A stretch of DNA of 64,000 nt from assembly GCF_001548095.1 (NCBI RefSeq), contig NZ_AP014815.1, positions 2,355,656 to 2,419,655 of the forward strand, given 5' to 3'. The notes under the pieces are model-generated. The model was not told where the DNA came from and ran no database searches. It saw nothing but the letters and a program-made list of their open reading frames with translations. Both the position numbers and the translations under genes were made by a program. Shown one piece after another: positions 1 to 64,000 of the stretch. Numbering within the stretch: the stretch's first letter is position 1; each line of letters starts with the position of its first letter. This DNA is from Geminocystis sp. NIES-3708 (GTDB lineage: Bacteria > Cyanobacteriota > Cyanobacteriia > Cyanobacteriales > Cyanobacteriaceae).

Positions 1-8
1 GAAAATTA

Positions 9-127
9 AAGCTGGCATGGAACTATTGTCCCGTGGGGCTACCCCCAGAGTATCGTCGCCGCGATTGCGTTTCACCCACGAGTTCGAGATGGATCGTAGT
101 GGTTCCACAATGCTAAACACACCAGCT
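9..127 (-). rRNA. rrf: 5S ribosomal RNA
   Basis: Last gene of the rRNA operon, reading leftward. The complementary ends GCTGGTG near 126 and CATGCCAGC near 11-18 form the terminal stem typical of 5S, and the internal segment with GGAACCAC and CCATCTCGAACTC is the conserved loop A/B/C region. Length of about 118 nt is normal. Exact ends are estimated by comparison with the family from memory. Confidence 0.9.
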
Positions 128-189
128 AAGACTATGAAAGTTAAATAACCCTCAAGACTGCATGAAATAGTAAATAGATTTTAAGATTA

Positions 190-2973
<2,784 letters not shown>

Positions 2974-3077
2974 TGTCTGTCATTTTACAGCTTTTTCTAC
3001 TTACTTTTTCTATGCAGTTTTCAAGGTTCTTACTGAACAACGGTTCAGCATCCATTTTTTGGTGCTAATTTGTTCCC

Positions 3078-3150
3078 TGGAGATAAGCGGACTCGAACCG
3101 CTGACATCCTGCTTGCAAAGCAGGCGCTCTACCAACTGAGCTATACCCCC
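3078..3150 (-). tRNA. tRNA-Ala (anticodon TGC)
   Basis: On the minus strand the sequence starts GGGGGTATAGCTCAG and has a D arm, an anticodon stem CCTGC/GCAGG with loop TTTGCAA (anticodon TGC), and the T-arm GGTTCGAGTCC. It is 73 nt without an encoded CCA. It sits in the 16S-23S spacer between tRNA-Ile and 23S, the common arrangement in cyanobacterial rRNA operons. Confidence 0.97.
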
Positions 3151-3197
3151 AATCTTTTTTCTCTCTTGGAAAAATTTACTTCTTCTCCCAAAAGAAG

Positions 3198-3271
<74 letters not shown>

Positions 3272-3340
3272 GTGAACCTATTCTTAATAGTTTGAATGCC
3301 TTTTTCTCACTCTTGCTGACTTCTATTCGAAGTCTCCCTT

Positions 3341-4828
<1,488 letters not shown>

Positions 4829-5126
4829 AGATTCCTTTTCACCTAAGTTACTTAGTTCTCTCAACGAGCTTTTTGATTGCTCTTTTTGTTAGTAATTTAA
4901 TACTTGTTTTGTTAATTTAAAGTTCTTTAACAAGGGTGTATGTTATATTTGAAAATGGCTTTCAAACTATTAAATTGTCGAGGTTCGTGGTGTGTTAGAC
5001 TGAGTCAATTGGCTCAATCGCACATTTACTAATATAACTAATAATTCTAAAATCTGCAACTCTTTTTTAAATATTTTTTCAAATTTGAAGTCGATACAAG
5101 TCTATAACCTATGTTAGATATAAAAT
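4829..5126. other. Leader and promoter region of the rRNA operon
   Basis: No gene is seen. On the minus strand this is the region upstream of 16S, so the operon promoter and the antitermination/processing leader should lie here. It is very AT-rich. A TTGAAA hexamer and TATAAC/CATACA-like hexamers occur around 4935-4970 on the minus strand, but the spacing is not convincing, so no exact promoter is called. The left part would also hold the end of the transcript of the pseudopilin pair. Confidence 0.5.
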
Positions 5127-5741
5127 TTATGTATTTTTATTTCTTGAGATTTTTATTTTTTTAGAATCAATATCAATCAAAATTGAGGAAGAAATGGAAT
5201 TGTCATAACGTTGATTTTCCACATTGTTACAATTAGTACTCTGAATAGTTTGATCATAAATACCTGTTCTAATCATGCCAATACTAGAAATAACAATACA
5301 TTTTCCTGTTTCTGGTATTGGTTTACCTGAAAAATCTTTCCTTCTTATTTGCAATGTTTGAGATTGACTTGTTGTTCCTTTAAATGAAAAAGGGATGCTT
5401 AAAGGGAGACTATTACGATTAGATATTATTTCTACTATTTTATTATCAATAATAATGTTTTCTAATATACAACCAGAAGGAGAAGCTGTAATTTTTGTAC
5501 TCGTAATGTTAATTGTACAGGTAAGACTTTGACGATTGGCATTTAGTTGAGCTTCAATTATCCCCTGTCTAATGCGAGTAAATGCTTCGTTAACTTTTTG
5601 TTGTCTATGAGATTCTAGTAGATTTGGTAAAGCGATGATGGTTAAAATACTGATAATTGTTAAAGCTATGATTAATTCAAATAAGTTAAAACCACTTTTT
5701 TTGTTATGGATAGAGTTAAAAACTACAATTAAGTGCCGCAT
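5127..5741 (-). CDS. Type IV pilin-like pseudopilin (second of pair)
   Basis: A 204-residue protein with a class III prepilin signal: a basic leader ending KKSG (residues 14-17), then the mature N-terminus FNLFE with phenylalanine at +1 (F18) and glutamate at +5 (E22), followed by a hydrophobic helix to about residue 42. PilD would cleave after G17. The rest is a beta-rich globular part with few cysteines, as in GspH-like minor pilins. The start is supported by GGAGGT upstream. It overlaps the preceding pseudopilin gene by 26 bp, so the two are translationally coupled. The pair resembles HpsB/HpsC-type pseudopilins of cyanobacteria, linked to polysaccharide secretion or motility; that assignment is an inference from gene order and size. 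Confidence 0.8.
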   Translation of the reverse strand: MRHLIVVFNSIHNKKSGFNLFELIIALTIISILTIIALPNLLESHRQQKVNEAFTRIRQGIIEAQLNANRQSLTCTINITSTKITASPSGCILENIIIDNKIVEIISNRNSLPLSIPFSFKGTTSQSQTLQIRRKDFSGKPIPETGKCIVISSIGMIRTGIYDQTIQSTNCNNVENQRYDNSISSSILIDIDSKKIKISRNKNT

Positions 5742-6336
5742 TGGGGATTACCTCCGTTAAGAAAGTGGCTATTTGATTATTAGTTCCCGAATTAGTGTAG
5801 TGGGGATGGTTAACACTATAGGTGACAACATAGGTAATTTTAAGAGTGTTTCCCGAAGCATAATATTCTCTGGTTATATCATAGGGTTTGGGATTATGAT
5901 TAGGGATAGAAATAGTTTCTTGGGAAACAAATTTTCCCGAAGTAGTGCCGTCTATATTGTTTTTCAAAGTATCACCGTAATTTCCACACTGATTTGAATT
6001 AGATGCCAAAATAAAAGCACTATGCTTGATTAACTCTAAATCCTCTTGTATCCAGTTAGAAATTTCTTGTTTATTTTGAGCTTGTACTCTTAATAAGGTA
6101 GCTAAAACTGTAGCTTGTAATGATCCTAATAGGAATGTTGCACTAACCAATATAGTTACTAATGTTTCCAGAATTGTAAATCCATTTTCGTCTGATTTAT
6201 CTTTGAGGTTTGGAATGACAGATTTCTTTTGAAGGGATAAGAATTTAAAAGTATGACTTCTGAAAAATTTTAAAGAATAATTAGTGAATAAAACTTGATC
6301 GTTATAGAGTATAAACTTGAAGAATCGATATAACAT
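5716..6336 (-). CDS. Type IV pilin-like pseudopilin (first of pair, HpsB-like)
   Basis: A 206-residue protein with the prepilin motif ENG|FTILE (cleavage after G52, F53 at +1, E57 at +5) and the following hydrophobic helix to about residue 77. The leader of 52 residues is much longer than the usual 6-25. However the ATG at 6336 has a Shine-Dalgarno-like GAGGTG four bases upstream and I find no ATG, GTG or TTG between it and the motif, so the long leader seems real. It is the first gene of a two-gene unit with the next pseudopilin. Type II secretion-like or HpsB-like function is inferred from family features only. Confidence 0.78.
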   Translation of the reverse strand: MLYRFFKFILYNDQVLFTNYSLKFFRSHTFKFLSLQKKSVIPNLKDKSDENGFTILETLVTILVSATFLLGSLQATVLATLLRVQAQNKQEISNWIQEDLELIKHSAFILASNSNQCGNYGDTLKNNIDGTTSGKFVSQETISIPNHNPKPYDITREYYASGNTLKITYVVTYSVNHPHYTNSGTNNQIATFLTEVIPNAALNCSF

Positions 6337-6470
6337 AACACCTCATATCAAACTTGATTTTAAAAGACAAAATTAAAACTGTGATAGAAAGAATCGTAAC
6401 AAAACGTTATATTTTAAAGAGAATAGCAATTATTAATATCAAAAAATTTTAACTTAGTTAGGAAGAAATA

Positions 6471-7655
6471 ATGCGCGTAATTTTAATGACAGGAAAGGGA
6501 GGAGTCGGTAAAACATCAGTAGCAGCTGCTACTGGTCTAAAATGTGCTGAATTAGGATACAAAACATTAGTTTTAAGTACAGATCCTGCTCACTCTTTAG
6601 CTGACAGTTTTGATCTGGAATTAGGTCATGATCCTCAACCCGTAGTTAATAACCTTTGGGGGGCGGAATTAGATGCTTTAATGGAATTAGAAGGTAATTG
6701 GGGAGCGGTTAAGCGTTATATTACTGAAGTTTTACAGGCTAGGGGATTAGATGGAGTACAAGCCGAGGAATTAGCTATTCTTCCGGGTATGGATGAGATT
6801 TTTGGGTTGGTACGGATGAAAAGACATTATGATGAAGGAGATTTTGATGTACTAATTATTGATTCTGCTCCGACAGGTACAGCATTAAGATTGTTAAGTC
6901 TTCCTGAAGTGAGTGGTTGGTATATGAGACGATTTTATAAGCCTTTTCAGAGTATGTCAGCGGCTTTACGTCCTTTATTTGAGCCTATTTTTAAACCTAT
7001 TGCTGGATTTTCTTTACCTACTAATGAAGTGATGGATGCACCCTATGAATTTTATCAACAAATAGAAGCTTTGGAAAAAGTTTTAACTGATAATGCTCAA
7101 ACTTCGGTTAGATTGGTCACTAATCCTGAAAAAATGGTTATTAAAGAATCTTTGAGGGCTCATGCTTATTTAAGTCTATATAACGTTTCTACAGATTTAA
7201 TTATTGCTAATCGTATTATTCCTGAAGAAGTAGAAGATCCCTTTTTTAAAAAATGGAAAGAAAATCAGGTTATTTATAAACAAGAGATATACGATAATTT
7301 TCATCCATTACCTATTAAAGAAGCTCCTTTATTTTCTGAGGAAATGTGTGGTTTAAAAGCCCTAGAAAGATTAAAAGATATACTTTATGAAAAAGATGAA
7401 GATCCCAGTAAAGTATATTATAAAGAAAATACAATTAGAGTAGTAAAAGTAGATAATAGTTATAGCTTAGAATTATATCTTCCTGGTATTCCGAAACAAC
7501 AAATAAAGTTGAATAAAACTGGAGACGAATTGAATGTTAGAATTGGTAATCATCGTCGCAATTTAGTTTTGCCTCAAGCATTAGCGGCTTTAACTCCTTC
7601 TGGTGCAAAAATGGAAGAAGATTATTTAAAAATCAAATTTACTAATATTCAATAA
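6471..7655 (+). CDS. Get3/ArsA-family ATPase with C-terminal HSP20-like domain
   Basis: A 394-residue P-loop ATPase of the TRC40/Get3/ArsA group. The deviant Walker A GKGGVGKT is at residues 8-15, with the intradimer signature lysine at K9, and switch I DPAHS at 38-42; the [12 protein letters not shown] block further on is the family's switch II/A-loop region. Residues of about 320-394 form a small alpha-crystallin/HSP20-like domain ([15 protein letters not shown] and a final EDYLKIKF strand). Cyanobacterial members often carry this extension. No ars genes are nearby, so arsenite pumping is unlikely and a role with tail-anchored or hydrophobic clients is the better guess. An SD-like AGGAAG lies just before the ATG. 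Confidence 0.88.
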
Positions 7656-7671
7656 ATAAATTTATAAAGCC

Positions 7672-7709
7672 TATTCCTCCTCAAAATTCTATTGCAGGGG
7701 GGAGGAATA
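7672..7709. repeat. 9-bp perfect inverted repeat (hairpin) after the Get3/ArsA gene
   Basis: TATTCCTCC at 7672-7680 pairs exactly with GGAGGAATA at 7701-7709 across a 20-nt loop. It lies 17 bp after the stop codon of the ATPase gene. The bases after it on the plus strand are A-rich rather than T-rich, so it is not a standard intrinsic terminator; it may stabilise the 3' end of the transcript. Confidence 0.5.
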
Positions 7710-7779
7710 AAAAATTTATAACTTTTTTAATTATCAGTCAACTTTAGAAGGATACTTTTAAATTAAATTTAATTAGGAT

Positions 7780-8040
7780 ATGACTAAAAATCTAATTACG
7801 GTAAAAGTCAAATTATTTGCTATTTATTCTGAAATATGTAAAGAGAAAGAACTTACTTTAAATATACCTGATCAAAGTAAAGTAAAAGATATTTTAGATA
7901 TTATTATTCAGAAGCAACCATCATTAAAAAATTGGGAAAACATTACTAAATTAGCAGTGAATTTAGAATTTGTTTCCCCTAATTTTGAAGTTAAAAACGG
8001 TGATGAAATTGCCTTGATTCCTCCTGTTAGTGGAGGATAA
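7780..8040 (+). CDS. moaD: MoaD/ThiS-family sulfur carrier protein
   Basis: An 86-residue beta-grasp protein ending in IPPVSGG, with the C-terminal Gly-Gly that MoaB/MoeB-type enzymes adenylate and convert to a thiocarboxylate for molybdopterin synthesis. The LFAIYSEICKEKELTLNIP start and the NGDEIALIPPVSGG end match the MoaD pattern better than ThiS. No moaE or other molybdopterin gene adjoins it in the window. It follows the ATPase gene by 124 bp, with a hairpin in between, so it may have its own promoter. Confidence 0.82.
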   Translation: MTKNLITVKVKLFAIYSEICKEKELTLNIPDQSKVKDILDIIIQKQPSLKNWENITKLAVNLEFVSPNFEVKNGDEIALIPPVSGG

Positions 8041-8115
8041 ATTACATATATTTTTATTTTTTAGGTATCAAAAAATTATGTAACAGGGTTATCAATTTAT
8101 TCACTGAGAAATAAC

Positions 8116-8703
8116 TTAGTCTTGATGATTAGCTTGACGAGGTTGAATAACACCAAAACCACCATGATTTCTCTGATAAATCACGTTTATGTCTCCTGTT
8201 TCCTTGTTGCTAAACATATAAAAATCGTGATCAACCAGTTGAAGTTGCTCCCATGCTTCATCTATGGTCATAGGAGTCATAGCAAAATATTTCATTCTAA
8301 CTACTTCCGTTGGTAATTCTGGTTGGCGATCGCCGATGAGGCTAGTTTCAACGGGTTTTTCTTCAATAGAGTCAGCAGTTTTAACTTGAGAATGAGTTTT
8401 TTTACCTAATTGTCTTTCTTTATATTTACGTAATTGACGAGCAATTTTATCAGAAACAAGGTCAATACTGGCGTATAAATTTTCACTATGTTCTTGAGCT
8501 CTAATGACTGTACCATTAGCATAAACGGTAACTTCCGCTTTATGTTTGTTGCTGATACGAGCATTTCGAGCAACAGATAAATGAACATCGACTTTTGTGG
8601 CTAAATTTTGAAAATGTTTGACAGCTTTTTCTAATTTTTCCTCTACATAATCATGGATAGATTCAGTGACTTCAATATTGTTTCCTTGAATTAAAAATTT
8701 CAT
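8116..8703 (-). CDS. lrtA: Long-form ribosome hibernation promoting factor (LrtA)
   Basis: A 195-residue HPF/RaiA family protein. The N-terminal S30AE domain (about residues 1-100: [20 protein letters not shown], then a basic helix [10 protein letters not shown]) binds the decoding centre of the 30S subunit. A linker follows, and the C-terminal domain (about 130-190: [25 protein letters not shown]) dimerises ribosomes into 100S particles. In cyanobacteria this gene is known as lrtA, the light-repressed transcript, which accumulates in the dark. It is divergent from the amidase gene and preceded by a long non-coding region. It converges with moaD. Confidence 0.93.
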
Positions 8704-9221
8704 AATTAATACTCCATTTCTTAGGCAATTACTAACCTTTTCTATTTAAAATTAACGAAAGTCTTTCCATCTAATCCTCAAAAATCAGTCAGTTATAGTA
8801 TATTTAGCTATAAATGTCCAATGTTATCCTTAATAAAATTAAGTTAAGTACTTTGAGAATTTAAGTTTTTTAAACAATTTATTTTCACCTAAATAACAAA
8901 ACTTTTTTTAGGGGCGTTTTATGTTATTTAGTTGATCTTTCCTCCTTAAAACTTTCTCTATACTTTATAGATTAGCACTTTTACGTTATAAAAAGCACTG
9001 ATTTTAATTTATTTTCATGTTTTCTTTCTGTTTATAAAGTTTTGTAACAAAAAAGAACCAAAAAAAACTAAAAAAATTTTTTATAATGAATTCTGAACCA
9101 TCTAATGTTAAAATAATGCTGTTTTTAAAGCATACTTAACTGAAAAAAGAATTTATATTTTGGGCGATAATCTACAAAAAATATAAAAATAGTTATAGTC
9201 AACTTTTTTAATAAAAAACTA
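8704..9221. promoter_or_regulatory. Long divergent regulatory region of lrtA and the amidase gene
   Basis: A 518-bp AT-rich stretch without an ORF lies between the divergent lrtA and amidase genes. On the minus strand a TTGGAC (8816-8821) and a TATAAC (8792-8797) stand 18 bp apart and could be the lrtA promoter, leaving a leader of roughly 80 nt. Further upstream, CTAAATAAC (8889-8897) and GTTATTTAG (8923-8931) form a perfect 9-bp inverted repeat. LrtA transcripts of other cyanobacteria have a regulatory 5' leader that affects light-dependent stability (known); its presence here is inferred from the unusual gap. Confidence 0.5.
8889..8931. repeat. 9-bp inverted repeat in the lrtA upstream region
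   Basis: CTAAATAAC at 8889-8897 and GTTATTTAG at 8923-8931 are exact reverse complements separated by 25 bases that contain a T-run and GGGGCG. Read on the plus strand it could form a hairpin; as DNA it could be an operator for either divergent gene. No family is recognised. Confidence 0.4.
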
Positions 9222-10985
9222 ATGAAACAAATTTTTTTTTGGCAAGGGATAATTTATACTTTCTTCTTAAACTTGATGATAGAGTCAGTTTCAGCTCAAA
9301 GTTTGAAAGTAGTTTATCCTCCGGCTAATCATGAAACAACAGCTGATTCGATTTTTATTATTGGTTCAGCTAATGCTCAAGGTAATGTTATTATTAATAA
9401 TAAACCCATTATGCGATCGCCTCAAGGTAATTTCGCCCCTAGTTTTCCGTTAAAAATAGGGAAAAATGAGTTAATAATTCGTTATGGAAAAGAAGAAATA
9501 AAAAGAGTTATCACCAAAGTTAATAATCAACCTAAAATTGAAGATATTTTGAGTTTATCTCCTAGCTTATTATCACCTCAAATTAATATTAGTAAATTGC
9601 CTAATGAATTAGTTTGTTTTGAAGCAATAGCTCCATTAAATGGTCAAATAGCAGTGAATTTAGGCACAAAAACCTTAAATTTGACCTCACCATTATTGAT
9701 CGCTGATTTACCTCCTAATTCTGCCATCTTAATTGATCAGAATCAGAGTAAAAATATTATAAAAAAATACTGGGAAAAGGTAAAAGGATGTACTAAATTT
9801 GAAGAAACAGGCAAGAATATTCAACCTATTTTTGTAATGAATTATGAAGGAAAAACTATTAGTCAAGCAAGTCAAGGTAAGATTAGTACTTTAGATCCTC
9901 AAAATTTAATGGTAATTGAAGTTATTGCAGAACAAGGAGTAGCACGAACTGGGGCTAGTACGAATCATTCAAGATTAACTCCTCTACCAAAAGGCACAAG
10001 AGCAACAGTTACAGCGACAGAAGGAGATTGGTTACGGTTAGATTATGGCGGTTGGATAAAAGCAGAAGAAACCCGAATTTTACCGACAAATGTACCTCCT
10101 TATACCATTATTCGGAGTGTAACTTCTCGTCAGGTCGGCAATAGGACAGAAGTTATTTTCCCATTACAAAATCCTGTACCCATAGCCATTCAACAAAGTG
10201 ATCAAACTTTTACTTTATCTTTATATAACACGACCGCAGAAACTGATACGATTCGTTTTGATGATAACCCTTGGATTAAGCGTTTAGACTGGTATCAAAC
10301 TCAGCCGAGAAAAGTTGACTATATTTTTAATTTTAAATCCCCTCAGCAATGGGGTTATGATGTGCGTTACGAAGGCAGTAATTTGATTTTGACATTCAAT
10401 CATCCTCCGAAATTGAGCAATAATAATCTTGAAGGTGTGACTATTTTATTAGATCCTGGTCATGGTGGTAATGAATTAGGCTCTTTAGGTTCAACAGGTT
10501 ATCCTGAAAAAGATGTTAATTTAGTAGTATCTCTATTACTAGCTCAAAATTTACGAAATCTAGGTGCACAGGTTTACTTAACCCGAGAAGATGATAGGTT
10601 TGTTGCATTAGGCGATCGCCAAAAAATTATTAATCAACTAAAACCGACTTTAGCTTTTTCCATACACTATAACGCCTTACCCGATGGCGGAGATGCGGAG
10701 AAAACTAAGGGAGTAAGTACATTTTGGTATCATCCCCAAGCCCATGATTTAGCAGTATTCATGCACAATTATCTCACAGAAAAGTTAAATCGTTCTTCTG
10801 CTGGGGTATTTTGGAATAATCTTGCCCTCACTCGCCCGAATATCGCCCCTAGTGTATTATTAGAATTAGGTTTTATGATTAATCCTTACGAATTTGAGTG
10901 GATTACAAATACCGAAGCACAACAAAAATTAGCTTTGACTATTGCCGAGGGAATAAATACATGGATAATGAAAAATGAGAAATGA
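9222..10985 (+). CDS. N-acetylmuramoyl-L-alanine amidase (AmiC-type, with SH3-like domain)
   Basis: A 587-residue exported cell-wall hydrolase that cuts the lactyl-peptide bond of peptidoglycan. Residues 1-25 form a signal peptide ending SVSAQ. A beta-rich N-terminal part and a bacterial SH3-like segment (about 225-280, ARTGASTNHSRLTPL and GDWLRLDYGGWI) precede the Amidase_3 domain from about residue 405. Zinc ligands H414 (DPGHGG), E429 (YPEKD) and H482 (SIHYNA) and the catalytic E548 (LLELGF) are all visible, so the enzyme should be active. Size and layout match cyanobacterial AmiC proteins used in septum cleavage. It is divergent from lrtA and transcribed alone; the next gene converges on it. 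Confidence 0.92.
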   Translation: MKQIFFWQGIIYTFFLNLMIESVSAQSLKVVYPPANHETTADSIFIIGSANAQGNVIINNKPIMRSPQGNFAPSFPLKIGKNELIIRYGKEEIKRVITKVNNQPKIEDILSLSPSLLSPQINISKLPNELVCFEAIAPLNGQIAVNLGTKTLNLTSPLLIADLPPNSAILIDQNQSKNIIKKYWEKVKGCTKFEETGKNIQPIFVMNYEGKTISQASQGKISTLDPQNLMVIEVIAEQGVARTGASTNHSRLTPLPKGTRATVTATEGDWLRLDYGGWIKAEETRILPTNVPPYTIIRSVTSRQVGNRTEVIFPLQNPVPIAIQQSDQTFTLSLYNTTAETDTIRFDDNPWIKRLDWYQTQPRKVDYIFNFKSPQQWGYDVRYEGSNLILTFNHPPKLSNNNLEGVTILLDPGHGGNELGSLGSTGYPEKDVNLVVSLLLAQNLRNLGAQVYLTREDDRFVALGDRQKIINQLKPTLAFSIHYNALPDGGDAEKTKGVSTFWYHPQAHDLAVFMHNYLTEKLNRSSAGVFWNNLALTRPNIAPSVLLELGFMINPYEFEWITNTEAQQKLALTIAEGINTWIMKNEK

Positions 10986-11012
10986 GAAATTAATAATCTC
11001 ATAACTCGTCAT

Positions 11013-11651
11013 TTAATTAAAAGCATCTTTTAATGCAGTTCGAGCGGCTAGATTACTTCTTGTTGTTGCCAAAATATCAATCTCTCTCTGTAATCTCTCA
11101 GCAGTGTCTTGCATTTCCAGTAATGCTTGTTGTTCAACTGCTACTCCATAAAGATTACTAGCTATCCAGTAAGATAATTCTCTTGGTAAAGTAGGTAAGT
11201 TCTCTGGTAATTCTATTTTTTGATCTGTTAACTTAGCAGATAATTGAACAACATCATGTAATAAAGTAGTTACTTCCTTGGCTTTATCTCGCAAATTATG
11301 TTGGGTAGAATTATCTTCAAACCATTCTACTAAAGCAACTCTATAGGGCTTTTCTCTGACATATTCTAAGACTCTAAATCTTTGTTGCCCTAAAGTTAAC
11401 ACCTTCATGCGATCATCTGGTAAACGTTCAAAATGAATTATTTCTGCACAACAACCTATCTTGGCAATTTCCCCCGTGTTAGGATCGATCATTAATACTC
11501 CAAACCGCCGATCATATTCTAAGATAGTATTCATCATCATGCGATAACGAAATTCAAAAATATGCAAAGGTAAAGGGCGTCCTGGAAATAAAACTACTTC
11601 AGGAAGGGGAAATAAAGGTAATTCTCTAACTGCGATGGAAGAAGATGCCAT
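11013..11651 (-). CDS. Stand-alone LON substrate-binding domain protein
   Basis: A 212-residue protein made only of the Lon N-terminal (LAN/PUA-like) domain: ELPLFPLPEVVLFPGRPLPL at the start, HIFEFRYRMM, then GCCAEIIHFERLPDDR, and a helical C-terminus. There is no AAA+ or Ser-Lys protease part, so it cannot be Lon itself. Such short forms are common in cyanobacteria and their role (substrate or partner binding) is not established. It is a single gene, converging with the amidase gene and followed upstream by sufS on the same strand with a 120-bp gap. Confidence 0.88.
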   Translation of the reverse strand: MASSSIAVRELPLFPLPEVVLFPGRPLPLHIFEFRYRMMMNTILEYDRRFGVLMIDPNTGEIAKIGCCAEIIHFERLPDDRMKVLTLGQQRFRVLEYVREKPYRVALVEWFEDNSTQHNLRDKAKEVTTLLHDVVQLSAKLTDQKIELPENLPTLPRELSYWIASNLYGVAVEQQALLEMQDTAERLQREIDILATTRSNLAARTALKDAFN

Positions 11652-11729
11652 GATTTTTCGCTCTAATTATGCACTTTTTTCTAATTTAGCGGATTTTGAC
11701 ATCAATTAAGCAAGTTCTATCAAATTTTT

Positions 11730-11765
11730 CAATAGTTAATTATTAATTGTTAATTAGAATTAGAT
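11730..11765. repeat. Short heptamer-type AT repeat (AATTATT/AATTGTT)
   Basis: The gap between sufS and the LON-domain gene contains GTTAATTATTAATTGTTAAT, an array of the TTAATT(A/G)-type heptamers. Similar short arrays occur near 13024-13045, 17866-17890 and 20703-20726, always between genes. They are the low-complexity intergenic repeats common in filamentous and unicellular cyanobacteria and have no known function. Confidence 0.5.
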
Positions 11766-11771
11766 TTTATC

Positions 11772-13022
11772 TTATTTGAAAAATGCAATAGTTTCTTTAA
11801 GAGCAATAATAAAAGTATCTATTTCAGCAAAAGTATTGTAAAAATATAAACTAGCTCTTGCACTACCAGAAATGTTTAAATAACGGTGCAAAGGTTGGGT
11901 ACAATGATGACCAGAGCGAATAGCAATACCTTCTTGATCTAAAAGTGTTGCTAAATCACTACCATGAATACCTGTAACATTAAATGCGGCTAAAGCAGCT
12001 CTACCTTTGCCATTGGAAGTTGGTTGATTTCCATAAATGGTTAAGTCTGGTATTTCATTTAATTGTTTAAATAAATATGCTGTTAATTCTTCTTCATAAT
12101 GATGAATATTATCCATCCCTATTTTAGTAAGATAATCTACTGCAGCCCCAAGTGCGATCGCCTCACCAATAGCGGGAGTACCAGCTTCAAATTTATGAGG
12201 TAATTCACCACAGGTAAAATGATCTAAATAGACATCCGCAATCATTTCGCCACCACCCATAAAAGGAGGCATCGCTGTTAATAAATCTTCTTTACCATAT
12301 AAAAAACCAATACCAGTAGTAGCACACATTTTGTGACCTGAACCTACAAGCCAATCACAGTCCATTTTTTGAACATCAATGGGTAAATGAGGTAAACTCT
12401 GACAGGCATCAATGAGAATTTTTATATCATATTGATGAGCTAAATTAATGATACTTTCTACAGGATTGATACAACCTAAGGTATTGGAAATATGGACGAC
12501 TGATACCAGTTTAGTTTTGTCTGACAATAAAGATTGATAGTGATTAAAATCAAATTCCTGAGTCGGAGTTAACTCTACATACTTAATTACAGCCCCTGTT
12601 TTTTCAGCGATAATTTGCCATGGGACAATATTACTATGATGTTCCATAACTGTGAGAATAATCTCATCACCAGCTTTAAGAGTATTTAATCCCCATGTGT
12701 AAGCAACAATGTTTATAGCTTCACTAGCATTTCGAGCATAAATAATCTCATTACGACTTTTGGCATTAATAAATTTAGCTACTTTATCTCTTGCACCTTC
12801 GTAAGCATCAGTTGCTCTGCTACTAAGGGTATGGGCACCCCTATGTACATTGGCATTATCATGTTCATAATAATGACATAAAGCATCAATCACCATCTTA
12901 GGTTTTTGAGACGTAGCTGCATTATCAAAATAGATTAAAGGTTTATCGTGAATTTTTTGGTGAAGAATCGGAAAATCTTTTCTAACTTCATCAGCGATGG
13001 TTTTAATTTGAGTAAAAATCAT
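11772..13022 (-). CDS. sufS: SufS-type cysteine desulfurase
   Basis: A 416-residue PLP enzyme that takes sulfur from cysteine for Fe-S cluster assembly by the SUF system. The PLP-binding lysine is K231 in GSGHKM, and the persulfide-carrying cysteine is C374 in RSGHHCTQP, the group II (SufS) loop with RSGHHC. The start ATG at 13022 begins [20 protein letters not shown], typical of the family, and [10 protein letters not shown] at residues 32-41 is diagnostic. In cyanobacteria it usually follows sufBCD; those genes are not in the window, so here it stands alone. Full length, no anomalies. Confidence 0.95.
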
Positions 13023-13114
13023 GATAAATAATTGATAATTGATAATGAATCATTAAGGCTCATTATTTTTAGTGTGATTATAATAAGACTGTTATAGTCA
13101 ATTATAATTAATTG

Positions 13115-14086
13115 TTATTTAAAAAAACTGTTTTTTTTGCGTTTTTTAGTTTTATTTTTCTCATAATCAATTTCTTTAATTTTTTTCATAATTCGATCAA
13201 AGTATTCTTGTAAATAGTCTTCTAAAGTGGTAGTATCTTGGGGATCTAAATTAAAAGTTTTATATACTTCTTCCATCGAAGCATCTAAAGGTTTACCACT
13301 GGCTAAAACTTCAGCAAAAGCAAGACGATCAGATGTATTCAAAGTCCACTTGAACCAACGGGTAAAACCTCGTAAAAAACGAAGTAAACTAATGGGAATA
13401 CGGGAAATTTTAGCTTGTTTACCTGATAATCGCTCACAAAGTTGAATTATTTGTTCTCCAGTCCATGGACGTGTACCAACTACAGGATAACTACTGTTTA
13501 CCGTTTCAGGAATTTCAATAGCTTTAATGGCAAATTTAGCAATATCTTGACTATTCATATAAGCAATAGGGGTATTTTCACCACTTACCCAAACAGGTTG
13601 ATTATCAAGAATAGGAATACCATATTGAGCGATTAAACCTTGCATAAATCCAGCTAACTTCAGAATAGTATAATTTACGCCAGATTCTTGTAAAAATAGC
13701 TCTGTACAATGCTTAATTTCCATTAAAGGAACACTTTCAAAATCTTCTGCATTGAGTATAGAGAAAAAGATATAGCGTTTAATATTAGCTTTCTTTGCCG
13801 CTTGAATTAAATTAACTTTTCCTTGCCAATCAACATCTTTAATTCTGAGAGAATCTGTAGCCCTTGCCGTTGCCGCATCAATGATTATATCTACCCCTTC
13901 TAAAGCAGAAATTAAAGTTTGAGGCTTACAAATATCACCTTTTACTAATTCTGCACCCCATTCTTTCAAAAAACTGGCTTTAGCATTATTTCTAACTAAA
14001 CAACGTACTTGATAGTCTTTATCTATGGCATGACGCACTATTTGTCTTCCTAAAGTGCCTGTTGCGCCAACTACTAATATTTTCAT
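13115..14086 (-). CDS. ycf39: Ycf39-like NAD(P)-binding photosystem II assembly factor
   Basis: A 323-residue atypical short-chain dehydrogenase/NmrA-like protein. The Rossmann motif VGATGTLG is at residues 6-13 and the fold continues with RCLVRN, AELVKGDI and IDAATARATDS. The sequence pattern (KHCTELFLQESGVNYTILK, GFMQGLIAQYGIPIL) is that of Ycf39, which with the Hlip proteins HliC/HliD delivers chlorophyll to newly made D1 in photosystem II assembly (known in Synechocystis). The catalytic Tyr-x3-Lys pair of true dehydrogenases is not evident. The C-terminus is a lysine-rich tail. It lies 92 bp upstream of sufS on the same strand. Confidence 0.87.
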   Translation of the reverse strand: MKILVVGATGTLGRQIVRHAIDKDYQVRCLVRNNAKASFLKEWGAELVKGDICKPQTLISALEGVDIIIDAATARATDSLRIKDVDWQGKVNLIQAAKKANIKRYIFFSILNAEDFESVPLMEIKHCTELFLQESGVNYTILKLAGFMQGLIAQYGIPILDNQPVWVSGENTPIAYMNSQDIAKFAIKAIEIPETVNSSYPVVGTRPWTGEQIIQLCERLSGKQAKISRIPISLLRFLRGFTRWFKWTLNTSDRLAFAEVLASGKPLDASMEEVYKTFNLDPQDTTTLEDYLQEYFDRIMKKIKEIDYEKNKTKKRKKNSFFK

Positions 14087-14177
14087 TAATTATTAAGTTT
14101 ATTTACATATTTTTAAATTTCATTAAGATTTTATCAGAAAAGAGGAAGAGCAATGAACAATGAAAAATGAACATCAA

Positions 14178-15167
14178 TTATTTTGAATTGCCGATTAAAT
14201 ATAACAAAGCCATACGTACTGCCACTCCGTTGGTAACTTGATCAGAAATTAAGCTAAACTGAGGATCATCCATCAAATCAGAACTAATTTCAACTCCCCT
14301 GTTTACAGGTCCTGGATGTAATACTTTTACGTTAGGTTGACAATACTGTAAACGCTCGTAATTGATACCAAATAATTGATGATATTCCCTTAAACTAGGT
14401 AAAAGATAATCTGTCATACGCTCTTTTTGTAATCTTAAAGTCATGACAAAATCGGCTTTTTCTAAGGCTGGTGGTAACTGCCAGTGTAAAAATAAACGTT
14501 CTCTATAGGTATTGTTGATAGTTTCAGCGAATAGAGAGGGTAAAAGTGTTGGAGGTGCGGCTAAATGTAATTCTGCCCCTCCCGCTAATAAACTGTTAAT
14601 ATTAGAACGAGCTACACGAGAATGTAAAATATCCCCAACGATAGCAATTTTTTTGCCTTTTAGTAACGAAATGTGCGGATTTTTTTCATCTAATAATGAA
14701 CAAATGGTGAATAAATCTAATAAACCTTGAGAGGGATGTTGATGTAAACCGTCACCAGCATTAAAAATACTTACCCCTGATTTTAATTTATCCATTTCTA
14801 AGGCAATATTTAATGGCACTCCTGATTGACTATGGCGAATTACCATAATATTTGCACCCATCGCTAAATAAGTTTTAGCTGTATCTAAAATTGTCTCACC
14901 CTTAGTTAAAGAAGAGCTACTAGGAGCAAAATTAAGAATATCAGCAGAAAGTCTTTTGGCTGCAAGTTCAAAACTACTACGAGTGCGGGTAGAAGGCTCA
15001 AAAAACATATTAGCGACTACTTGCCCTTGTAAGGCGGGAACTTTTTTTGTGCGACTTTGTAAAACATCTTTAAAACTTGAAGCGGTAGTTAAAACAGCAT
15101 TATATTCATCTACAGTGAAATCTTCTAAGGAAATAATATGTTTTCTTGTCCATGGTATAGCAGTCAT
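14178..15167 (-). CDS. pyrB: Aspartate carbamoyltransferase catalytic subunit
   Basis: A 329-residue enzyme joining carbamoyl phosphate and aspartate in the first committed step of pyrimidine synthesis. The carbamoyl-phosphate loop STRTR is at residues 59-63 within [24 protein letters not shown] and the C-terminal LHPGPVNRG block carry further substrate-binding residues. Length is normal for cyanobacterial PyrB. It is monocistronic here: divergent from the pentapeptide-repeat gene and 91 bp upstream of ycf39. No pyrI regulatory-subunit gene is adjacent. Confidence 0.96.
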
Positions 15168-15319
15168 TTCTGTTTAAATTGATTAAGGATAAGTGCTTTT
15201 TTTGTTGAGTTAACTAAACAATGCTAATCTTGTCTTCAGTATCATAACCTGAGATGATATTCTGTTTAAAGATAATTAATCATCAAACTTATTTATACTT
15301 TATTTCAAACGAGCTTACG

Positions 15320-16411
15320 ATGCAGTTATTAGAATCTCATAATCAATGTCCAGATTGCGTATTAATGGAATTACAAATTCTTCCTAAAGCTAATACTGAT
15401 AATCAATTTGAGTTATATCTTAATCTTCAATATAATCAACAACAAGAAGAAGTTTTAGAAGGAAAAGTTAAATTTAGTCTTAGATCTAGTAAGTTATCAT
15501 TGAGTTTAAATAATCTTAAGTTTATCGAAAATATATCTTTAAATTCTCCGTTAATTAGTGTAACTAATAATGCTTTTTCTAAACAACCAACATGGGAAAT
15601 TCGTCATCATTCCCAGAAGAAATTCTTAGAAGATAAATTGATTAATATTCAGTTAGGAATTTTAGAAATTCAAAGTTATCCTTATCAATTAACTGCTCAA
15701 CTTTTAGCAAAAAAAGCTGATGTTTTTTTAACTGATATTGAAGGTTTATGGTTTCATGATATTAGTCCTAATAAACACGCAATTTTAGAGAGAAAATTAG
15801 CAGAATTTATAGAAAATACTCAATTAAAGCCTTATATTTCTCAAGCAATTTTTGGTTCTGAAAATTTAGATTTTACTCCTAATTTGTTTCACGAACAACA
15901 AGCTAATCTTAGAAAAGAACAAAGTATTGTTTTGAAAAAAATAATCCAAATTATTTATCAAAATAATAAAAATAGTTTTACTGAATTAGCAGAAATAGCA
16001 AGTTTAAATCCCCTAACAGATTTTGCGGGAGGAGATTTAACTGCGGCCAATTTGAGCGGATTAAATTTGAGCGGAAGCAATTTTACTTCTGCAAATCTTA
16101 GAGGTGCTGATTTAACTGATACTGATTTAAGTGAAGCTAATTTACAATATATTAAACTTAATGGTGCTGATTTAAGTGGTGCTTATTTAGACGGAACAAA
16201 TTTACAAAATGCCAGTTTACAAAATGCCAGTTTAGCATTAGCAAACGTGATTGGGGCGAATTTAAACAATGCTAATTTAACTAATACTAATTTACAAAAT
16301 ACTAGCTTAGGCAAAACTAATGTCAAGGGGACGATTTTTAGCAAAAATTTAGGTTTAGATGAAGACAAAAAACAAGACTTAATTAAAGAAGGAGCTATTT
16401 TTATTGAATAA
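15320..16411 (+). CDS. Pentapeptide-repeat protein
   Basis: A 363-residue protein from the ATG at 15320; an upstream in-frame ATG at 15254 would add 22 hydrophobic residues with no better ribosome site, so I prefer the internal start, which begins MQLLESHNQCPDC. The first 240 residues are an unrecognised domain. From about residue 240 to 340 there are some twenty A(D/N)LXX repeats (NLSGLNLSGSNFTSANL, then ADLTDTDLSEANL), which fold as a right-handed square beta-helix. The repeats end before a short charged C-terminal helix. Pentapeptide proteins are abundant in cyanobacteria and usually of unknown role. No enzymatic motif is seen. Confidence 0.82.
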   Translation: MQLLESHNQCPDCVLMELQILPKANTDNQFELYLNLQYNQQQEEVLEGKVKFSLRSSKLSLSLNNLKFIENISLNSPLISVTNNAFSKQPTWEIRHHSQKKFLEDKLINIQLGILEIQSYPYQLTAQLLAKKADVFLTDIEGLWFHDISPNKHAILERKLAEFIENTQLKPYISQAIFGSENLDFTPNLFHEQQANLRKEQSIVLKKIIQIIYQNNKNSFTELAEIASLNPLTDFAGGDLTAANLSGLNLSGSNFTSANLRGADLTDTDLSEANLQYIKLNGADLSGAYLDGTNLQNASLQNASLALANVIGANLNNANLTNTNLQNTSLGKTNVKGTIFSKNLGLDEDKKQDLIKEGAIFIE

Positions 16412-16550
16412 TTAATTAACTTTATTTTAATTTTTTGTTCTATTATAAATAATCAAATATTTTGTTATAAAATTCTTTAGGAACTTCTTTAACATTATTC
16501 TCGTCTTCAATAATAATAACTCTTAAATATAAATTTGTTGAGAATAAATC

Positions 16551-16943
16551 ATGCTCAATTCTAAGATTATTTTAACTGTGGTTAATTTATCATTATTCAC
16601 ATTTTCTTTGTCTGTTTTTGCTTCTAAATCTTTCGCACAATCTTCTAAACCAATCTTTAATCAGCAACAATGTATTCAAGGTTTTGTCAAAGAAGGCTTA
16701 AAAACTGAACAAGCCTCTGTATGGTGCAATTTTAAACAAGAGTGTTTAGTGCGATCGCAAAAAGAAGGATTACCCCCAGAAGCCGCAAAAAGTGTCTGTG
16801 ATTGCAGTATAAAAGAATTTAGAAAACGTTACGCCACAGAAAAATTCAGAGAAATAAGTCGTCAAGCCGATAGTAACTCTAAAGTAGGGCGACAGTTACG
16901 AGAAGTGGGAGAAAAATGTTTTGAAGATATTTTATTTGAGTAA
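16551..16943 (+). CDS. Small secreted cysteine-containing protein of unknown function
   Basis: A 130-residue protein with a clear signal peptide (hydrophobic residues 5-25, ASKSFAQ before the likely cleavage near residue 30). The mature part is charged and helical and contains six cysteines (QQCIQGF, VWCNF, QECLV, SVCDCS, EKCF), which suggests disulfide bonds in the periplasm. It resembles short cyanobacterial hypothetical proteins, but I do not recognise a named family. It is probably monocistronic and converges with psaM. Confidence 0.75.
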   Translation: MLNSKIILTVVNLSLFTFSLSVFASKSFAQSSKPIFNQQQCIQGFVKEGLKTEQASVWCNFKQECLVRSQKEGLPPEAAKSVCDCSIKEFRKRYATEKFREISRQADSNSKVGRQLREVGEKCFEDILFE

Positions 16944-17038
16944 AACTTATGGGCAGTGTTTTTACGAAGGAGTAAGACATGAATTAATTATAATTAACAA
17001 CATTATCCTACTCCTGATAGTTATATCATCAAGTTAGT

Positions 17039-17134
17039 TTACTTATAAAGTTCGGTAGCTAAACGAAAAGCTAGAATACCCGGAATAAGAGCAATTATTA
17101 AAGCAACGAAAACTTGAGTTTCAGAAATAGACAT
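17039..17134 (-). CDS. psaM: Photosystem I reaction centre subunit XII (PsaM)
   Basis: A 31-residue single-helix membrane protein, too short for ordinary gene finders. The translation starts [19 protein letters not shown] and ends [10 protein letters not shown], which matches PsaM of other cyanobacteria almost residue for residue (they read M-x-L/I-S/T-D/E-TQ at the start and LAFRLxTELYK at the end). It is a peripheral subunit of photosystem I that contacts PsaB and helps trimer stability. A strong ribosome site GAGGAG lies 12 bases upstream of the ATG at 17134. It stands alone between the secreted-protein gene and the helix-hairpin-helix gene. Confidence 0.95.
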
Positions 17135-17289
17135 AATCTAAAATACTCCTCTAATGAAGATAAATTGATACAATTAGGTTTAAATTAATATTTAATTTGC
17201 CTTAAGATGGTAACTTTTGCATGATTTCGTAATAATTTGCAACAGAAAATCAAGAAAAAGAGTAGTAAATTTTTTCGAGGTGACACTTT

Positions 17290-17850
17290 ATGACTCTACC
17301 AAAATGGCTATCATCGGCAAAAAAAATCTCTCAAAAAATAAATATTTCTCGTCAAGCTATAGTCAAAAAAATTCAAGGTAATCCTTATTATCGCTTCCAA
17401 TCGGATATAGAAATTAATATTGCTGCTGAATTAGGTATAAAAATTGATGCTAATTTAGCTTCGGTGGATGATTGGCTAAGATTACCCGGAATATCTATTA
17501 ATCAAGCTAGGAATTTAGTAGAAATAACCAATTCAGGGATACATTTTTTATGCTTAGAAGATTTAGCGTCAGCCTTAGGTGTTTCGGTGTTAAAAATTCA
17601 GTCTTGGCAACCCATTGTTTATTTTGCCTATTACGCCTCAGATAGTTTTTATTTTCCCGCTAAAATTAATTTGAATAATGCCAGTTTAAATCAATTAATC
17701 ACTATACCTAATTTAGATTTGGATATAGCAAAAAAAATGATTACTGAAAGAGAAAATAGTGGTAATTATCGTAATATAGCCGATTTACAAAAAAGATTAA
17801 ATTTAACTCCTGATTTTGCTTATCATCTAATGAATTATTTTCAATTTTAA
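17290..17850 (+). CDS. Helix-hairpin-helix (ComEA-like) protein
   Basis: A 186-residue protein with two helix-hairpin-helix pairs. The first covers about residues 50-95 (INIAAELGIKIDANLASVDDW then LPGISINQARNLVE); the second covers about 127-180 (INLNNASLNQLITIPNLDLD and NYRNIADLQKRL), which is the ComEA-type INxNxAxxxxLxxxPxL motif. Such modules bind DNA non-specifically. Unlike competence ComEA, there is no signal peptide or membrane anchor, so a DNA-uptake role is not supported. The start ATG has the nearby GAGGTGAC as ribosome site. Confidence 0.8.
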   Translation: MTLPKWLSSAKKISQKINISRQAIVKKIQGNPYYRFQSDIEINIAAELGIKIDANLASVDDWLRLPGISINQARNLVEITNSGIHFLCLEDLASALGVSVLKIQSWQPIVYFAYYASDSFYFPAKINLNNASLNQLITIPNLDLDIAKKMITERENSGNYRNIADLQKRLNLTPDFAYHLMNYFQF

Positions 17851-17883
17851 AAAAAGTTATTAAAAGTTATTAATTGTTAATTA

Positions 17884-18588
17884 TTAATTGATTCTAACCG
17901 CTTCTAAAATACGAGAATAATAAAAACTGGTGCTAGTCATTCCTGTGCGTTTAATTTCAAAACCATTATTTTTAAGAATATTAATAATATCTTCTTCTTT
18001 ATGTTGGTAAGCACGAGTAGTTTTACTAGGACCTGGAAAAAGTTCACCAATACGCTTTAAAATAGTTAAAAAGAAAGTTTTAGGAGCGAAACTGAGGATT
18101 ATTCGAGATTTTGCTAAAGATGATAAATGTTTGATCATATCAGCGGCTTCATTGGTAGGATAATGAATTAATACATCTAAACAAATAACCGTATTATACT
18201 CTCCCCTAATAGATTCTAAATCTTGTACTGCTAACCTAATATTGCGAGGATTTTTAATAACTTGTTTTATCCTCTGTGCCGCTTCCCCTACCATTTTAGT
18301 GGATATATCACTAGCGAAAACTGTCGCTCCTTCTTCGGCTAAAGGTATTGTTAAACTACCGACACCACAACCTGCGTCACAAATAGATAATTGGGATAAA
18401 TTACCATCATCTTTTAACCAACCAACCACAGTATCAATAGTTTGCTGATGTCCAACTCTTATATCTAACTGTACTTTATTGACTTCACCGTCACCGTAAA
18501 TATTGCGCCAACGATCAAAGCCAGTAGCATTAAAGTAATCTTTAACAATAGCTTTATCATCTTGACCTTTTTGTAATGTATTAACCAT
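17884..18588 (-). CDS. chlM: Magnesium-protoporphyrin IX O-methyltransferase
   Basis: A 234-residue SAM-dependent methyltransferase of chlorophyll synthesis, which methylates the C13 propionate of Mg-protoporphyrin IX. The N-terminus with DYFNATGFDRWRNIYGDGEV is diagnostic for BchM/ChlM. SAM motif I is DAGCGVGSLT at residues 71-80, followed by FASDISTKMV and AVQDLESI, and the C-terminal FAPKTFFLTILKRIGELFPG block is also typical. Length is normal. It is divergent from the ABC exporter gene and is probably transcribed alone. Confidence 0.95.
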   Translation of the reverse strand: MVNTLQKGQDDKAIVKDYFNATGFDRWRNIYGDGEVNKVQLDIRVGHQQTIDTVVGWLKDDGNLSQLSICDAGCGVGSLTIPLAEEGATVFASDISTKMVGEAAQRIKQVIKNPRNIRLAVQDLESIRGEYNTVICLDVLIHYPTNEAADMIKHLSSLAKSRIILSFAPKTFFLTILKRIGELFPGPSKTTRAYQHKEEDIINILKNNGFEIKRTGMTSTSFYYSRILEAVRIN

Positions 18589-18722
18589 TTTTCTATATGT
18601 GTAAATTAAATTATTAGAATCTAATTTAATAATTTATCATTGTTTTGAGTTTCAAGTTTTTACATTTACTTTTAAGGACATTTTCAGGTAAACTGCATAA
18701 ACGTTGAGTTACCATAATTATT

Positions 18723-20453
18723 TTGAAATTACCATCTAAAATTAGCTATTTATTCCCTTATCTTCGGCGAGAAGCCAAGACTATTGGTATAGCATTTGTT
18801 TGTACTATTGGTTTTACTATTTTCTGGCCCCTCTTAGCATGGTTAGCAGGGCGTATGGCTGAATATGTAGGAAAAGGCGATATAAACTCAATTATTTATT
18901 TTGCAGGATTTGCCGCCATCGTTTTTTTAGTAAGAGGTGCGGTGCAATACGGACAAGATACTTTTATGGCAAAAGCCGCCTTAAAGATTGCCTTCGATTT
19001 GCGTAAATTGGTATATGCTCATTTACAAACCTTAAGTTTAAATTATTTTGAAGTGGCAAAAACAGGTGATTTAGCTTATCGTTTAACAGAAGATATAGAT
19101 AGAATTGGAGAAGTTATTAATAAAATTTTTCAGCAATTTATTCCTAGTGTTTTACAATTAATTGTGGTTTTAGGATATATGTTTTACGTCAATTGGCGGT
19201 TAACTATTGCTACTTTTATTGTTGCCCCTGTTATGGCACTTTTAATTACTTTATTTGGTTCTCAACTATTAGAATTGACTAGAAAAAGTCAAAGTAAAGT
19301 ATCAAATTTATCCGCATTGATTACTGAGGTTTTTTCAGGTATTAGATTAGTTCAGGCTTATACGGCTGAAGAATATGAAATTAATCGTTTTAATCAGGAA
19401 TCAGAAAATAATCGCAGAAGTAAATTTGCGGCTGAAAAAATTAAGGCTTTACAGTTTGTTGTCGTCGGTTTTTTAGAAGCCATGAGCGTTATTTTTCTTT
19501 TCTTTTTGGGTGCATGGCAAATCTCTGCTCAAAATATGACAGGCACAGATTTTGTTAGTTATATTGCTGCGGTTGCTTTATTAATTGATCCTATTTCGAT
19601 TACAACTAATAATTATAATGAATTTAAACAAGGACAAGCATCTGTTGAACGCATAGTAGAATTACTGGATATTCAGCCTTTAATTATAGACAAAAAAGAT
19701 GCAATTTCTTTATCAAATATAAATGGTTTAGTCGAGTATCGTAACGTCACTTTTGCATATAATATTGATCAACCTGTATTAAAAAATATTAATTTAACTG
19801 CCAAACAAGGAGAAGTAATTGCTTTAGTTGGTGCTTCTGGAGCAGGAAAAAGTACCATAATTAATTTACTACCTCGTTTTTATGACGTGGTATCAGGAGA
19901 AATTTTAATCGATAATATAAATATAAAAGATGTCACTATTAAAAGTCTTAGAAAACAAATTGGTATTGTACCCCAAGACACTAATTTATTCTCAGGCACT
20001 ATCGCTGAAAACATTGCTTTTGGTTGCACTAATTTTGATATAGAAGAAGTAGAAAAAGCAAGTAAAATTGCCAATGCACATCAATTTATTAGCACTTTTT
20101 CTCAAGGTTATTATACCTATGTGGGAGAAAGAGGAATTAGCCTTTCTGGTGGGCAACGTCAAAGAATTGCCATCGCTAGGGCTATCTTTTTAAGCCCGAA
20201 AATATTAATCTTAGATGAGGCGACTTCTTCCTTAGACTCAGAATCGGAAGCATTAGTGCAGGAAGCATTAGAGCGCATAATGGAGCAACGTACAGTTTTT
20301 ATTATCGCCCACCGTTTAGCCACTGTCAGAAAAGCTACTAAAATATTAGTCTTAGAACATGGTACAATTGTAGAGTCTGGTAGTCATGAAGAATTATTAG
20401 CCCAAGAAGGCAGATATGCCCGTTTCCATGCCCAACAATTTTTAAACAATTAG
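18723..20453 (+). CDS. ABC exporter, fused membrane and ATPase domains (MsbA-like)
   Basis: A 576-residue half-transporter. Six transmembrane helices fill about residues 15-300. The nucleotide-binding domain follows with Walker A GASGAGKST near residue 370, signature LSGGQ near 473 and Walker B ILILDEATSSLD near 494, and an H-loop in IIAHRLATV. It should work as a homodimer exporting lipids or other hydrophobic compounds; the substrate cannot be told. The start is a TTG (18723) without a clear ribosome site, chosen because KLPSKISYLFPYLRREAK is the usual N-terminus of the group; the next ATG is far inside the first helix region. Confidence 0.88.
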   Translation: MKLPSKISYLFPYLRREAKTIGIAFVCTIGFTIFWPLLAWLAGRMAEYVGKGDINSIIYFAGFAAIVFLVRGAVQYGQDTFMAKAALKIAFDLRKLVYAHLQTLSLNYFEVAKTGDLAYRLTEDIDRIGEVINKIFQQFIPSVLQLIVVLGYMFYVNWRLTIATFIVAPVMALLITLFGSQLLELTRKSQSKVSNLSALITEVFSGIRLVQAYTAEEYEINRFNQESENNRRSKFAAEKIKALQFVVVGFLEAMSVIFLFFLGAWQISAQNMTGTDFVSYIAAVALLIDPISITTNNYNEFKQGQASVERIVELLDIQPLIIDKKDAISLSNINGLVEYRNVTFAYNIDQPVLKNINLTAKQGEVIALVGASGAGKSTIINLLPRFYDVVSGEILIDNINIKDVTIKSLRKQIGIVPQDTNLFSGTIAENIAFGCTNFDIEEVEKASKIANAHQFISTFSQGYYTYVGERGISLSGGQRQRIAIARAIFLSPKILILDEATSSLDSESEALVQEALERIMEQRTVFIIAHRLATVRKATKILVLEHGTIVESGSHEELLAQEGRYARFHAQQFLNN

Positions 20454-20740
20454 GGTTTGCTGAACAAATTACAAAGCGATTAAAATCAAAGGTTTAGATA
20501 CAATACATTAACAGAAAAGTGCTAAGTTTTGAGGATTTTTATTCAAAAAGCGAACACTTTTGACCTTATTTTTAAAACTATCTTTGTATTTTTGTGTAGC
20601 ATTAAAAGTCTAAAAACCTTGATTTTCGATTATTTAACTTAATACCTGATGCTTGAAACTTGAAATCTACCCTCATCACTCATATTTTTTCAGTAAACTC
20701 TATTTACTTATTACTTATTACTTATTTAACCAAATATCAA
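20454..20740. other. Convergent intergenic region with short TTACTTA repeats
   Basis: No gene is seen between the ABC exporter and the heme oxygenase gene. It contains three near-tandem copies of the heptamer ATTACTT around 20703-20726 and AT-rich sequence. No convincing intrinsic terminator is visible for either gene. Confidence 0.4.
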
Positions 20741-21466
20741 TTATTCTGCGGTTGCTAATTCAGGATTAGATTCATTACTACCACGACGACGGCGAGAAGT
20801 TAAAGTATTAAATAGCATTTTGCCGATAGCCATTACTAAATTACCTTCTAACTCTTGAAACATTTTCATATTCATTCCGAAAGCGTCATTAGCCTCTTGT
20901 ACGATTCTTTCTGCGGTTGCTTCATCTACAGGTAAATCATTTAATGCTTGGCGATACATAGTTTTAAAGGCTTTTTCATCGCTGATAGTTTCAAACTCAT
21001 AAAAAGCAGTGCCTTCACCGTCTAAATTCATCGCTTTTTGAGCAATATTTTTTAAGATTTGTCCGCCGGAAAGATCACCTAAGTAACGAGTATAGGAGTG
21101 TGCAGCAAATAATTCAGGAGCATTGTTCGCAATTTCATGAATGCGATCGACGTATAATTGTCCATTGGGAGTAATCTGAATTTCATTTCTCCAGTTAGCA
21201 CCATAATAAAATTGAAGATCTTTTGCTAAACTGGATTCACGATTTAATTCAGGAAAATAAATTTTACCAACAAGAGGATGATCTTTTAAACGCTCCATTT
21301 CTGCTTCCATCGCACCATAGACAAAATAAAGATTTGCTGCCAATTTACGATAGGAATTTTTCTCAACAACTCCTTTCAAAAAACACTTAATAAAACCCAT
21401 GTTTTCTGCCATAGAATGGGATTTTTTTGTGCCTTCTTTTAACATTGTGGCTAAATTAACGCTCAT
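20741..21466 (-). CDS. ho1: Heme oxygenase
   Basis: A 241-residue ferredoxin-dependent heme oxygenase, which opens heme to biliverdin IX-alpha, the precursor of phycobilins. The proximal heme ligand is H17 in KKSHSMAEN, as in Synechocystis HO-1, and the distal helix carries GDLSGGQILKN with its flexible glycines. The AEMERLKDHPLVGKIYFPEL segment is characteristic of the cyanobacterial enzymes. Length is normal. AAGGA lies upstream of the ATG. It is the only heme oxygenase in the window and no bilin reductase gene is next to it. Confidence 0.96.
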   Translation of the reverse strand: MSVNLATMLKEGTKKSHSMAENMGFIKCFLKGVVEKNSYRKLAANLYFVYGAMEAEMERLKDHPLVGKIYFPELNRESSLAKDLQFYYGANWRNEIQITPNGQLYVDRIHEIANNAPELFAAHSYTRYLGDLSGGQILKNIAQKAMNLDGEGTAFYEFETISDEKAFKTMYRQALNDLPVDEATAERIVQEANDAFGMNMKMFQELEGNLVMAIGKMLFNTLTSRRRRGSNESNPELATAE

Positions 21467-21601
21467 GCTTCTTACTATCCTTGATTTCTAAGATTTTGGT
21501 TATAAAAATTTACAAAACTTTTTTTATTGCTAATTTTTTACCTTAAACCGAATCAATGTCACTTTACATTAAGATTTTTTACAGTTTCATAATTCTTTTG
21601 A

Positions 21602-22780
21602 TTACATAGTTGATTTTTCTTTTGCTGTATTGAAAGCATTTTTTATCACCTTTTTGATTCTTTCCACATCGGGTTTTTTGCCACCGACAATATCTCCGAA
21701 ATAAGCACAAGCACCTTCTCCTAAAGCCCATGTGTATGCTCCTGCCCAACTAGCGGCGACAAATGAGCCAAAACCAGGTATAAACTTAATTAACTCTCTA
21801 CCGATTACTTGAGCTAAAAATCCTCCAGCGATGGCACTTATAATTCCTCCGGCTTGAGAAGGGTTAATGGTTTGTCCATAAAGTCTTCCTAAAACCCCTA
21901 CCATTGTCACTTCTAGAGCGGTTAAAACGGGCATAGTTGCAAAGGGAAGAGGCACGGCGGCAAGGGTTACAGCCATTATCGAAAAAGCTAAGATATAGCG
22001 TCTGGCAACGTCTTTATAAAGATTTTCTAATTGAGAATTAACGGTTTCATCTAATAGTTGATGAATGGTTTTTGCTTCCGCTGAAGGTAATAATTCTGTC
22101 AAAGAATCTCGGAGATTTTCTAAACCGTAAAAAACAGGAATAAATCCGTCTTCTTCTAAAGTAAAATCAATTAATATTGCTTGATCAAATAAACCACTAA
22201 AAGTATTATTTATTTCAGTAAATGCTCGATCAATTTCGGTAAAAGTAGGGGGATACTCAGGATGATTAGTGTCGAGATTCGGATAAAGTTCATGTAAAGA
22301 AGTTACTACCAATAAACAAGGAATTTGAGGGTATTTTTTTCTAAGATTTGCCGCAATATTTTTTAAACTATCCGTTGCAAAATCATTAATTTTTACCGTT
22401 AGAATTAAAATTCTTGCTCGTTTAGTTTCGATGTCTAATTGAGTCGTTAATTCCGTAATAATTTCTTCGGTATTTTTATCAACATCACCCAAACCAACAG
22501 TATCAGTAAAAATCAGTAAAGGTAAATCTTCAGAAGGGTAAGCATAACGCTCAGTATATTGGGTATGAGGGCGAAAACCTTGTCCAATAATTTCTTTACC
22601 AACCCCTGTTAAACCCCTTACAATTGAGCTTTTTCCTGCTTGGGGTTTACCGATGAGCAATGCTTCTGTAGTAGGTAATTGCGATCGCACGGACTCTAAA
22701 ACATTAGCAATTTCTGTTTCATCAACCCTAAATAAATCAAAAGTTTTACGCAGGGTTTCTTTTACTAAAGAGAGTTTCAT
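21602..22780 (-). CDS. Membrane-associated GTPase (Era-like G domain with DUF697-type C-terminus)
   Basis: A 392-residue protein with an N-terminal G domain: G1 GKPQAGKS at residues 44-51, a threonine-containing G2 region and G3 DTVGLGD at 93-99. The G4 position reads TSLHE rather than NKxD, so nucleotide specificity is uncertain. The C-terminal half (about 255-370) holds hydrophobic helices rich in glycine and alanine (AAVPLPFATMPVLTALEV, GGIISAIAGGFLAQVIG), like the DUF697 domain of cyanobacterial GTPases. The role is unknown; members may act at membranes. It is upstream of ho1 on the same strand with a 135-bp gap. Confidence 0.78.
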   Translation of the reverse strand: MKLSLVKETLRKTFDLFRVDETEIANVLESVRSQLPTTEALLIGKPQAGKSSIVRGLTGVGKEIIGQGFRPHTQYTERYAYPSEDLPLLIFTDTVGLGDVDKNTEEIITELTTQLDIETKRARILILTVKINDFATDSLKNIAANLRKKYPQIPCLLVVTSLHELYPNLDTNHPEYPPTFTEIDRAFTEINNTFSGLFDQAILIDFTLEEDGFIPVFYGLENLRDSLTELLPSAEAKTIHQLLDETVNSQLENLYKDVARRYILAFSIMAVTLAAVPLPFATMPVLTALEVTMVGVLGRLYGQTINPSQAGGIISAIAGGFLAQVIGRELIKFIPGFGSFVAASWAGAYTWALGEGACAYFGDIVGGKKPDVERIKKVIKNAFNTAKEKSTM

Positions 22781-22945
22781 AAGTCAAGAAGGAAATAAGT
22801 AATAAGAAAATGAATTTTTTCAGGCAAAGGCGCAAAGGTAGAAAGAGGTAATGAGGTAATGAAACAAAGACGCAAAAAAACTTTTAGCTATCATTTTAAA
22901 TTTTTGATTTCACACTTTTATTAATATTAATAATGCTAAAATTGA

Positions 22946-23920
22946 TTATGGTTGATAGTATTCATGGCGAATAAAAGGTAAATTAACTACTTCTCCTTCC
23001 ACTTCTGCAATGTTAACTTTTAAGCCAATATCTCCTGCTTTTGTGCGAATATAACCAAGAGCAAATTTTTCCGATTTCGTTTCTAAATAACTGGTTATTT
23101 TACCAACTTTTTCTCCTTCAACAGTGATAATATTATCTATTTCAGGATTAATTGAGTTATTTAATTTTATACCCCAAAGTTTTTGTTTAACGCCTTTATA
23201 AGTATTTAAACGAGCGATGGTTTCTTGTCCGATATAACAACCTTTATTAAAAGAAATAGCATCCCATAAACCACTTTCCAGAGGATTATATTCTTCGGTT
23301 AATTCTTTATTTGGCGTTGGCTTCCCTTGTAAAATGCGTAAATTTTCGTAATCTCGATTATTGATAATTAAGGGATTTTTTGTAGTTATTTTATTCCAAA
23401 TATAAGAAGCTTTTTCTTGAGAAATAATTAAGTTAAATCCTGTTAATTTTAAATTGCACCCAACACTAATGATTAATTCAATATCATCAATTTTAATAAT
23501 TTTATGGCTAAACTCAGGGGATTTTAAAAACTCATTATCTACCAAACTTGACAACAACTCAACACTTTTTTCTCCTATCAATGTAAAAATTTTATAATCA
23601 TTAGTTATATCTTTGATCCCTACTTTATCAAAAGGAAAAATATAACGATCCATCCAATCATATAACTTTTTATTTTGTTCGGGAGATACTAATAATAAAA
23701 CTTCATTTTCTTGAATATAAGCACTAACTAAATCAATATTTCTACCAGTGGAATTAACAAAAATAGTATCGCATCCTTCCCCTACTTTTAAACCTTGAAT
23801 ATTATTAGTTGTTTGATTATGTAAAAAACGAAGTCTATCATCTCCTGTTACTTTTAATAAACCCCAATTACTTCTATCAATTAAAGCTACAGAATTTTTA
23901 ATAGTATCTATATTAATCAT
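22946..23920 (-). CDS. ygfZ: YgfZ/GcvT-like folate-binding protein
   Basis: A 324-residue tetrahydrofolate-binding protein of the YgfZ group, which supports repair or maturation of some Fe-S enzymes. The signature KGCYIGQE lies at residues 226-233 with the conserved cysteine C228, preceded by NPLESGLWDAISFN. The N-terminal LLKVTGDDRLRFLHNQTTN block is the GcvT-like substrate domain start. Length is normal for the family. It is 27 bp downstream of the nucleotidyltransferase gene on the same strand, so the two are probably cotranscribed. Confidence 0.9.
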   Translation of the reverse strand: MINIDTIKNSVALIDRSNWGLLKVTGDDRLRFLHNQTTNNIQGLKVGEGCDTIFVNSTGRNIDLVSAYIQENEVLLLVSPEQNKKLYDWMDRYIFPFDKVGIKDITNDYKIFTLIGEKSVELLSSLVDNEFLKSPEFSHKIIKIDDIELIISVGCNLKLTGFNLIISQEKASYIWNKITTKNPLIINNRDYENLRILQGKPTPNKELTEEYNPLESGLWDAISFNKGCYIGQETIARLNTYKGVKQKLWGIKLNNSINPEIDNIITVEGEKVGKITSYLETKSEKFALGYIRTKAGDIGLKVNIAEVEGEVVNLPFIRHEYYQP

Positions 23921-23947
23921 ATTTTTTCTAAATTTTTCTAATTATTA

Positions 23948-24688
23948 TCAATTATTAATCTTAAAATTATTTAAGATAAAATTTTCAGCTTGAATTAGAG
24001 TTTCCGGTGTGCCAATATCTAAAAAAGATGCTTCGGTTATATGTACTTTTATTTTACAACCTTGATTGAGCAATTCAGGAAAAACATCATATTCAAAACT
24101 AAGAGGTTTTTTGTTGGGAAATTTGTTCATAACTGAGTGTTTAAATAAATAAACCCCCGCATTAATAACACCTTTTCCTTGTTGTTTTTCCGCAAAACTA
24201 ATTAAATTATAATCGTCATCATATTTTAACGAACCATAACGAGAAGCATCAGGTAAAGATAACCCTAAAATAGCCCCTTCAATCTCATCATTTTCTAAAT
24301 AATTAAATAAAGGTTTTAAGTCAGTAAAAATAAGAGAATCGCCGTTAGTTATTAACCATGAAGAGGGTTGTTGATTTGATAAATTGACTACATTAATAAA
24401 ACCTCCTGCCGTGCCTAAAGGTTCACTTTCTTGATAACATTTAACATTAATATTTTCTACATATTGGTTATTAAAATAAGATTCAATAATATCACCTAAA
24501 TAACCAGTAGAAACAATACAGTTATTTATATTTTGTTGATGTAAATAGTTAATAATCCATTCAAGAAAAGGTTTATTTGCTACCTTTGCCATAGGCTTAG
24601 GAATGTTAGGTAATAAATGCTTAACTCTAGTACCAAAACCTCCTGCCAAAATAACTGCGATTATATTTTGCATTTCAGAATTTATCAT
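23948..24688 (-). CDS. Sugar-phosphate nucleotidyltransferase (HddC-like)
   Basis: A 246-residue GT-A-fold nucleotidyltransferase. The signature LAGGFGTRVKHLLPNIPKP at about residues 14-32 is the NTP-binding loop with its catalytic lysine (KPMAKVANKP). ITNGDSLIFTDL holds the metal-binding aspartate. Sequence and length match enzymes that make GDP-D-glycero-alpha-D-manno-heptose (HddC) or related activated sugars, so it may feed S-layer or LPS glycan synthesis. A second ATG five codons inside is an equally good start. It sits with a glycosyltransferase and an epimerase on the same strand. Confidence 0.82.
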   Translation of the reverse strand: MINSEMQNIIAVILAGGFGTRVKHLLPNIPKPMAKVANKPFLEWIINYLHQQNINNCIVSTGYLGDIIESYFNNQYVENINVKCYQESEPLGTAGGFINVVNLSNQQPSSWLITNGDSLIFTDLKPLFNYLENDEIEGAILGLSLPDASRYGSLKYDDDYNLISFAEKQQGKGVINAGVYLFKHSVMNKFPNKKPLSFEYDVFPELLNQGCKIKVHITEASFLDIGTPETLIQAENFILNNFKINN

Positions 24689-24713
24689 AGGATAATTATA
24701 TAATTAATAGTCT

Positions 24714-24773
24714 GTAGTAATGACTTTAGTGATTTTTTCGTTATTTTTTTATTAGGGCTAAAGCCCAAACTAC
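24714..24773. repeat. Imperfect palindrome, REP/MITE-like, containing GGGCTAAAGCCC
   Basis: GTAGT (24714) and CTTTAG (24724) pair with CTAAAG (24758) and ACTAC (24769), giving a long imperfect hairpin around a T-rich centre. The GGCTAAAGCC core and the GTAGT/ACTAC ends are the pattern of small palindromic repeats scattered through many cyanobacterial genomes. It lies between the glycosyltransferase and nucleotidyltransferase genes and could also end the upstream transcript. Confidence 0.6.
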
Positions 24774-24781
24774 GAACAAGT

Positions 24782-25765
24782 TTAGAAAAATGAGCTTATT
24801 TTTTTTATAACTTTATCTAAAGAAAAAGGCTTGTATTTAATAATATTTGGTATATTTTCAGAGAAAGATTGTTGATGATCAAAAAAGTTATTAATTTCCT
24901 CAAATATTCTTACGATACGCTCTTTAATTAAAGATAAACGATAATTATTAACTATGTTTATATTGACTGAATTGTTTTGCCAATTTTCTACAGCCTTTAA
25001 AATTCTTTGAACATCATATTCTTTAGAATAAACTCGCAATTTATGACAATTAAAACTAGGATCTAAATAGTCTGATAAAGCATCATTTATACTAGAAAAA
25101 ATTGTACATCCACAAGCCATTGCTTCCAAAGGAGGCAATCCGAAACCTTCACTAGCTTTTGCTTGTACCCAATATTCCGTTGAGTCATAAAGATAGACTT
25201 TAGTTTGATTAAAAATAGTGGCTAAATCTTCTACCCAATAATCAATTAAAGTCAAATTACAATGGGGATTTAAGGCTGGTACTAGTTCTTCTATCAAATA
25301 TTTTGAAGATTTGCGTTTCTGTACCAATACATCAATTTTTCTTTGCTGTTGTTGGTTATGATATTTATCGGAAATCTCGTTAGGAAGATAAAAAATTAAG
25401 TTATTTGGGGCATATCTTCCCCAATAGGCTTGAGAATGTTTACTAACGGTTATTATTGGCACTTTTGATGATATTTTAAATTTATATCCTGTACTGTGAG
25501 CAAAATAAACTACATTAAAATTTTTAAGTTTTGTTAAAAGTTCTTGAATGTGAGGACCCCAATGAATAATATAAATATTATTAGTCGCATTAATATCTTT
25601 AATTACATCATTTAGAAACAAAATATTCTTTTCTTTTTTTTTATAAGTAACGGGTTGAGCTTTAAAAAGTGATTGTGCAATAGCCATAAATTTCAGTTGA
25701 GCAATATGTCCACCGCTATTGATGTTCATTTCTGGAAAGAGAAAATAGAGATTCCGTTGTGTCAT
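24782..25765 (-). CDS. Family 1/4-type glycosyltransferase
   Basis: A 327-residue GT-B glycosyltransferase from the ATG at 25765 (MTQRNLYFLFPEMNINSGG). A TTG eleven codons further upstream is in frame but lies inside a terminator-like hairpin and T-run, so I reject it as start. The retaining-GT signature ASEGFGLPPLEAMACG (about residues 203-218, E-x7-E) binds the donor nucleotide. The N-terminal acceptor domain has the NSGGHIAQLKFM start. The substrate is unknown. The neighbouring epimerase and nucleotidyltransferase suggest a small cell-surface sugar cluster. Confidence 0.85.
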   Translation of the reverse strand: MTQRNLYFLFPEMNINSGGHIAQLKFMAIAQSLFKAQPVTYKKKEKNILFLNDVIKDINATNNIYIIHWGPHIQELLTKLKNFNVVYFAHSTGYKFKISSKVPIITVSKHSQAYWGRYAPNNLIFYLPNEISDKYHNQQQQRKIDVLVQKRKSSKYLIEELVPALNPHCNLTLIDYWVEDLATIFNQTKVYLYDSTEYWVQAKASEGFGLPPLEAMACGCTIFSSINDALSDYLDPSFNCHKLRVYSKEYDVQRILKAVENWQNNSVNINIVNNYRLSLIKERIVRIFEEINNFFDHQQSFSENIPNIIKYKPFSLDKVIKKISSFF

Positions 25766-25776
25766 AGTTTTTAGAT

Positions 25777-25807
25777 AAAAAAAACCCTTAATCCCCAATT
25801 TTGGGGA
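25777..25807 (-). terminator. Intrinsic terminator-like hairpin between epimerase and glycosyltransferase genes
   Basis: On the minus strand the perfect palindrome TCCCCAAAATTGGGGA (25792-25807) is followed within 7 bases by eight T (25784-25777). This fits a Rho-independent terminator after the epimerase gene, only about 12 bp ahead of the next ATG. It may attenuate read-through into the glycosyltransferase gene. Confidence 0.65.
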
Positions 25808-25923
25808 CTTTAACTTTATTGATTTTCTAGGATAATTGAATTAAAAGGGCAAAAATTAGACAAAATAATTTCTCATAATTGAGAAAAAAGACGATAAAAT
25901 TCTACCAAATAAGGGGCAAAATC

Positions 25924-26856
25924 CTAAACGTTGGAATAAATAGTATTACGAAGAATAGTGTAGCCTTTGATTAACTCTTGAATCCCTCTGGCTAATGTCC
26001 AATCAGGGGTAAAACCAGTACTTAAAATTCTGGCATTGGAAACAATATAATCTCTTTTATCAGGATCTTCGCCGATAGGTGCTTCAATATAATAGAAATT
26101 GGGTATTTGTTTCTGAATTTCCGCACATAGTTCTAATTTTGACAAGTTAGCATCTTCTAAACCAACATTATAAGGTTTCCCTTTCATGGTTTCAAAGTTA
26201 TCTAAACCGTGTAAAAATACTTTTACCACGTCACGGATATGGATATAATTACGTTTAAAGTGTCCTTCAAATACTACCACAGTGCGATCCGTTACGGCAC
26301 GATAAACAAAATCATTGACAAGTAAATCCACTCTCATACGAGGAGACATTCCAAAAACTGTAGCCAAACGAAAACTAATACTATTTTCTCTTTCTAAAAT
26401 AGCTTTTTCAGCTTCTACTTTAGTGACACCATAAGCGGAAATAGGGCGTAATGGACTTTCTTCGGTACACATTTTACCTTTTTCGCCGATGCCATAACCA
26501 CTGTTAGTAATTGGCACTAAAAATCTTTGCTCTTTACTAGCCAAACGACATAACATTTGAATCGCATCTCGATTTGTGGTTTCTGTGGCAATTTTATCTC
26601 TACCACATAAAGGTGCACCGACTAATGCCGCCAAAGGAATAATTACATCGGCATCTTTAACTAAGTCTTTCATCAAACTTTCTTCACGACAATCGCCTCT
26701 TATTACCTTAAAAGTATCGTATTGACAACATTCAGCGAGACTATTTTGACGAAACATGAAGTTATCAACTACGGTTACTTCATAACCTTTACTTAATAAG
26801 ACAGGTGTCAATACTGAGCCAATATAACCACCGCCTCCAGTAATTAAAATTTTCAT
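25924..26856 (-). CDS. NAD-dependent nucleotide-sugar epimerase/dehydratase
   Basis: A 310-residue extended short-chain dehydrogenase. The NAD-binding motif GGGGYIGS is at residues 7-14 and the catalytic Tyr-x3-Lys in AYGVTKVEAEK at about residues 140-150. The RNYIHIRDVVKVFLHGL segment and CGRDK are typical of the SDR group that includes sugar 4-epimerases and heptose-pathway enzymes; which reaction it runs cannot be settled. It is in the same orientation as the HddC-like gene, which supports a role in nucleotide-heptose or a related sugar. Length is normal. Confidence 0.87.
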   Translation of the reverse strand: MKILITGGGGYIGSVLTPVLLSKGYEVTVVDNFMFRQNSLAECCQYDTFKVIRGDCREESLMKDLVKDADVIIPLAALVGAPLCGRDKIATETTNRDAIQMLCRLASKEQRFLVPITNSGYGIGEKGKMCTEESPLRPISAYGVTKVEAEKAILERENSISFRLATVFGMSPRMRVDLLVNDFVYRAVTDRTVVVFEGHFKRNYIHIRDVVKVFLHGLDNFETMKGKPYNVGLEDANLSKLELCAEIQKQIPNFYYIEAPIGEDPDKRDYIVSNARILSTGFTPDWTLARGIQELIKGYTILRNTIYSNV

Positions 26857-27014
26857 AGTTAGAATATCAAGTTTAAATATTTATTAATCTTTGCCGTATT
26901 CAATCATAAAGGACATTGAACAATTAATAATGAAAATTATTAACTATTCTTGAAAATCCTTTATTGGGGAATAATCTCCTATTCTTTAAGTAGATAGCTG
27001 AATTGAATAAGCCT

Positions 27015-28637
27015 TTACTTTATCGTCCAAAAAGGAAAATTTTGACTAGGATTGATAGTAACCCCCGTGATACCATTTTGGGCAAAAGCATAATCTTTAT
27101 TTTGCCATAGAGGAATATAAGGTACTTCTTCAGCCATGATAGATTGAATATCACCAAAGGCAGTTTTTCGCACTTCAATGTCTGATTCTTGGCGTTGTTT
27201 ATCGATTAATTGATTCACTTTTGTATTATAAAAAAAAGAGCCTTGAGTTTGTGCACCACCCTCCAAACACCCATCTTTTTCGTTACCTTTAACGCATTGT
27301 AGGAAAGGTTGAATATAATTATCTGCATCGAGAAAATCAGGATACCAATCACCTAAAAATGAGGAATAAATTCCTTTACCTAAGTTACTAAAAGCTGTGG
27401 CACTTTCTACCGCATTAGGGATAAATTGAATGATACCTTCTAATTGTTGATCTGCGATGGCTTTCAATGTACTTGCTGCCGCACTACGAGTTTTAGAGGC
27501 GGAAGGATACCAAACTTCTACAACAGCAGGATTTGTAGGAGAAAAACCCGCTTTAGTTAATAACTCTTTAGCTAAAGCAATATTATTGTCTTGATATTTA
27601 GTTTGAAAAGCTGGTTGAAAAACATCAAAAACATTAGGAATTAAGCTATATAAAGGCTCAGATTGTCCTAATAATACCCTATCCACGATTAATTTACGAT
27701 CAATTAAAGCTGCTATCGCTTGTCGTACTTCAAGTTGATCTAATGGTTTTTGATTACGATTTAAAACCATATAACTAACAACAGTACCAGATCCTTCCGT
27801 CATTTGAAATCTACCAGCAGTAGCATCTTGTACTAGAGTAGTAATTTGCTCAGGAGCAAAAGTTTGATAAGCGACGGAGACGGCACCAGTTAAGAAACTA
27901 TTATAAAGATTAGCAGAGTTACCCGCATAAATTTGTAAATCAATACCTTTATTTGTTGGTTTGTCACCCCAATAATTGTCAAAAACATCTAAAGTAACGG
28001 AATCACTATTAAAAGCAGTCAATTTGTAAGGGCCTGTAGCGACTAATTCATTCGGTTTAAATTGTCCTTGACCTATGGTATAACCTTGAGGAGAAACTGC
28101 ACAAACTCCAGGAAATGCTAATAAAGCAGGAAATGCCGCAAAAGGTTTATTGAGAGTAATAGTTAATTCATATTCTCCCGTTGCCTGAATTTCTTTTACC
28201 GCATCACTCAATAGAAAAGAAGGCTTACCACCATTTTTCATAAACCTATCTAAAGAAAACTTCATGGCTTCAGCATTAAAAACTGTGTCATCATGAAACT
28301 TGACTCCCTCTCTTAAAGGTATTTTATAAGTTAAGCCATCATCACTAATCGTTGGCATCGCCGTGGCTAATAAAGGGATTAATTCCGTTGTGCCTAGTTT
28401 GTAGGTATAAAGGCTCTCACCAATGTTATAAATCAAGTTTAAACCTGCTAATTCATAGCTATCTGCTGGATCTAATGTTCTAGCTTTCAATGTAGTTCCA
28501 ATAGTAATTCTACCGTTATTATTTGTGGTAGAATTAGGAGTATTTTGTAATCTATTATTAGCATTACACGCCACAATTAACCCTAAACAGGCAAAAGAAA
28601 GGGCAATATATTTTAATATTTTAACTATTTTCCTCAT
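27015..28637 (-). CDS. ABC transporter substrate-binding lipoprotein, peptide/nickel (family 5) type
   Basis: A 540-residue extracytoplasmic solute receptor. A lipoprotein signal peptide ends in the lipobox IVAC with C24. The family 5 pattern is clear: LDPADSYELAGLNLIYNIGESLY, then YKIPLREGVKFHDDTVFNAEAM (about residues 110-130) and GTGPYKLTAFN-like text further on. It binds peptides, nickel or similar ligands for a Dpp/Opp-type importer, but no permease or ATPase genes adjoin it, so it must pair with a distant transporter. A TATAAT hexamer lies about 20 bp upstream of the ATG on the minus strand (28651-28656), a possible -10 element. Confidence 0.9.
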   Translation of the reverse strand: MRKIVKILKYIALSFACLGLIVACNANNRLQNTPNSTTNNNGRITIGTTLKARTLDPADSYELAGLNLIYNIGESLYTYKLGTTELIPLLATAMPTISDDGLTYKIPLREGVKFHDDTVFNAEAMKFSLDRFMKNGGKPSFLLSDAVKEIQATGEYELTITLNKPFAAFPALLAFPGVCAVSPQGYTIGQGQFKPNELVATGPYKLTAFNSDSVTLDVFDNYWGDKPTNKGIDLQIYAGNSANLYNSFLTGAVSVAYQTFAPEQITTLVQDATAGRFQMTEGSGTVVSYMVLNRNQKPLDQLEVRQAIAALIDRKLIVDRVLLGQSEPLYSLIPNVFDVFQPAFQTKYQDNNIALAKELLTKAGFSPTNPAVVEVWYPSASKTRSAAASTLKAIADQQLEGIIQFIPNAVESATAFSNLGKGIYSSFLGDWYPDFLDADNYIQPFLQCVKGNEKDGCLEGGAQTQGSFFYNTKVNQLIDKQRQESDIEVRKTAFGDIQSIMAEEVPYIPLWQNKDYAFAQNGITGVTINPSQNFPFWTIK

Positions 28638-28897
28638 GTTTTATTACAAATAACATTATATTTTCAGCAAACTTGTTAAATTTTGACACAAATAAGATAA
28701 GTAATAACGTCTGTTTTTTTTTATGATTAGGGTGTGACGAAAAAGTATGAGGATAGGAGTTAGAAGTCAGGAGATAAGGGTGAAGAGAAATAATGAATTT
28801 ATTTTTTCAAGAAAAATATTCAGTAAAGTAAATAGTTTATTGTTCATGAATCTAATATATAATCGATTACGCAAGTGCCTAGATTTTTTTTGAGTTA

Positions 28898-29911
28898 ATG
28901 ATTAATCAACAAACCGCCATATATCGCATACTAGATGCTAACTTAGATCGAGCCAGAGAAGGATTAAGAATCATTGAGGAATGGTGTCGATTTGGTTTGA
29001 ATGAGAAAGAAATGGCAACTACCTGTAAAGAAATGCGTCAGGAATTAGCTAGTTGGCATTCCTCAGAATTACGCACAGCCAGGGATACACCTAATGATGT
29101 TGGTACAGATGTAACCCATCCTCAAGAAACGGAAAGAGAGAATTTACCTGATTTATTACAAGCCAATTTATGTAGAGTGCAAGAAGCCTTGAGGGTGTTA
29201 GAAGAATATGCAAAATTATATGATGTCGAATTTGCGGCGGCGATGAAACAAATGCGATATCAAGTTTATACTCTTGAAAGTCAATTATTTGGTCAATCTC
29301 GTTTACAATTATTAGTCAAATCTTCACTATACTTAGTCACTTCTCCTGTGGATAATTTTTTCAACGTTGTGGAATCTGCTTTAAAAGGAGGTTTAAAGTT
29401 AGTCCAATATCGTCACAAAGATCAAGATGATTTAATAAAACTTAAAGAAGCCTATAAATTAAAACAATTATGTAATAACTATAACGCTTTATTTATCGTT
29501 AACGATCGCATTGATATTGCTTTGGCGGTGAATGCAGATGGAGTACACTTAGGACAAACAGACTGCCCAGTAGGGTTAGCACGGCAAATTCTCGGCACAG
29601 GAAAAATCATCGGTAAATCCACCACCAACCCTCAAGAAATGGCAAAAGCTATCAGTGATGGTGCTGATTATATCGGAGTTGGACCTGTTTATGAAACTCC
29701 TACTAAAGCAGGTAAAAAAGCGACAGGATTAGAATATATTCGTTATGCTCAATCTAATGCTACAATTCCCTGGTTTGCCATCGGTGGTATTGATAGTAAT
29801 AATATTCGAGATGTCATAAAAGCAGGGGCAACAAAAGTGGCAGTGGTTAGGGCAATTATGGCGGCAGAAAACCCCACAGAAGAAACAAAAAATCTTCTCA
29901 AAAACTTTTGA
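28898..29911 (+). CDS. thiE: Thiamine phosphate synthase with N-terminal ThiD2-like domain
   Basis: A 337-residue enzyme that couples hydroxymethylpyrimidine diphosphate and thiazole phosphate to thiamine phosphate. The C-terminal TIM barrel (about 140-335) shows VQYRHKDQ, HLGQTDCPVGLARQ, GKSTTNPQEM and GVGPVYETPTKAG, the standard substrate and phosphate-binding motifs. The N-terminal 125 residues (RILDANLDRAREGLRIIEEW and the duplicate RVQEALRVLEEYAK) form the helical ThiD2-type extension of cyanobacterial ThiE. I see no TPP riboswitch in the 260 bp upstream. Single gene, divergent from the substrate-binding protein gene. Confidence 0.93.
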   Translation: MINQQTAIYRILDANLDRAREGLRIIEEWCRFGLNEKEMATTCKEMRQELASWHSSELRTARDTPNDVGTDVTHPQETERENLPDLLQANLCRVQEALRVLEEYAKLYDVEFAAAMKQMRYQVYTLESQLFGQSRLQLLVKSSLYLVTSPVDNFFNVVESALKGGLKLVQYRHKDQDDLIKLKEAYKLKQLCNNYNALFIVNDRIDIALAVNADGVHLGQTDCPVGLARQILGTGKIIGKSTTNPQEMAKAISDGADYIGVGPVYETPTKAGKKATGLEYIRYAQSNATIPWFAIGGIDSNNIRDVIKAGATKVAVVRAIMAAENPTEETKNLLKNF

Positions 29912-29949
29912 AAAAGCAAAATATAAAGGTTATCTTGATAGTTAATTCT

Positions 29950-31446
29950 TTATCCTTCGTCATTTTTTTTCCAATTAGGCTTAGATTCAGCAGCTTTTAA
30001 AGATGAATTTTGTTGACTATTTTGGCGATAAAGTATAATTTCCCCTTGATAATTTTCCTTATTTTTATTGTCTTGATAACTCTCTCCTTTTCTTCTAGCG
30101 GCAGTTTTTTCATCGCTAGTTTCTTCCGCTATTACTTCATATAAAATCGCTAATTTTTCAGTGTTATTAGCCTTGCGTAAAATTCGCCCTAATCTTTGAA
30201 TATATTCTCTAGTTGAGCCTGTGCCAGACAATATAATTGCTATTTTAGCATCAGGCACGTCAACGCCTTCATTAAGTACATGAGAAGCCGCTAAAATTTT
30301 ATATTCTCCCCTATGATATTTTGTTAAAATTTGATGACGCTCTTTTACAGGTGTTTGATAAGTTATTGCTGGAATTAAATATTGTTGAGAAATGCGGTAA
30401 ACTGTGGCATTATCATTAGTAAAAATCAGGATTTTATCAGGATAATGTTTTTCTATTAATTCACTTAATACCTTTAATTTTGCAGTGGTACCTGAAGCGA
30501 TTTCCTTTGATTCTCGATGGGCTAACATTGCTCTTCTTCCTTCATTTGTTCTGGCACTGGCTTTAACAAATAATTGCCAACCATCGAGACTAGAAAGAGA
30601 AATATTCGACTGTTTTAAAAAAGTATTTCTAATATTTATGACTTCATTATATCTTTTTTTTTCTTCTATTTCTAAAGATACTTTTATGGGAATAACTTGA
30701 TATTCTGAAAGAGTATTATTTGATAATTCTTGAGGTGTTTTACGATAAATAATTTTACCAATTAAATTGTCTAAATAACTATGACTACCATCACCTCTTT
30801 CGGGGGTAGCCGTCAACCCAAGACGATAAGGTGCAATGGATTCTTCTGCTATCACTTGAAAAAAATCTGTAGGTAAATGATGACATTCATCGAAAATCAA
30901 CAAACCGTAATGATTCCCTAATGTCTTAGCATGAATCGCCGCACTATGATAAGTTGCTATTAAAATTGGAGTGCGATCATGTGAGCCTCCTCCTAACAAT
31001 CCAACTTTTATCTTGGGAAAAGCTAACTCAATTTGTGCATACCACTGATGTAATAAGTCTAAAGTTGGTACTACTATTAAAGTTGTTCTTGGGGTACAGG
31101 CGATCGCTAATTGTGCCAAATAAGTTTTACCTGCCGCTGTTGGTAAGACAACAACCCCTTTTCTTTGAGCCAATTTCCACGCTTCTAAGGCTTCTATTTG
31201 ATGAGGATAAGGAGTTTTGGTTAAATTAGATTGAATTTCTAAGGGAAAAAATGCCTTGGCGGAGTCAACGAAATTAATGTTTTCTTGCTCAAAAGCCTCG
31301 ATTAATGCACGATAATAAATAGCTGGAATGCGAAATTTTTCGATTCTGTCATCCCATGTTGCAAATTCAATCCATGCCTTACCTCTTGGCGGTGGATGTA
31401 AAATTAGTGTACCACGATCATAAGTTAATTTAGTCGCACGACTCAT
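29950..31446 (-). CDS. XPB/Rad25-like superfamily 2 DNA helicase
   Basis: A 498-residue SF2 helicase. Motifs in order: Q/PYPHQIEALEAW before the Walker A LPTAAGKT (residues 101-108), DECHH at 186-190, LTATPERGDG (motif III region, about 213), a helicase C domain with ILIFTNDN, and motif VI YIQRLGRILRK near residue 430. The layout, with the short N-terminal DNA-damage-recognition-like domain, matches bacterial XPB-type helicases. The lysine-rich C-terminal tail looks disordered. It converges with thiE; its job in repair is inferred. Confidence 0.87.
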   Translation of the reverse strand: MSRATKLTYDRGTLILHPPPRGKAWIEFATWDDRIEKFRIPAIYYRALIEAFEQENINFVDSAKAFFPLEIQSNLTKTPYPHQIEALEAWKLAQRKGVVVLPTAAGKTYLAQLAIACTPRTTLIVVPTLDLLHQWYAQIELAFPKIKVGLLGGGSHDRTPILIATYHSAAIHAKTLGNHYGLLIFDECHHLPTDFFQVIAEESIAPYRLGLTATPERGDGSHSYLDNLIGKIIYRKTPQELSNNTLSEYQVIPIKVSLEIEEKKRYNEVINIRNTFLKQSNISLSSLDGWQLFVKASARTNEGRRAMLAHRESKEIASGTTAKLKVLSELIEKHYPDKILIFTNDNATVYRISQQYLIPAITYQTPVKERHQILTKYHRGEYKILAASHVLNEGVDVPDAKIAIILSGTGSTREYIQRLGRILRKANNTEKLAILYEVIAEETSDEKTAARRKGESYQDNKNKENYQGEIILYRQNSQQNSSLKAAESKPNWKKNDEG

Positions 31447-31632
31447 TAATAATTACAGCAAAATGAACATCTCAATTATATGTTGAAAAGGAATAATTCC
31501 TATGATACGAAGAAAATTAATTTGAGTCTTAATCCTAGATATACAAATTTTTAAACATTCTCTTATTTTATAAAATTCCATTTGATTTAAAAATAGATAA
31601 TCAAAGAAATTATTTTATCATTAAAAAATGTT

Positions 31633-32649
31633 ATGCCTGAAGAAAAGAAACTATCTTTAAACTTAAAAACAAAACAAAAATTATCTATAGTAATTCCTGT
31701 CTATAACGGAGGTGAAGCATTTTATCACTGTTTATTAAGTATCAAAAAATTTGCTCCTCCAGAAATAGAAATTATTGTTGTAGCTGATGGAGATACTGAT
31801 GATTCAAGAAAATTAGCTCAAAAATTTACATCTAAAATAATTATAAATGATCAAGCTTTAGGTCCTGCAAATGCAAGAAATTTAGGTGCTAAAATTGCCA
31901 CAGGAGAGTTACTTTTTTTCTTAGATGCCGATGTTTCTATTAAGGAACAAACTATTCCTAAAATTAAGCTATTTTTTGCAGAAAACACAGAAATAACTGC
32001 CTTAATTGGTTCTTATGATGATCAACCCGGTGCGATTAATTTTTTGTCTCAATATAAAAATTTATTTCATCATTATACCCATCAACAAGGACAAGAAAAC
32101 GCATTAACTTTTTGGGGTGCTTGTGGTGTTATTAAGCGAGATATTTTTGAAAAAATAGGAGGTTTTAATAATAGTTATAAGTTGCCTTCAGTAGAAGATG
32201 TTGAGTTAGGTTATCGACTTACCGAAGCAGGTTATAAAATTAATTTAGTTAAAGATATTCAGGTTAAACATTTGAAAAAATGGACTATAATTTCTCTGTT
32301 AAAAGCTGATATTTTTCAACGAGCTATTCCTTGGACTATTTTATTATTAAAATACGGTAATATGGTTAATGATCTTAATTTAAGTTGGACGAATAGAGTA
32401 AGTATTTTACTGATTTATAGTCTTATAATATTGACAGTATTATCCTTTTGGTTTAACTTTGTTTATTTATTTATTATTATCATCATTACCCTATTAATAA
32501 TTAATCGAAAAGTTTATTATTTCTTTTATAAAAAAAAAGGCTTAATTTTTAGTTTAAATGCTATTTTATGGCATTGGTTTTACTATTTATATGGTGGTTT
32601 TGGTTTTATGTTAGGTTTAATTTTATTTAGGTTCAAAAATGTTAATTAA
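31633..32649 (+). CDS. Family 2 glycosyltransferase with C-terminal membrane helices
   Basis: A 338-residue inverting GT-A glycosyltransferase. The domain opens with LSIVIPVYNGGEAFYHCL (about residues 17-34); the donor-binding VVADGDTDDS and the DXD-type LFFLDADVSI are present, and AIYNRDIF-like acceptor text is replaced by GACGVIKRDIFEKIGGF with EDVELGYRL. Two or three transmembrane segments follow from about residue 240. This first gene of the polysaccharide region overlaps the next membrane protein by 11 bp. Membrane-bound glycan assembly is likely; the acceptor is unknown. Confidence 0.87.
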   Translation: MPEEKKLSLNLKTKQKLSIVIPVYNGGEAFYHCLLSIKKFAPPEIEIIVVADGDTDDSRKLAQKFTSKIIINDQALGPANARNLGAKIATGELLFFLDADVSIKEQTIPKIKLFFAENTEITALIGSYDDQPGAINFLSQYKNLFHHYTHQQGQENALTFWGACGVIKRDIFEKIGGFNNSYKLPSVEDVELGYRLTEAGYKINLVKDIQVKHLKKWTIISLLKADIFQRAIPWTILLLKYGNMVNDLNLSWTNRVSILLIYSLIILTVLSFWFNFVYLFIIIIITLLIINRKVYYFFYKKKGLIFSLNAILWHWFYYLYGGFGFMLGLILFRFKNVN

Positions 32650-33787
32650 TTTCTTTAAAAAGATCAGCTTTACACAAAAATTAAATATTTTATCTGTTTT
32701 TTTATTATTACTAATTATCGCTTATATTGTTAAGGGTTTTAGTTTTTTATTATCTCATGATCAAGGTGCAGGTGATTTATATTTTCGTTGGCAAGAACAA
32801 CAATATATTTATCATGGATATTATCCTTATTTTGCCAGAGAAGGTATGGATTTTGTTATCAAAGAAATTGGTGCAATCCAATCTGGAGGTTATCTTCCTT
32901 GGTCATTTTTTAGTGGATTTTTATTTTTTCCCCCTATTTCTTATCCTTTAACTCGTGTATATCATGTTTTTTTGAATCTTATTTCTTTAAGTATTTTAGG
33001 TTTATTTGCCTATAATTTAGGGAAAAATTATTACCGATCTTATAGTTTATTTGCTGTAGCTTCTGTTTTAGCTATCAGTGCTAATTCTTCAACATTAGGG
33101 GTAGGTCAATATGGTGTAATTATTAATGCTCTTTTGATTATTTTTTATATTTCATTGCAGAAAAATCAAAATAGTTTAGCAGGATTATTTTTAGGAATAG
33201 CTATGTTAAAACCAAATATTTCTGCTTTTTATTTTTTAATTCCTGTTACTCAAAAAAGATTGAAAACGATCATAGTTTTTTCACTTTATATTATTGTTGC
33301 CACTTTTTCTATTGTGAAAATTACCAATACAAATTTATTGTTAATATTAACGGATATTTATAAACAATCTAATTTTTTCACAGCACAAGGTAACTCTTTA
33401 GTTAATTTATTTTTACCCTTAGGAATATCCCCTAATAATGCCACGATTATTTTAGGAGTGTTGGGGATAATAATTTGTTTAACTGTTTTTTATTTATACC
33501 GCAATTATTCTTTATTAACTCTATTTGCGATCGCCTCTATCATGGGGAGAGTCTGTTTTTATCATCTAATTTATGATAATGTTATGATAGTTTTTTTGTT
33601 GTTAGCATTATTAGAATTAACTTTTAAAAATCCCGATAAATTAAATTTTATAGTGTTATTAATAGTCGGAATAACGTTATGGATTCCTGCAAAAGCTGTT
33701 AATTTATTTCCTTTTTATGAGTATAAGATACAGTTTATTATTTGGATTTTAGCGGGAGTTTATTTATTAATAGCTCAAAAAAAATGA
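32639..33787 (+). CDS. Polytopic membrane protein, GT87/DUF2029-like
   Basis: A 382-residue integral membrane protein with about ten hydrophobic helices. The first periplasmic loop after helix 1 carries DQGAGDLYFRWQEQQYIYHG, an Asp-rich stretch like those of GT-C polyprenyl-phosphate-sugar transferases (GT87/DUF2029), and later GVGQYGVIINALLI and AMLKPNISAFYF fit the same group. It overlaps the glycosyltransferase upstream by 11 bp, so both are made from one message; the soluble GT2 could make the lipid-linked donor or extend the same chain. Specific reaction not known. Confidence 0.72.
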   Translation: MLINFFKKISFTQKLNILSVFLLLLIIAYIVKGFSFLLSHDQGAGDLYFRWQEQQYIYHGYYPYFAREGMDFVIKEIGAIQSGGYLPWSFFSGFLFFPPISYPLTRVYHVFLNLISLSILGLFAYNLGKNYYRSYSLFAVASVLAISANSSTLGVGQYGVIINALLIIFYISLQKNQNSLAGLFLGIAMLKPNISAFYFLIPVTQKRLKTIIVFSLYIIVATFSIVKITNTNLLLILTDIYKQSNFFTAQGNSLVNLFLPLGISPNNATIILGVLGIIICLTVFYLYRNYSLLTLFAIASIMGRVCFYHLIYDNVMIVFLLLALLELTFKNPDKLNFIVLLIVGITLWIPAKAVNLFPFYEYKIQFIIWILAGVYLLIAQKK

Positions 33788-33820
33788 TAACAATAATTTA
33801 CTGATAAAGTTTTAATTGTG

Positions 33821-34771
33821 TTAAGAATATTGATCTCGATGAAATTCAAATTTTGATATTTTTGCCATGGCTTTTCCCACTCCAAAAATGTAACCAATAC
33901 CTTGCCCAATACTATCAATAATCAAGCCCAAAAAAAGAGTTAAAAATAGTTTTAAAGACCATAACTTTTGTAATTTACGCTCTTCTAATTGTCGATAAAT
34001 TCGCCATAAACGAACAAAAGGAATTAAAGGAGAAGCCATTGTATAAATTAACTTTTTACCCATATTCCAATTTTGATTGTTAACACGATCGCCAGCAAAT
34101 AATTTACCACAATAAAACTGCACTTGAATCCAAGTAAATAAATCACCAAAATTAGTATGAGAAGTTTTTGCCCTTGACTCTAAATAAAGTTGATAACCTT
34201 TACTTTGTATATCCCAATGTAATATAGTTTCGGTCTCCATCATTTCTGCTAATTTTTCTTCATAAGAAAGCAGAATATCTTTTTTATAGCTACTATTATG
34301 ACCTGGAAGAAAATTGACTATTCCCGAAGGTGTAAAATCTAACCAGGGTGCATAAGCAATTAACATATCTGCCCAACTTACGACATTATTGGGATTAGCA
34401 TTTCGTAATACGGGGCCGACTACTGCCCAAGGTTGTTTATGGGCTTCAATGAGATATTCTGCCCAATCAGCATCAGGAAAACAATGATCTTCCGCTAAGG
34501 CAACAATAGGGGCTTGGGAATGGCGAATACCCTCTGTGTATGCAAAAGCAATAGATTTTATTTTACCTATGCCAATAGCTTCGATCGCAAAAAAATCATC
34601 AATTTCTTTTATATGCGGTGTTATTTCAGAAGCCGAAGGTGCAACAATGATAATTTCTAAATTCTTTTTGACAGTTTGTTGACGTAAATAATCAAGGGTT
34701 TTCGCTATAGTATGATACTTATCTGGAGTTGGTAAAATAACCGACATTTTTGGAACTATTAAAGAAGGCAT
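33821..34771 (-). CDS. Family 2 glycosyltransferase
   Basis: A 316-residue GT-A protein. It begins with KMSVILPTPDKYHTIAKTLDYL and has a metal-binding-type region ALAEDHCFPDADWAEYLIEA where the DXD is replaced by AEDHC, and a C-terminal membrane-proximal amphipathic or hydrophobic helix (LFLTLFLGLIIDSIGQGIGY). The gene runs against its neighbours, with a 33-bp gap to the upstream convergent membrane-protein gene. Cyanobacterial homologues occur in exopolysaccharide regions. Substrate unknown. Confidence 0.8.
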   Translation of the reverse strand: MPSLIVPKMSVILPTPDKYHTIAKTLDYLRQQTVKKNLEIIIVAPSASEITPHIKEIDDFFAIEAIGIGKIKSIAFAYTEGIRHSQAPIVALAEDHCFPDADWAEYLIEAHKQPWAVVGPVLRNANPNNVVSWADMLIAYAPWLDFTPSGIVNFLPGHNSSYKKDILLSYEEKLAEMMETETILHWDIQSKGYQLYLESRAKTSHTNFGDLFTWIQVQFYCGKLFAGDRVNNQNWNMGKKLIYTMASPLIPFVRLWRIYRQLEERKLQKLWSLKLFLTLFLGLIIDSIGQGIGYIFGVGKAMAKISKFEFHRDQYS

Positions 34772-34885
34772 AAATATACAAATTGGATTTGAGTTTTAAC
34801 CCACGTTAATGATAATAAGAGAGTCAGAATTTTCAATTCAGTCTTGATCAGAAATGGGAATAAATGAATATCATAATCGCAATTT

Positions 34886-36115
34886 ATGGAAAATTTAGAG
34901 ATTTCTGTTATCATCAAAATTCTTGGATCTGAAACCCCGTCTTTCTAGGACGGCTTTATATTTAGTGGTTTTAGGTTAAAATCAAGGTAGCCACTAAGAC
35001 CTTAATTGTACAGTGCAACTCCCAGTCGTGGGACACCTGTTGAAAAGATGAGTTACCGAAATGGTACTCGGTGCAATACACTACAGACTCAGCCCCCACA
35101 AGCAAAGATATTAAGGGAGTGAAAAGCATAAACCTAAAAGTAAACTGAAGGCATTAGCCAACAGTGTACAGGCAATTGACACCGCCTTTTGAACTGCTTT
35201 TTGGATTAGTGTTTTGGCACTTTGAACAAATGTAGTTGTTCGAGCAATGACTAGCATTGTGTTAGTTATCTCTTCTAAAGAATCCTCGTGGCTTTAGCCC
35301 GATGGAGTGTCAATCCTACCTATAATCGACCACAACAATTATTTAATTGTTTAAAAGCCTTAAGTCAAATACTACACCCTTCTTTTGAGGTAATTATTAT
35401 TGATGATGGTAGTGTAAACTCGATCGAACATATTATTGTAAATTTTGAGTTTCAACTAAACATCAAATTAATTACACAGAAAAATCAGGGGGCGGCATCC
35501 GCTCGTAATACGGGAGCAAAAGTCGCTCAAGGTGAATATCTTGCTTTTACCGATGATGATTGTTTACCCACAGCAACTTGGCTTACATCTCTAGTAGAAG
35601 TTTTGAGATTATATCCTCATTGTTTAGTAGGAGGTAAAACAGAAAATGCTTTATTTGATAATCCTTATTCTGTAACATCTTAAGCTATTATTGATGTAGT
35701 TTATAGTTACTATCATCAACTTGGGAAAACACTACGTTTTTTTGCTTCCAATAATTTTGCTCTTTCTCGTTTTGATTTTTTAGATTTAGGAGGATTTAAT
35801 GAGAGTTTTTACACTTCGGAAGATCAGGAATTTTGCGATCGCTGGTTGCAAAAAGGATTTGATTTAAAATATGTACCATCTACCTTAGTTTACCATGACC
35901 ATTACTTAACACTAGATAGTTTTTGGCGACAACATTTTAATTATGGTAGAGGAGCATTTAGATTTTATCAAAGTAGAGTTGAACGAGGTTTGCACGGTTT
36001 AAAAATTGAACCACAATTTTATCAAAAGCTGATAACTTATTCCTTTTACCTTGAGTTTTTCACTGCAATTCTCCTTAAAATATTGGTTAATTCTTTTCAT
36101 CGCTCAACTAGCTAA
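34886..36115 (+). pseudogene. Family 2 glycosyltransferase broken by an insertion and a nonsense codon
   Basis: The gene starts at ATG 34886 and reads MENLEISVI up to 34914. Then a 399-bp element (34915-35313) intervenes, and the frame resumes at 35314 with the codon completing Ile10 followed by PTYNRPQQLFNCLKAL. Joining the flanks gives ISVIIPTYNRP, the exact GT2 start motif. Domain text continues (IIIDDGSVNSIEHI, ASARNTGAKVAQGEYLAFTDDDCLP) to a TAA at 35681-35683, which sits in the middle of the domain; the frame is open beyond it for another 143 codons (SNNFALSRFDF, EDQEFCDRW). A CAA-to-TAA change is the likely cause. The protein cannot be made in full. Confidence 0.9.
34915..35313 (+). 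mobile_element. Non-coding 399-bp insertion with IS200/IS605-like ends
   Basis: Bounds come from the interrupted gene: removal of exactly 399 bp rejoins codons 10 and 11. The right end reads GGAGTGTCAA, ending in TCAA as do IS200/IS605-type elements, after an imperfect hairpin around GGCTTTAGCC (35284-35305). Near the left end is CCGTCTTTCTAGGACGG (34937-34953). Further inverted repeats are TTAGTGG/CCACTAA (34962/34991) and CCCA-GTCG-TGGG (35021-35032). There is no target duplication and no transposase or TnpB frame. It is therefore a non-autonomous derivative, and its strongly folded sequence may encode an RNA such as an omega-like RNA (inference). Confidence 0.75.
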
Positions 36116-36156
36116 CTGACTGGGTTTTTACTGGGAAAAAACAATCTAACTGAAAA

Positions 36157-37710
36157 ATGATTATTAACGGACAAAATATTCCACAAGAAGAAATCTTAAA
36201 AGCCGATATTTGTATTGTTGGTGCCGGGGCGGCAGGATTGACTTTAGCTCGACAATTTAATAATACTTCAGTTTCAGTTTTACTTTTAGAGAGTGGTGGT
36301 TTAAAAAATGATCTCATGACTCAATCTTTGGCAGATGGTACAAGTGATGGCGAAATCTACCCTTTTAAAGAATCTCGCTTTCGTTGTTTCGGAGGTTCAA
36401 CTACCCGTTGGAGTGGTATATGTATTCCTTTAGATGAGGGAGATTTTGAACACAAATCATGGTTGACTTATAGCGGTTGGCCTTTTTCTAAGTCCGAACT
36501 TTTACCTTATTATCAAAAAGCTGAAGAAATTTTCGGATTGCCACAAAAAACTTTGAATCTCAGCGATAAATCACCTTTTCATCAATCTCCCTTAAAAACG
36601 AAAATATTAAAATATAGTAATCCCCTTGATTTAGGCAAAAAATATAAGCAGGAAATAATTGAGTCCAAAAATATTAGTCTGATTATTCATAGCAATGTTA
36701 TTGAGTTAATTCCCCATCAGGAAGGGAGATTAATAGAATCTTTAAAGGTGCAAGGAAGTGACGGTAATGGTTTTATCGTTAAAGCTCGTACAGTTATCTT
36801 ATCTACAGGGGGGATGGAAAATGCACGACTTTTATTAGCCTCGAATAGTTATTTTCCTCAAGGTTTAGGCAATCATAATGATTTAGTAGGGCGCTTTTTC
36901 ATGGAACATTATTTCAAAGTTGCGGGGATTTTGCCGATTAATCAAAAATCAGAATTTATCACATCTTTTACTCATCGTTACCCTTTTGGGAATACCTATG
37001 CTCAAGATGTTTTCGGTTTAAGTGATGATTTGCGAGATAGAGAACAACTTTTAAATATTCACTGGCGTATTTGTCGTTACAATCTTTTAGAAGACACTCA
37101 AACTGTTATCACGGCTAAAAAGTTAGCAAAACAATTTTCTCAAGGTGATTTTTCCCAAATGATTCAGCAGTGGCAATTACTATGGCAAGGTGACTTGACT
37201 GTCATACCTCGTTATCTGTGGTGGCATTTTTACAATAGACTCAATCCCTCCGCTCATTTTGATCATATTCGCTTTGTTGGTTTAGTAGAACAAGAGCCAG
37301 ATTTTCACAATCGTATTACTTTATCGTCAAAATGCGATTTTTTAGGACAACCTTTAGTTAATCTTACTTTGAATTTTAGTCAAAAAATGTGGGAAAGTGT
37401 CGATCGATCTATGTCTTGTCTCAGTAAAATTTTATCAGAAAGGGGTTTTGGTCAGTTAGAATATGATTGCGATCGCCTACAACATCTAACTTTCTATGAT
37501 AAAGTTGGTTATCATCCCATGGGTACTACTAGAATGCACCCCAATCCTCGTTATGGAGTAGTTGATGCCAACGGTAAAGTACATGATGTCGATAACTTAT
37601 ACATTGCAGGAAGTTCTATTTTTCCAACAGGAGGGGCGGCAAATCCTACTTTTACGATCGTTGCTTTAGCTTTACGTTTAGCCGATCATCTTTTTCAAAT
37701 TAATCAATAA
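36157..37710 (+). CDS. GMC-family FAD-dependent oxidoreductase
   Basis: A 517-residue flavoprotein. The FAD dinucleotide motif GAGAAG is at residues 22-27 in ICIVGAGAAGLTLARQF, and the second FAD contact FGGSTTRWSG (about 88-97) and the GMC C-terminal block HPMGTTRMHPNP (about 455-466) with SSIFPTGGAANPTFT complete the fold. The active-site pair would be near the HPMG histidine and the following Asn/His. It may oxidise a sugar or alcohol in polysaccharide tailoring. It starts 41 bp after the broken glycosyltransferase and is followed by the FemAB-like gene after 11 bp. Confidence 0.9.
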   Translation: MIINGQNIPQEEILKADICIVGAGAAGLTLARQFNNTSVSVLLLESGGLKNDLMTQSLADGTSDGEIYPFKESRFRCFGGSTTRWSGICIPLDEGDFEHKSWLTYSGWPFSKSELLPYYQKAEEIFGLPQKTLNLSDKSPFHQSPLKTKILKYSNPLDLGKKYKQEIIESKNISLIIHSNVIELIPHQEGRLIESLKVQGSDGNGFIVKARTVILSTGGMENARLLLASNSYFPQGLGNHNDLVGRFFMEHYFKVAGILPINQKSEFITSFTHRYPFGNTYAQDVFGLSDDLRDREQLLNIHWRICRYNLLEDTQTVITAKKLAKQFSQGDFSQMIQQWQLLWQGDLTVIPRYLWWHFYNRLNPSAHFDHIRFVGLVEQEPDFHNRITLSSKCDFLGQPLVNLTLNFSQKMWESVDRSMSCLSKILSERGFGQLEYDCDRLQHLTFYDKVGYHPMGTTRMHPNPRYGVVDANGKVHDVDNLYIAGSSIFPTGGAANPTFTIVALALRLADHLFQINQ

Positions 37711-37721
37711 CAATACTAATT

Positions 37722-38738
37722 TTGACATTTATGACTCAACAATTAACCACAAGGTTTTTATCAGAAAATGAATATGAAAAATGGACAAAATTTGTTTGTG
37801 AATCTCCCACAGGAAGTGTTTATAGTTTACCTGAATATTTAGAAATTTTATGTACAGTAACAGGAGATCGTTTCAGGATTTTAGCAGTATTTCAAGGTAA
37901 TGAATTAGTGGGGGGTATTGCCCTTTATGAAACGTGGAAATTCTTTTCATTGGTTGCCGTAGCTTGTCCTCGACTACTTTTATCTTACCATAGTCCAGTT
38001 TTACGAGCTTATGAAAGTAATTATCCCAGTCATATAAGAAGTAAATATACCGCTATTTTACGAGCTTTAATTGATAAATTATCAACCCTTCCTTATGTAT
38101 ATTTAAACCTAACTATTTTTTATTTAATTAACGATATGAGGCTTTTTCTGGAAGTAGGTTGGGAAGTTTCGCCCGTTTATGGTTATATGGTATCTCTAAA
38201 AGATACTCAACAAATTTGGCAAAAAATGGAGCAAAATTTTCGTCGTTTAGTTAACAGAGGAATTAAAAATGGTTTCGTTTTTACTGAAGATGATGATTTT
38301 GATAGTTTTTATAAATGGCATTTAGAAGCATCTCAAAGAAAAAATTTTTCGTTGTATCTTCCTGAAGATAAATATCGACAATATTTTGAACTTTTGCGAG
38401 AAAAAAATCTTTGCAAACTTCACCAAGTACGTTTAGATAATGGTAAATCGATCGGTGCATTTTTAATTTTAACAAGTTCTCATCCCGTTAGTCATACAGT
38501 TTGTACTGGTAGTGATGTTAATTACCTAAATCTTGGTAGTATTCCTTTTTTACGTTGGAAATCCTTTGAAAGATTAGCCGAACTTGGCTATGAAAGTAAT
38601 AATTTAACAGGGGCTTCTTTGAATCAAGTTAAAGATTTTAAAAATCAAATAGGAGGAGAATTAATTACTAACTGGATAGTTATTAAACCGCCCCATTTTA
38701 GTTATCGTATATATCAAAAATTGACTTTTAAAGATTAA
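37722..38738 (+). CDS. FemAB/GNAT-like acyltransferase
   Basis: A 338-residue protein with two GNAT-like halves of the FemAB or Acetyltransf_6 type. The first half has GSVYSLPEYLEIL and GIALYETWKFFS; the second starts near residue 160 with EQNFRRLVNRGIKNGFVFTE and includes LDNGKSIGAFLILTSSHPV and NNLTGASLNQVKDFKNQIGG, the last being a clear FemAB signature. Such proteins add amino acids or acyl groups to peptidoglycan or polysaccharide and are frequent in exopolysaccharide clusters. The donor is not known. It lies 11 bp after the GMC gene and 22 bp before the sulfotransferase, likely one operon. Confidence 0.82.
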   Translation: MTFMTQQLTTRFLSENEYEKWTKFVCESPTGSVYSLPEYLEILCTVTGDRFRILAVFQGNELVGGIALYETWKFFSLVAVACPRLLLSYHSPVLRAYESNYPSHIRSKYTAILRALIDKLSTLPYVYLNLTIFYLINDMRLFLEVGWEVSPVYGYMVSLKDTQQIWQKMEQNFRRLVNRGIKNGFVFTEDDDFDSFYKWHLEASQRKNFSLYLPEDKYRQYFELLREKNLCKLHQVRLDNGKSIGAFLILTSSHPVSHTVCTGSDVNYLNLGSIPFLRWKSFERLAELGYESNNLTGASLNQVKDFKNQIGGELITNWIVIKPPHFSYRIYQKLTFKD

Positions 38739-38760
38739 TATACATAAACACTAAGTACAA

Positions 38761-39651
38761 ATGATGAAATTAATTAATAATTTATTCATACCTAAAAAAC
38801 AATCAGGAAATCTTCCCAATTTTATTATTATTGGTGCTATGAAATGTGGAACTACCAGTTTGCATTATTATCTTAATTGTCATCCCGAAATTTCTATGTC
38901 AAGGGAAAAAGAATTAAACTTTTTCATTTATGAAAGAAATTGGAATAAGGGAATTCAGTGGTATCAATCTCAATTTCAGGGTAATGGTAAAATTTATGGA
39001 GAAGCATCCCCTAATTACACTTATTTTCCCAAATGGTCAGAAACAGCAAAATTGATGTATCAAACTGTGCCCCATGCTAAACTTATTTATTTAGTTAGAG
39101 ATCCTATTGAAAGATTAATTTCTCATTATATTCATCACTATGCGGATAGAATAGAAAATCACTCCCTCACGGATGCTTTAGCCAATTGTCAAGAAAATGG
39201 TTATCGTTATTATCTGTCTTGTAGTCGTTATTATTTTCAATTAGAACAATATTTAAAATATTTTTCCCCTTCTAATATTCTGATTATTACCACAGAAGAA
39301 TTATCCCAATTTCCTCAAAAAACTCTCCAAACTATTTTTAAATTTTTAGAAGTATCCGAGAATTTTCAAATGATAAACTATAAGAGAAAACTTCATCGCT
39401 CTATTTATAAACGAAGAAGAACAGATTTGGGAAATACCATTAGTAAACTCCCTTTAATAAATAATATTGATACTCTATCTCCTCCTTTAAGACATTATAT
39501 TAAGAAAATAGTTTATTTTCCTTTTTCTCAAGGAATTAGCAAACCTATACTAGAAAAAGATTTGAAAAATCAATTAATTCAATATTTTAAAACGGATGTT
39601 CATAAATTACGAAAATTTACAGACAAAGATTTTCAGGAATGGTGTGTTTAA
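38761..39651 (+). CDS. Sulfotransferase family protein
   Basis: A 296-residue PAPS-dependent sulfotransferase. The 5'-phosphosulfate loop is IIGAMKCGTTSLHYYL (residues 23-38, K28 and the following Thr-Ser), and the 3'-phosphate motif is VRDPIERLISHY at 112-123 with R113 and S121. A histidine in NFFIYERNW region likely serves as base. It transfers sulfate to a hydroxyl, probably of a secreted sugar chain. It is in a run of same-strand genes with GMC, FemAB-like protein and a second sulfotransferase, which points to sulfation of the polysaccharide made here. Confidence 0.88.
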   Translation: MMKLINNLFIPKKQSGNLPNFIIIGAMKCGTTSLHYYLNCHPEISMSREKELNFFIYERNWNKGIQWYQSQFQGNGKIYGEASPNYTYFPKWSETAKLMYQTVPHAKLIYLVRDPIERLISHYIHHYADRIENHSLTDALANCQENGYRYYLSCSRYYFQLEQYLKYFSPSNILIITTEELSQFPQKTLQTIFKFLEVSENFQMINYKRKLHRSIYKRRRTDLGNTISKLPLINNIDTLSPPLRHYIKKIVYFPFSQGISKPILEKDLKNQLIQYFKTDVHKLRKFTDKDFQEWCV

Positions 39652-39690
39652 TAAAAAAATTTTCTTTAAAACTTAAAGTACAGGAAAAAT

Positions 39691-40557
39691 ATGAAAAAAA
39701 CTATAAAAAATGATTCATTATTAAAGAATTTAACTAAACTTTGGGATGCTCTGCTATTATATTTTCCTTCGGCTTATGGAGGTTGGGAAAATAGGCAACT
39801 TTGGCAAAATATTAATACCTACTGTTTATTTATTGGTTATTCCAGAAGTGGACATAGTTTAATTGGAGCATTATTAAACGCTCATCCAAATATTGTTATT
39901 GCCCATGAATTGAATGATTTAAAATATACTTATTTGGGATTTAGACGTTGGCAACTTTATCATCTTTTACTCGACAAAGCCAAATTAGGAGTAAACCCAA
40001 ATGACAAATCAGGTGGATATAATTATGATGTTCCTAATCAATGGCAAGGAAAATTTACACAGATACTGGTAATTGGTGACAAAAAAGGAGAAGGGACAAC
40101 TTTAAAAATTGAAGATAGCCCTCTTTTTTTACAGCGTTTAAGGAAGATTATTAATGTCAAAATAAAGTTTATTCATATTATTAGAAATCCTTATGATAAT
40201 ATTACCACAATGTCAAAAAAAAATTTAAAATTAGATTTTCATTTGTCAAAAAGTATTGAATACTATTTTTTTCTATGTAATATTGTTAATGAGTTTAAAA
40301 AAACTCTTAAATCCGATGAAATATATGAATTAAAATATGAGTTATTTATTGAAAATCCTAAAGTCTATCTTGAAGAAATTTGTAATTTTTTAGGGGTTAG
40401 TACTACAAAAAGCTATCTGGAAGATTGTGCCAACATTGTCTATAAATTTCCAAATAAAAGTCGTTACAGTATTGTTTGGACATCAGAATTAATTGAGGAA
40501 GTTCAAAATAGAATTAATCATTATTCATTTTTACACGGTTATAACTATAATGATTAA
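39691..40557 (+). CDS. Sulfotransferase-like protein
   Basis: A 288-residue protein. The phosphate-binding loop SRSGHSLIGALLNAHPNI (residues 51-68) and HIIRNPYDNITTMSKKNL (3'-phosphate motif) show a sulfotransferase fold, with SRSGHS in place of the more usual KTGTTS. It follows the first sulfotransferase by 39 bp and the broken flippase gene begins 73 bp later. Either a second sulfation site or a different acceptor is likely. Start ATG 39691 follows AGGAAA. Confidence 0.8.
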   Translation: MKKTIKNDSLLKNLTKLWDALLLYFPSAYGGWENRQLWQNINTYCLFIGYSRSGHSLIGALLNAHPNIVIAHELNDLKYTYLGFRRWQLYHLLLDKAKLGVNPNDKSGGYNYDVPNQWQGKFTQILVIGDKKGEGTTLKIEDSPLFLQRLRKIINVKIKFIHIIRNPYDNITTMSKKNLKLDFHLSKSIEYYFFLCNIVNEFKKTLKSDEIYELKYELFIENPKVYLEEICNFLGVSTTKSYLEDCANIVYKFPNKSRYSIVWTSELIEEVQNRINHYSFLHGYNYND

Positions 40558-40630
40558 ATAAATCAGTAATTTAGATTAAGTCAAAAATCTTCACAAAATT
40601 TGCTTAAATGGCATTTTAGCCTAAGAAACA

Positions 40631-42055
40631 ATGAGTATAAAACAAAAAACCATTGAAGGGTTTTTGTGGTCAATCATTCAACATTGGGGCAGTCAAGCAG
40701 GTTCATTTATTGTTTTTTTAATTTTAGCCCGTTTACTAACTCCTCAAGATTTTGGATTATTAAGTTTAGCTAATATCTTTTTAGCTTTTATGAATATTTT
40801 TCTTAAACAAGGATTTACTTCAGCTTTAATTCAAAGAGAAAAATTAGAATCCGAACACTTAGATACTGCTTTTTGCACTCAATTAATAGTCGGAATATTA
40901 TTAACTTTTATTAGTTTTTTAATAGCTGAAAATATTGCCACACTTTTTCATCAACCTCGATTAACTTTTATTATTCAATGTTTCTCTTTTTTGTTTATTA
41001 TTAATTCTTTTGGTCATGTATTTCAAGCAGTTTTAAAAAAAGAGTTACACTTCAAAATTTTAGCAGTTCGATCGTTAATAGCAATTATTATTAGTGGATT
41101 TTTAGCGATTATTTTTGCATTTTTAGGTTTCGGAGTTTGGAGTTTAGTAATTCAACAATTCATTTATGAATCTGTGCTGGTTATTATAATGTGGAGAGCG
41201 ATTAATTGGAGACCAAAATTAAGATTTTCTTATACACATTTTCAAGATCTATTAAATTTTAGTATTTATGTTTTTTTAAATCAATTTTTAATGTTTTTTT
41301 ACAGAAAGTCAGATAATTTACTTATCGGTTATTTTTTAGGTGAGATTGCTTTAGGATATTATACGATCGCCTATAGAATTTTAGAAATAATGACTCAATT
41401 ATTAATAGGGGTAATCAATCAAGTAGCTTTTCCTGCTTTTTCAAAAATACAAACAGATATAACTGTTTTTCGGCAAACATTTTTACAAGCAATACGATTT
41501 ACCAGTTTAATTGCATTTCCCGTATTTTTGGGTTTATTACCCTTAACACCAGAGATAATTATTACTTTATTTGGGGAATAATGAATACCATCAATCTCTG
41601 TATTACAAGTATTAATTTTTTTAGAAATATTATCTTCTTTTTCTTCTTGTATGTTTGCAGTATTTTTAGCTTTAGAAAAACCTTATTTACAATTTTATTT
41701 GACTTTAATAACTATTATCCTTAGTGTTAGTTTTGCTTGTTTTCTCATCAAATGGGGAATTACTGCCGTTGCTTTCGCTTTTGTTTTCAGTAGTTACTTA
41801 ATTTTTCCCTTTAGTTTATGGATGTTAACTAAGTTAATGTCTATTTCTCTAAAGCAATATTTACAACAATTTATTACTCCTTTAATAAGTTTTGTTTTGT
41901 TATTATGATGTTTACTATTTTATCGGTTAAATACTTTTTTGCTATGTATTTCAACACAATAATTTTATTGATTACCTGTACAATAAATAGTCGCTTCATT
42001 AATTTACATGATAAGTATTTTACAAATTAAGGCAATATCGTTTAAACAAAACTAA
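40631..42055 (+). pseudogene. Wzx-type polysaccharide flippase, copy 1 (broken)
   Basis: A PST/MATE-like flippase gene of about 470 codons. The first 316 codons are open (MSIKQKTIEGFLWSIIQHWG, RLLTPQDFGLLSLANIFLA), then two adjacent stops TAA TGA at 41579-41584 replace Gln-Trp of the homologous copy at 53988. The frame continues in the same phase to 41906, where a 5-base insertion relative to copy 2 shifts it, and a 4-base insertion near 41980 restores it before the TAA at 42053. DNA identity to copy 2 is high and continuous. Its product would have moved lipid-linked oligosaccharides across the membrane. Confidence 0.9.
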
Positions 42056-42188
42056 TAAGTAAGTGAGTAACATTAATCGATGCCTTTTATTTTTCTCAAA
42101 GCTATGTTAACAAGGGTTTTAAATCGATTAACTCTATACAATTAATTTTGCATAAGTACTTAAATAATTATTGAGTAATAAAACTTAC

Positions 42189-43036
42189 TTAATTTTTCTT
42201 AAATAAATTTAAAACTTTTTTAAAATTATTTTTAACTTTATTTATTAATGATAATTTTTCTGGTAATATACTACTCATTTCATTATTATTGAAAGAAAAA
42301 TTAGATATTAATTCAGATAAGTCTTGCTTATTATTTGTAGCTACAATTCCTTTATAATATCCATTTGCATATTCAATTAGTTCCACACTTTGAAAATATT
42401 TGTTAAACATCTCGATCATTATTTCAACTTGAGAAACAAGCATGTTATCATGTCTTTTTCCACTAGGTTCTACCCAAGACCACATAAACGCAGTTGCTAA
42501 TATTTGACCACCATATACAGGAGCATTGTCTGTAATAATAAAAGGAAATTCTATGTCATTATATTGTGTTCCATTAACTAAATTTTTAAATTCAGCAATG
42601 GGAATAAAAAAAATGCCATCATCAGATAACCAATAAGATACATTACTAATAAATTGTTTCATTTCAGATAAAGAATTTACAAATGTATAAGCCCATCACA
42701 TTGAGGAAATGACATCCCATTCTTTTTCTTTAAAAAGAGTTCTATTTCGGTAATCCCCTTGAATTAATTTAATATCAGATTTTTTTTCTGGCAATTTGCA
42801 ACATTGAGGGTGATAAATCTAATCCCGTTCTTTCAATATCAGGAGAACAACTGAGAACATAACCAGTTCCACAGGCAACATCTAACCATCTAACATTTTT
42901 TTTCTATGATTTAATATTTTGCTGAGTATTTCCAGTTCACATTTAGTTTTTACTTAAGATTCAATATCCGTAAGAAAAGTTTGATTATTTGGGCATAGGC
43001 ATCGTCATAAGTCTCCAAAATTTGCTTAATTTCCAT
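42189..43036 (-). pseudogene. SAM-dependent methyltransferase, degraded
   Basis: Starting at ATG 43036 (MEIKQILETYDDAYAQ) the sequence can be followed through several frame changes: EILSKILNH, then WLDVACGTGYVLSCSPDIER (SAM motif I) and LDLSPSMLQIARKK, a shift in an A-run, then DIKLIQGDYRNRT and EWDVISSM, a TGA at 42696-42698 in place of Trp, and a remaining open stretch of 157 codons from 42662. At least two frameshifts and two stop codons make it a pseudogene. It is a class I methyltransferase of the glycan-modifying type. A short remnant of a related start lies near 50530-50570. Confidence 0.88.
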
Positions 43037-43423
43037 GGTGTTTTAAAGTAAATAAAACGAGGGATGCGTAGGGCTATATTATTATCAAGTTCGATTGAAG
43101 AAAGCTATTTATAGTGTTAATCAGCAAGGGTTGTATGCAAAAAACTCGATTACTCGTATCACTATTTTTAGATATTTATAGTGACATACGCTAATATAAA
43201 TATTTGTTAAGAAGATTCTCAGTAAATATTGAATTGAGTACGATCACGCAGCGCCACCCTTGGTGATCAAATCCTCGATAACAACATTTTATCGTTGAAT
43301 AAATTTTGAGAATGTAAAGAAATATCAAGATATATTCATATCTCAGGAAAGTCGATTTTAATAAAAATTATAACCTTTGTATTTTCATTTTTATGTTTAA
43401 GTTTAAGTCCCGTTAGAATAGTA
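43037..43423. other. Intergenic region, no gene seen
   Basis: A 387-bp AT-rich stretch between the divergent methyltransferase pseudogene and a glycosyltransferase. It includes a 6-bp inverted repeat GATCAC (43242) and GTGATC (43263) around GCAGCGCCACCC, unusually GC-rich for this region. No coding sequence or recognisable promoter is called. Confidence 0.4.
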
Positions 43424-44530
43424 ATGATTAAATACAGTTTGCTAAAAATTGAAATTTTCGTAGAGCTATTAAAACTTTTGAGTAATTTTTTCTTTTATTT
43501 TGTGAGGCGATCGCAAGAAATTTTAAAAGAGAAAATAAGCGTTCAAAAAGTTGATAATCCTCCACAAATAATCAAATTTTTATTAAGGATTTTCCCTATT
43601 CCTGGCTATCCAATGAGTTCGACTCTAAATGGTTATTTGGGAACTACTATTAGAAATATACTGAAGAATCGTAGAAAGCCAGAAATTATCAAAGTTGTCA
43701 AAGAATATGGAAGCAAGATAAGTAACCCTAAAGTTTCTATAGTTGTTCCTCTCTACGCCAGACTAGACTTTATGAAGTATCAATTAGCTCTATTTGCTGA
43801 TGATCCCGACTTTCAAGACAATGAGTTGATCTATGTTTTAGACGATCCTCGACTATATAAGGATTTTGTTGATTATTCTGAGGCACAAGCCGCCACCTTC
43901 CAAGTACCATTTAAAACAGTCTATTCAGGGGCAAATTTAGGCTTCTCAGGGGCAAACAATCTAGGAGTATCTGTTTCTAGTGGACAGCTAATCCTTCTTA
44001 TAAATTCAGATGTGATGCCAATAGAATCGGGTTGGGTTTCATCATTAGTCAATATATATAAGAGTCTTAATAATGTAGGAACGATCGGACCTAAATTACT
44101 TTATGGAAATGGCAGTATTCAACATGCTGGGATGAAATTTATGAAGTGTGCCCCTTGGGGTGATTTATTGATTAATGACCACCCACATAAAAACCAACCT
44201 AATTTTCCTGAGTATGACTCTAAACAACAAAAGTTAACGGCGGTAACAGGTGCTTGTTTGATGGTTTCTAGGCAATTATATGATCAAGTTGGTGGTCTAA
44301 ATGAAGAATATATTATTAATGATTATGAAGATTCTGATTTTTGCTTAAAACTTCATACTCAAGGATTTGATAATTATTACATACCTGAGATAGAACTATT
44401 TCATTTAGAAAGACAATCTGTGTCACTCTACCATAAAAACGAAGAACTATGGCAAATCAATCGGACAAAATATAATTGTTGGCTTTTTAATCAAGAGTGG
44501 GGGAAATATATTAATGAGAAAAATCTTTAA
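43424..44530 (+). CDS. Family 2 glycosyltransferase
   Basis: A 368-residue GT-A transferase. After a 100-residue membrane-proximal start, the domain opens with NPKVSIVVPLYARLDFMKYQ, then LIYVLDDPRLY and LLINSDVMPIESGW (DXD-like), a TGACLMVSRQLYDQVGGLNEEY acceptor motif and NDYEDSDFCLKLHTQG. The form resembles rhamnosyl- or O-antigen chain transferases of the same length as the second domain of the 60641-62524 protein. It is 16 bp upstream of the next glycosyltransferase, so cotranscribed. Confidence 0.88.
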   Translation: MIKYSLLKIEIFVELLKLLSNFFFYFVRRSQEILKEKISVQKVDNPPQIIKFLLRIFPIPGYPMSSTLNGYLGTTIRNILKNRRKPEIIKVVKEYGSKISNPKVSIVVPLYARLDFMKYQLALFADDPDFQDNELIYVLDDPRLYKDFVDYSEAQAATFQVPFKTVYSGANLGFSGANNLGVSVSSGQLILLINSDVMPIESGWVSSLVNIYKSLNNVGTIGPKLLYGNGSIQHAGMKFMKCAPWGDLLINDHPHKNQPNFPEYDSKQQKLTAVTGACLMVSRQLYDQVGGLNEEYIINDYEDSDFCLKLHTQGFDNYYIPEIELFHLERQSVSLYHKNEELWQINRTKYNCWLFNQEWGKYINEKNL

Positions 44531-44545
44531 CGACAAATTTGAGTA

Positions 44546-45817
44546 ATGAATAATATGCCAGATAGACTAAAAATTTTAATTATCTCTCACGGACATCCCG
44601 AACTAATCAAAGGAGATGGAGAAATTGCCGCTTATAATCTTTTTAAAGAACTGCGTAGTCGTGATAATTGTGATGTTGTTTTTTTAGCTTATAGACAAGG
44701 TGAACCTATTTACTCTTCTACCCCTTTTGAAACTCTTAAATCTGATGGCTCAGAAGTGCTAATAACTGGAGGAAATTTTGATTATTTTATCCTATCTCAG
44801 TTAAATACTCGATTGACTTGTTATGAGTTTCGCAGTTTTTTGGAATCTTTTGCACCTAATGTTGTCCACTTTTATCACTATATACATCTTGGACTTGAAG
44901 CGATTAGAGAAGTACATAAATATGCAAAAAATATCCCGATTATTGTGACACTTAATGACTATTGGGCAATCTGTAATCATAATGGGAAAATGGTGAAAAC
45001 ATCTGACTACAAGTTATGTTCAGATCCTAATCCTATTGACTGTCATAAATGCTTTCCTCATAAAACTCCTGAAGATTTTCAACTTAGAAAAATGTATATC
45101 AAATCATTTTTTAACTTAGTAGATGTGTTCATTGCACCCAGTCAGTTTTTGTTGGAAAGATATTTAAATTGGGGAATAGCAAGAGAAAAAATAATATATA
45201 TCGAGCATGGACAACTTACAGTTACTCCAGTTCCACCAAGAAAGCTATTAGATCAGCAGAGAAACCACTTTGCTTACTTTGGACAACTCAATATTTTTAA
45301 GGGAATTTTTATATTATTAGAATCCATAGAAAAGTTGACTAAAGAAACACGAAAAAATATCTCTTTAGATATTTATGGAGCTAATTTAGAATTACAGCCA
45401 AAGTCTTTCCAGAACAGGTTTTCGGAACTCCTCAATAAAACTAAAGACTGTGTCCGCTACATAGTATATGGTCAATCAGCAGAATTAGCTCAATTAATAT
45501 CTAACGTAGATTGGGTAATTGTTCCATCGATTTGGTGGGAAGTTGCTCCTTTAGTTATAGAAGATGCTTTTATGCACAAACGTCCAGTAATTTGTAGTAA
45601 TATTGACAACATGAATCAAAAAGTACAACATGAAAAGTCAGGGTTACATTTTAAGGTTGGTGATCCCATTGATTTAGCTAATTGTATCACCAGAGCGGTA
45701 AACGAAGAAGGACTATGGGAAAAGTTATCTACTGGAATATCAGAACGTTTAACTATTCAAGAAGTAGCCGATAAAACTCAAAAGCTCTATGTTGAAGAAC
45801 TTAAAAAGCATCTATAA
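44546..45817 (+). CDS. Family 4-type glycosyltransferase
   Basis: A 423-residue GT-B transferase. N-terminal domain: ILIISHGHPELIKGDGEIAAYNLF; hinge and donor domain from about residue 230 (RNHFAYFGQLNIFKGIFILLESI) and the donor-binding IVPSIWWEVAPLVIEDAF (about 320-340) with the E-x7-E pair. A cysteine-rich CSDPNPIDCHKCFPH segment (about 163-180), a common extra in this subgroup, may bind a metal. It follows the GT2 gene by 15 bp and precedes the terpene-cyclase-like gene after a 153-bp gap. Confidence 0.87.
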   Translation: MNNMPDRLKILIISHGHPELIKGDGEIAAYNLFKELRSRDNCDVVFLAYRQGEPIYSSTPFETLKSDGSEVLITGGNFDYFILSQLNTRLTCYEFRSFLESFAPNVVHFYHYIHLGLEAIREVHKYAKNIPIIVTLNDYWAICNHNGKMVKTSDYKLCSDPNPIDCHKCFPHKTPEDFQLRKMYIKSFFNLVDVFIAPSQFLLERYLNWGIAREKIIYIEHGQLTVTPVPPRKLLDQQRNHFAYFGQLNIFKGIFILLESIEKLTKETRKNISLDIYGANLELQPKSFQNRFSELLNKTKDCVRYIVYGQSAELAQLISNVDWVIVPSIWWEVAPLVIEDAFMHKRPVICSNIDNMNQKVQHEKSGLHFKVGDPIDLANCITRAVNEEGLWEKLSTGISERLTIQEVADKTQKLYVEELKKHL

Positions 45818-45970
45818 CGAATAGTTACAGCAATTTGATATAAATAAACTATAAAATGTTTGTCACATCTTTAGAGAGATCGCAAAATATTTTTCTTTAA
45901 AGTTCTTTGACAAGATCAACGACTGGCTTACCTTCATCAACATTATCCCGAACTCAAGTTAAATACTGAA

Positions 45971-47032
45971 ATGATAAAAAAAACAGAATTACAGTTGGAG
46001 TATTCCGCCATCGAAAGTGCTATAAATCGAGCTATTGATTTTTTTTGGTCTAACCAACTTCCCGATGGAGAATTTAAGGTACACATAACACAAGAAAGCG
46101 ATTCAGAGAAAACCTCTTTTTTTGATAGCTGTACCTTCGGCACTGCACTTATTCTTTATAATCTTTCTTTTCGAGAAAATTTTAAAATTGAAGGGATAAG
46201 AGAAAAAGCCTTAAACTTTCTCAATACCAATATGGATCAACCCGGACTCTGGCGCTACTTCTCTACAAAAACAAAGTTTCGTCACACTTGTCCCCCTGAT
46301 GTAGATGATACGTGCTGTGTTGCTTTTATTTTTAAAAAATACAAAATAACTCTGAATAATAAAGACCTAATTTTGGCGAATCGCAATCAAAATGGTTTAT
46401 TTTATACTTGGATTATACCTCGCTTTTCGATGTTATTTACTCATCCCCAATTCTGGTTGAATTCTTTGTTATCAATTCCATCTTACTCAACGTTTTGGCG
46501 ATTTTCTGAATGTCGTCCGAATGATCTTGATTGTGGAATTAATGCTAATGTTGTTCTTTATTTAGGAGAGATTGAGGAAACCAAAAAAGTTATAGATTAT
46601 TTAATTGATGTAACTCTTAAAGGAAAGGAGACAGAATTTGATAAATGGTATTTAAGCAGTTTTCCTCATTACTATTTTCTTTCTCGTGCTTATTTTAATG
46701 GGGTTAAAAGATTAGGCGTTTTAAAAGAAACGATCGTCTCAAATTTAGAACAAAAGTTTGAGCAAGAAGGCTATAATAATCCTCTTGATACAGCATTAGC
46801 CGCCTGTACTTTTCTCAACTTTGGGCTGATAACACCTACTTTACAAGAAACCATTGCCTTTTTGTTAGCAAACCAAAAAAATGATGGAAGTTGGGTTAGT
46901 AGCCCTTTTTACTTTATAGGTCCAACACGCACAAAAAGCTTTGGATCATTGGAGTTAACCACAGGGGTCTGTGTTGAAGCATTGATAAGATACCAACAGG
47001 CTATATGTTCCTCAAATATTTCCCAAACTTAA
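45971..47032 (+). CDS. Class II terpene-cyclase-like toroid protein with DVDD motif
   Basis: A 353-residue protein of the prenyltransferase/squalene-cyclase repeat type. A DxDD motif, the proton donor of class II cyclases, is at D110-V-D-D113 in CPPDVDDTCCVAF, as in squalene-hopene cyclase (DVDDTA). QW-type repeats are seen at the N-terminus (SNQLPDGEF, about 28-36) and C-terminus (ANQKNDGSW, about 308-316). Known class II cyclases have two toroid domains and 500-700 residues, so a single-toroid protein is half size. Its TAA shares its last A with the start of the UbiA-type gene (TAATG), implying tight coupling. Substrate and even activity are unknown. Confidence 0.75.
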   Translation: MIKKTELQLEYSAIESAINRAIDFFWSNQLPDGEFKVHITQESDSEKTSFFDSCTFGTALILYNLSFRENFKIEGIREKALNFLNTNMDQPGLWRYFSTKTKFRHTCPPDVDDTCCVAFIFKKYKITLNNKDLILANRNQNGLFYTWIIPRFSMLFTHPQFWLNSLLSIPSYSTFWRFSECRPNDLDCGINANVVLYLGEIEETKKVIDYLIDVTLKGKETEFDKWYLSSFPHYYFLSRAYFNGVKRLGVLKETIVSNLEQKFEQEGYNNPLDTALAACTFLNFGLITPTLQETIAFLLANQKNDGSWVSSPFYFIGPTRTKSFGSLELTTGVCVEALIRYQQAICSSNISQT

Positions 47033-48075
47033 TGATCAATAAGTTTATTATTCAAGTACAGAACTTAGTTACTCTCATTAGAGCAAAGGATTGGTGGGTA
47101 TGCAAAATAGCACCAATATTTGGAACCGCTTATGCCACTGCCACCATTTTAAATGTCTCTTTGTTCTCCCTTTGGTCTTCTTTGATATTCCTTCTAATTG
47201 CCGTAATTTTGGATGCAAGTTTCGCCAGCATAATTAACAATATTTGCGATCGAGAGGAAGATCAACTGAGTGGAAAAGTTAATTACATGGTTGGCAGATC
47301 TTCACTTTTTATTGCCTTAATTTTAACAGCTACTATTTTACTAGGGATAGTGGTGTCAATATTAATGATACCAACACCTTTAATTTTAGGGGTTTATGTG
47401 AGCAACTGGCTAGTTTTTGTCACTTACTCAATACCACCAATCCGCCTTAAACAACGTGGTTTTTGGGGAATCTTGGCAATAGCATTGGGCGAAAGTTTCC
47501 TCCCACACTTGTTTACCGCATTATTGATAGTGAATAATGTACACAAGGGTTTACCAGTCATGTGGCTCATTCTTGTTAGTGTTTGGTCTTTTGCAACTGG
47601 ATTAAGAAGTATTTTGTGGCATCAAATGGATGATCTTCAGAATGATCTTCGTGCTGGAATTAACACTTTTGCTGTAAACAGATCTACTCAAACTTTACAA
47701 AGACTAGGAAAATGGATTGTCTTTCCAGTGGAGATTACAGCCCTAATGGGAATGTTGTTTCTTTTTCATAATACCTTAGTTTGGATTTTACTATTGATTT
47801 ATTTAATAACAGAATATCTCAGACATTATTTTTGGAAGATGGAGATCATTATTGTTGTGCCTTCTTCTGATAACCGTTTTGCTTTATTTGAATATTATGA
47901 GATATTTTACCCATTAGGATTTATATATTTAGCCATATCTCAAGACCCAATCAATTTAATTTTTTTAGGACTTTTTACCATATTTTATTCAAATCGTCTA
48001 TGGTGGTGGCTCAGAGATATTTATTCTCTGTTAGTATGGGATATTCCAAAATATTTTCATAAAGTAGAAAATTGA
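47032..48075 (+). CDS. UbiA-family membrane prenyltransferase
   Basis: A 347-residue polytopic protein using the ATG at 47032, which overlaps the upstream stop as TAATG; a longer start at 47005 is less likely. Both aspartate motifs of UbiA enzymes are present: NxxxDxxxD (N69, D73, D77 in NICDREED) and DxxxD (D201, D205 in DDLQND), which bind Mg-diphosphate of the isoprenoid donor. Seven or eight hydrophobic helices are seen. UbiA proteins join a prenyl chain to an aromatic or sugar-phosphate acceptor. Its position between two cyclase-like genes suggests the acceptor or product is an isoprenoid; the reaction is unknown. Confidence 0.87.
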   Translation: MINKFIIQVQNLVTLIRAKDWWVCKIAPIFGTAYATATILNVSLFSLWSSLIFLLIAVILDASFASIINNICDREEDQLSGKVNYMVGRSSLFIALILTATILLGIVVSILMIPTPLILGVYVSNWLVFVTYSIPPIRLKQRGFWGILAIALGESFLPHLFTALLIVNNVHKGLPVMWLILVSVWSFATGLRSILWHQMDDLQNDLRAGINTFAVNRSTQTLQRLGKWIVFPVEITALMGMLFLFHNTLVWILLLIYLITEYLRHYFWKMEIIIVVPSSDNRFALFEYYEIFYPLGFIYLAISQDPINLIFLGLFTIFYSNRLWWWLRDIYSLLVWDIPKYFHKVEN

Positions 48076-48112
48076 CCTGCTATCTTTTACTTGTTTTTAA
48101 ACTTTTCTAATA

Positions 48113-49183
48113 ATGAAACAACAGCCAGAATTAAGATTTGATAATTCCCTACTCGAAACTACCATCGATCGAGCTATTGATTTTCTTTACTCTAACCAAC
48201 TTCCCCATGGTGAATTTGCAACCTATGTTACAGAAAGAAAAGTTAGAGGAATAACTTGCAATTTTGACAGTTGTAACTTCTCGACTGCATTAATTATTTA
48301 TGCGCTTTCTTTTCTTCGAGAAACTCCTAAAATCGAAAAGATGAGATTAGAAGGACTAAACTTTCTATTGAGCAATATGCTACGCCCCGGAATATGGTAC
48401 TATTATTCATCCGTAAATCCGTTTTTACATACTCTTTTTTTACCCCCCGACATAGATACTACTTCCTGTATATCATTCGTTTTAAAAAAGTATGGTATTG
48501 TCGTCAATAATAAGAAATTGCTTTTAGCCAATCGGAATCAAGATGGTTTGATTTCTACTTTGATCGCACCTCGTTTTTCTATGTTGTTTACTCATACTGG
48601 ATATTGGTTGAAGTATCGATTAACAACTCCACCTTATTCCCAATGGTGGAAAAAATTTCCACCTGTATCGAATGAAGTGGATCTTGGAGCAAGTGCTAAT
48701 CTTGTTCTTTATTTAGGAGAAATTGAGGAAACTAACAAAGTTATAGATTATTTAATTGATGTAACTCTTAAAGGAAAGGAGATAGAATCTGATAAACGGT
48801 ATTTAAGTATTTTTACTCATTACTATTTTCTTTCTCGTGCTTATTTTAATGGTGTTAAACGACTAGAAGTTTTGGAAGAAACGATCATCTCAAATTCAGA
48901 ACAAAAGTTTGAGCAAGAAGGCTTTGACAATTCTCTTGATACAGCATTAGTCGCTTGTACATTTCTTAATTTCGGGCAGATAACACCCACTTTAGAAAAA
49001 GCTATTGGCTTTTTGTTAGCAAATCAAGGAAATGATGGAAGTTGGGCTATTAGTCCTTTTTACTTTGATAGTCCAAAACGTATTTCTTGGTATGGATCCG
49101 CAGAGTTAACGACTGGAATCTGTATTGAAGCACTGGTAAGATACCAACAAGCTATATGTTTTTCTGGATTGGGGGAAGACTAG
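48113..49183 (+). CDS. Second class II terpene-cyclase-like toroid protein, DIDT motif
   Basis: A 356-residue paralogue of the 45971 protein. At the place of DVDD it has D113-I-D-T116 in PPDIDTTSCISF, so the last acidic residue is lost; the central aspartate is kept. QW-type text is at both ends (SNQLPHGEF, ANQGNDGSW). From about residue 205 the two proteins are nearly identical (NLVLYLGEIEET, VIDYLIDVTLKGKE, ACTFLNFG), while their N-terminal parts differ much more, which points to partial gene conversion. It may be a degenerate partner of the first one or have another specificity. It follows the UbiA gene by 37 bp. Confidence 0.72.
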   Translation: MKQQPELRFDNSLLETTIDRAIDFLYSNQLPHGEFATYVTERKVRGITCNFDSCNFSTALIIYALSFLRETPKIEKMRLEGLNFLLSNMLRPGIWYYYSSVNPFLHTLFLPPDIDTTSCISFVLKKYGIVVNNKKLLLANRNQDGLISTLIAPRFSMLFTHTGYWLKYRLTTPPYSQWWKKFPPVSNEVDLGASANLVLYLGEIEETNKVIDYLIDVTLKGKEIESDKRYLSIFTHYYFLSRAYFNGVKRLEVLEETIISNSEQKFEQEGFDNSLDTALVACTFLNFGQITPTLEKAIGFLLANQGNDGSWAISPFYFDSPKRISWYGSAELTTGICIEALVRYQQAICFSGLGED

Positions 49184-49303
49184 ATACGAGCGAAATCTGA
49201 CATTTATATCAAAAAAACATGACATTTAGTAAAAAAGCCTACTATAGCTTGGTTTCAGAATAGCTATTTTTGTCATAAAGAACCCAGTTGAAACTGATTA
49301 TAT

Positions 49304-50479
49304 CTACTCATCACCTGATGTCTGAGGAATAGACGGGGTTTTCGCCGTTGATCGAGACTTTACACCCAAAAGACGAATGCAAGCCGAAATAATGTGGATC
49401 AGAAGTGGTGGCATTTTAGCTGTATTTGAACCAATGTGTTCCTCCTCCAGATTATTAGACCAACTTACCCTAGTTTCGGGACTGGTTTCCGAAGTGTTAG
49501 GGGTTGTGTTGGGAAAAGACGTGTTTTGGCGGATTTCTTTCTCTTTCTCAATGAGTTTCTGAAACTCTGCCTCAGAAATATCAGGGGTATCGGGATAAAG
49601 TTCACGGCGAATTTGCTCAGAATTCTGCATTCGTTCCTCGAACTCCTCCAAAGTGTAGTCGTGATTATTATTAGGGATAATTTCCAGCAATTTTAGATCA
49701 CTTGGTCTCGGTAATGCTTTATCAAAGAGGGTTTCGGTTAAAAATTTATCGGTTGCCTCATACAGTTCAAATTGCTGGGGAGACTTGGGATCAAAATGCA
49801 CATGAATGGGAGTTACTTCTTTTGGGATACAAATACAGTGAATAGCATATCGTGGGTAGTCAGTCATGTTATTGGGCGACCAATGAAGCATAGTATCTTC
49901 AAAAATTACCGCCTCTCCGGCCTTAGAAGGTAACGGAATCGAGTATTTCTCTCGAATAACTTGGGTATAATCCTGAAAAAAGGAAGCGTAGCTATGGGTA
50001 GGATGAACGATTTTTGGAAAGAGTTTGTGGCTTCCTAGAACAGCATGAAATGTGCCATTAGAAACACTTGTATCCGTTAAAGGACACCAAATATCCATCA
50101 TCCAATATTTCTCTTCATCAATGTTTATCTGGTGATGATAATAAATGTCAATCCATCCGCCTTTTGGAGCTTTAATAAATAATCCACAACTAATGATACG
50201 GTAGTTGTCAAAAAGTTGCTCAACGTGAGGGAATAGAACTTCCTGTACAATCCTGGAACCAAATATGCGTAGATTTTGAGTATTTACCGAATGATAACTG
50301 GAAAAGATGTTGGGGTATGAAGAAACATCTCCAGTGGGCAAAAAGTCACTTTCAGGAAAGACTTTACGAACCTGATCCTACAAATATTGAATTTCGGATT
50401 CTGATAAAATTTGTTGTTGAATATAGCCTCTTTTTATCAATAAGCTATTTTGAGTTTTATTATGAAGTATGTTTCGCAT
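49304..50479 (-). pseudogene. PhyH-like (phytanoyl-CoA dioxygenase family) protein with an early amber codon
   Basis: The frame opens at ATG 50479 (MRNILHNKTQNSLLIKRGYI) and is interrupted at codon 34 by TAG (50378-50380) in IQYL-stop-DQVRKVFPESD; it is then open for 357 codons to the end. The remaining frame holds DIWCPLTDTSVSNGTFHAVLGSHKL and the distal histidine in EDTMLHWSPNN. The expected HxD iron motif reads HHQ, so catalysis was doubtful before the stop arose. A proline/threonine-rich tail and a short hydrophobic end (PLLIHIISACIRLLG) follow. Read-through or re-initiation at an internal TTG is possible. Confidence 0.75.
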
Positions 50480-50488
50480 GGTGATGAC

Positions 50489-50578
50489 TCATGAGTTAGG
50501 ATTTGTGTTGGGAAAGTAAATTTTCGGAAGGATTTCGTCATAGGTTTCCAAAATTTCCTCAATTTTTATATTGTTTTC
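50489..50578 (-). pseudogene. Remnant of a methyltransferase start
   Basis: On the minus strand, just upstream of the PhyH-like frame, the translation NIKIEEILETYDEILPK resembles the N-terminus MEIKQILETYDDAYAQ of the methyltransferase pseudogene at 42189-43036, and the DNA is alike too. The frame ends at TGA 50489-50491. It has no ATG and no methyltransferase core, so it is only a fragment. Confidence 0.6.
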
Positions 50579-50632
50579 AGTAAATGATTAGAATTTTCAC
50601 GATTGTAGCCTAAATTTCATTAAATATATAAG

Positions 50633-50800
50633 TTAATGTATATTTTTTAAGATTTTATTTGGAATATCCCATCTTAGTAAAAAGAAAAAATCACGAAGCC
50701 ACCACCAAACTCGCTATCGAAATCAGAGATGTTTCTAAAATCGTTGCAGTAGCATAAGCAGTGCCTAAAATTGATGCTAACTTATAAATCCATCAGTCAT
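50633..50800 (-). pseudogene. Internally deleted remnant of a UbiA-type gene
   Basis: On the minus strand WIYKLASILGTAYATATILE (with a TGA where the intact gene has the first Trp of WWVCKIAPIFGTAYATAT) matches residues around 21-45 of the UbiA-type protein at 47032. About 15 codons later LLRWDIPNKILKNIH-stop matches its C-terminus LLVWDIPKYFHKVEN-stop. So the start and end of a second UbiA gene have been joined by a deletion of roughly 300 codons near 50690. It lies between the sulfotransferase gene and the methyltransferase remnant. Confidence 0.75.
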
Positions 50801-50869
50801 TAACTCGGATAAGAACAAGACTTTTTTAAAATTTAATTAATCTATTAGTCAAAAGGTTAATCGTAATTT

Positions 50870-51727
50870 TCAACGTTGAAATAGTTTAGAAATCCAAGGG
50901 ATTAAGGAACTAGAATTATTTGCTTTTTTTTCTTCAAAAATTTCCATCTGATTCTCAAAGATCTTTTTTCCATATTCATAAACTCCCATATCATATTTAT
51001 TTATTTCCCTAATTTTATTAGCTAATTCAGGAGAAATATTATTAGACGTTTTCACTTTATATTGTTTTGGAGTGACATTAAGTTGAGGATAAATTTTAGG
51101 AGGTTTAATGTTGAGAAAATCACAAATTAAATCACAGGAATCATTAAATCTTTCTGTTATACCTACTATAGCCATTTGATCTAATCTTTCTTTTGCCTTT
51201 GCTACAATCATGTCCATATCTTTTTCTTGTTGAGTCAACACATCCGGGAATTTTAAAGGAGCATTACGGACATTATCCAAATTTAATTCACATCCTAGAT
51301 AACGAGATTGAAGGTTTGATAAATGCATATTCAATATTGGATTTTCCACAATTTCTTCTAGGGAACTATTTTCAAGTAGATTTTTTAAATTAAGCTCTTC
51401 ATCCGAGAGGTGTTCATAAAATACCTTATGTTCATATAATAATTTTTTACTAAAATAAATATGTGAAATTAACTGATCCAAAGGATCTCGTAACATGGTA
51501 ATTGTGGTAATAGGTTTATTAAGCAAACTAAAGAGTAAAGTACCAAAATGTCCATGAAAACATTGATAAGAATTAATTTCTTCTTGACTAAATGTTAATA
51601 AGTCTTTAATTTCATCAGCTTTTAACCATTTTCCCTTACGATAGTGGGTTTCCAGAAAAGTTGATAAAGATGTCCCCGCCGTTTTAGGTATATGCAAAAA
51701 ATAGAATGGGTTTGATACGTTTTTCAT
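50870..51727 (-). CDS. Sulfotransferase family protein
   Basis: A 285-residue protein with the 5'-phosphosulfate loop HIPKTAGTSLSTFL (residues 12-25, K15) and a 3'-phosphate motif ITMLRDPLDQLISHIYFSK (R, S), the arrangement of heparan-sulfate 2-O-sulfotransferase-like bacterial enzymes. It is likely to sulfate a polysaccharide. It lies 10 bp after the ATPase gene of the Wzm/Wzt pair, so it is the third gene of the unit permease, ATPase, sulfotransferase and its product is probably exported by that pair. Confidence 0.87.
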   Translation of the reverse strand: MKNVSNPFYFLHIPKTAGTSLSTFLETHYRKGKWLKADEIKDLLTFSQEEINSYQCFHGHFGTLLFSLLNKPITTITMLRDPLDQLISHIYFSKKLLYEHKVFYEHLSDEELNLKNLLENSSLEEIVENPILNMHLSNLQSRYLGCELNLDNVRNAPLKFPDVLTQQEKDMDMIVAKAKERLDQMAIVGITERFNDSCDLICDFLNIKPPKIYPQLNVTPKQYKVKTSNNISPELANKIREINKYDMGVYEYGKKIFENQMEIFEEKKANNSSSLIPWISKLFQR

Positions 51728-51737
51728 ATTTGAGTTT

Positions 51738-53006
51738 TTAACTCCATTTTGCTGATATATATATGCTTGTTTTTAAGGCTTGAGATAATTGTAAAACTGA
51801 GTTTTGATAATTTTTGACTTCCATGATGAATGGTAAATCTTCTAATCCTTTAACCGTTAATGTTGCTTTGGAATCAATATCTTTAATCGCTGTGATAATC
51901 TCATACTTCCCCGGCATTAAGGGTAGTTCTTCAACGACACAAGAAAATTTATTAATTCCTATCTCCAGTGAGTAAAGACGATCGCCTTCACCGCTCTGCA
52001 TAACTGCTAAATGATTTGAGTTACCGAAACTGATGAGAATAAAAGGGGCTACCGATGGTTTTTTAATGGGAGAATCACAAATTAACTCAAATAGAACTTT
52101 TCCGCCTGACTGTATCTGTTCTGTATTTAAAGGTGTAATCTTCAAATCCAAGATTTTGACTAAACCATATTCTTCTTTTGTTTCGGTCAATAGTTGCTTT
52201 GTTTCCTCGCAAAAAAGAGGTTCTAACATTGATTCCCTTTGTGTTTTTATCTGCATTAATTCATAATAATCAGACATAGCTTTTTCTGTCGATTCTTGAC
52301 TAATAATTTGTCCTTGATCTAAGATTAAACAACGATGACAAAGAGATTGAATTTGATACAGATGATGAGAAACTAAGATAATGCTTCCCCCCGAATCAAG
52401 ATAATTTCTTAGAAAAGAAGCAAATTTTTCCTGAAATCTCATATCACCGACTCCAAGAGCTTCATCAATAATAAATACATCTGGACGCAAACGAGTATAA
52501 ATTGAAAATACAAGACGTAATCTCATTCCTGCACTATATGTACCCAACGGAGCATCAATAAAGTCAGAAATACCTGAATATTGAATAATTCCGTCAATTT
52601 CTTTGACAATTTTTCGAGTTGATAAACCGTGCAGGGATAATTTATTATAAATATTTTCTCGTCCCGTTTGTAATGGGTTTAATCCAGATTGTTGATCGAT
52701 CGTAACAATATTATCAGTATACCAACGGATTTCACCTTCTGTGGGGCGTATAATCCCCATTAATAAATTAATTAAAGTACTTTTCCCTGAACCATTATGA
52801 CCAATTAACCCAAGGGCTTCGCCTCTATTTAGTTTAAAGTTAATATTTTTCAAACACCAAAATTCGCCTTTTCTTAACTTTTTACTTGCTTCTGGTAAAC
52901 AACGAAATTCCCCAAAAATGTCTGTTAGAGTATATCTGAAAGCTAGTTTTGGCTCTCGACAAAATCGTTTAGATAAATTTTGAGTTTCTAAAAGCAAATC
53001 TCCCAT
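51738..53006 (-). CDS. Wzt-like ATPase of polysaccharide ABC exporter (set 1)
   Basis: A 422-residue ATPase. Walker A GHNGSGKST at residues 69-77, signature YSAGMRLRL at 157-165 and Walker B VFIIDEALGVGD at 177-188 are clear. From about residue 270 an extra domain follows, the Wzt C-terminal carbohydrate-binding type (LVKILDLKITPLNTEQI, FSCVVEELPLMPGKYEI), which recognises the finished glycan. One base separates it from the permease gene. It pairs with the Wzm-like protein at 53008-53892. Confidence 0.92.
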   Translation of the reverse strand: MGDLLLETQNLSKRFCREPKLAFRYTLTDIFGEFRCLPEASKKLRKGEFWCLKNINFKLNRGEALGLIGHNGSGKSTLINLLMGIIRPTEGEIRWYTDNIVTIDQQSGLNPLQTGRENIYNKLSLHGLSTRKIVKEIDGIIQYSGISDFIDAPLGTYSAGMRLRLVFSIYTRLRPDVFIIDEALGVGDMRFQEKFASFLRNYLDSGGSIILVSHHLYQIQSLCHRCLILDQGQIISQESTEKAMSDYYELMQIKTQRESMLEPLFCEETKQLLTETKEEYGLVKILDLKITPLNTEQIQSGGKVLFELICDSPIKKPSVAPFILISFGNSNHLAVMQSGEGDRLYSLEIGINKFSCVVEELPLMPGKYEIITAIKDIDSKATLTVKGLEDLPFIMEVKNYQNSVLQLSQALKTSIYISAKWS

Positions 53007-53007
53007 C

Positions 53008-53892
53008 TTAATTTAAGGTTCGTTCAACTACATAAGGTAAACACATTTTGCAATATAACCAACCAACGAAAAACAAGAATATGGTCATCAAAGTTACAAT
53101 ACAAAAAATTAAGGGATGATTTATCTCTCCTCCATAAGTTAACCAGCGAATTGCCTCAAATATATGGGTGAGAGGATTATACAAAAAAATGCGATGTAAT
53201 AAAGTTCCATCAGACGGCATGACAAATACTGGAGTGATACCAAACAAAAACCAAGGTAAAACTTGCATTATACTATCGAGATCGTTACTAAGAGCATTCC
53301 AAGGAGCTAATAATAATCCCATACCAGAACCAAGAAGAATCAACAATAAAAAACCAAGAGGCAGAAGAATAATAGTTACCTTTGGTGTAATATCAAAAAA
53401 TATTAAGACGGCTAGAAGAACGGGTAAGCGCATAAATAAGTTAAACATATTTTCGCCAAAACCTGCTAGGATAAAAGCTTCAAGGGGAATTTTTTGACGT
53501 ATGAACAAGTGAAGATTATAAGTTAAAAACATTCTTTGGCTATTAAAACTTTCCAAAAATATTTGCATCATAACAATGCCAAAAATACCATAGACTTGAG
53601 GGGGTACATTTTGGCTTGTTAATGCTAAGATACCTGCTCTTTGACCTAAAGTTAATAAAATAGCAATTAAAGCTGAGGGAACAAAAGCCCAAAATAGCCC
53701 TAAAGAAGAATAACGATAACGTTTAACTACATTTTGGATAAATAATCGTTTAGCAAAAGGAAGTACTTGAATAACATCTTTTTGAGCAGTTTTCAAAAAA
53801 GACTTGAAGGGAAGTAATTGACTACTGGCATTATAGACAATAGAAGGAGAGACATTTGTTTTGTTGTTTTCAGAATTATTCATGAATATCAA
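53008..53892 (-). CDS. Wzm-like permease of polysaccharide ABC exporter (set 1)
   Basis: A 294-residue ABC-2 type membrane protein with about six helices (GLFWAFVPSALIAILLTLG, VTIILLPLGFLLLILLGSG, FCIVTLMTIFLFFVGWLY) and the conserved RYRYSSLGLFWAF cytoplasmic entry and NPLTHIFEAIRW motif near the C-terminus. It forms the channel of an O-antigen-type exporter with the following ATPase. The operon of permease, ATPase and sulfotransferase runs against the flippase copy 2 upstream of it. Confidence 0.9.
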   Translation of the reverse strand: MIFMNNSENNKTNVSPSIVYNASSQLLPFKSFLKTAQKDVIQVLPFAKRLFIQNVVKRYRYSSLGLFWAFVPSALIAILLTLGQRAGILALTSQNVPPQVYGIFGIVMMQIFLESFNSQRMFLTYNLHLFIRQKIPLEAFILAGFGENMFNLFMRLPVLLAVLIFFDITPKVTIILLPLGFLLLILLGSGMGLLLAPWNALSNDLDSIMQVLPWFLFGITPVFVMPSDGTLLHRIFLYNPLTHIFEAIRWLTYGGEINHPLIFCIVTLMTIFLFFVGWLYCKMCLPYVVERTLN

Positions 53893-53987
53893 GCTCGGTT
53901 AATTACTTATCGGTACTTAGACAAAAATTGAGCATCGAATAAACCCTAAATTGATAGATTTTACAAAGTTAAAAAAATAATTATCTA

Positions 53988-55427
53988 ATGACCATTAATA
54001 AACAGATGTTTCAAGGATTTTTATGGTCAGTTATTCAAAATTGGGGTAGTCAAACAGGTTCATTTATTGTCTTTTTAATTTTAGCCCGTTTACTAACTCC
54101 TCAAGATTTTGGCTTATTAAGTTTAGCTAATATTTTTTTAGCTTTCATGAATATTTTTCTTGAGCAAGGATTTACTTCCGCTTTAATTCAAAGGGAAAAA
54201 TTAGAATCCGAACATTTAAACACAGCTTTTTGCACTCAATTAATAGCGGGAATATCATTAACTTTTATTAGTTTTTTTTTAGCTGAAAATATCGCTACAC
54301 TTTTTCATCAACCTCGATTAACTGTTATTATTAAATGTTTTTCTTTTCTGTTTATTATTGATTCTTTTGGTCTTGTATTTCAAGCCATTCTAAAAAGAGA
54401 TTTAAACTTTAAAATTTTAGCAGTTCGATCGTTAATAGCAATTATTATTAGTGGATTTTTAGCGATTACTTTTGCCTTTTTAGGCTTTGGAGTTTGGAGT
54501 TTAGTCATTCAACAATTTGCTTATGAATCCGTGATTGTTATATTTATGTGGACTGCCATTGATTGACGACCAAAATTAAAGTTTTCTAATCAGCATTTTC
54601 ACGAGTTATTTAGCTTTAGTATTTATATTTTCTTTAGTCAATTTTTAATTTTTTTTTACAGCAAATCAGATAACCTACTTATTGGTTATTTTTTAGGTGA
54701 AATCGCTTTAGGATAGTATACGATCGCCTATCGAATTTTAGAAGTAATGACTCAATTATTAATCGGAGTAATTAATCAAGTCGCCTTTCCAGCTTTTTCA
54801 AAAATACAAACGGATATAAATCTTTTACCCCAAACATTTTTACAGGCAATAAGATTCACCAGTTTAATCGCTTTTCCTGTATTTTTTGGTTTATTAACTT
54901 TAACACCAGAAATAATAATTACCTTATTTGGTAAACAATGGACTCCATCAATTTTAGTACTACAAATATTAATTTTTTCAGGAATTTTATCTTCTTTTTT
55001 TTCCTGTATGGGAGCAATATTTTTAACTTTAGGAAAATCCTATTTACAATTTTTCCTGACTTTAATAACTATTATCCTCAGTGTTACTCTTGCTTGTTTC
55101 CTTATCAAATGGGGAATTATTGCCGTTGCTTTCGCTTTTGTCTTTAGTAGTTACTTAATTTTTCCTTTTGCTTTATGGATGTTAATTAAGTTAATCTCTA
55201 TTTCTCTAAAAGAATATTTACAGCAATTTATTACTCCTTTAATTAGTTCACTTATCATGATATTGGCTATTTTATCGGTTAAATACTTTTTGGCGATGTA
55301 TTTCAACACAATAATTTTATTGATTATCTGTACAATAGTCGCTTCATTAACTTATACAATAAGTATTTTACAAATTAAGGCAATATTCTCTAAACAAAAT
55401 TTATATAATAGGCAACAACAAGAATAA
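53988..55427 (+). pseudogene. Wzx-type polysaccharide flippase, copy 2 (broken)
   Basis: The 480-codon frame starts MTINKQMFQGFLWSVIQNWG and is close to copy 1 at 40631. A TGA at 54564-54566 replaces Trp (copy 1 has TGG in INWRPK), and a TAG at 54714-54716 replaces Tyr (copy 1 has GYYTIAYR). Otherwise the frame is intact to the TAA at 55425-55427. Unlike copy 1 it has no indels at the 3' end. Two nonsense codons mean no full product. The start overlaps no other gene and lies 95 bp from the divergent Wzm gene. Confidence 0.9.
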
Positions 55428-55569
55428 TTCCTAAAAAATAATCATGATTTTTGGTAAAATTGCGTAAGTTCTGATTCTCTGATTAACCTTAGTTCGAGAT
55501 AAAACTCGTTTGAGACATCAATAATTTAGCCCAATTCTATGATCAAATCAATAATCAAAAAGGATATTA

Positions 55570-56646
55570 ATGTCACAACATCAAACAGCAAAAAAAAGTA
55601 AATTACAATCCTATCTTGATTCACGTCCAGATCTAAAATATAAATATACTAAGGTAAGGGATAAAGCCAGTAATATAGTAATCTCAGGATATGATATTAC
55701 AAAGCGGTGTAATCTTCGTTGTGAAGGATGTTTTTTCTTTGAGGGTGAATTATCAACTAAATACGAAGAAATCAAGAATATTGAAGAATATAAAGTTTTT
55801 TTTGCTAATGAGGTGAAACGTGGAATTACTTATCCTCACTTTGCTGGTGCGGAACCCGGATTAGTACAAGATAGGTTATTAGTTGCAAACCAGTTTTGGG
55901 ATAGAGGATTAATTTACACCAATGGCACATTCAAATTTGATCCTGCCATCACTTTTATGAAACATATTTCTGTTTGGGGAAATTTTGAAACCGATGAATA
56001 TCTGAGAGGGGCAGCAGTTTTCAAAAAAGCATTACAAAATGCACAAGGAGACAACAAGTCAATATTTATGTACACCATCAATAAAAAAAACATTGATAAC
56101 ATAAACGAGGTAGTAAAAATTTGTAAGGATCATGGGGTTAAAATTTCCTTTAATCACTATAGTCCTTCTCGTCAATATGAAAACAAAATTGAATTGAATG
56201 AGAAAACCCAAGAATATAGCACATTTCGTCTATCCACAAAGGACGATAATCTAATGCTAACCCAAGATGATTTAAAAAGAATTCGTGACATCTTAGAGGA
56301 AAGAATAGATCAAGATCCTCAAACCGTAATTTATTCCAAATACTATAACGAATATGTCAATAGTGGTAAAACGTTATGGAATTTCGACAAAGCTACAGAC
56401 ATCGCTAAAGATTGCATAATTTTGAACAAGCCATATCATCGACAACATCATACAGACTTTTCCTATGATGATAACGAATGTTGTATTGCTAACACAGACT
56501 GCCGAGAGTGTAGACACTATGTATCAGTATATACTAAACTAATGGATGGCATTAGACCTGCATTAAAATCTCTTGAATCTTTTGAAAGTTGGTTGGATAT
56601 TTATTACACATGGTGTAAACTACACTTTGTTGATTGGGAGTCTTAA
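55570..56646 (+). CDS. Radical SAM protein of unknown specificity
   Basis: A 358-residue radical SAM enzyme. The cluster motif CxxxCxxC is at C47, C51, C54 in TKRCNLRCEGC. SAM-binding text follows (FAGAEPGLVQDRLLVANQFW, GLIYTNGTFKFDP). A C-terminal cysteine group (NECCIANTDCRECRHY, near residues 308-323) could bind an additional Fe-S cluster, as in SPASM or twitch domains. The HYSPSRQYENK segment after the TIM barrel core is not characteristic of a known subfamily. It starts a unit with a cytidylyltransferase and a small glycosyltransferase. The substrate is unknown. Confidence 0.85.
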   Translation: MSQHQTAKKSKLQSYLDSRPDLKYKYTKVRDKASNIVISGYDITKRCNLRCEGCFFFEGELSTKYEEIKNIEEYKVFFANEVKRGITYPHFAGAEPGLVQDRLLVANQFWDRGLIYTNGTFKFDPAITFMKHISVWGNFETDEYLRGAAVFKKALQNAQGDNKSIFMYTINKKNIDNINEVVKICKDHGVKISFNHYSPSRQYENKIELNEKTQEYSTFRLSTKDDNLMLTQDDLKRIRDILEERIDQDPQTVIYSKYYNEYVNSGKTLWNFDKATDIAKDCIILNKPYHRQHHTDFSYDDNECCIANTDCRECRHYVSVYTKLMDGIRPALKSLESFESWLDIYYTWCKLHFVDWES

Positions 56647-56678
56647 AAAGAATTCCGTAAATTAATCGAAATGTTGGA

Positions 56679-57167
56679 ATGGAACAATTATCAAGACATA
56701 TAGTATATACGGCTGGGACATTTGACCTGTTGCATAAAGGACACGTTGAGTTATTTCGCAAGTGTAACCAAATAGGAAATTTCTTGATAGTTGTGCTAAA
56801 TACAGATAATTTTATTGAAACATATAAAGGGCAACCACCTATTCTGTCTTATGAAGAGCGAGAAGCGATTATTATAACGAATAGTTTTGTGAATCAGGTT
56901 ATTCCCAATGTTGAGTGTGAAAAATGTTTTTATACCATTAAAAATCATGCTGTTGCTCACGGATATGGCAATATGTTTAGTATAGTTATAGGTGATGATT
57001 GGAACTCTGAGAATTATCCGATTCAGATGGGTGTAAGCAATATTGATCTTGATTTATTTCATAGAGTTGTCAAATATGTTCCTCGATATAAGGGGATTAG
57101 TACAACAGATATAAAAAATAGGATTATAAAACAATGGCAAAAATCTTCAGATTGTGGCGAAAAATAG
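56679..57167 (+). CDS. Cytidylyltransferase-like nucleotidyltransferase
   Basis: A 162-residue protein of the HxGH nucleotidyltransferase superfamily. GTFDLLHKGHVELFRK (residues 12-27, HKGH 18-21) binds the nucleotide, and RYKGISTTDIKNRI (near the C-terminus) is the RxxGISTT motif of CTP:glycerol-3-phosphate or ethanolamine-phosphate cytidylyltransferases. It likely makes a CDP-activated alcohol for a surface polymer. It lies 32 bp after the radical SAM gene and overlaps the next gene by 34 bp, so these three genes are coupled. Confidence 0.85.
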   Translation: MEQLSRHIVYTAGTFDLLHKGHVELFRKCNQIGNFLIVVLNTDNFIETYKGQPPILSYEEREAIIITNSFVNQVIPNVECEKCFYTIKNHAVAHGYGNMFSIVIGDDWNSENYPIQMGVSNIDLDLFHRVVKYVPRYKGISTTDIKNRIIKQWQKSSDCGEK

Positions 57168-57760
57168 CTAATCTATCCAAAAAGTGTCTTGTTTTTTTAT
57201 ACAGAAAGATTTGCTATCTTGTAAGATCGCACCTAACGGTTACTGTGGCTATTATTTGCCATGAACAAAATATAGAGGGTATTAAAAGAATTATAGAACG
57301 TCAAACAAAAAAACCTGACAATATTGTTTTGTACTATAGTAACGAATATTTTGGAGATGCCCCCCCTGAATGGAAAATTGTTCAATGTCCGAACTTAAAT
57401 GATTGGGGACATGGTAAATGTAAACAAGCTATTGAAGAAGCAACGTCTGACTTTATTTGCTTTTTCAACGCAGATAGTTATTACGAGGATAATTACTTGT
57501 TAGAAATGATGAAACGAGCAAGAGAAGGCTTTGATGTTGTTCTATGTGATTTTAAACATCGTCCAGATAGTAATGTTATTGTTGCACATCCGATAATTGG
57601 TGGTACTGATAGAGGAAATGTACTTGTTTGTGTAAAAGAAGCTCGTCCTGTAGGCTATAACCACTCAATTTATGAAGCTGACGGTTTGTTGATTCAAGAT
57701 ATGGTAAAACAGGGTGCATCTTGGATTCGAGTTAACAAATGTCTTTATATAAACAACTAA
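57134..57760 (+). CDS. Small family 2-like glycosyltransferase
   Basis: A 208-residue GT-A-like protein. The TVTVAIICHEQNIEGIKRIIER start and the FICFFNADSYYEDNYLLEMM block with a DXD-type NADS suggest a truncated but ordered GT2 fold; HPIIGGTDRGNVLVCV and YNHSIYEADGLLIQDMV close it. It is shorter than usual (about 250-300). It begins inside the cytidylyltransferase gene (34-bp overlap) and its stop codon abuts that of the convergent DUF1796-like gene. Confidence 0.78.
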   Translation: MAKIFRLWRKIANLSKKCLVFLYRKICYLVRSHLTVTVAIICHEQNIEGIKRIIERQTKKPDNIVLYYSNEYFGDAPPEWKIVQCPNLNDWGHGKCKQAIEEATSDFICFFNADSYYEDNYLLEMMKRAREGFDVVLCDFKHRPDSNVIVAHPIIGGTDRGNVLVCVKEARPVGYNHSIYEADGLLIQDMVKQGASWIRVNKCLYINN

Positions 57761-58366
57761 CTAATTTAACTCATCTCTAATTTCATCCCTAGACAATTTC
57801 ATAATTTCATAGTGTTTTTCCATAATTTTTTTGTTAAATTCAGGTGTAAAACATTTAATATTGTATCGTAATTTAGGATATTTTTTGTTGATTGTATAAT
57901 TGAGAATATCCATATTTTTTTGATACCTTGAGATTAAAAATAATATCATGTTCTCATTGCTGAGATAACTTCTAAAATTGTTTATTCTATCCCTGTAACG
58001 TTTTTTAAACAAAAAGTAGTTATTCTTGATATAATGGTTGATTCCTCCAGTCCATTTTTGCGTTATGTATAAATTAGCGTGGCCAGGGCTTTCATGATTA
58101 AAAATAAATCTATATCTATTATTATATAAAAGTTTTTCACCCCTTATAATTCCGCCCACCGAAAAAGGAGCTTCAATTATTTCTAAATATCTGGGGTCAC
58201 AAAAAAATTCAAAATTTTCTTCCAAACATAAAATGATGCCATTATAATTACTTATACATTCATCAAAAGGACACGTTTTGTATCCGTTTTCCTTTCGTTT
58301 TCTTATTCCCATCTGAACACCTTTAATTGCAGGATAACAATTCCATCCCAATGAGATACTTTCCAT
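57761..58366 (-). CDS. DUF1796-like protein (putative papain-like cysteine peptidase fold)
   Basis: A 201-residue protein beginning ESISLGWNC (C10) with TCPFDECISNYNGI at about 31-44 and FIFNHESPGHANL further on, the SLGxxC / PFD / NHE pattern of DUF1796, predicted to be cysteine-peptidase-like. C10 and the histidine of NHE would be the catalytic pair. Family members occur in surface-glycan and capsular clusters but no function has been shown. It is convergent with the small glycosyltransferase with no spacer and divergent from the second Wzm gene. Confidence 0.72.
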   Translation of the reverse strand: MESISLGWNCYPAIKGVQMGIRKRKENGYKTCPFDECISNYNGIILCLEENFEFFCDPRYLEIIEAPFSVGGIIRGEKLLYNNRYRFIFNHESPGHANLYITQKWTGGINHYIKNNYFLFKKRYRDRINNFRSYLSNENMILFLISRYQKNMDILNYTINKKYPKLRYNIKCFTPEFNKKIMEKHYEIMKLSRDEIRDELN

Positions 58367-58423
58367 TTTATTCTGATCCGATTCGGTTTATTATTTCTTA
58401 GTTGTCTATAATATTCCTTTAAT

Positions 58424-59281
58424 ATGATATTTAAGTCATTAGATCGTTTGATCAAACTCTGGATAAATTTTATAAAGAATCGTTATCTTCCTTATTTTAT
58501 TCCTTGGAGTGACAGATGGCTGCTCCAACTTTTCGTTTCCAGACAAATACAAATTAAATATCGTGGTTCTGTCTTGGGATTGGCTTGGAGTTTGTTAACC
58601 CCATTATTTCAGTTAGGGGTTTATACCTTCGTTTTTCAGTATGCTCTGAAGTTGAAGTGGACTGAAAATGATGGAAACACGTTTAATTTTGCTTTGTTCA
58701 TGTTAACTGGGTTAGCAGTTTTCTCATTTTTTGCAGAATGCGTAATTCAAGCCCCAATGTTAATTTTAGAACAGCCCAACTTAGTCAAAAAAGTTCGTTT
58801 CCCAACGGAAATATTAGCTTGGGCATTATTAATATCAACAGGTTTCTCTACACTCATTTTGATAGGATTCTTGCTTCTTAGTTGTTTGATACTAGGTGCA
58901 ACAAGTATAACTCCAGCTTGGTTCACTCTTCCTTTGATTTGGTTTCCTTTAGTACCTTTGGTGTTAGGGATAACTTGGGGTTGCTCTGCCATAGGGGTGT
59001 ATTTTCGAGATTTACGACATATTATTGCTCTTTTTGTGCCATTATTACAGTTTTTAAGCCCCATATTCTACACTGTTTCGGTTCTTCCTGAACGATTCCA
59101 AAGGATTATATATCTAAATCCTCTCACCTTAATCATAGAACAAAGTCGATCAGCGATCTTTTCTGGTTTATACCCTAGTTGGGAAATGTGGATAAATGAA
59201 ATAAGTGCTTGTCTAGTCATTGCGATTCTTGGAGCTATATTGCATAATCGTTTACGCAGAGGTTTTGCAGATGTTGTCTAA
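58424..59281 (+). CDS. Wzm-like permease of polysaccharide ABC exporter (set 2)
   Basis: A 285-residue ABC-2 type permease: RQIQIKYRGSVLGLAWSLLTPL near residue 45 is the conserved entry motif, six hydrophobic helices follow, and SPIFYTVSVLPERFQRIIYLNPLT with IIEQSRS is the usual C-terminal element. It overlaps the ATPase gene by 11 bp (its TAA lies within ATGTTGTCTAA). This is a second, complete exporter in the same locus, only distantly related to set 1. Confidence 0.92.
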   Translation: MIFKSLDRLIKLWINFIKNRYLPYFIPWSDRWLLQLFVSRQIQIKYRGSVLGLAWSLLTPLFQLGVYTFVFQYALKLKWTENDGNTFNFALFMLTGLAVFSFFAECVIQAPMLILEQPNLVKKVRFPTEILAWALLISTGFSTLILIGFLLLSCLILGATSITPAWFTLPLIWFPLVPLVLGITWGCSAIGVYFRDLRHIIALFVPLLQFLSPIFYTVSVLPERFQRIIYLNPLTLIIEQSRSAIFSGLYPSWEMWINEISACLVIAILGAILHNRLRRGFADVV

Positions 59282-60497
59282 ACGAAAAGTTATTTTAGCG
59301 CGGAGAGTGAGCAAAGCTTATGATATTTATCGAACGCCTCTCAATCGTATTATCAGTATGCTATGCTTTAGACCTCGTGGAACACGATCTTTTCATGCAC
59401 TTTCCCAATTAGATCTAGACATATATGCTGGTCAATCTATAGGTATTATCGGCAAAAATGGTGCGGGAAAATCCACTCTTTTACAACTTATTTGTGGCAT
59501 ACTCACCCCAACAACCGGAATGATCAAAGTAAATGGGCGAGTAGCACCTCTTTTAGAACTGGGTGCAGGTTTTAGTCCGAGATTTACTGGGCGAGAAAAT
59601 ATTTTTCTAAATGCCGCTTTATTAGGTCTTTCTAAGGAAGAAACTATGGCTAGTCTTCAAGATATTATCGCCTTTGCAGATATCGGTTCTTTTATTGATC
59701 AACCTGTACGCACCTATTCTAGCGGTATGTATGTACGCCTAGCTTTTGCGATCGCAACTAGCATTCGACCTGATATTTTAGTAATTGATGAAGCGATTGC
59801 AGTCGGTGATGGTCAATTTGCTCGTAAATCCTTCGATCGCATTTTTGAGCTAAAAGAACAAGGAGTAACATTGATTTTCTGCTCCCATTCTTTATTTCAA
59901 ATAGAGGCATTATGCGAAGAAGCACTGTGGCTTCACCAAGGAAAATTACAGGTACAAGGATCAGCCTCATCAGTCGTTACCGAATATGAAACTTGGATGA
60001 ATCAACAATCTCAAACCGATACATATTCACAAATATACGGGGGAGACAGTTCTATAAAAGGACAAGCTAAACTATCTAACATCAAAGTTTGCTGTGATGG
60101 TGTTACAGGAAGTCATCTAAGAGCAAGAAATGGTTTTAGCAACTTAGAAATATTTTTATCTTACCAATCAGATCCAGAATTGCCTCCTCCGACAGTTGGT
60201 GTAACGATTGATGCCGCTGATGGGAGAAAAATAACAAGTAATGGTAGTTGGGTAGATGGTATTGTGCTTGAGAGGGATTCAGAGGGGAAAGGAAGTGTTA
60301 CCTTAACTTATTCTAAGTTACCCTTATTAAAAGGGAAATATTCTCTTTCTGTTTTTCTGATGTGTGAACGTGGTATTCATGTCTATGATGCCGCCGAACA
60401 TATTGGTATAATTATTGTTGACCAAGAGCATATTTTACCCGGATTAGTAACTATTCCTCACCAATGGTTAAGCTCTAATAATTCGGAAAATAGCTGA
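59271..60497 (+). CDS. Wzt-like ATPase of polysaccharide ABC exporter (set 2)
   Basis: A 408-residue ATPase. I use the ATG at 59271, which overlaps the permease stop, rather than the upstream frame extension. Walker A GKNGAGKST is at residues 61-69, signature YSSGMYVRL at about 149-157 and Walker B ILVIDEAIAVGD at about 169-180. A C-terminal Wzt-like domain (from about residue 255: QAKLSNIKVCCDGVTGSH, VTLTYSKLPLLKGKYSL) should bind a particular glycan. Its C-domain differs from set 1, so a different polymer may be exported. Confidence 0.92.
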   Translation: MLSKRKVILARRVSKAYDIYRTPLNRIISMLCFRPRGTRSFHALSQLDLDIYAGQSIGIIGKNGAGKSTLLQLICGILTPTTGMIKVNGRVAPLLELGAGFSPRFTGRENIFLNAALLGLSKEETMASLQDIIAFADIGSFIDQPVRTYSSGMYVRLAFAIATSIRPDILVIDEAIAVGDGQFARKSFDRIFELKEQGVTLIFCSHSLFQIEALCEEALWLHQGKLQVQGSASSVVTEYETWMNQQSQTDTYSQIYGGDSSIKGQAKLSNIKVCCDGVTGSHLRARNGFSNLEIFLSYQSDPELPPPTVGVTIDAADGRKITSNGSWVDGIVLERDSEGKGSVTLTYSKLPLLKGKYSLSVFLMCERGIHVYDAAEHIGIIIVDQEHILPGLVTIPHQWLSSNNSENS

Positions 60498-60640
60498 AAA
60501 TCAATTTGGACATTTCTTTAATATTACAAGTTGACGTGCGGAATGTGGGTTGTAAATAAAAGCATTATAAATTTTTGGAGATGTCTATTGATTTAAAACT
60601 ATTGAAAATTGATTTTTATTCATTTTATCTTGATTTTTAT
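60498..60640. other. Convergent gap, nothing seen
   Basis: AT-rich gap between the converging Wzt set 2 and double-domain glycosyltransferase genes; no hairpin with a T-run and no coding sequence is seen. Confidence 0.3.
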
Positions 60641-62524
60641 TTACGAATTTCTAGGAGGAAATGCAAGAGTATAGTCATTTTCTAAACTGAGATTTGAAGA
60701 ATAGAACGGATCTTTTAGTAACAAATAACCCCAGCGTTGTTGCATGAACTCTATCTCTTGCTCAAATCTGGAGAACTTTTCGGGAGTACTATCTTGGCCA
60801 CGAGATGCGGATCTCACATGATATAATTGTGCAAAGGGAGTCAAAATATTACGATAACCGGCACGACGTACTCTCAGACAGAAATCTATATCATTGTAGT
60901 TAACAGCTAGGGACTCATCCAAACCATTAACTCCCCAGAATACCGACTTACGCACTAATTGACAAGCACCCGTAACAGCACTTATTTCTTGTTGTAGTTT
61001 TGCCCTACCCATATATCCAGGTTCTTCAGGCAATAAACTATCAAACGAATGTCCTGCTATTCCATGTATACTCAGACCAAGTATAACACCACAATGTTCT
61101 ATCCGATTATCCAGATAAAATAATTTAGCACCGACGACACCTACATCAGATTTTATGGCGAAAAATACCATTTCTTCAAGCCAATGAGGAGTAATAATTT
61201 GGGTATCATTATTTAAAAGACAAAGAAGATCTCCGTTTGCTTCTTTTGCCGCAAGATTATTTAAGCGGGAATAGTTAAATATTCCTTCATCTCGAATAAT
61301 ATTTACTCCTTTTTGTTCTAAATGTGTTAAAAACTCTTTGGTTTCGGGATCTGTACTAGCATTATCTACAATAATTATTTCATAAGAAGGGTAAGTGGTC
61401 ATAGAGTAAATTGAATCAAGACAAGGTTTGAGCAGATCAAGTCTGTTTCGAGTCGGTATAATAATTGAAACTAACGGGAGACTACTAGAAGAAAACTCTG
61501 GTTCGATACGATTCATCCCTTCAAGTTCAGGATGTGGGACTACTCTCCCCGGTAAGTTGTTCCTTTTCAGATAATCTGACACACTTTTTATCGCCGCAGT
61601 AGCAGCATAAGGCTTGGCTTTGAGAGTAAACGATGTACTTGTATTAGACATTCGCCAGTGATATAAAACGTAAGGAATATGAATAATTTGATCTGCCGCC
61701 AGAAGCTCAATACATCTCAACGCAAGATCATAGTCTTGTGCTCCCTCAAATCCTTCCCTCAAACCTCCTATTTCATTGACTAAATTAAGACGATAACAGG
61801 AGAAGTGAGCGACTAAATTATGTGTAAACATCAATTCAAGATTGAAATCGCACTTAAAGTATGGATCATAACGCTTCCCATCGAAGGATAATTTATCATG
61901 GTCGCTGTAAATTAGACCGACATTAGGATTTTTGACAATTGATTCGGCTACGAACCAAAGAGCTAATGGATGCAAGACATCATCATGATCCAGTAATGCC
62001 ACAAATTCGCCCGTTGCCAAGCTCAATGCCGAGTTACTCGCTGCAGAAATATGACCATTACAGCTACGAAAGGTTACTTTAATGCGATAATCTTTTTGTT
62101 CGTAGGCACGAAGAATATCCTTTATACCAGAAGTTTCCGAGGAAGCATCGTCAGCGATACATAATTGCCAATGAGGATAAACCTGTTTTTGAACACTCTT
62201 GATCGCCTCTATGAGATGCTTTCGGTCTGGATTATAGACAGGCATAATAATGGAAATAAGGGGAGGTTTATGCCATGAACTGCTTATATTTTTGAATACT
62301 GGATAGTCTTTTGATTTTATATTATATTTCTGAAGCCAAATTTGATACATTAATGGTGTTATTTCTCTCGGCTGAAACATGAAAAGGAAAATACTTTTAC
62401 TTCCTTCCAATTTAATCCTAGATAAGACTCTAAAAAAATATTTGGGGTCAAGAAGAAGTTTTTTTAAGTATTTAAAGCAGTTTTGCAAAAAATTAAGAAA
62501 TAAATAAAAATACGAACTTAGCAT
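60641..62524 (-). CDS. Double-domain family 2 glycosyltransferase
   Basis: A 627-residue protein with two GT2 domains. The first (about 88-300) has PPLISIIMPVYNPDRKHLIE, IADDASSETSG and FVALLDHDDVLHP; the second (about 350-600) has LVSIIIPTRNRLDLLKPC, IVDNASTDPET, LCLLNNDTQI and TGACQLVRKSVFW with DIDFCLRVRRAG. Both carry plausible metal-binding aspartates, so both may be active. Such tandem GT2 proteins are often rhamnan or O-antigen polymer transferases. The gene is transcribed against the Wzt set 2 gene. Confidence 0.9.
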   Translation of the reverse strand: MLSSYFYLFLNFLQNCFKYLKKLLLDPKYFFRVLSRIKLEGSKSIFLFMFQPREITPLMYQIWLQKYNIKSKDYPVFKNISSSWHKPPLISIIMPVYNPDRKHLIEAIKSVQKQVYPHWQLCIADDASSETSGIKDILRAYEQKDYRIKVTFRSCNGHISAASNSALSLATGEFVALLDHDDVLHPLALWFVAESIVKNPNVGLIYSDHDKLSFDGKRYDPYFKCDFNLELMFTHNLVAHFSCYRLNLVNEIGGLREGFEGAQDYDLALRCIELLAADQIIHIPYVLYHWRMSNTSTSFTLKAKPYAATAAIKSVSDYLKRNNLPGRVVPHPELEGMNRIEPEFSSSSLPLVSIIIPTRNRLDLLKPCLDSIYSMTTYPSYEIIIVDNASTDPETKEFLTHLEQKGVNIIRDEGIFNYSRLNNLAAKEANGDLLCLLNNDTQIITPHWLEEMVFFAIKSDVGVVGAKLFYLDNRIEHCGVILGLSIHGIAGHSFDSLLPEEPGYMGRAKLQQEISAVTGACQLVRKSVFWGVNGLDESLAVNYNDIDFCLRVRRAGYRNILTPFAQLYHVRSASRGQDSTPEKFSRFEQEIEFMQQRWGYLLLKDPFYSSNLSLENDYTLAFPPRNS

Positions 62525-62573
62525 TAAAAATATACGGCTTACTATAAAAGTTTATATCGATACACTTAACTTT

Positions 62574-63587
62574 TTAGATGTTTATCACAGGATGTACTGG
62601 ATACAATGCCCAATCTAACATACTAGGATACCACCACCATCCCTCCCAAGCCCATGATACATTCTGTAAATGTGTTTCCAAAAAATCGAAATATCCTTGC
62701 ATATCTTGTTCAATATTCATTAATGGTGGCATAGCCTTTAGATGAAGATTATATCCTCCTGTAAAATTAGGATAAAGAATGGCAAAATAGACGGGAACTT
62801 TCGCTTTTTTGGCTAACCGTAACATTCCTCCTGCATTTATCCTAATAGGAAGTCCTAATAAATTTAGAGGGGGGAATTTGCTGTCTATGTGATGGGTATC
62901 ACAAGCCAACAAAACCACATCTCCGTTGGCAAAAGCTGTTTTCGCACTTTTTATCAAATTATATTTATCATCAGTGTAAATAATATTCCCCCCAGATAAT
63001 TTTAATTTCTTATCTATAGCCTTGTTTCTAAGATGTTTATATCGAGTGACATGACGATAATGCAAATGTTTAAATGGATTCGCTCCCACTGCTATCAAAC
63101 GTATTCCAAAAGAACTAAAAATTATAGGTAACATATTTTGGTGAAATGTATGATAAGTAAGTACTAATCCCCCCACTTTTGCTATTTTTTCTAAAACAGA
63201 AATGTTTTCAATCTCTACATATCGATTTATCCATTCTTTATCAATCTGGAAATATCTAAATATATTCAAAGTACTAAGCCCTTTACTGGCTTCCCATTGA
63301 TTTAAGATAGTTTTTGCTTCAGACAAATTGACTCCGAGAGCAGTCTGAAAAGATGACAACAAAACAGGATGTACCCTACGAAAAGGACTCAATATACGCC
63401 CAAGTTGATAAGCAATGCTATTTTGTACAGAATAGTCTAATGGTAGAATTGCCACCAGACTAGCTATTTTAAACCGTAGGCGACGACATAATACCCATAA
63501 GAAGTCTTCGCAGAATCTCTTGACCAAATTGAGTTTTTGTTTAATTTTTCTGAGAATATTTGCAATAATATCCTTTTTTATTGTCAT
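62574..63587 (-). CDS. LpxL/HtrB-type lysophospholipid acyltransferase-like protein
   Basis: A 337-residue protein of the lauroyl/myristoyl acyltransferase superfamily. VLTYHTFHQNMLPIIFSSFG (about residues 146-165) aligns with the catalytic block GHFGNWE, where the His is kept but the acidic residue is replaced by Asn; LACDTHHIDSKFPPLNLLGL and NAGGMLRLAKKAKVPVYFAI (about 230-275) match the LpxL substrate block. The first 60 residues include hydrophobic helices. Cyanobacteria lack typical lipid A, so acylation of a glycolipid or another acceptor is more likely. It lies 49 bp after (upstream of) the tandem glycosyltransferase on the same strand. Confidence 0.78.
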   Translation of the reverse strand: MTIKKDIIANILRKIKQKLNLVKRFCEDFLWVLCRRLRFKIASLVAILPLDYSVQNSIAYQLGRILSPFRRVHPVLLSSFQTALGVNLSEAKTILNQWEASKGLSTLNIFRYFQIDKEWINRYVEIENISVLEKIAKVGGLVLTYHTFHQNMLPIIFSSFGIRLIAVGANPFKHLHYRHVTRYKHLRNKAIDKKLKLSGGNIIYTDDKYNLIKSAKTAFANGDVVLLACDTHHIDSKFPPLNLLGLPIRINAGGMLRLAKKAKVPVYFAILYPNFTGGYNLHLKAMPPLMNIEQDMQGYFDFLETHLQNVSWAWEGWWWYPSMLDWALYPVHPVINI

Positions 63588-63686
63588 TATTCTGATTTGA
63601 GCCTAGCAAATAATGGTTAAACAACTGATTGCTGTAAACAGTATAATCTGAAATTAAATAATTAATAAATCCTGAGATAAGAAAAA

Positions 63687-64000
63687 ATGAAAACAAAACC
63701 ATTATCAAATTATGGAGCAAGTGTTGGACTTGAAGTATATAATATTGATTGGGATTGTCAAGAAGAAATTATCGAACTGGGTAAATTGTGTGCTTCACAA
63801 TGTATTGTTTTTGTTAATCAAAATATTCCTGTCAAAAAAATCAATGAAGTTATGATCCGTTGGGGAGATCCCAGTATCGCTCTTATTCATGAAGCAATTA
63901 TTTCTAAACAAGTTCATGGCAGACACTGGAGAGAGATATTTCTTAACGTCGGTTATCCGAATAAAGAAATCGATGAAAATATCCCTAAATATGCAAGTAT
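63687..64000 (+). CDS. TauD/TfdA-like Fe(II)/2-oxoglutarate dioxygenase, partial
   Basis: The frame opens at ATG 63687 and runs off the right edge; 104 residues are visible. The start MKTKPLSNYGASVGLEVYNI and CIVFVNQNIPVKKINEVM resemble the N-terminal strand pattern of TauD-type oxygenases (GAEVSGLDL and a GxVVFRGQ-like turn). The HxD iron motif would lie further on, outside the window, so function cannot be confirmed. It is divergent from the acyltransferase gene. Medium-confidence family call only. Confidence 0.55.
   Translation, partial: MKTKPLSNYGASVGLEVYNIDWDCQEEIIELGKLCASQCIVFVNQNIPVKKINEVMIRWGDPSIALIHEAIISKQVHGRHWREIFLNVGYPNKEIDENIPKYAS

Follow-up and report, generated by a model that had tools for sequence, protein, structure and literature searches.

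In ISDra2 the omega-RNA (reRNA) of TnpB overlaps the 3' end of tnpB, and the 3' end of its scaffold is described as forming a pseudoknot with a stretch upstream (PMC10097598). The last ~16 nt of this reRNA are reported to derive from the flank of the transposon (PMC8612924). The element studied here resembles this system in that its core RNA would run to the transposon right end, the flank behind it would be the guide and an upstream loop is complementary to the scaffold 3' end (PMC8612924, PMC10097598); likewise, the TAM would equal the insertion site (PMC8612924). However, no tnpB is present in our element, and a covarying 5' domain precedes its core. IS608, according to its description, has the same right cleavage site TCAA, the same guide tetranucleotide GAAT and an insertion 3' of a tetranucleotide, but its target is TTAC (PMC5934647), whereas our element has the target TCAT and carries neither tnpA nor tnpB.

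Elements without a transposase gene are known as well. The PATEs of Haloquadratum, transposase-free relatives of IS605-type elements, also have subterminal palindromes, cause no target duplication and are too short for a transposase (PMC3119063). The part of that account drawn on here ascribes no guide RNA to them, whereas the interior of our element is a conserved structured RNA. The RAGATH-18-derived reRNA of IS607 TnpB is, as predicted for our element, a structured RNA guiding a TnpB, but it is described with an upstream TnpB (PMC11061315), and no RAGATH match was found at our element. The MITEs of Anabaena sp. 90 are similarly short and multi-copy, some of them lying in pseudogenes, but they are described as type II MITEs, having terminal inverted repeats and lacking a link to an IS (PMC3542288). 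Judged by titles and abstract openings among the matches listed, no description of our element was found in the literature, and two cyanobacterial MITE papers and a MITE review make no mention of a guide RNA in the portions consulted. Omega-RNAs away from the nuclease gene were reportedly described by Altae-Tran in 2021 as trans-acting IscB omega-RNAs, and Meers is said to have found Geobacillus PATEs in 2023, whose ends lie away from the nuclease gene.

A 399-bp insertion without long ORF and its ends

The window, i.e. the whole analysed stretch of 64,000 nucleotides from Geminocystis sp. NIES-3708, contains the following features at the insertion:

34886..34914, + strand: 5' fragment of a GT2 gene (MENLEISVI), from its translation and the comparison with the orthologue L158
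34911..34914, + strand: TCAT target tetranucleotide in the left flank, found 5' of copies and of TnpB elements; predicted TAM by analogy with ISDra2
34915..35313, + strand: mobile element without long ORF, 399 bp; seven copies in the genome, common ends, empty site in L158
34915..34964, + strand: left end (LE), whose subterminal hairpin is CCGTC-TTTCTAG-GACGG at 34937-34953, similar to the LE of TnpB elements
35280..35313, + strand: right end (RE) consisting of GAAT, a hairpin and GTGTCAA, which would form the 3' end of the RNA scaffold and is identified by its identity to TnpB elements, with GAAT and TCAA as described for IS608
35314..36115, + strand: 3' part of the GT2 pseudogene, from Pfam and the orthologue L158, with TAA at 35681-35683

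The initial annotation had proposed an insertion in a glycosyltransferase gene whose exact removal restores ISVIIPTYNRP. Pfam glycosyltransferase matches are indeed found on both gene pieces flanking the element, and joining 34880-34914 to 35314-35350 by script yields QFMENLEISVIIPTYNRPQQLFNC in frame. The orthologue L158 in genome G020, with 74% identity to the GT2 gene of the window (121 aa searched), has an uninterrupted frame of 295 aa which reads MEKLDISVIIPTYNRPQQLSNC, and downstream of it lies a gene whose start resembles that of the window gene at 36157. Because this uninterrupted orthologue lies in the same context, the 399 bp represent an insertion without target duplication; the proposed insertion is thereby confirmed, and the empty site also bears out the absence of a target duplication at 34915-35313. 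A second lesion is the TAA at 35681-35683, at which L158 has a Q. The GT2 gene of the window is therefore broken twice and, judged by its sequence, is a pseudogene even apart from the insertion. Neither a tnpA nor a tnpB frame lies inside 34915-35313, as had been stated, and among the own-genome copies examined there is no case of the element sequence being part of an intact gene: the window's copy is the only one of seven to overlap an open frame of at least 110 aa.

In its own genome (4.04 Mb) BLAST detects three full-length copies (100, 97 and 89%) and four variant copies which have positions 76-399 in common at 82-83%; all seven right ends agree, and the left ends resemble one another. Matches at E<=1e-4 occur in 39 of 100 genomes (the own genome and 99 relatives), many of them restricted to the ends, and long interior matches beyond the own genome are found in G098, G045, G047, G039, G015, G086, G094 and G054. 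A pattern scan of genome contigs gave eight stretches, including five from Roseofilum acuticapitatum and one from Microseira wollei, the other two being from an Oscillatoriales MAG and the MAG of an uncultured cyanobacterium; the Roseofilum and Oscillatoriales stretches are probably places already found in G047 and G015. Related elements without long ORF are also present in other cyanobacterial families. The covariance model described below finds the RNA in at least five of 388 genomes including that of the window, a lower bound because about six candidates were scored in each genome. Compared with plasmids and phages, copy L051 gave short end matches only (three plasmid records and one phage record). 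Three elements of G419 (L108, L109, L110) are shorter or altered forms.

The left end is recognisable in 19 of 21 copies, with TCAT as 5' neighbour in 18 and TCGT in one; the true left end of L007 likewise lies 3' of TCAT. A right end can be recognised in 16 of the 21 copies, 14 of which terminate with G(A/T)GTGTCAA while L059 and L062 differ; four of the remaining copies run off contig ends and for L060 none was found. Wherever readable in these 21 copies, the ends coincide with 34915 and 35313. The TCAA at the right end and the hairpin at each end, both noted initially, are present and recur in other copies; the right-end hairpin appears in the predicted fold, the left one lies at 34937-34953. 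The proposed assignment to IS200/IS605-type ends also stands, given the TCAT target, the order GAAT-hairpin-TCAA and the ends found likewise on three tnpB-carrying elements in this genome. Like PATEs, the element has subterminal hairpins, is inserted 3' of a fixed tetranucleotide without target duplication and has its ends in common with gene-bearing relatives, namely the three tnpB elements, which themselves are without tnpA.

Some further loci have similar ends. At L018 (G000:C1:1657500-1661500) a left end of ~49 bp resembles those of the TnpB elements; no TnpB frame was seen next to it. L035 and L047 have right ends of the type GAATCC...GAGTGTCAA at which no TnpB-sized frame terminates, and they may represent additional families of elements that differ in their interior.

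The structured RNA of the interior

The interior of the element was divided as follows:

35012..35189, + strand: stretch covered by covariance model R1, from model searches
35025..35099, + strand: 5' RNA domain (helices 1-4) with closing stem 35025-35032/35093-35099, inner stem 35037-35040/35083-35086 and hairpins 35050-35069 and 35071-35081
35136..35185, + strand: putative omega-RNA core, AAAAGTAA, with helix 35145-35147/35162-35164, hairpin 35150-35159 and loop TTGACAC, from homology to the tnpB 3' end
35176..35182, + strand: 5' side of a predicted pseudoknot, TTGACAC, complementary to 35307-35313, from this complementarity and from TnpB counterparts

Out of the 21 copies, 18 entered alignment A1 and 17 alignment A2. 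In the 17 aligned copies a structure of seven helices has 90.0% of 509 cells paired, in comparison to 32.9-45.7% when slid by one to three columns; 18 of its 32 pairs show two-sided change, and none of 500 shuffles attained this paired percentage. The full-length alignment of 18 rows with ten helices gave 88.8% of 753 cells paired versus 34.7-44.5% slid. Pairing was lowest in helices 9 (68%) and 7 (78%), and most pairs of helices 1, 8 and 10 lack two-sided change. Having been drawn by eye on a single sequence of the alignment (L051), the structure is favoured by its origin over the slid controls; it did better than RNAalifold alone, which predicted 21 pairs. The folding energy by itself is unremarkable (z -1.41); the evidence for an RNA is the covariation, which in both alignments supports the structured RNA suggested initially. 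Because G-U cells (29) exceed A-C cells (12), the RNA is probably encoded on the + strand.

The closing stem of the 5' domain shows two-sided change at only one of seven pairs. In the short G419 elements L109 and L110 the stem is kept and the two inner hairpins are missing. Rfam 15 gave no convincing family around the element, with seven chance-level matches below the gathering score, and no match up to E 0.5 in 11 loci. No convincing promoter was found between 34780 and 35500 on both strands, where five promoter-like sites compare with 2.1 (sd 1.6) in shuffles.

Relation to TnpB elements

The proposed comparison with tnpB-bearing elements could be made within the same genome, where three elements of ~1.4 kb (L015-L017) have common ends with ours. 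Their first ~45-50 bp match its left end with 78-82% (at 3846686, 2865756 and 3510351), and their last 41-42 bp match its right end with 95-98%. The open TnpB frames at these loci comprise 429, 427 and 470 aa. L015 is a TnpB according to a Pfam match and to NCBIfam guided_TnpB (165 bits, cut-off 100), and a phmmer comparison of this TnpB with PDB sequences gave no match at E<=0.001. TCAT likewise precedes L015-L017 and the TnpB element L026. No tnpA frame is present in the three same-genome TnpB elements. A single Y1 transposase, L103 of the IS200 type, was found in the genome, and a simple pattern search saw no element-like ends there.

Model R1 was built solely from elements without long ORF. 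In 26 TnpB loci, not all of which are independent, it matched the sense-strand tnpB 3' end in 13 at E<=1, eight of these 13 at E<=0.02 and the best (L127) at 4.9e-7, with four further matches elsewhere (E 0.37-0.97). Applied to 48 loci including 12 RRXRR loci, it found the TnpB element L026 (identical to L125) at E 0.0018, and matched L015 and L017 in three places (E 0.19-0.67). Seven of the 13 tnpB matches cover only model positions ~120-180, and six align with the whole model. In these six rows, which were fitted to the model in an alignment that leans toward structure, the closing stem of the 5' domain pairs in 87.5% and 81.8% of few cells, the inner stem is 58.3% paired, and the two hairpins occur in one row each. 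Going by these rows, some tnpB genes may contain a counterpart of the closing stem.

In a joint alignment of 14 TnpB 3' ends and 18 elements, one common helix is paired in 95 of 96 cells, and 21 cells carry changes on both sides; its two best-scoring slid versions reach 67.7% and 71.9%. In TnpB it is mostly CAC/GTG, CAT/GTG or CAG/CTG, in the elements CTC/GAG or CTG/CAG. One pair is broken by L002, a 97% copy of the own genome; without the near-copies L002 and L005 the count is 90 of 90 cells, and L111 and the TnpB locus L130 are part of neither count. In addition, a 29-base motif from the tnpB 3' end of L026, AGCGGGTTTTTGGCTAACCCTTTAAGGAT, is repeated in two of the three G419 elements (L108, L110).

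Both sides of the predicted pseudoknot are present in 14 of the 18 element rows, 13 of which pair at six to seven of seven positions and one (L059) at three. A TTGRC loop complementary to GTCAA is found at the same position in 13 of 14 TnpB sequences, the exception being L143. Since the 3' side is almost invariant and takes part in transposition as well, covariation is uninformative for this pairing.

By these alignments, the core of the element and the omega-RNA contained in the tnpB 3' end are homologous, and the conserved stretch extends to the transposon right end, itself common to TnpB elements. The omega-like RNA proposed in the initial annotation is supported by this homology and by the complementarity to the terminal GUGUCAA. 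An RNA encoded in cis and overlapping tnpB, as in an ordinary member of the group, was not found; because there is no tnpB frame in the element, we classify it as a stand-alone variant of the omega-RNA.

With close TnpB defined as a best E<=1e-130, a cut chosen after the list had been seen and with genome size not controlled, five of nine relatives with the RNA have a close TnpB, versus 12 of 90 without it (Fisher p = 0.007); presence of the RNA was taken from BLAST, and from the model for G046, and about six candidates were considered for each genome. G045, G046, G047 and G098 have only a distant TnpB (33-41% identity), and in G419 no TnpB was found at E<=1e-40. As these are five of the ten other genomes carrying the RNA, some copies may be orphans or users of other TnpBs.

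Competing explanations and the proposed mode of action

Taken together, we consider it probable that this is a non-autonomous IS200/IS605-type element, similar to MITEs or PATEs, which encodes only a stand-alone TnpB-type omega-RNA. At the level of sequence, it is a repeated element with defined ends common to TnpB elements and a conserved structured RNA in its interior. A plain MITE or PATE whose interior is the decayed relic of a tnpB, with a functionless RNA, would share the homology of the core to the tnpB 3' end; the ends would suffice in principle for mobilisation in trans, and a close TnpB is missing in half of the ten other carriers. We nevertheless regard this as unlikely, as a relic should drift, whereas the interior is kept across cyanobacterial families and covaries across its helices. 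It is quite improbable that the fold was selected as single-stranded DNA in transposition and not as RNA. IS200/IS605 elements do move as single strands (PMC8612924), and since G-T pairs also form in DNA the excess of G-U cells cannot separate the two; but the TnpA of IS608 is described to act on end hairpins and guide tetranucleotides (PMC5934647), the core is homologous to sense-strand tnpB 3' ends, and some of the hairpins are closed by GAAA or GCAA.

The exact restoration of the frame would also be expected from a self-splicing intron or an IStron-like element that restores the host mRNA. However, no group I core was recognised, cmscan found no group I or group II intron match up to E 5 at the element (up to E 0.5 in 11 loci), only one of the seven own-genome copies lies in an open frame of the length given above, and that host gene has another stop, which makes this reading hardly credible. 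An omega-RNA element of the IscB/IsrB (HEARO) type is to be judged just as sceptically. A search of 12 genomes, 11 of them with the interior RNA, did find RRXRR proteins in seven, but there is no RRXRR match in the genome of the window, Rfam has no HEARO match in the element and 11 loci, R1 matches none of the 12 RRXRR loci (L081-L092) at E<=1, and the homology points to tnpB. Two RRXRR frames of ~345 aa in G015 (L105, C71:29431-30498, and L106, C80:68219-69241) are located close to a left-end-like hairpin that is inverted and lies on the opposite strand.

As a non-autonomous element with a TnpB-type omega-RNA, it would be moved as a single strand by an IS200/IS605-type TnpA supplied in trans. 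By analogy with ISDra2, TnpA would excise it from the lagging strand and thereby join TCAT to the right flank. A transcript reading out through the right end would carry this flank as guide and be bound by a TnpB supplied in trans. With TCAT as TAM, the complex of TnpB and RNA would cut the junction of TCAT and flank after excision, and repair from the sister copy would restore the element at the cut empty site. The guide predicted from the ISDra2 reRNA is:

35314..35329, + strand: predicted guide of ~16 nt taken from the host flank, starting with TCCTACCTATAATCGA

With up to three mismatches this guide is found at two places in the own genome, one being its own copy and the other a second GT2 gene. 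In the latter (G000:C1:2444238-2444259; L156, L168) TTAT replaces TCAT, and there is one further mismatch to the guide. For guides derived from conserved protein motifs, several near-matching targets could exist.

A more far-reaching and tentative idea, which we hold to be doubtful, is that of a double parasite. The gene-less element would borrow the TnpA of other elements to move and their TnpB for its retention, and the 5' domain would free the omega-RNA from the tnpB mRNA, perhaps outcompeting the omega-RNA made in cis. This idea is weakened by the possible counterpart of the closing stem in some tnpB genes.

If the preferred reading of a stand-alone omega-RNA is true, a conserved gene-less family carrying an omega-RNA alone would represent a natural separation of the guide from its nuclease. 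It would then become testable whether TnpB is used in trans by other elements, and which role the 5' domain has.
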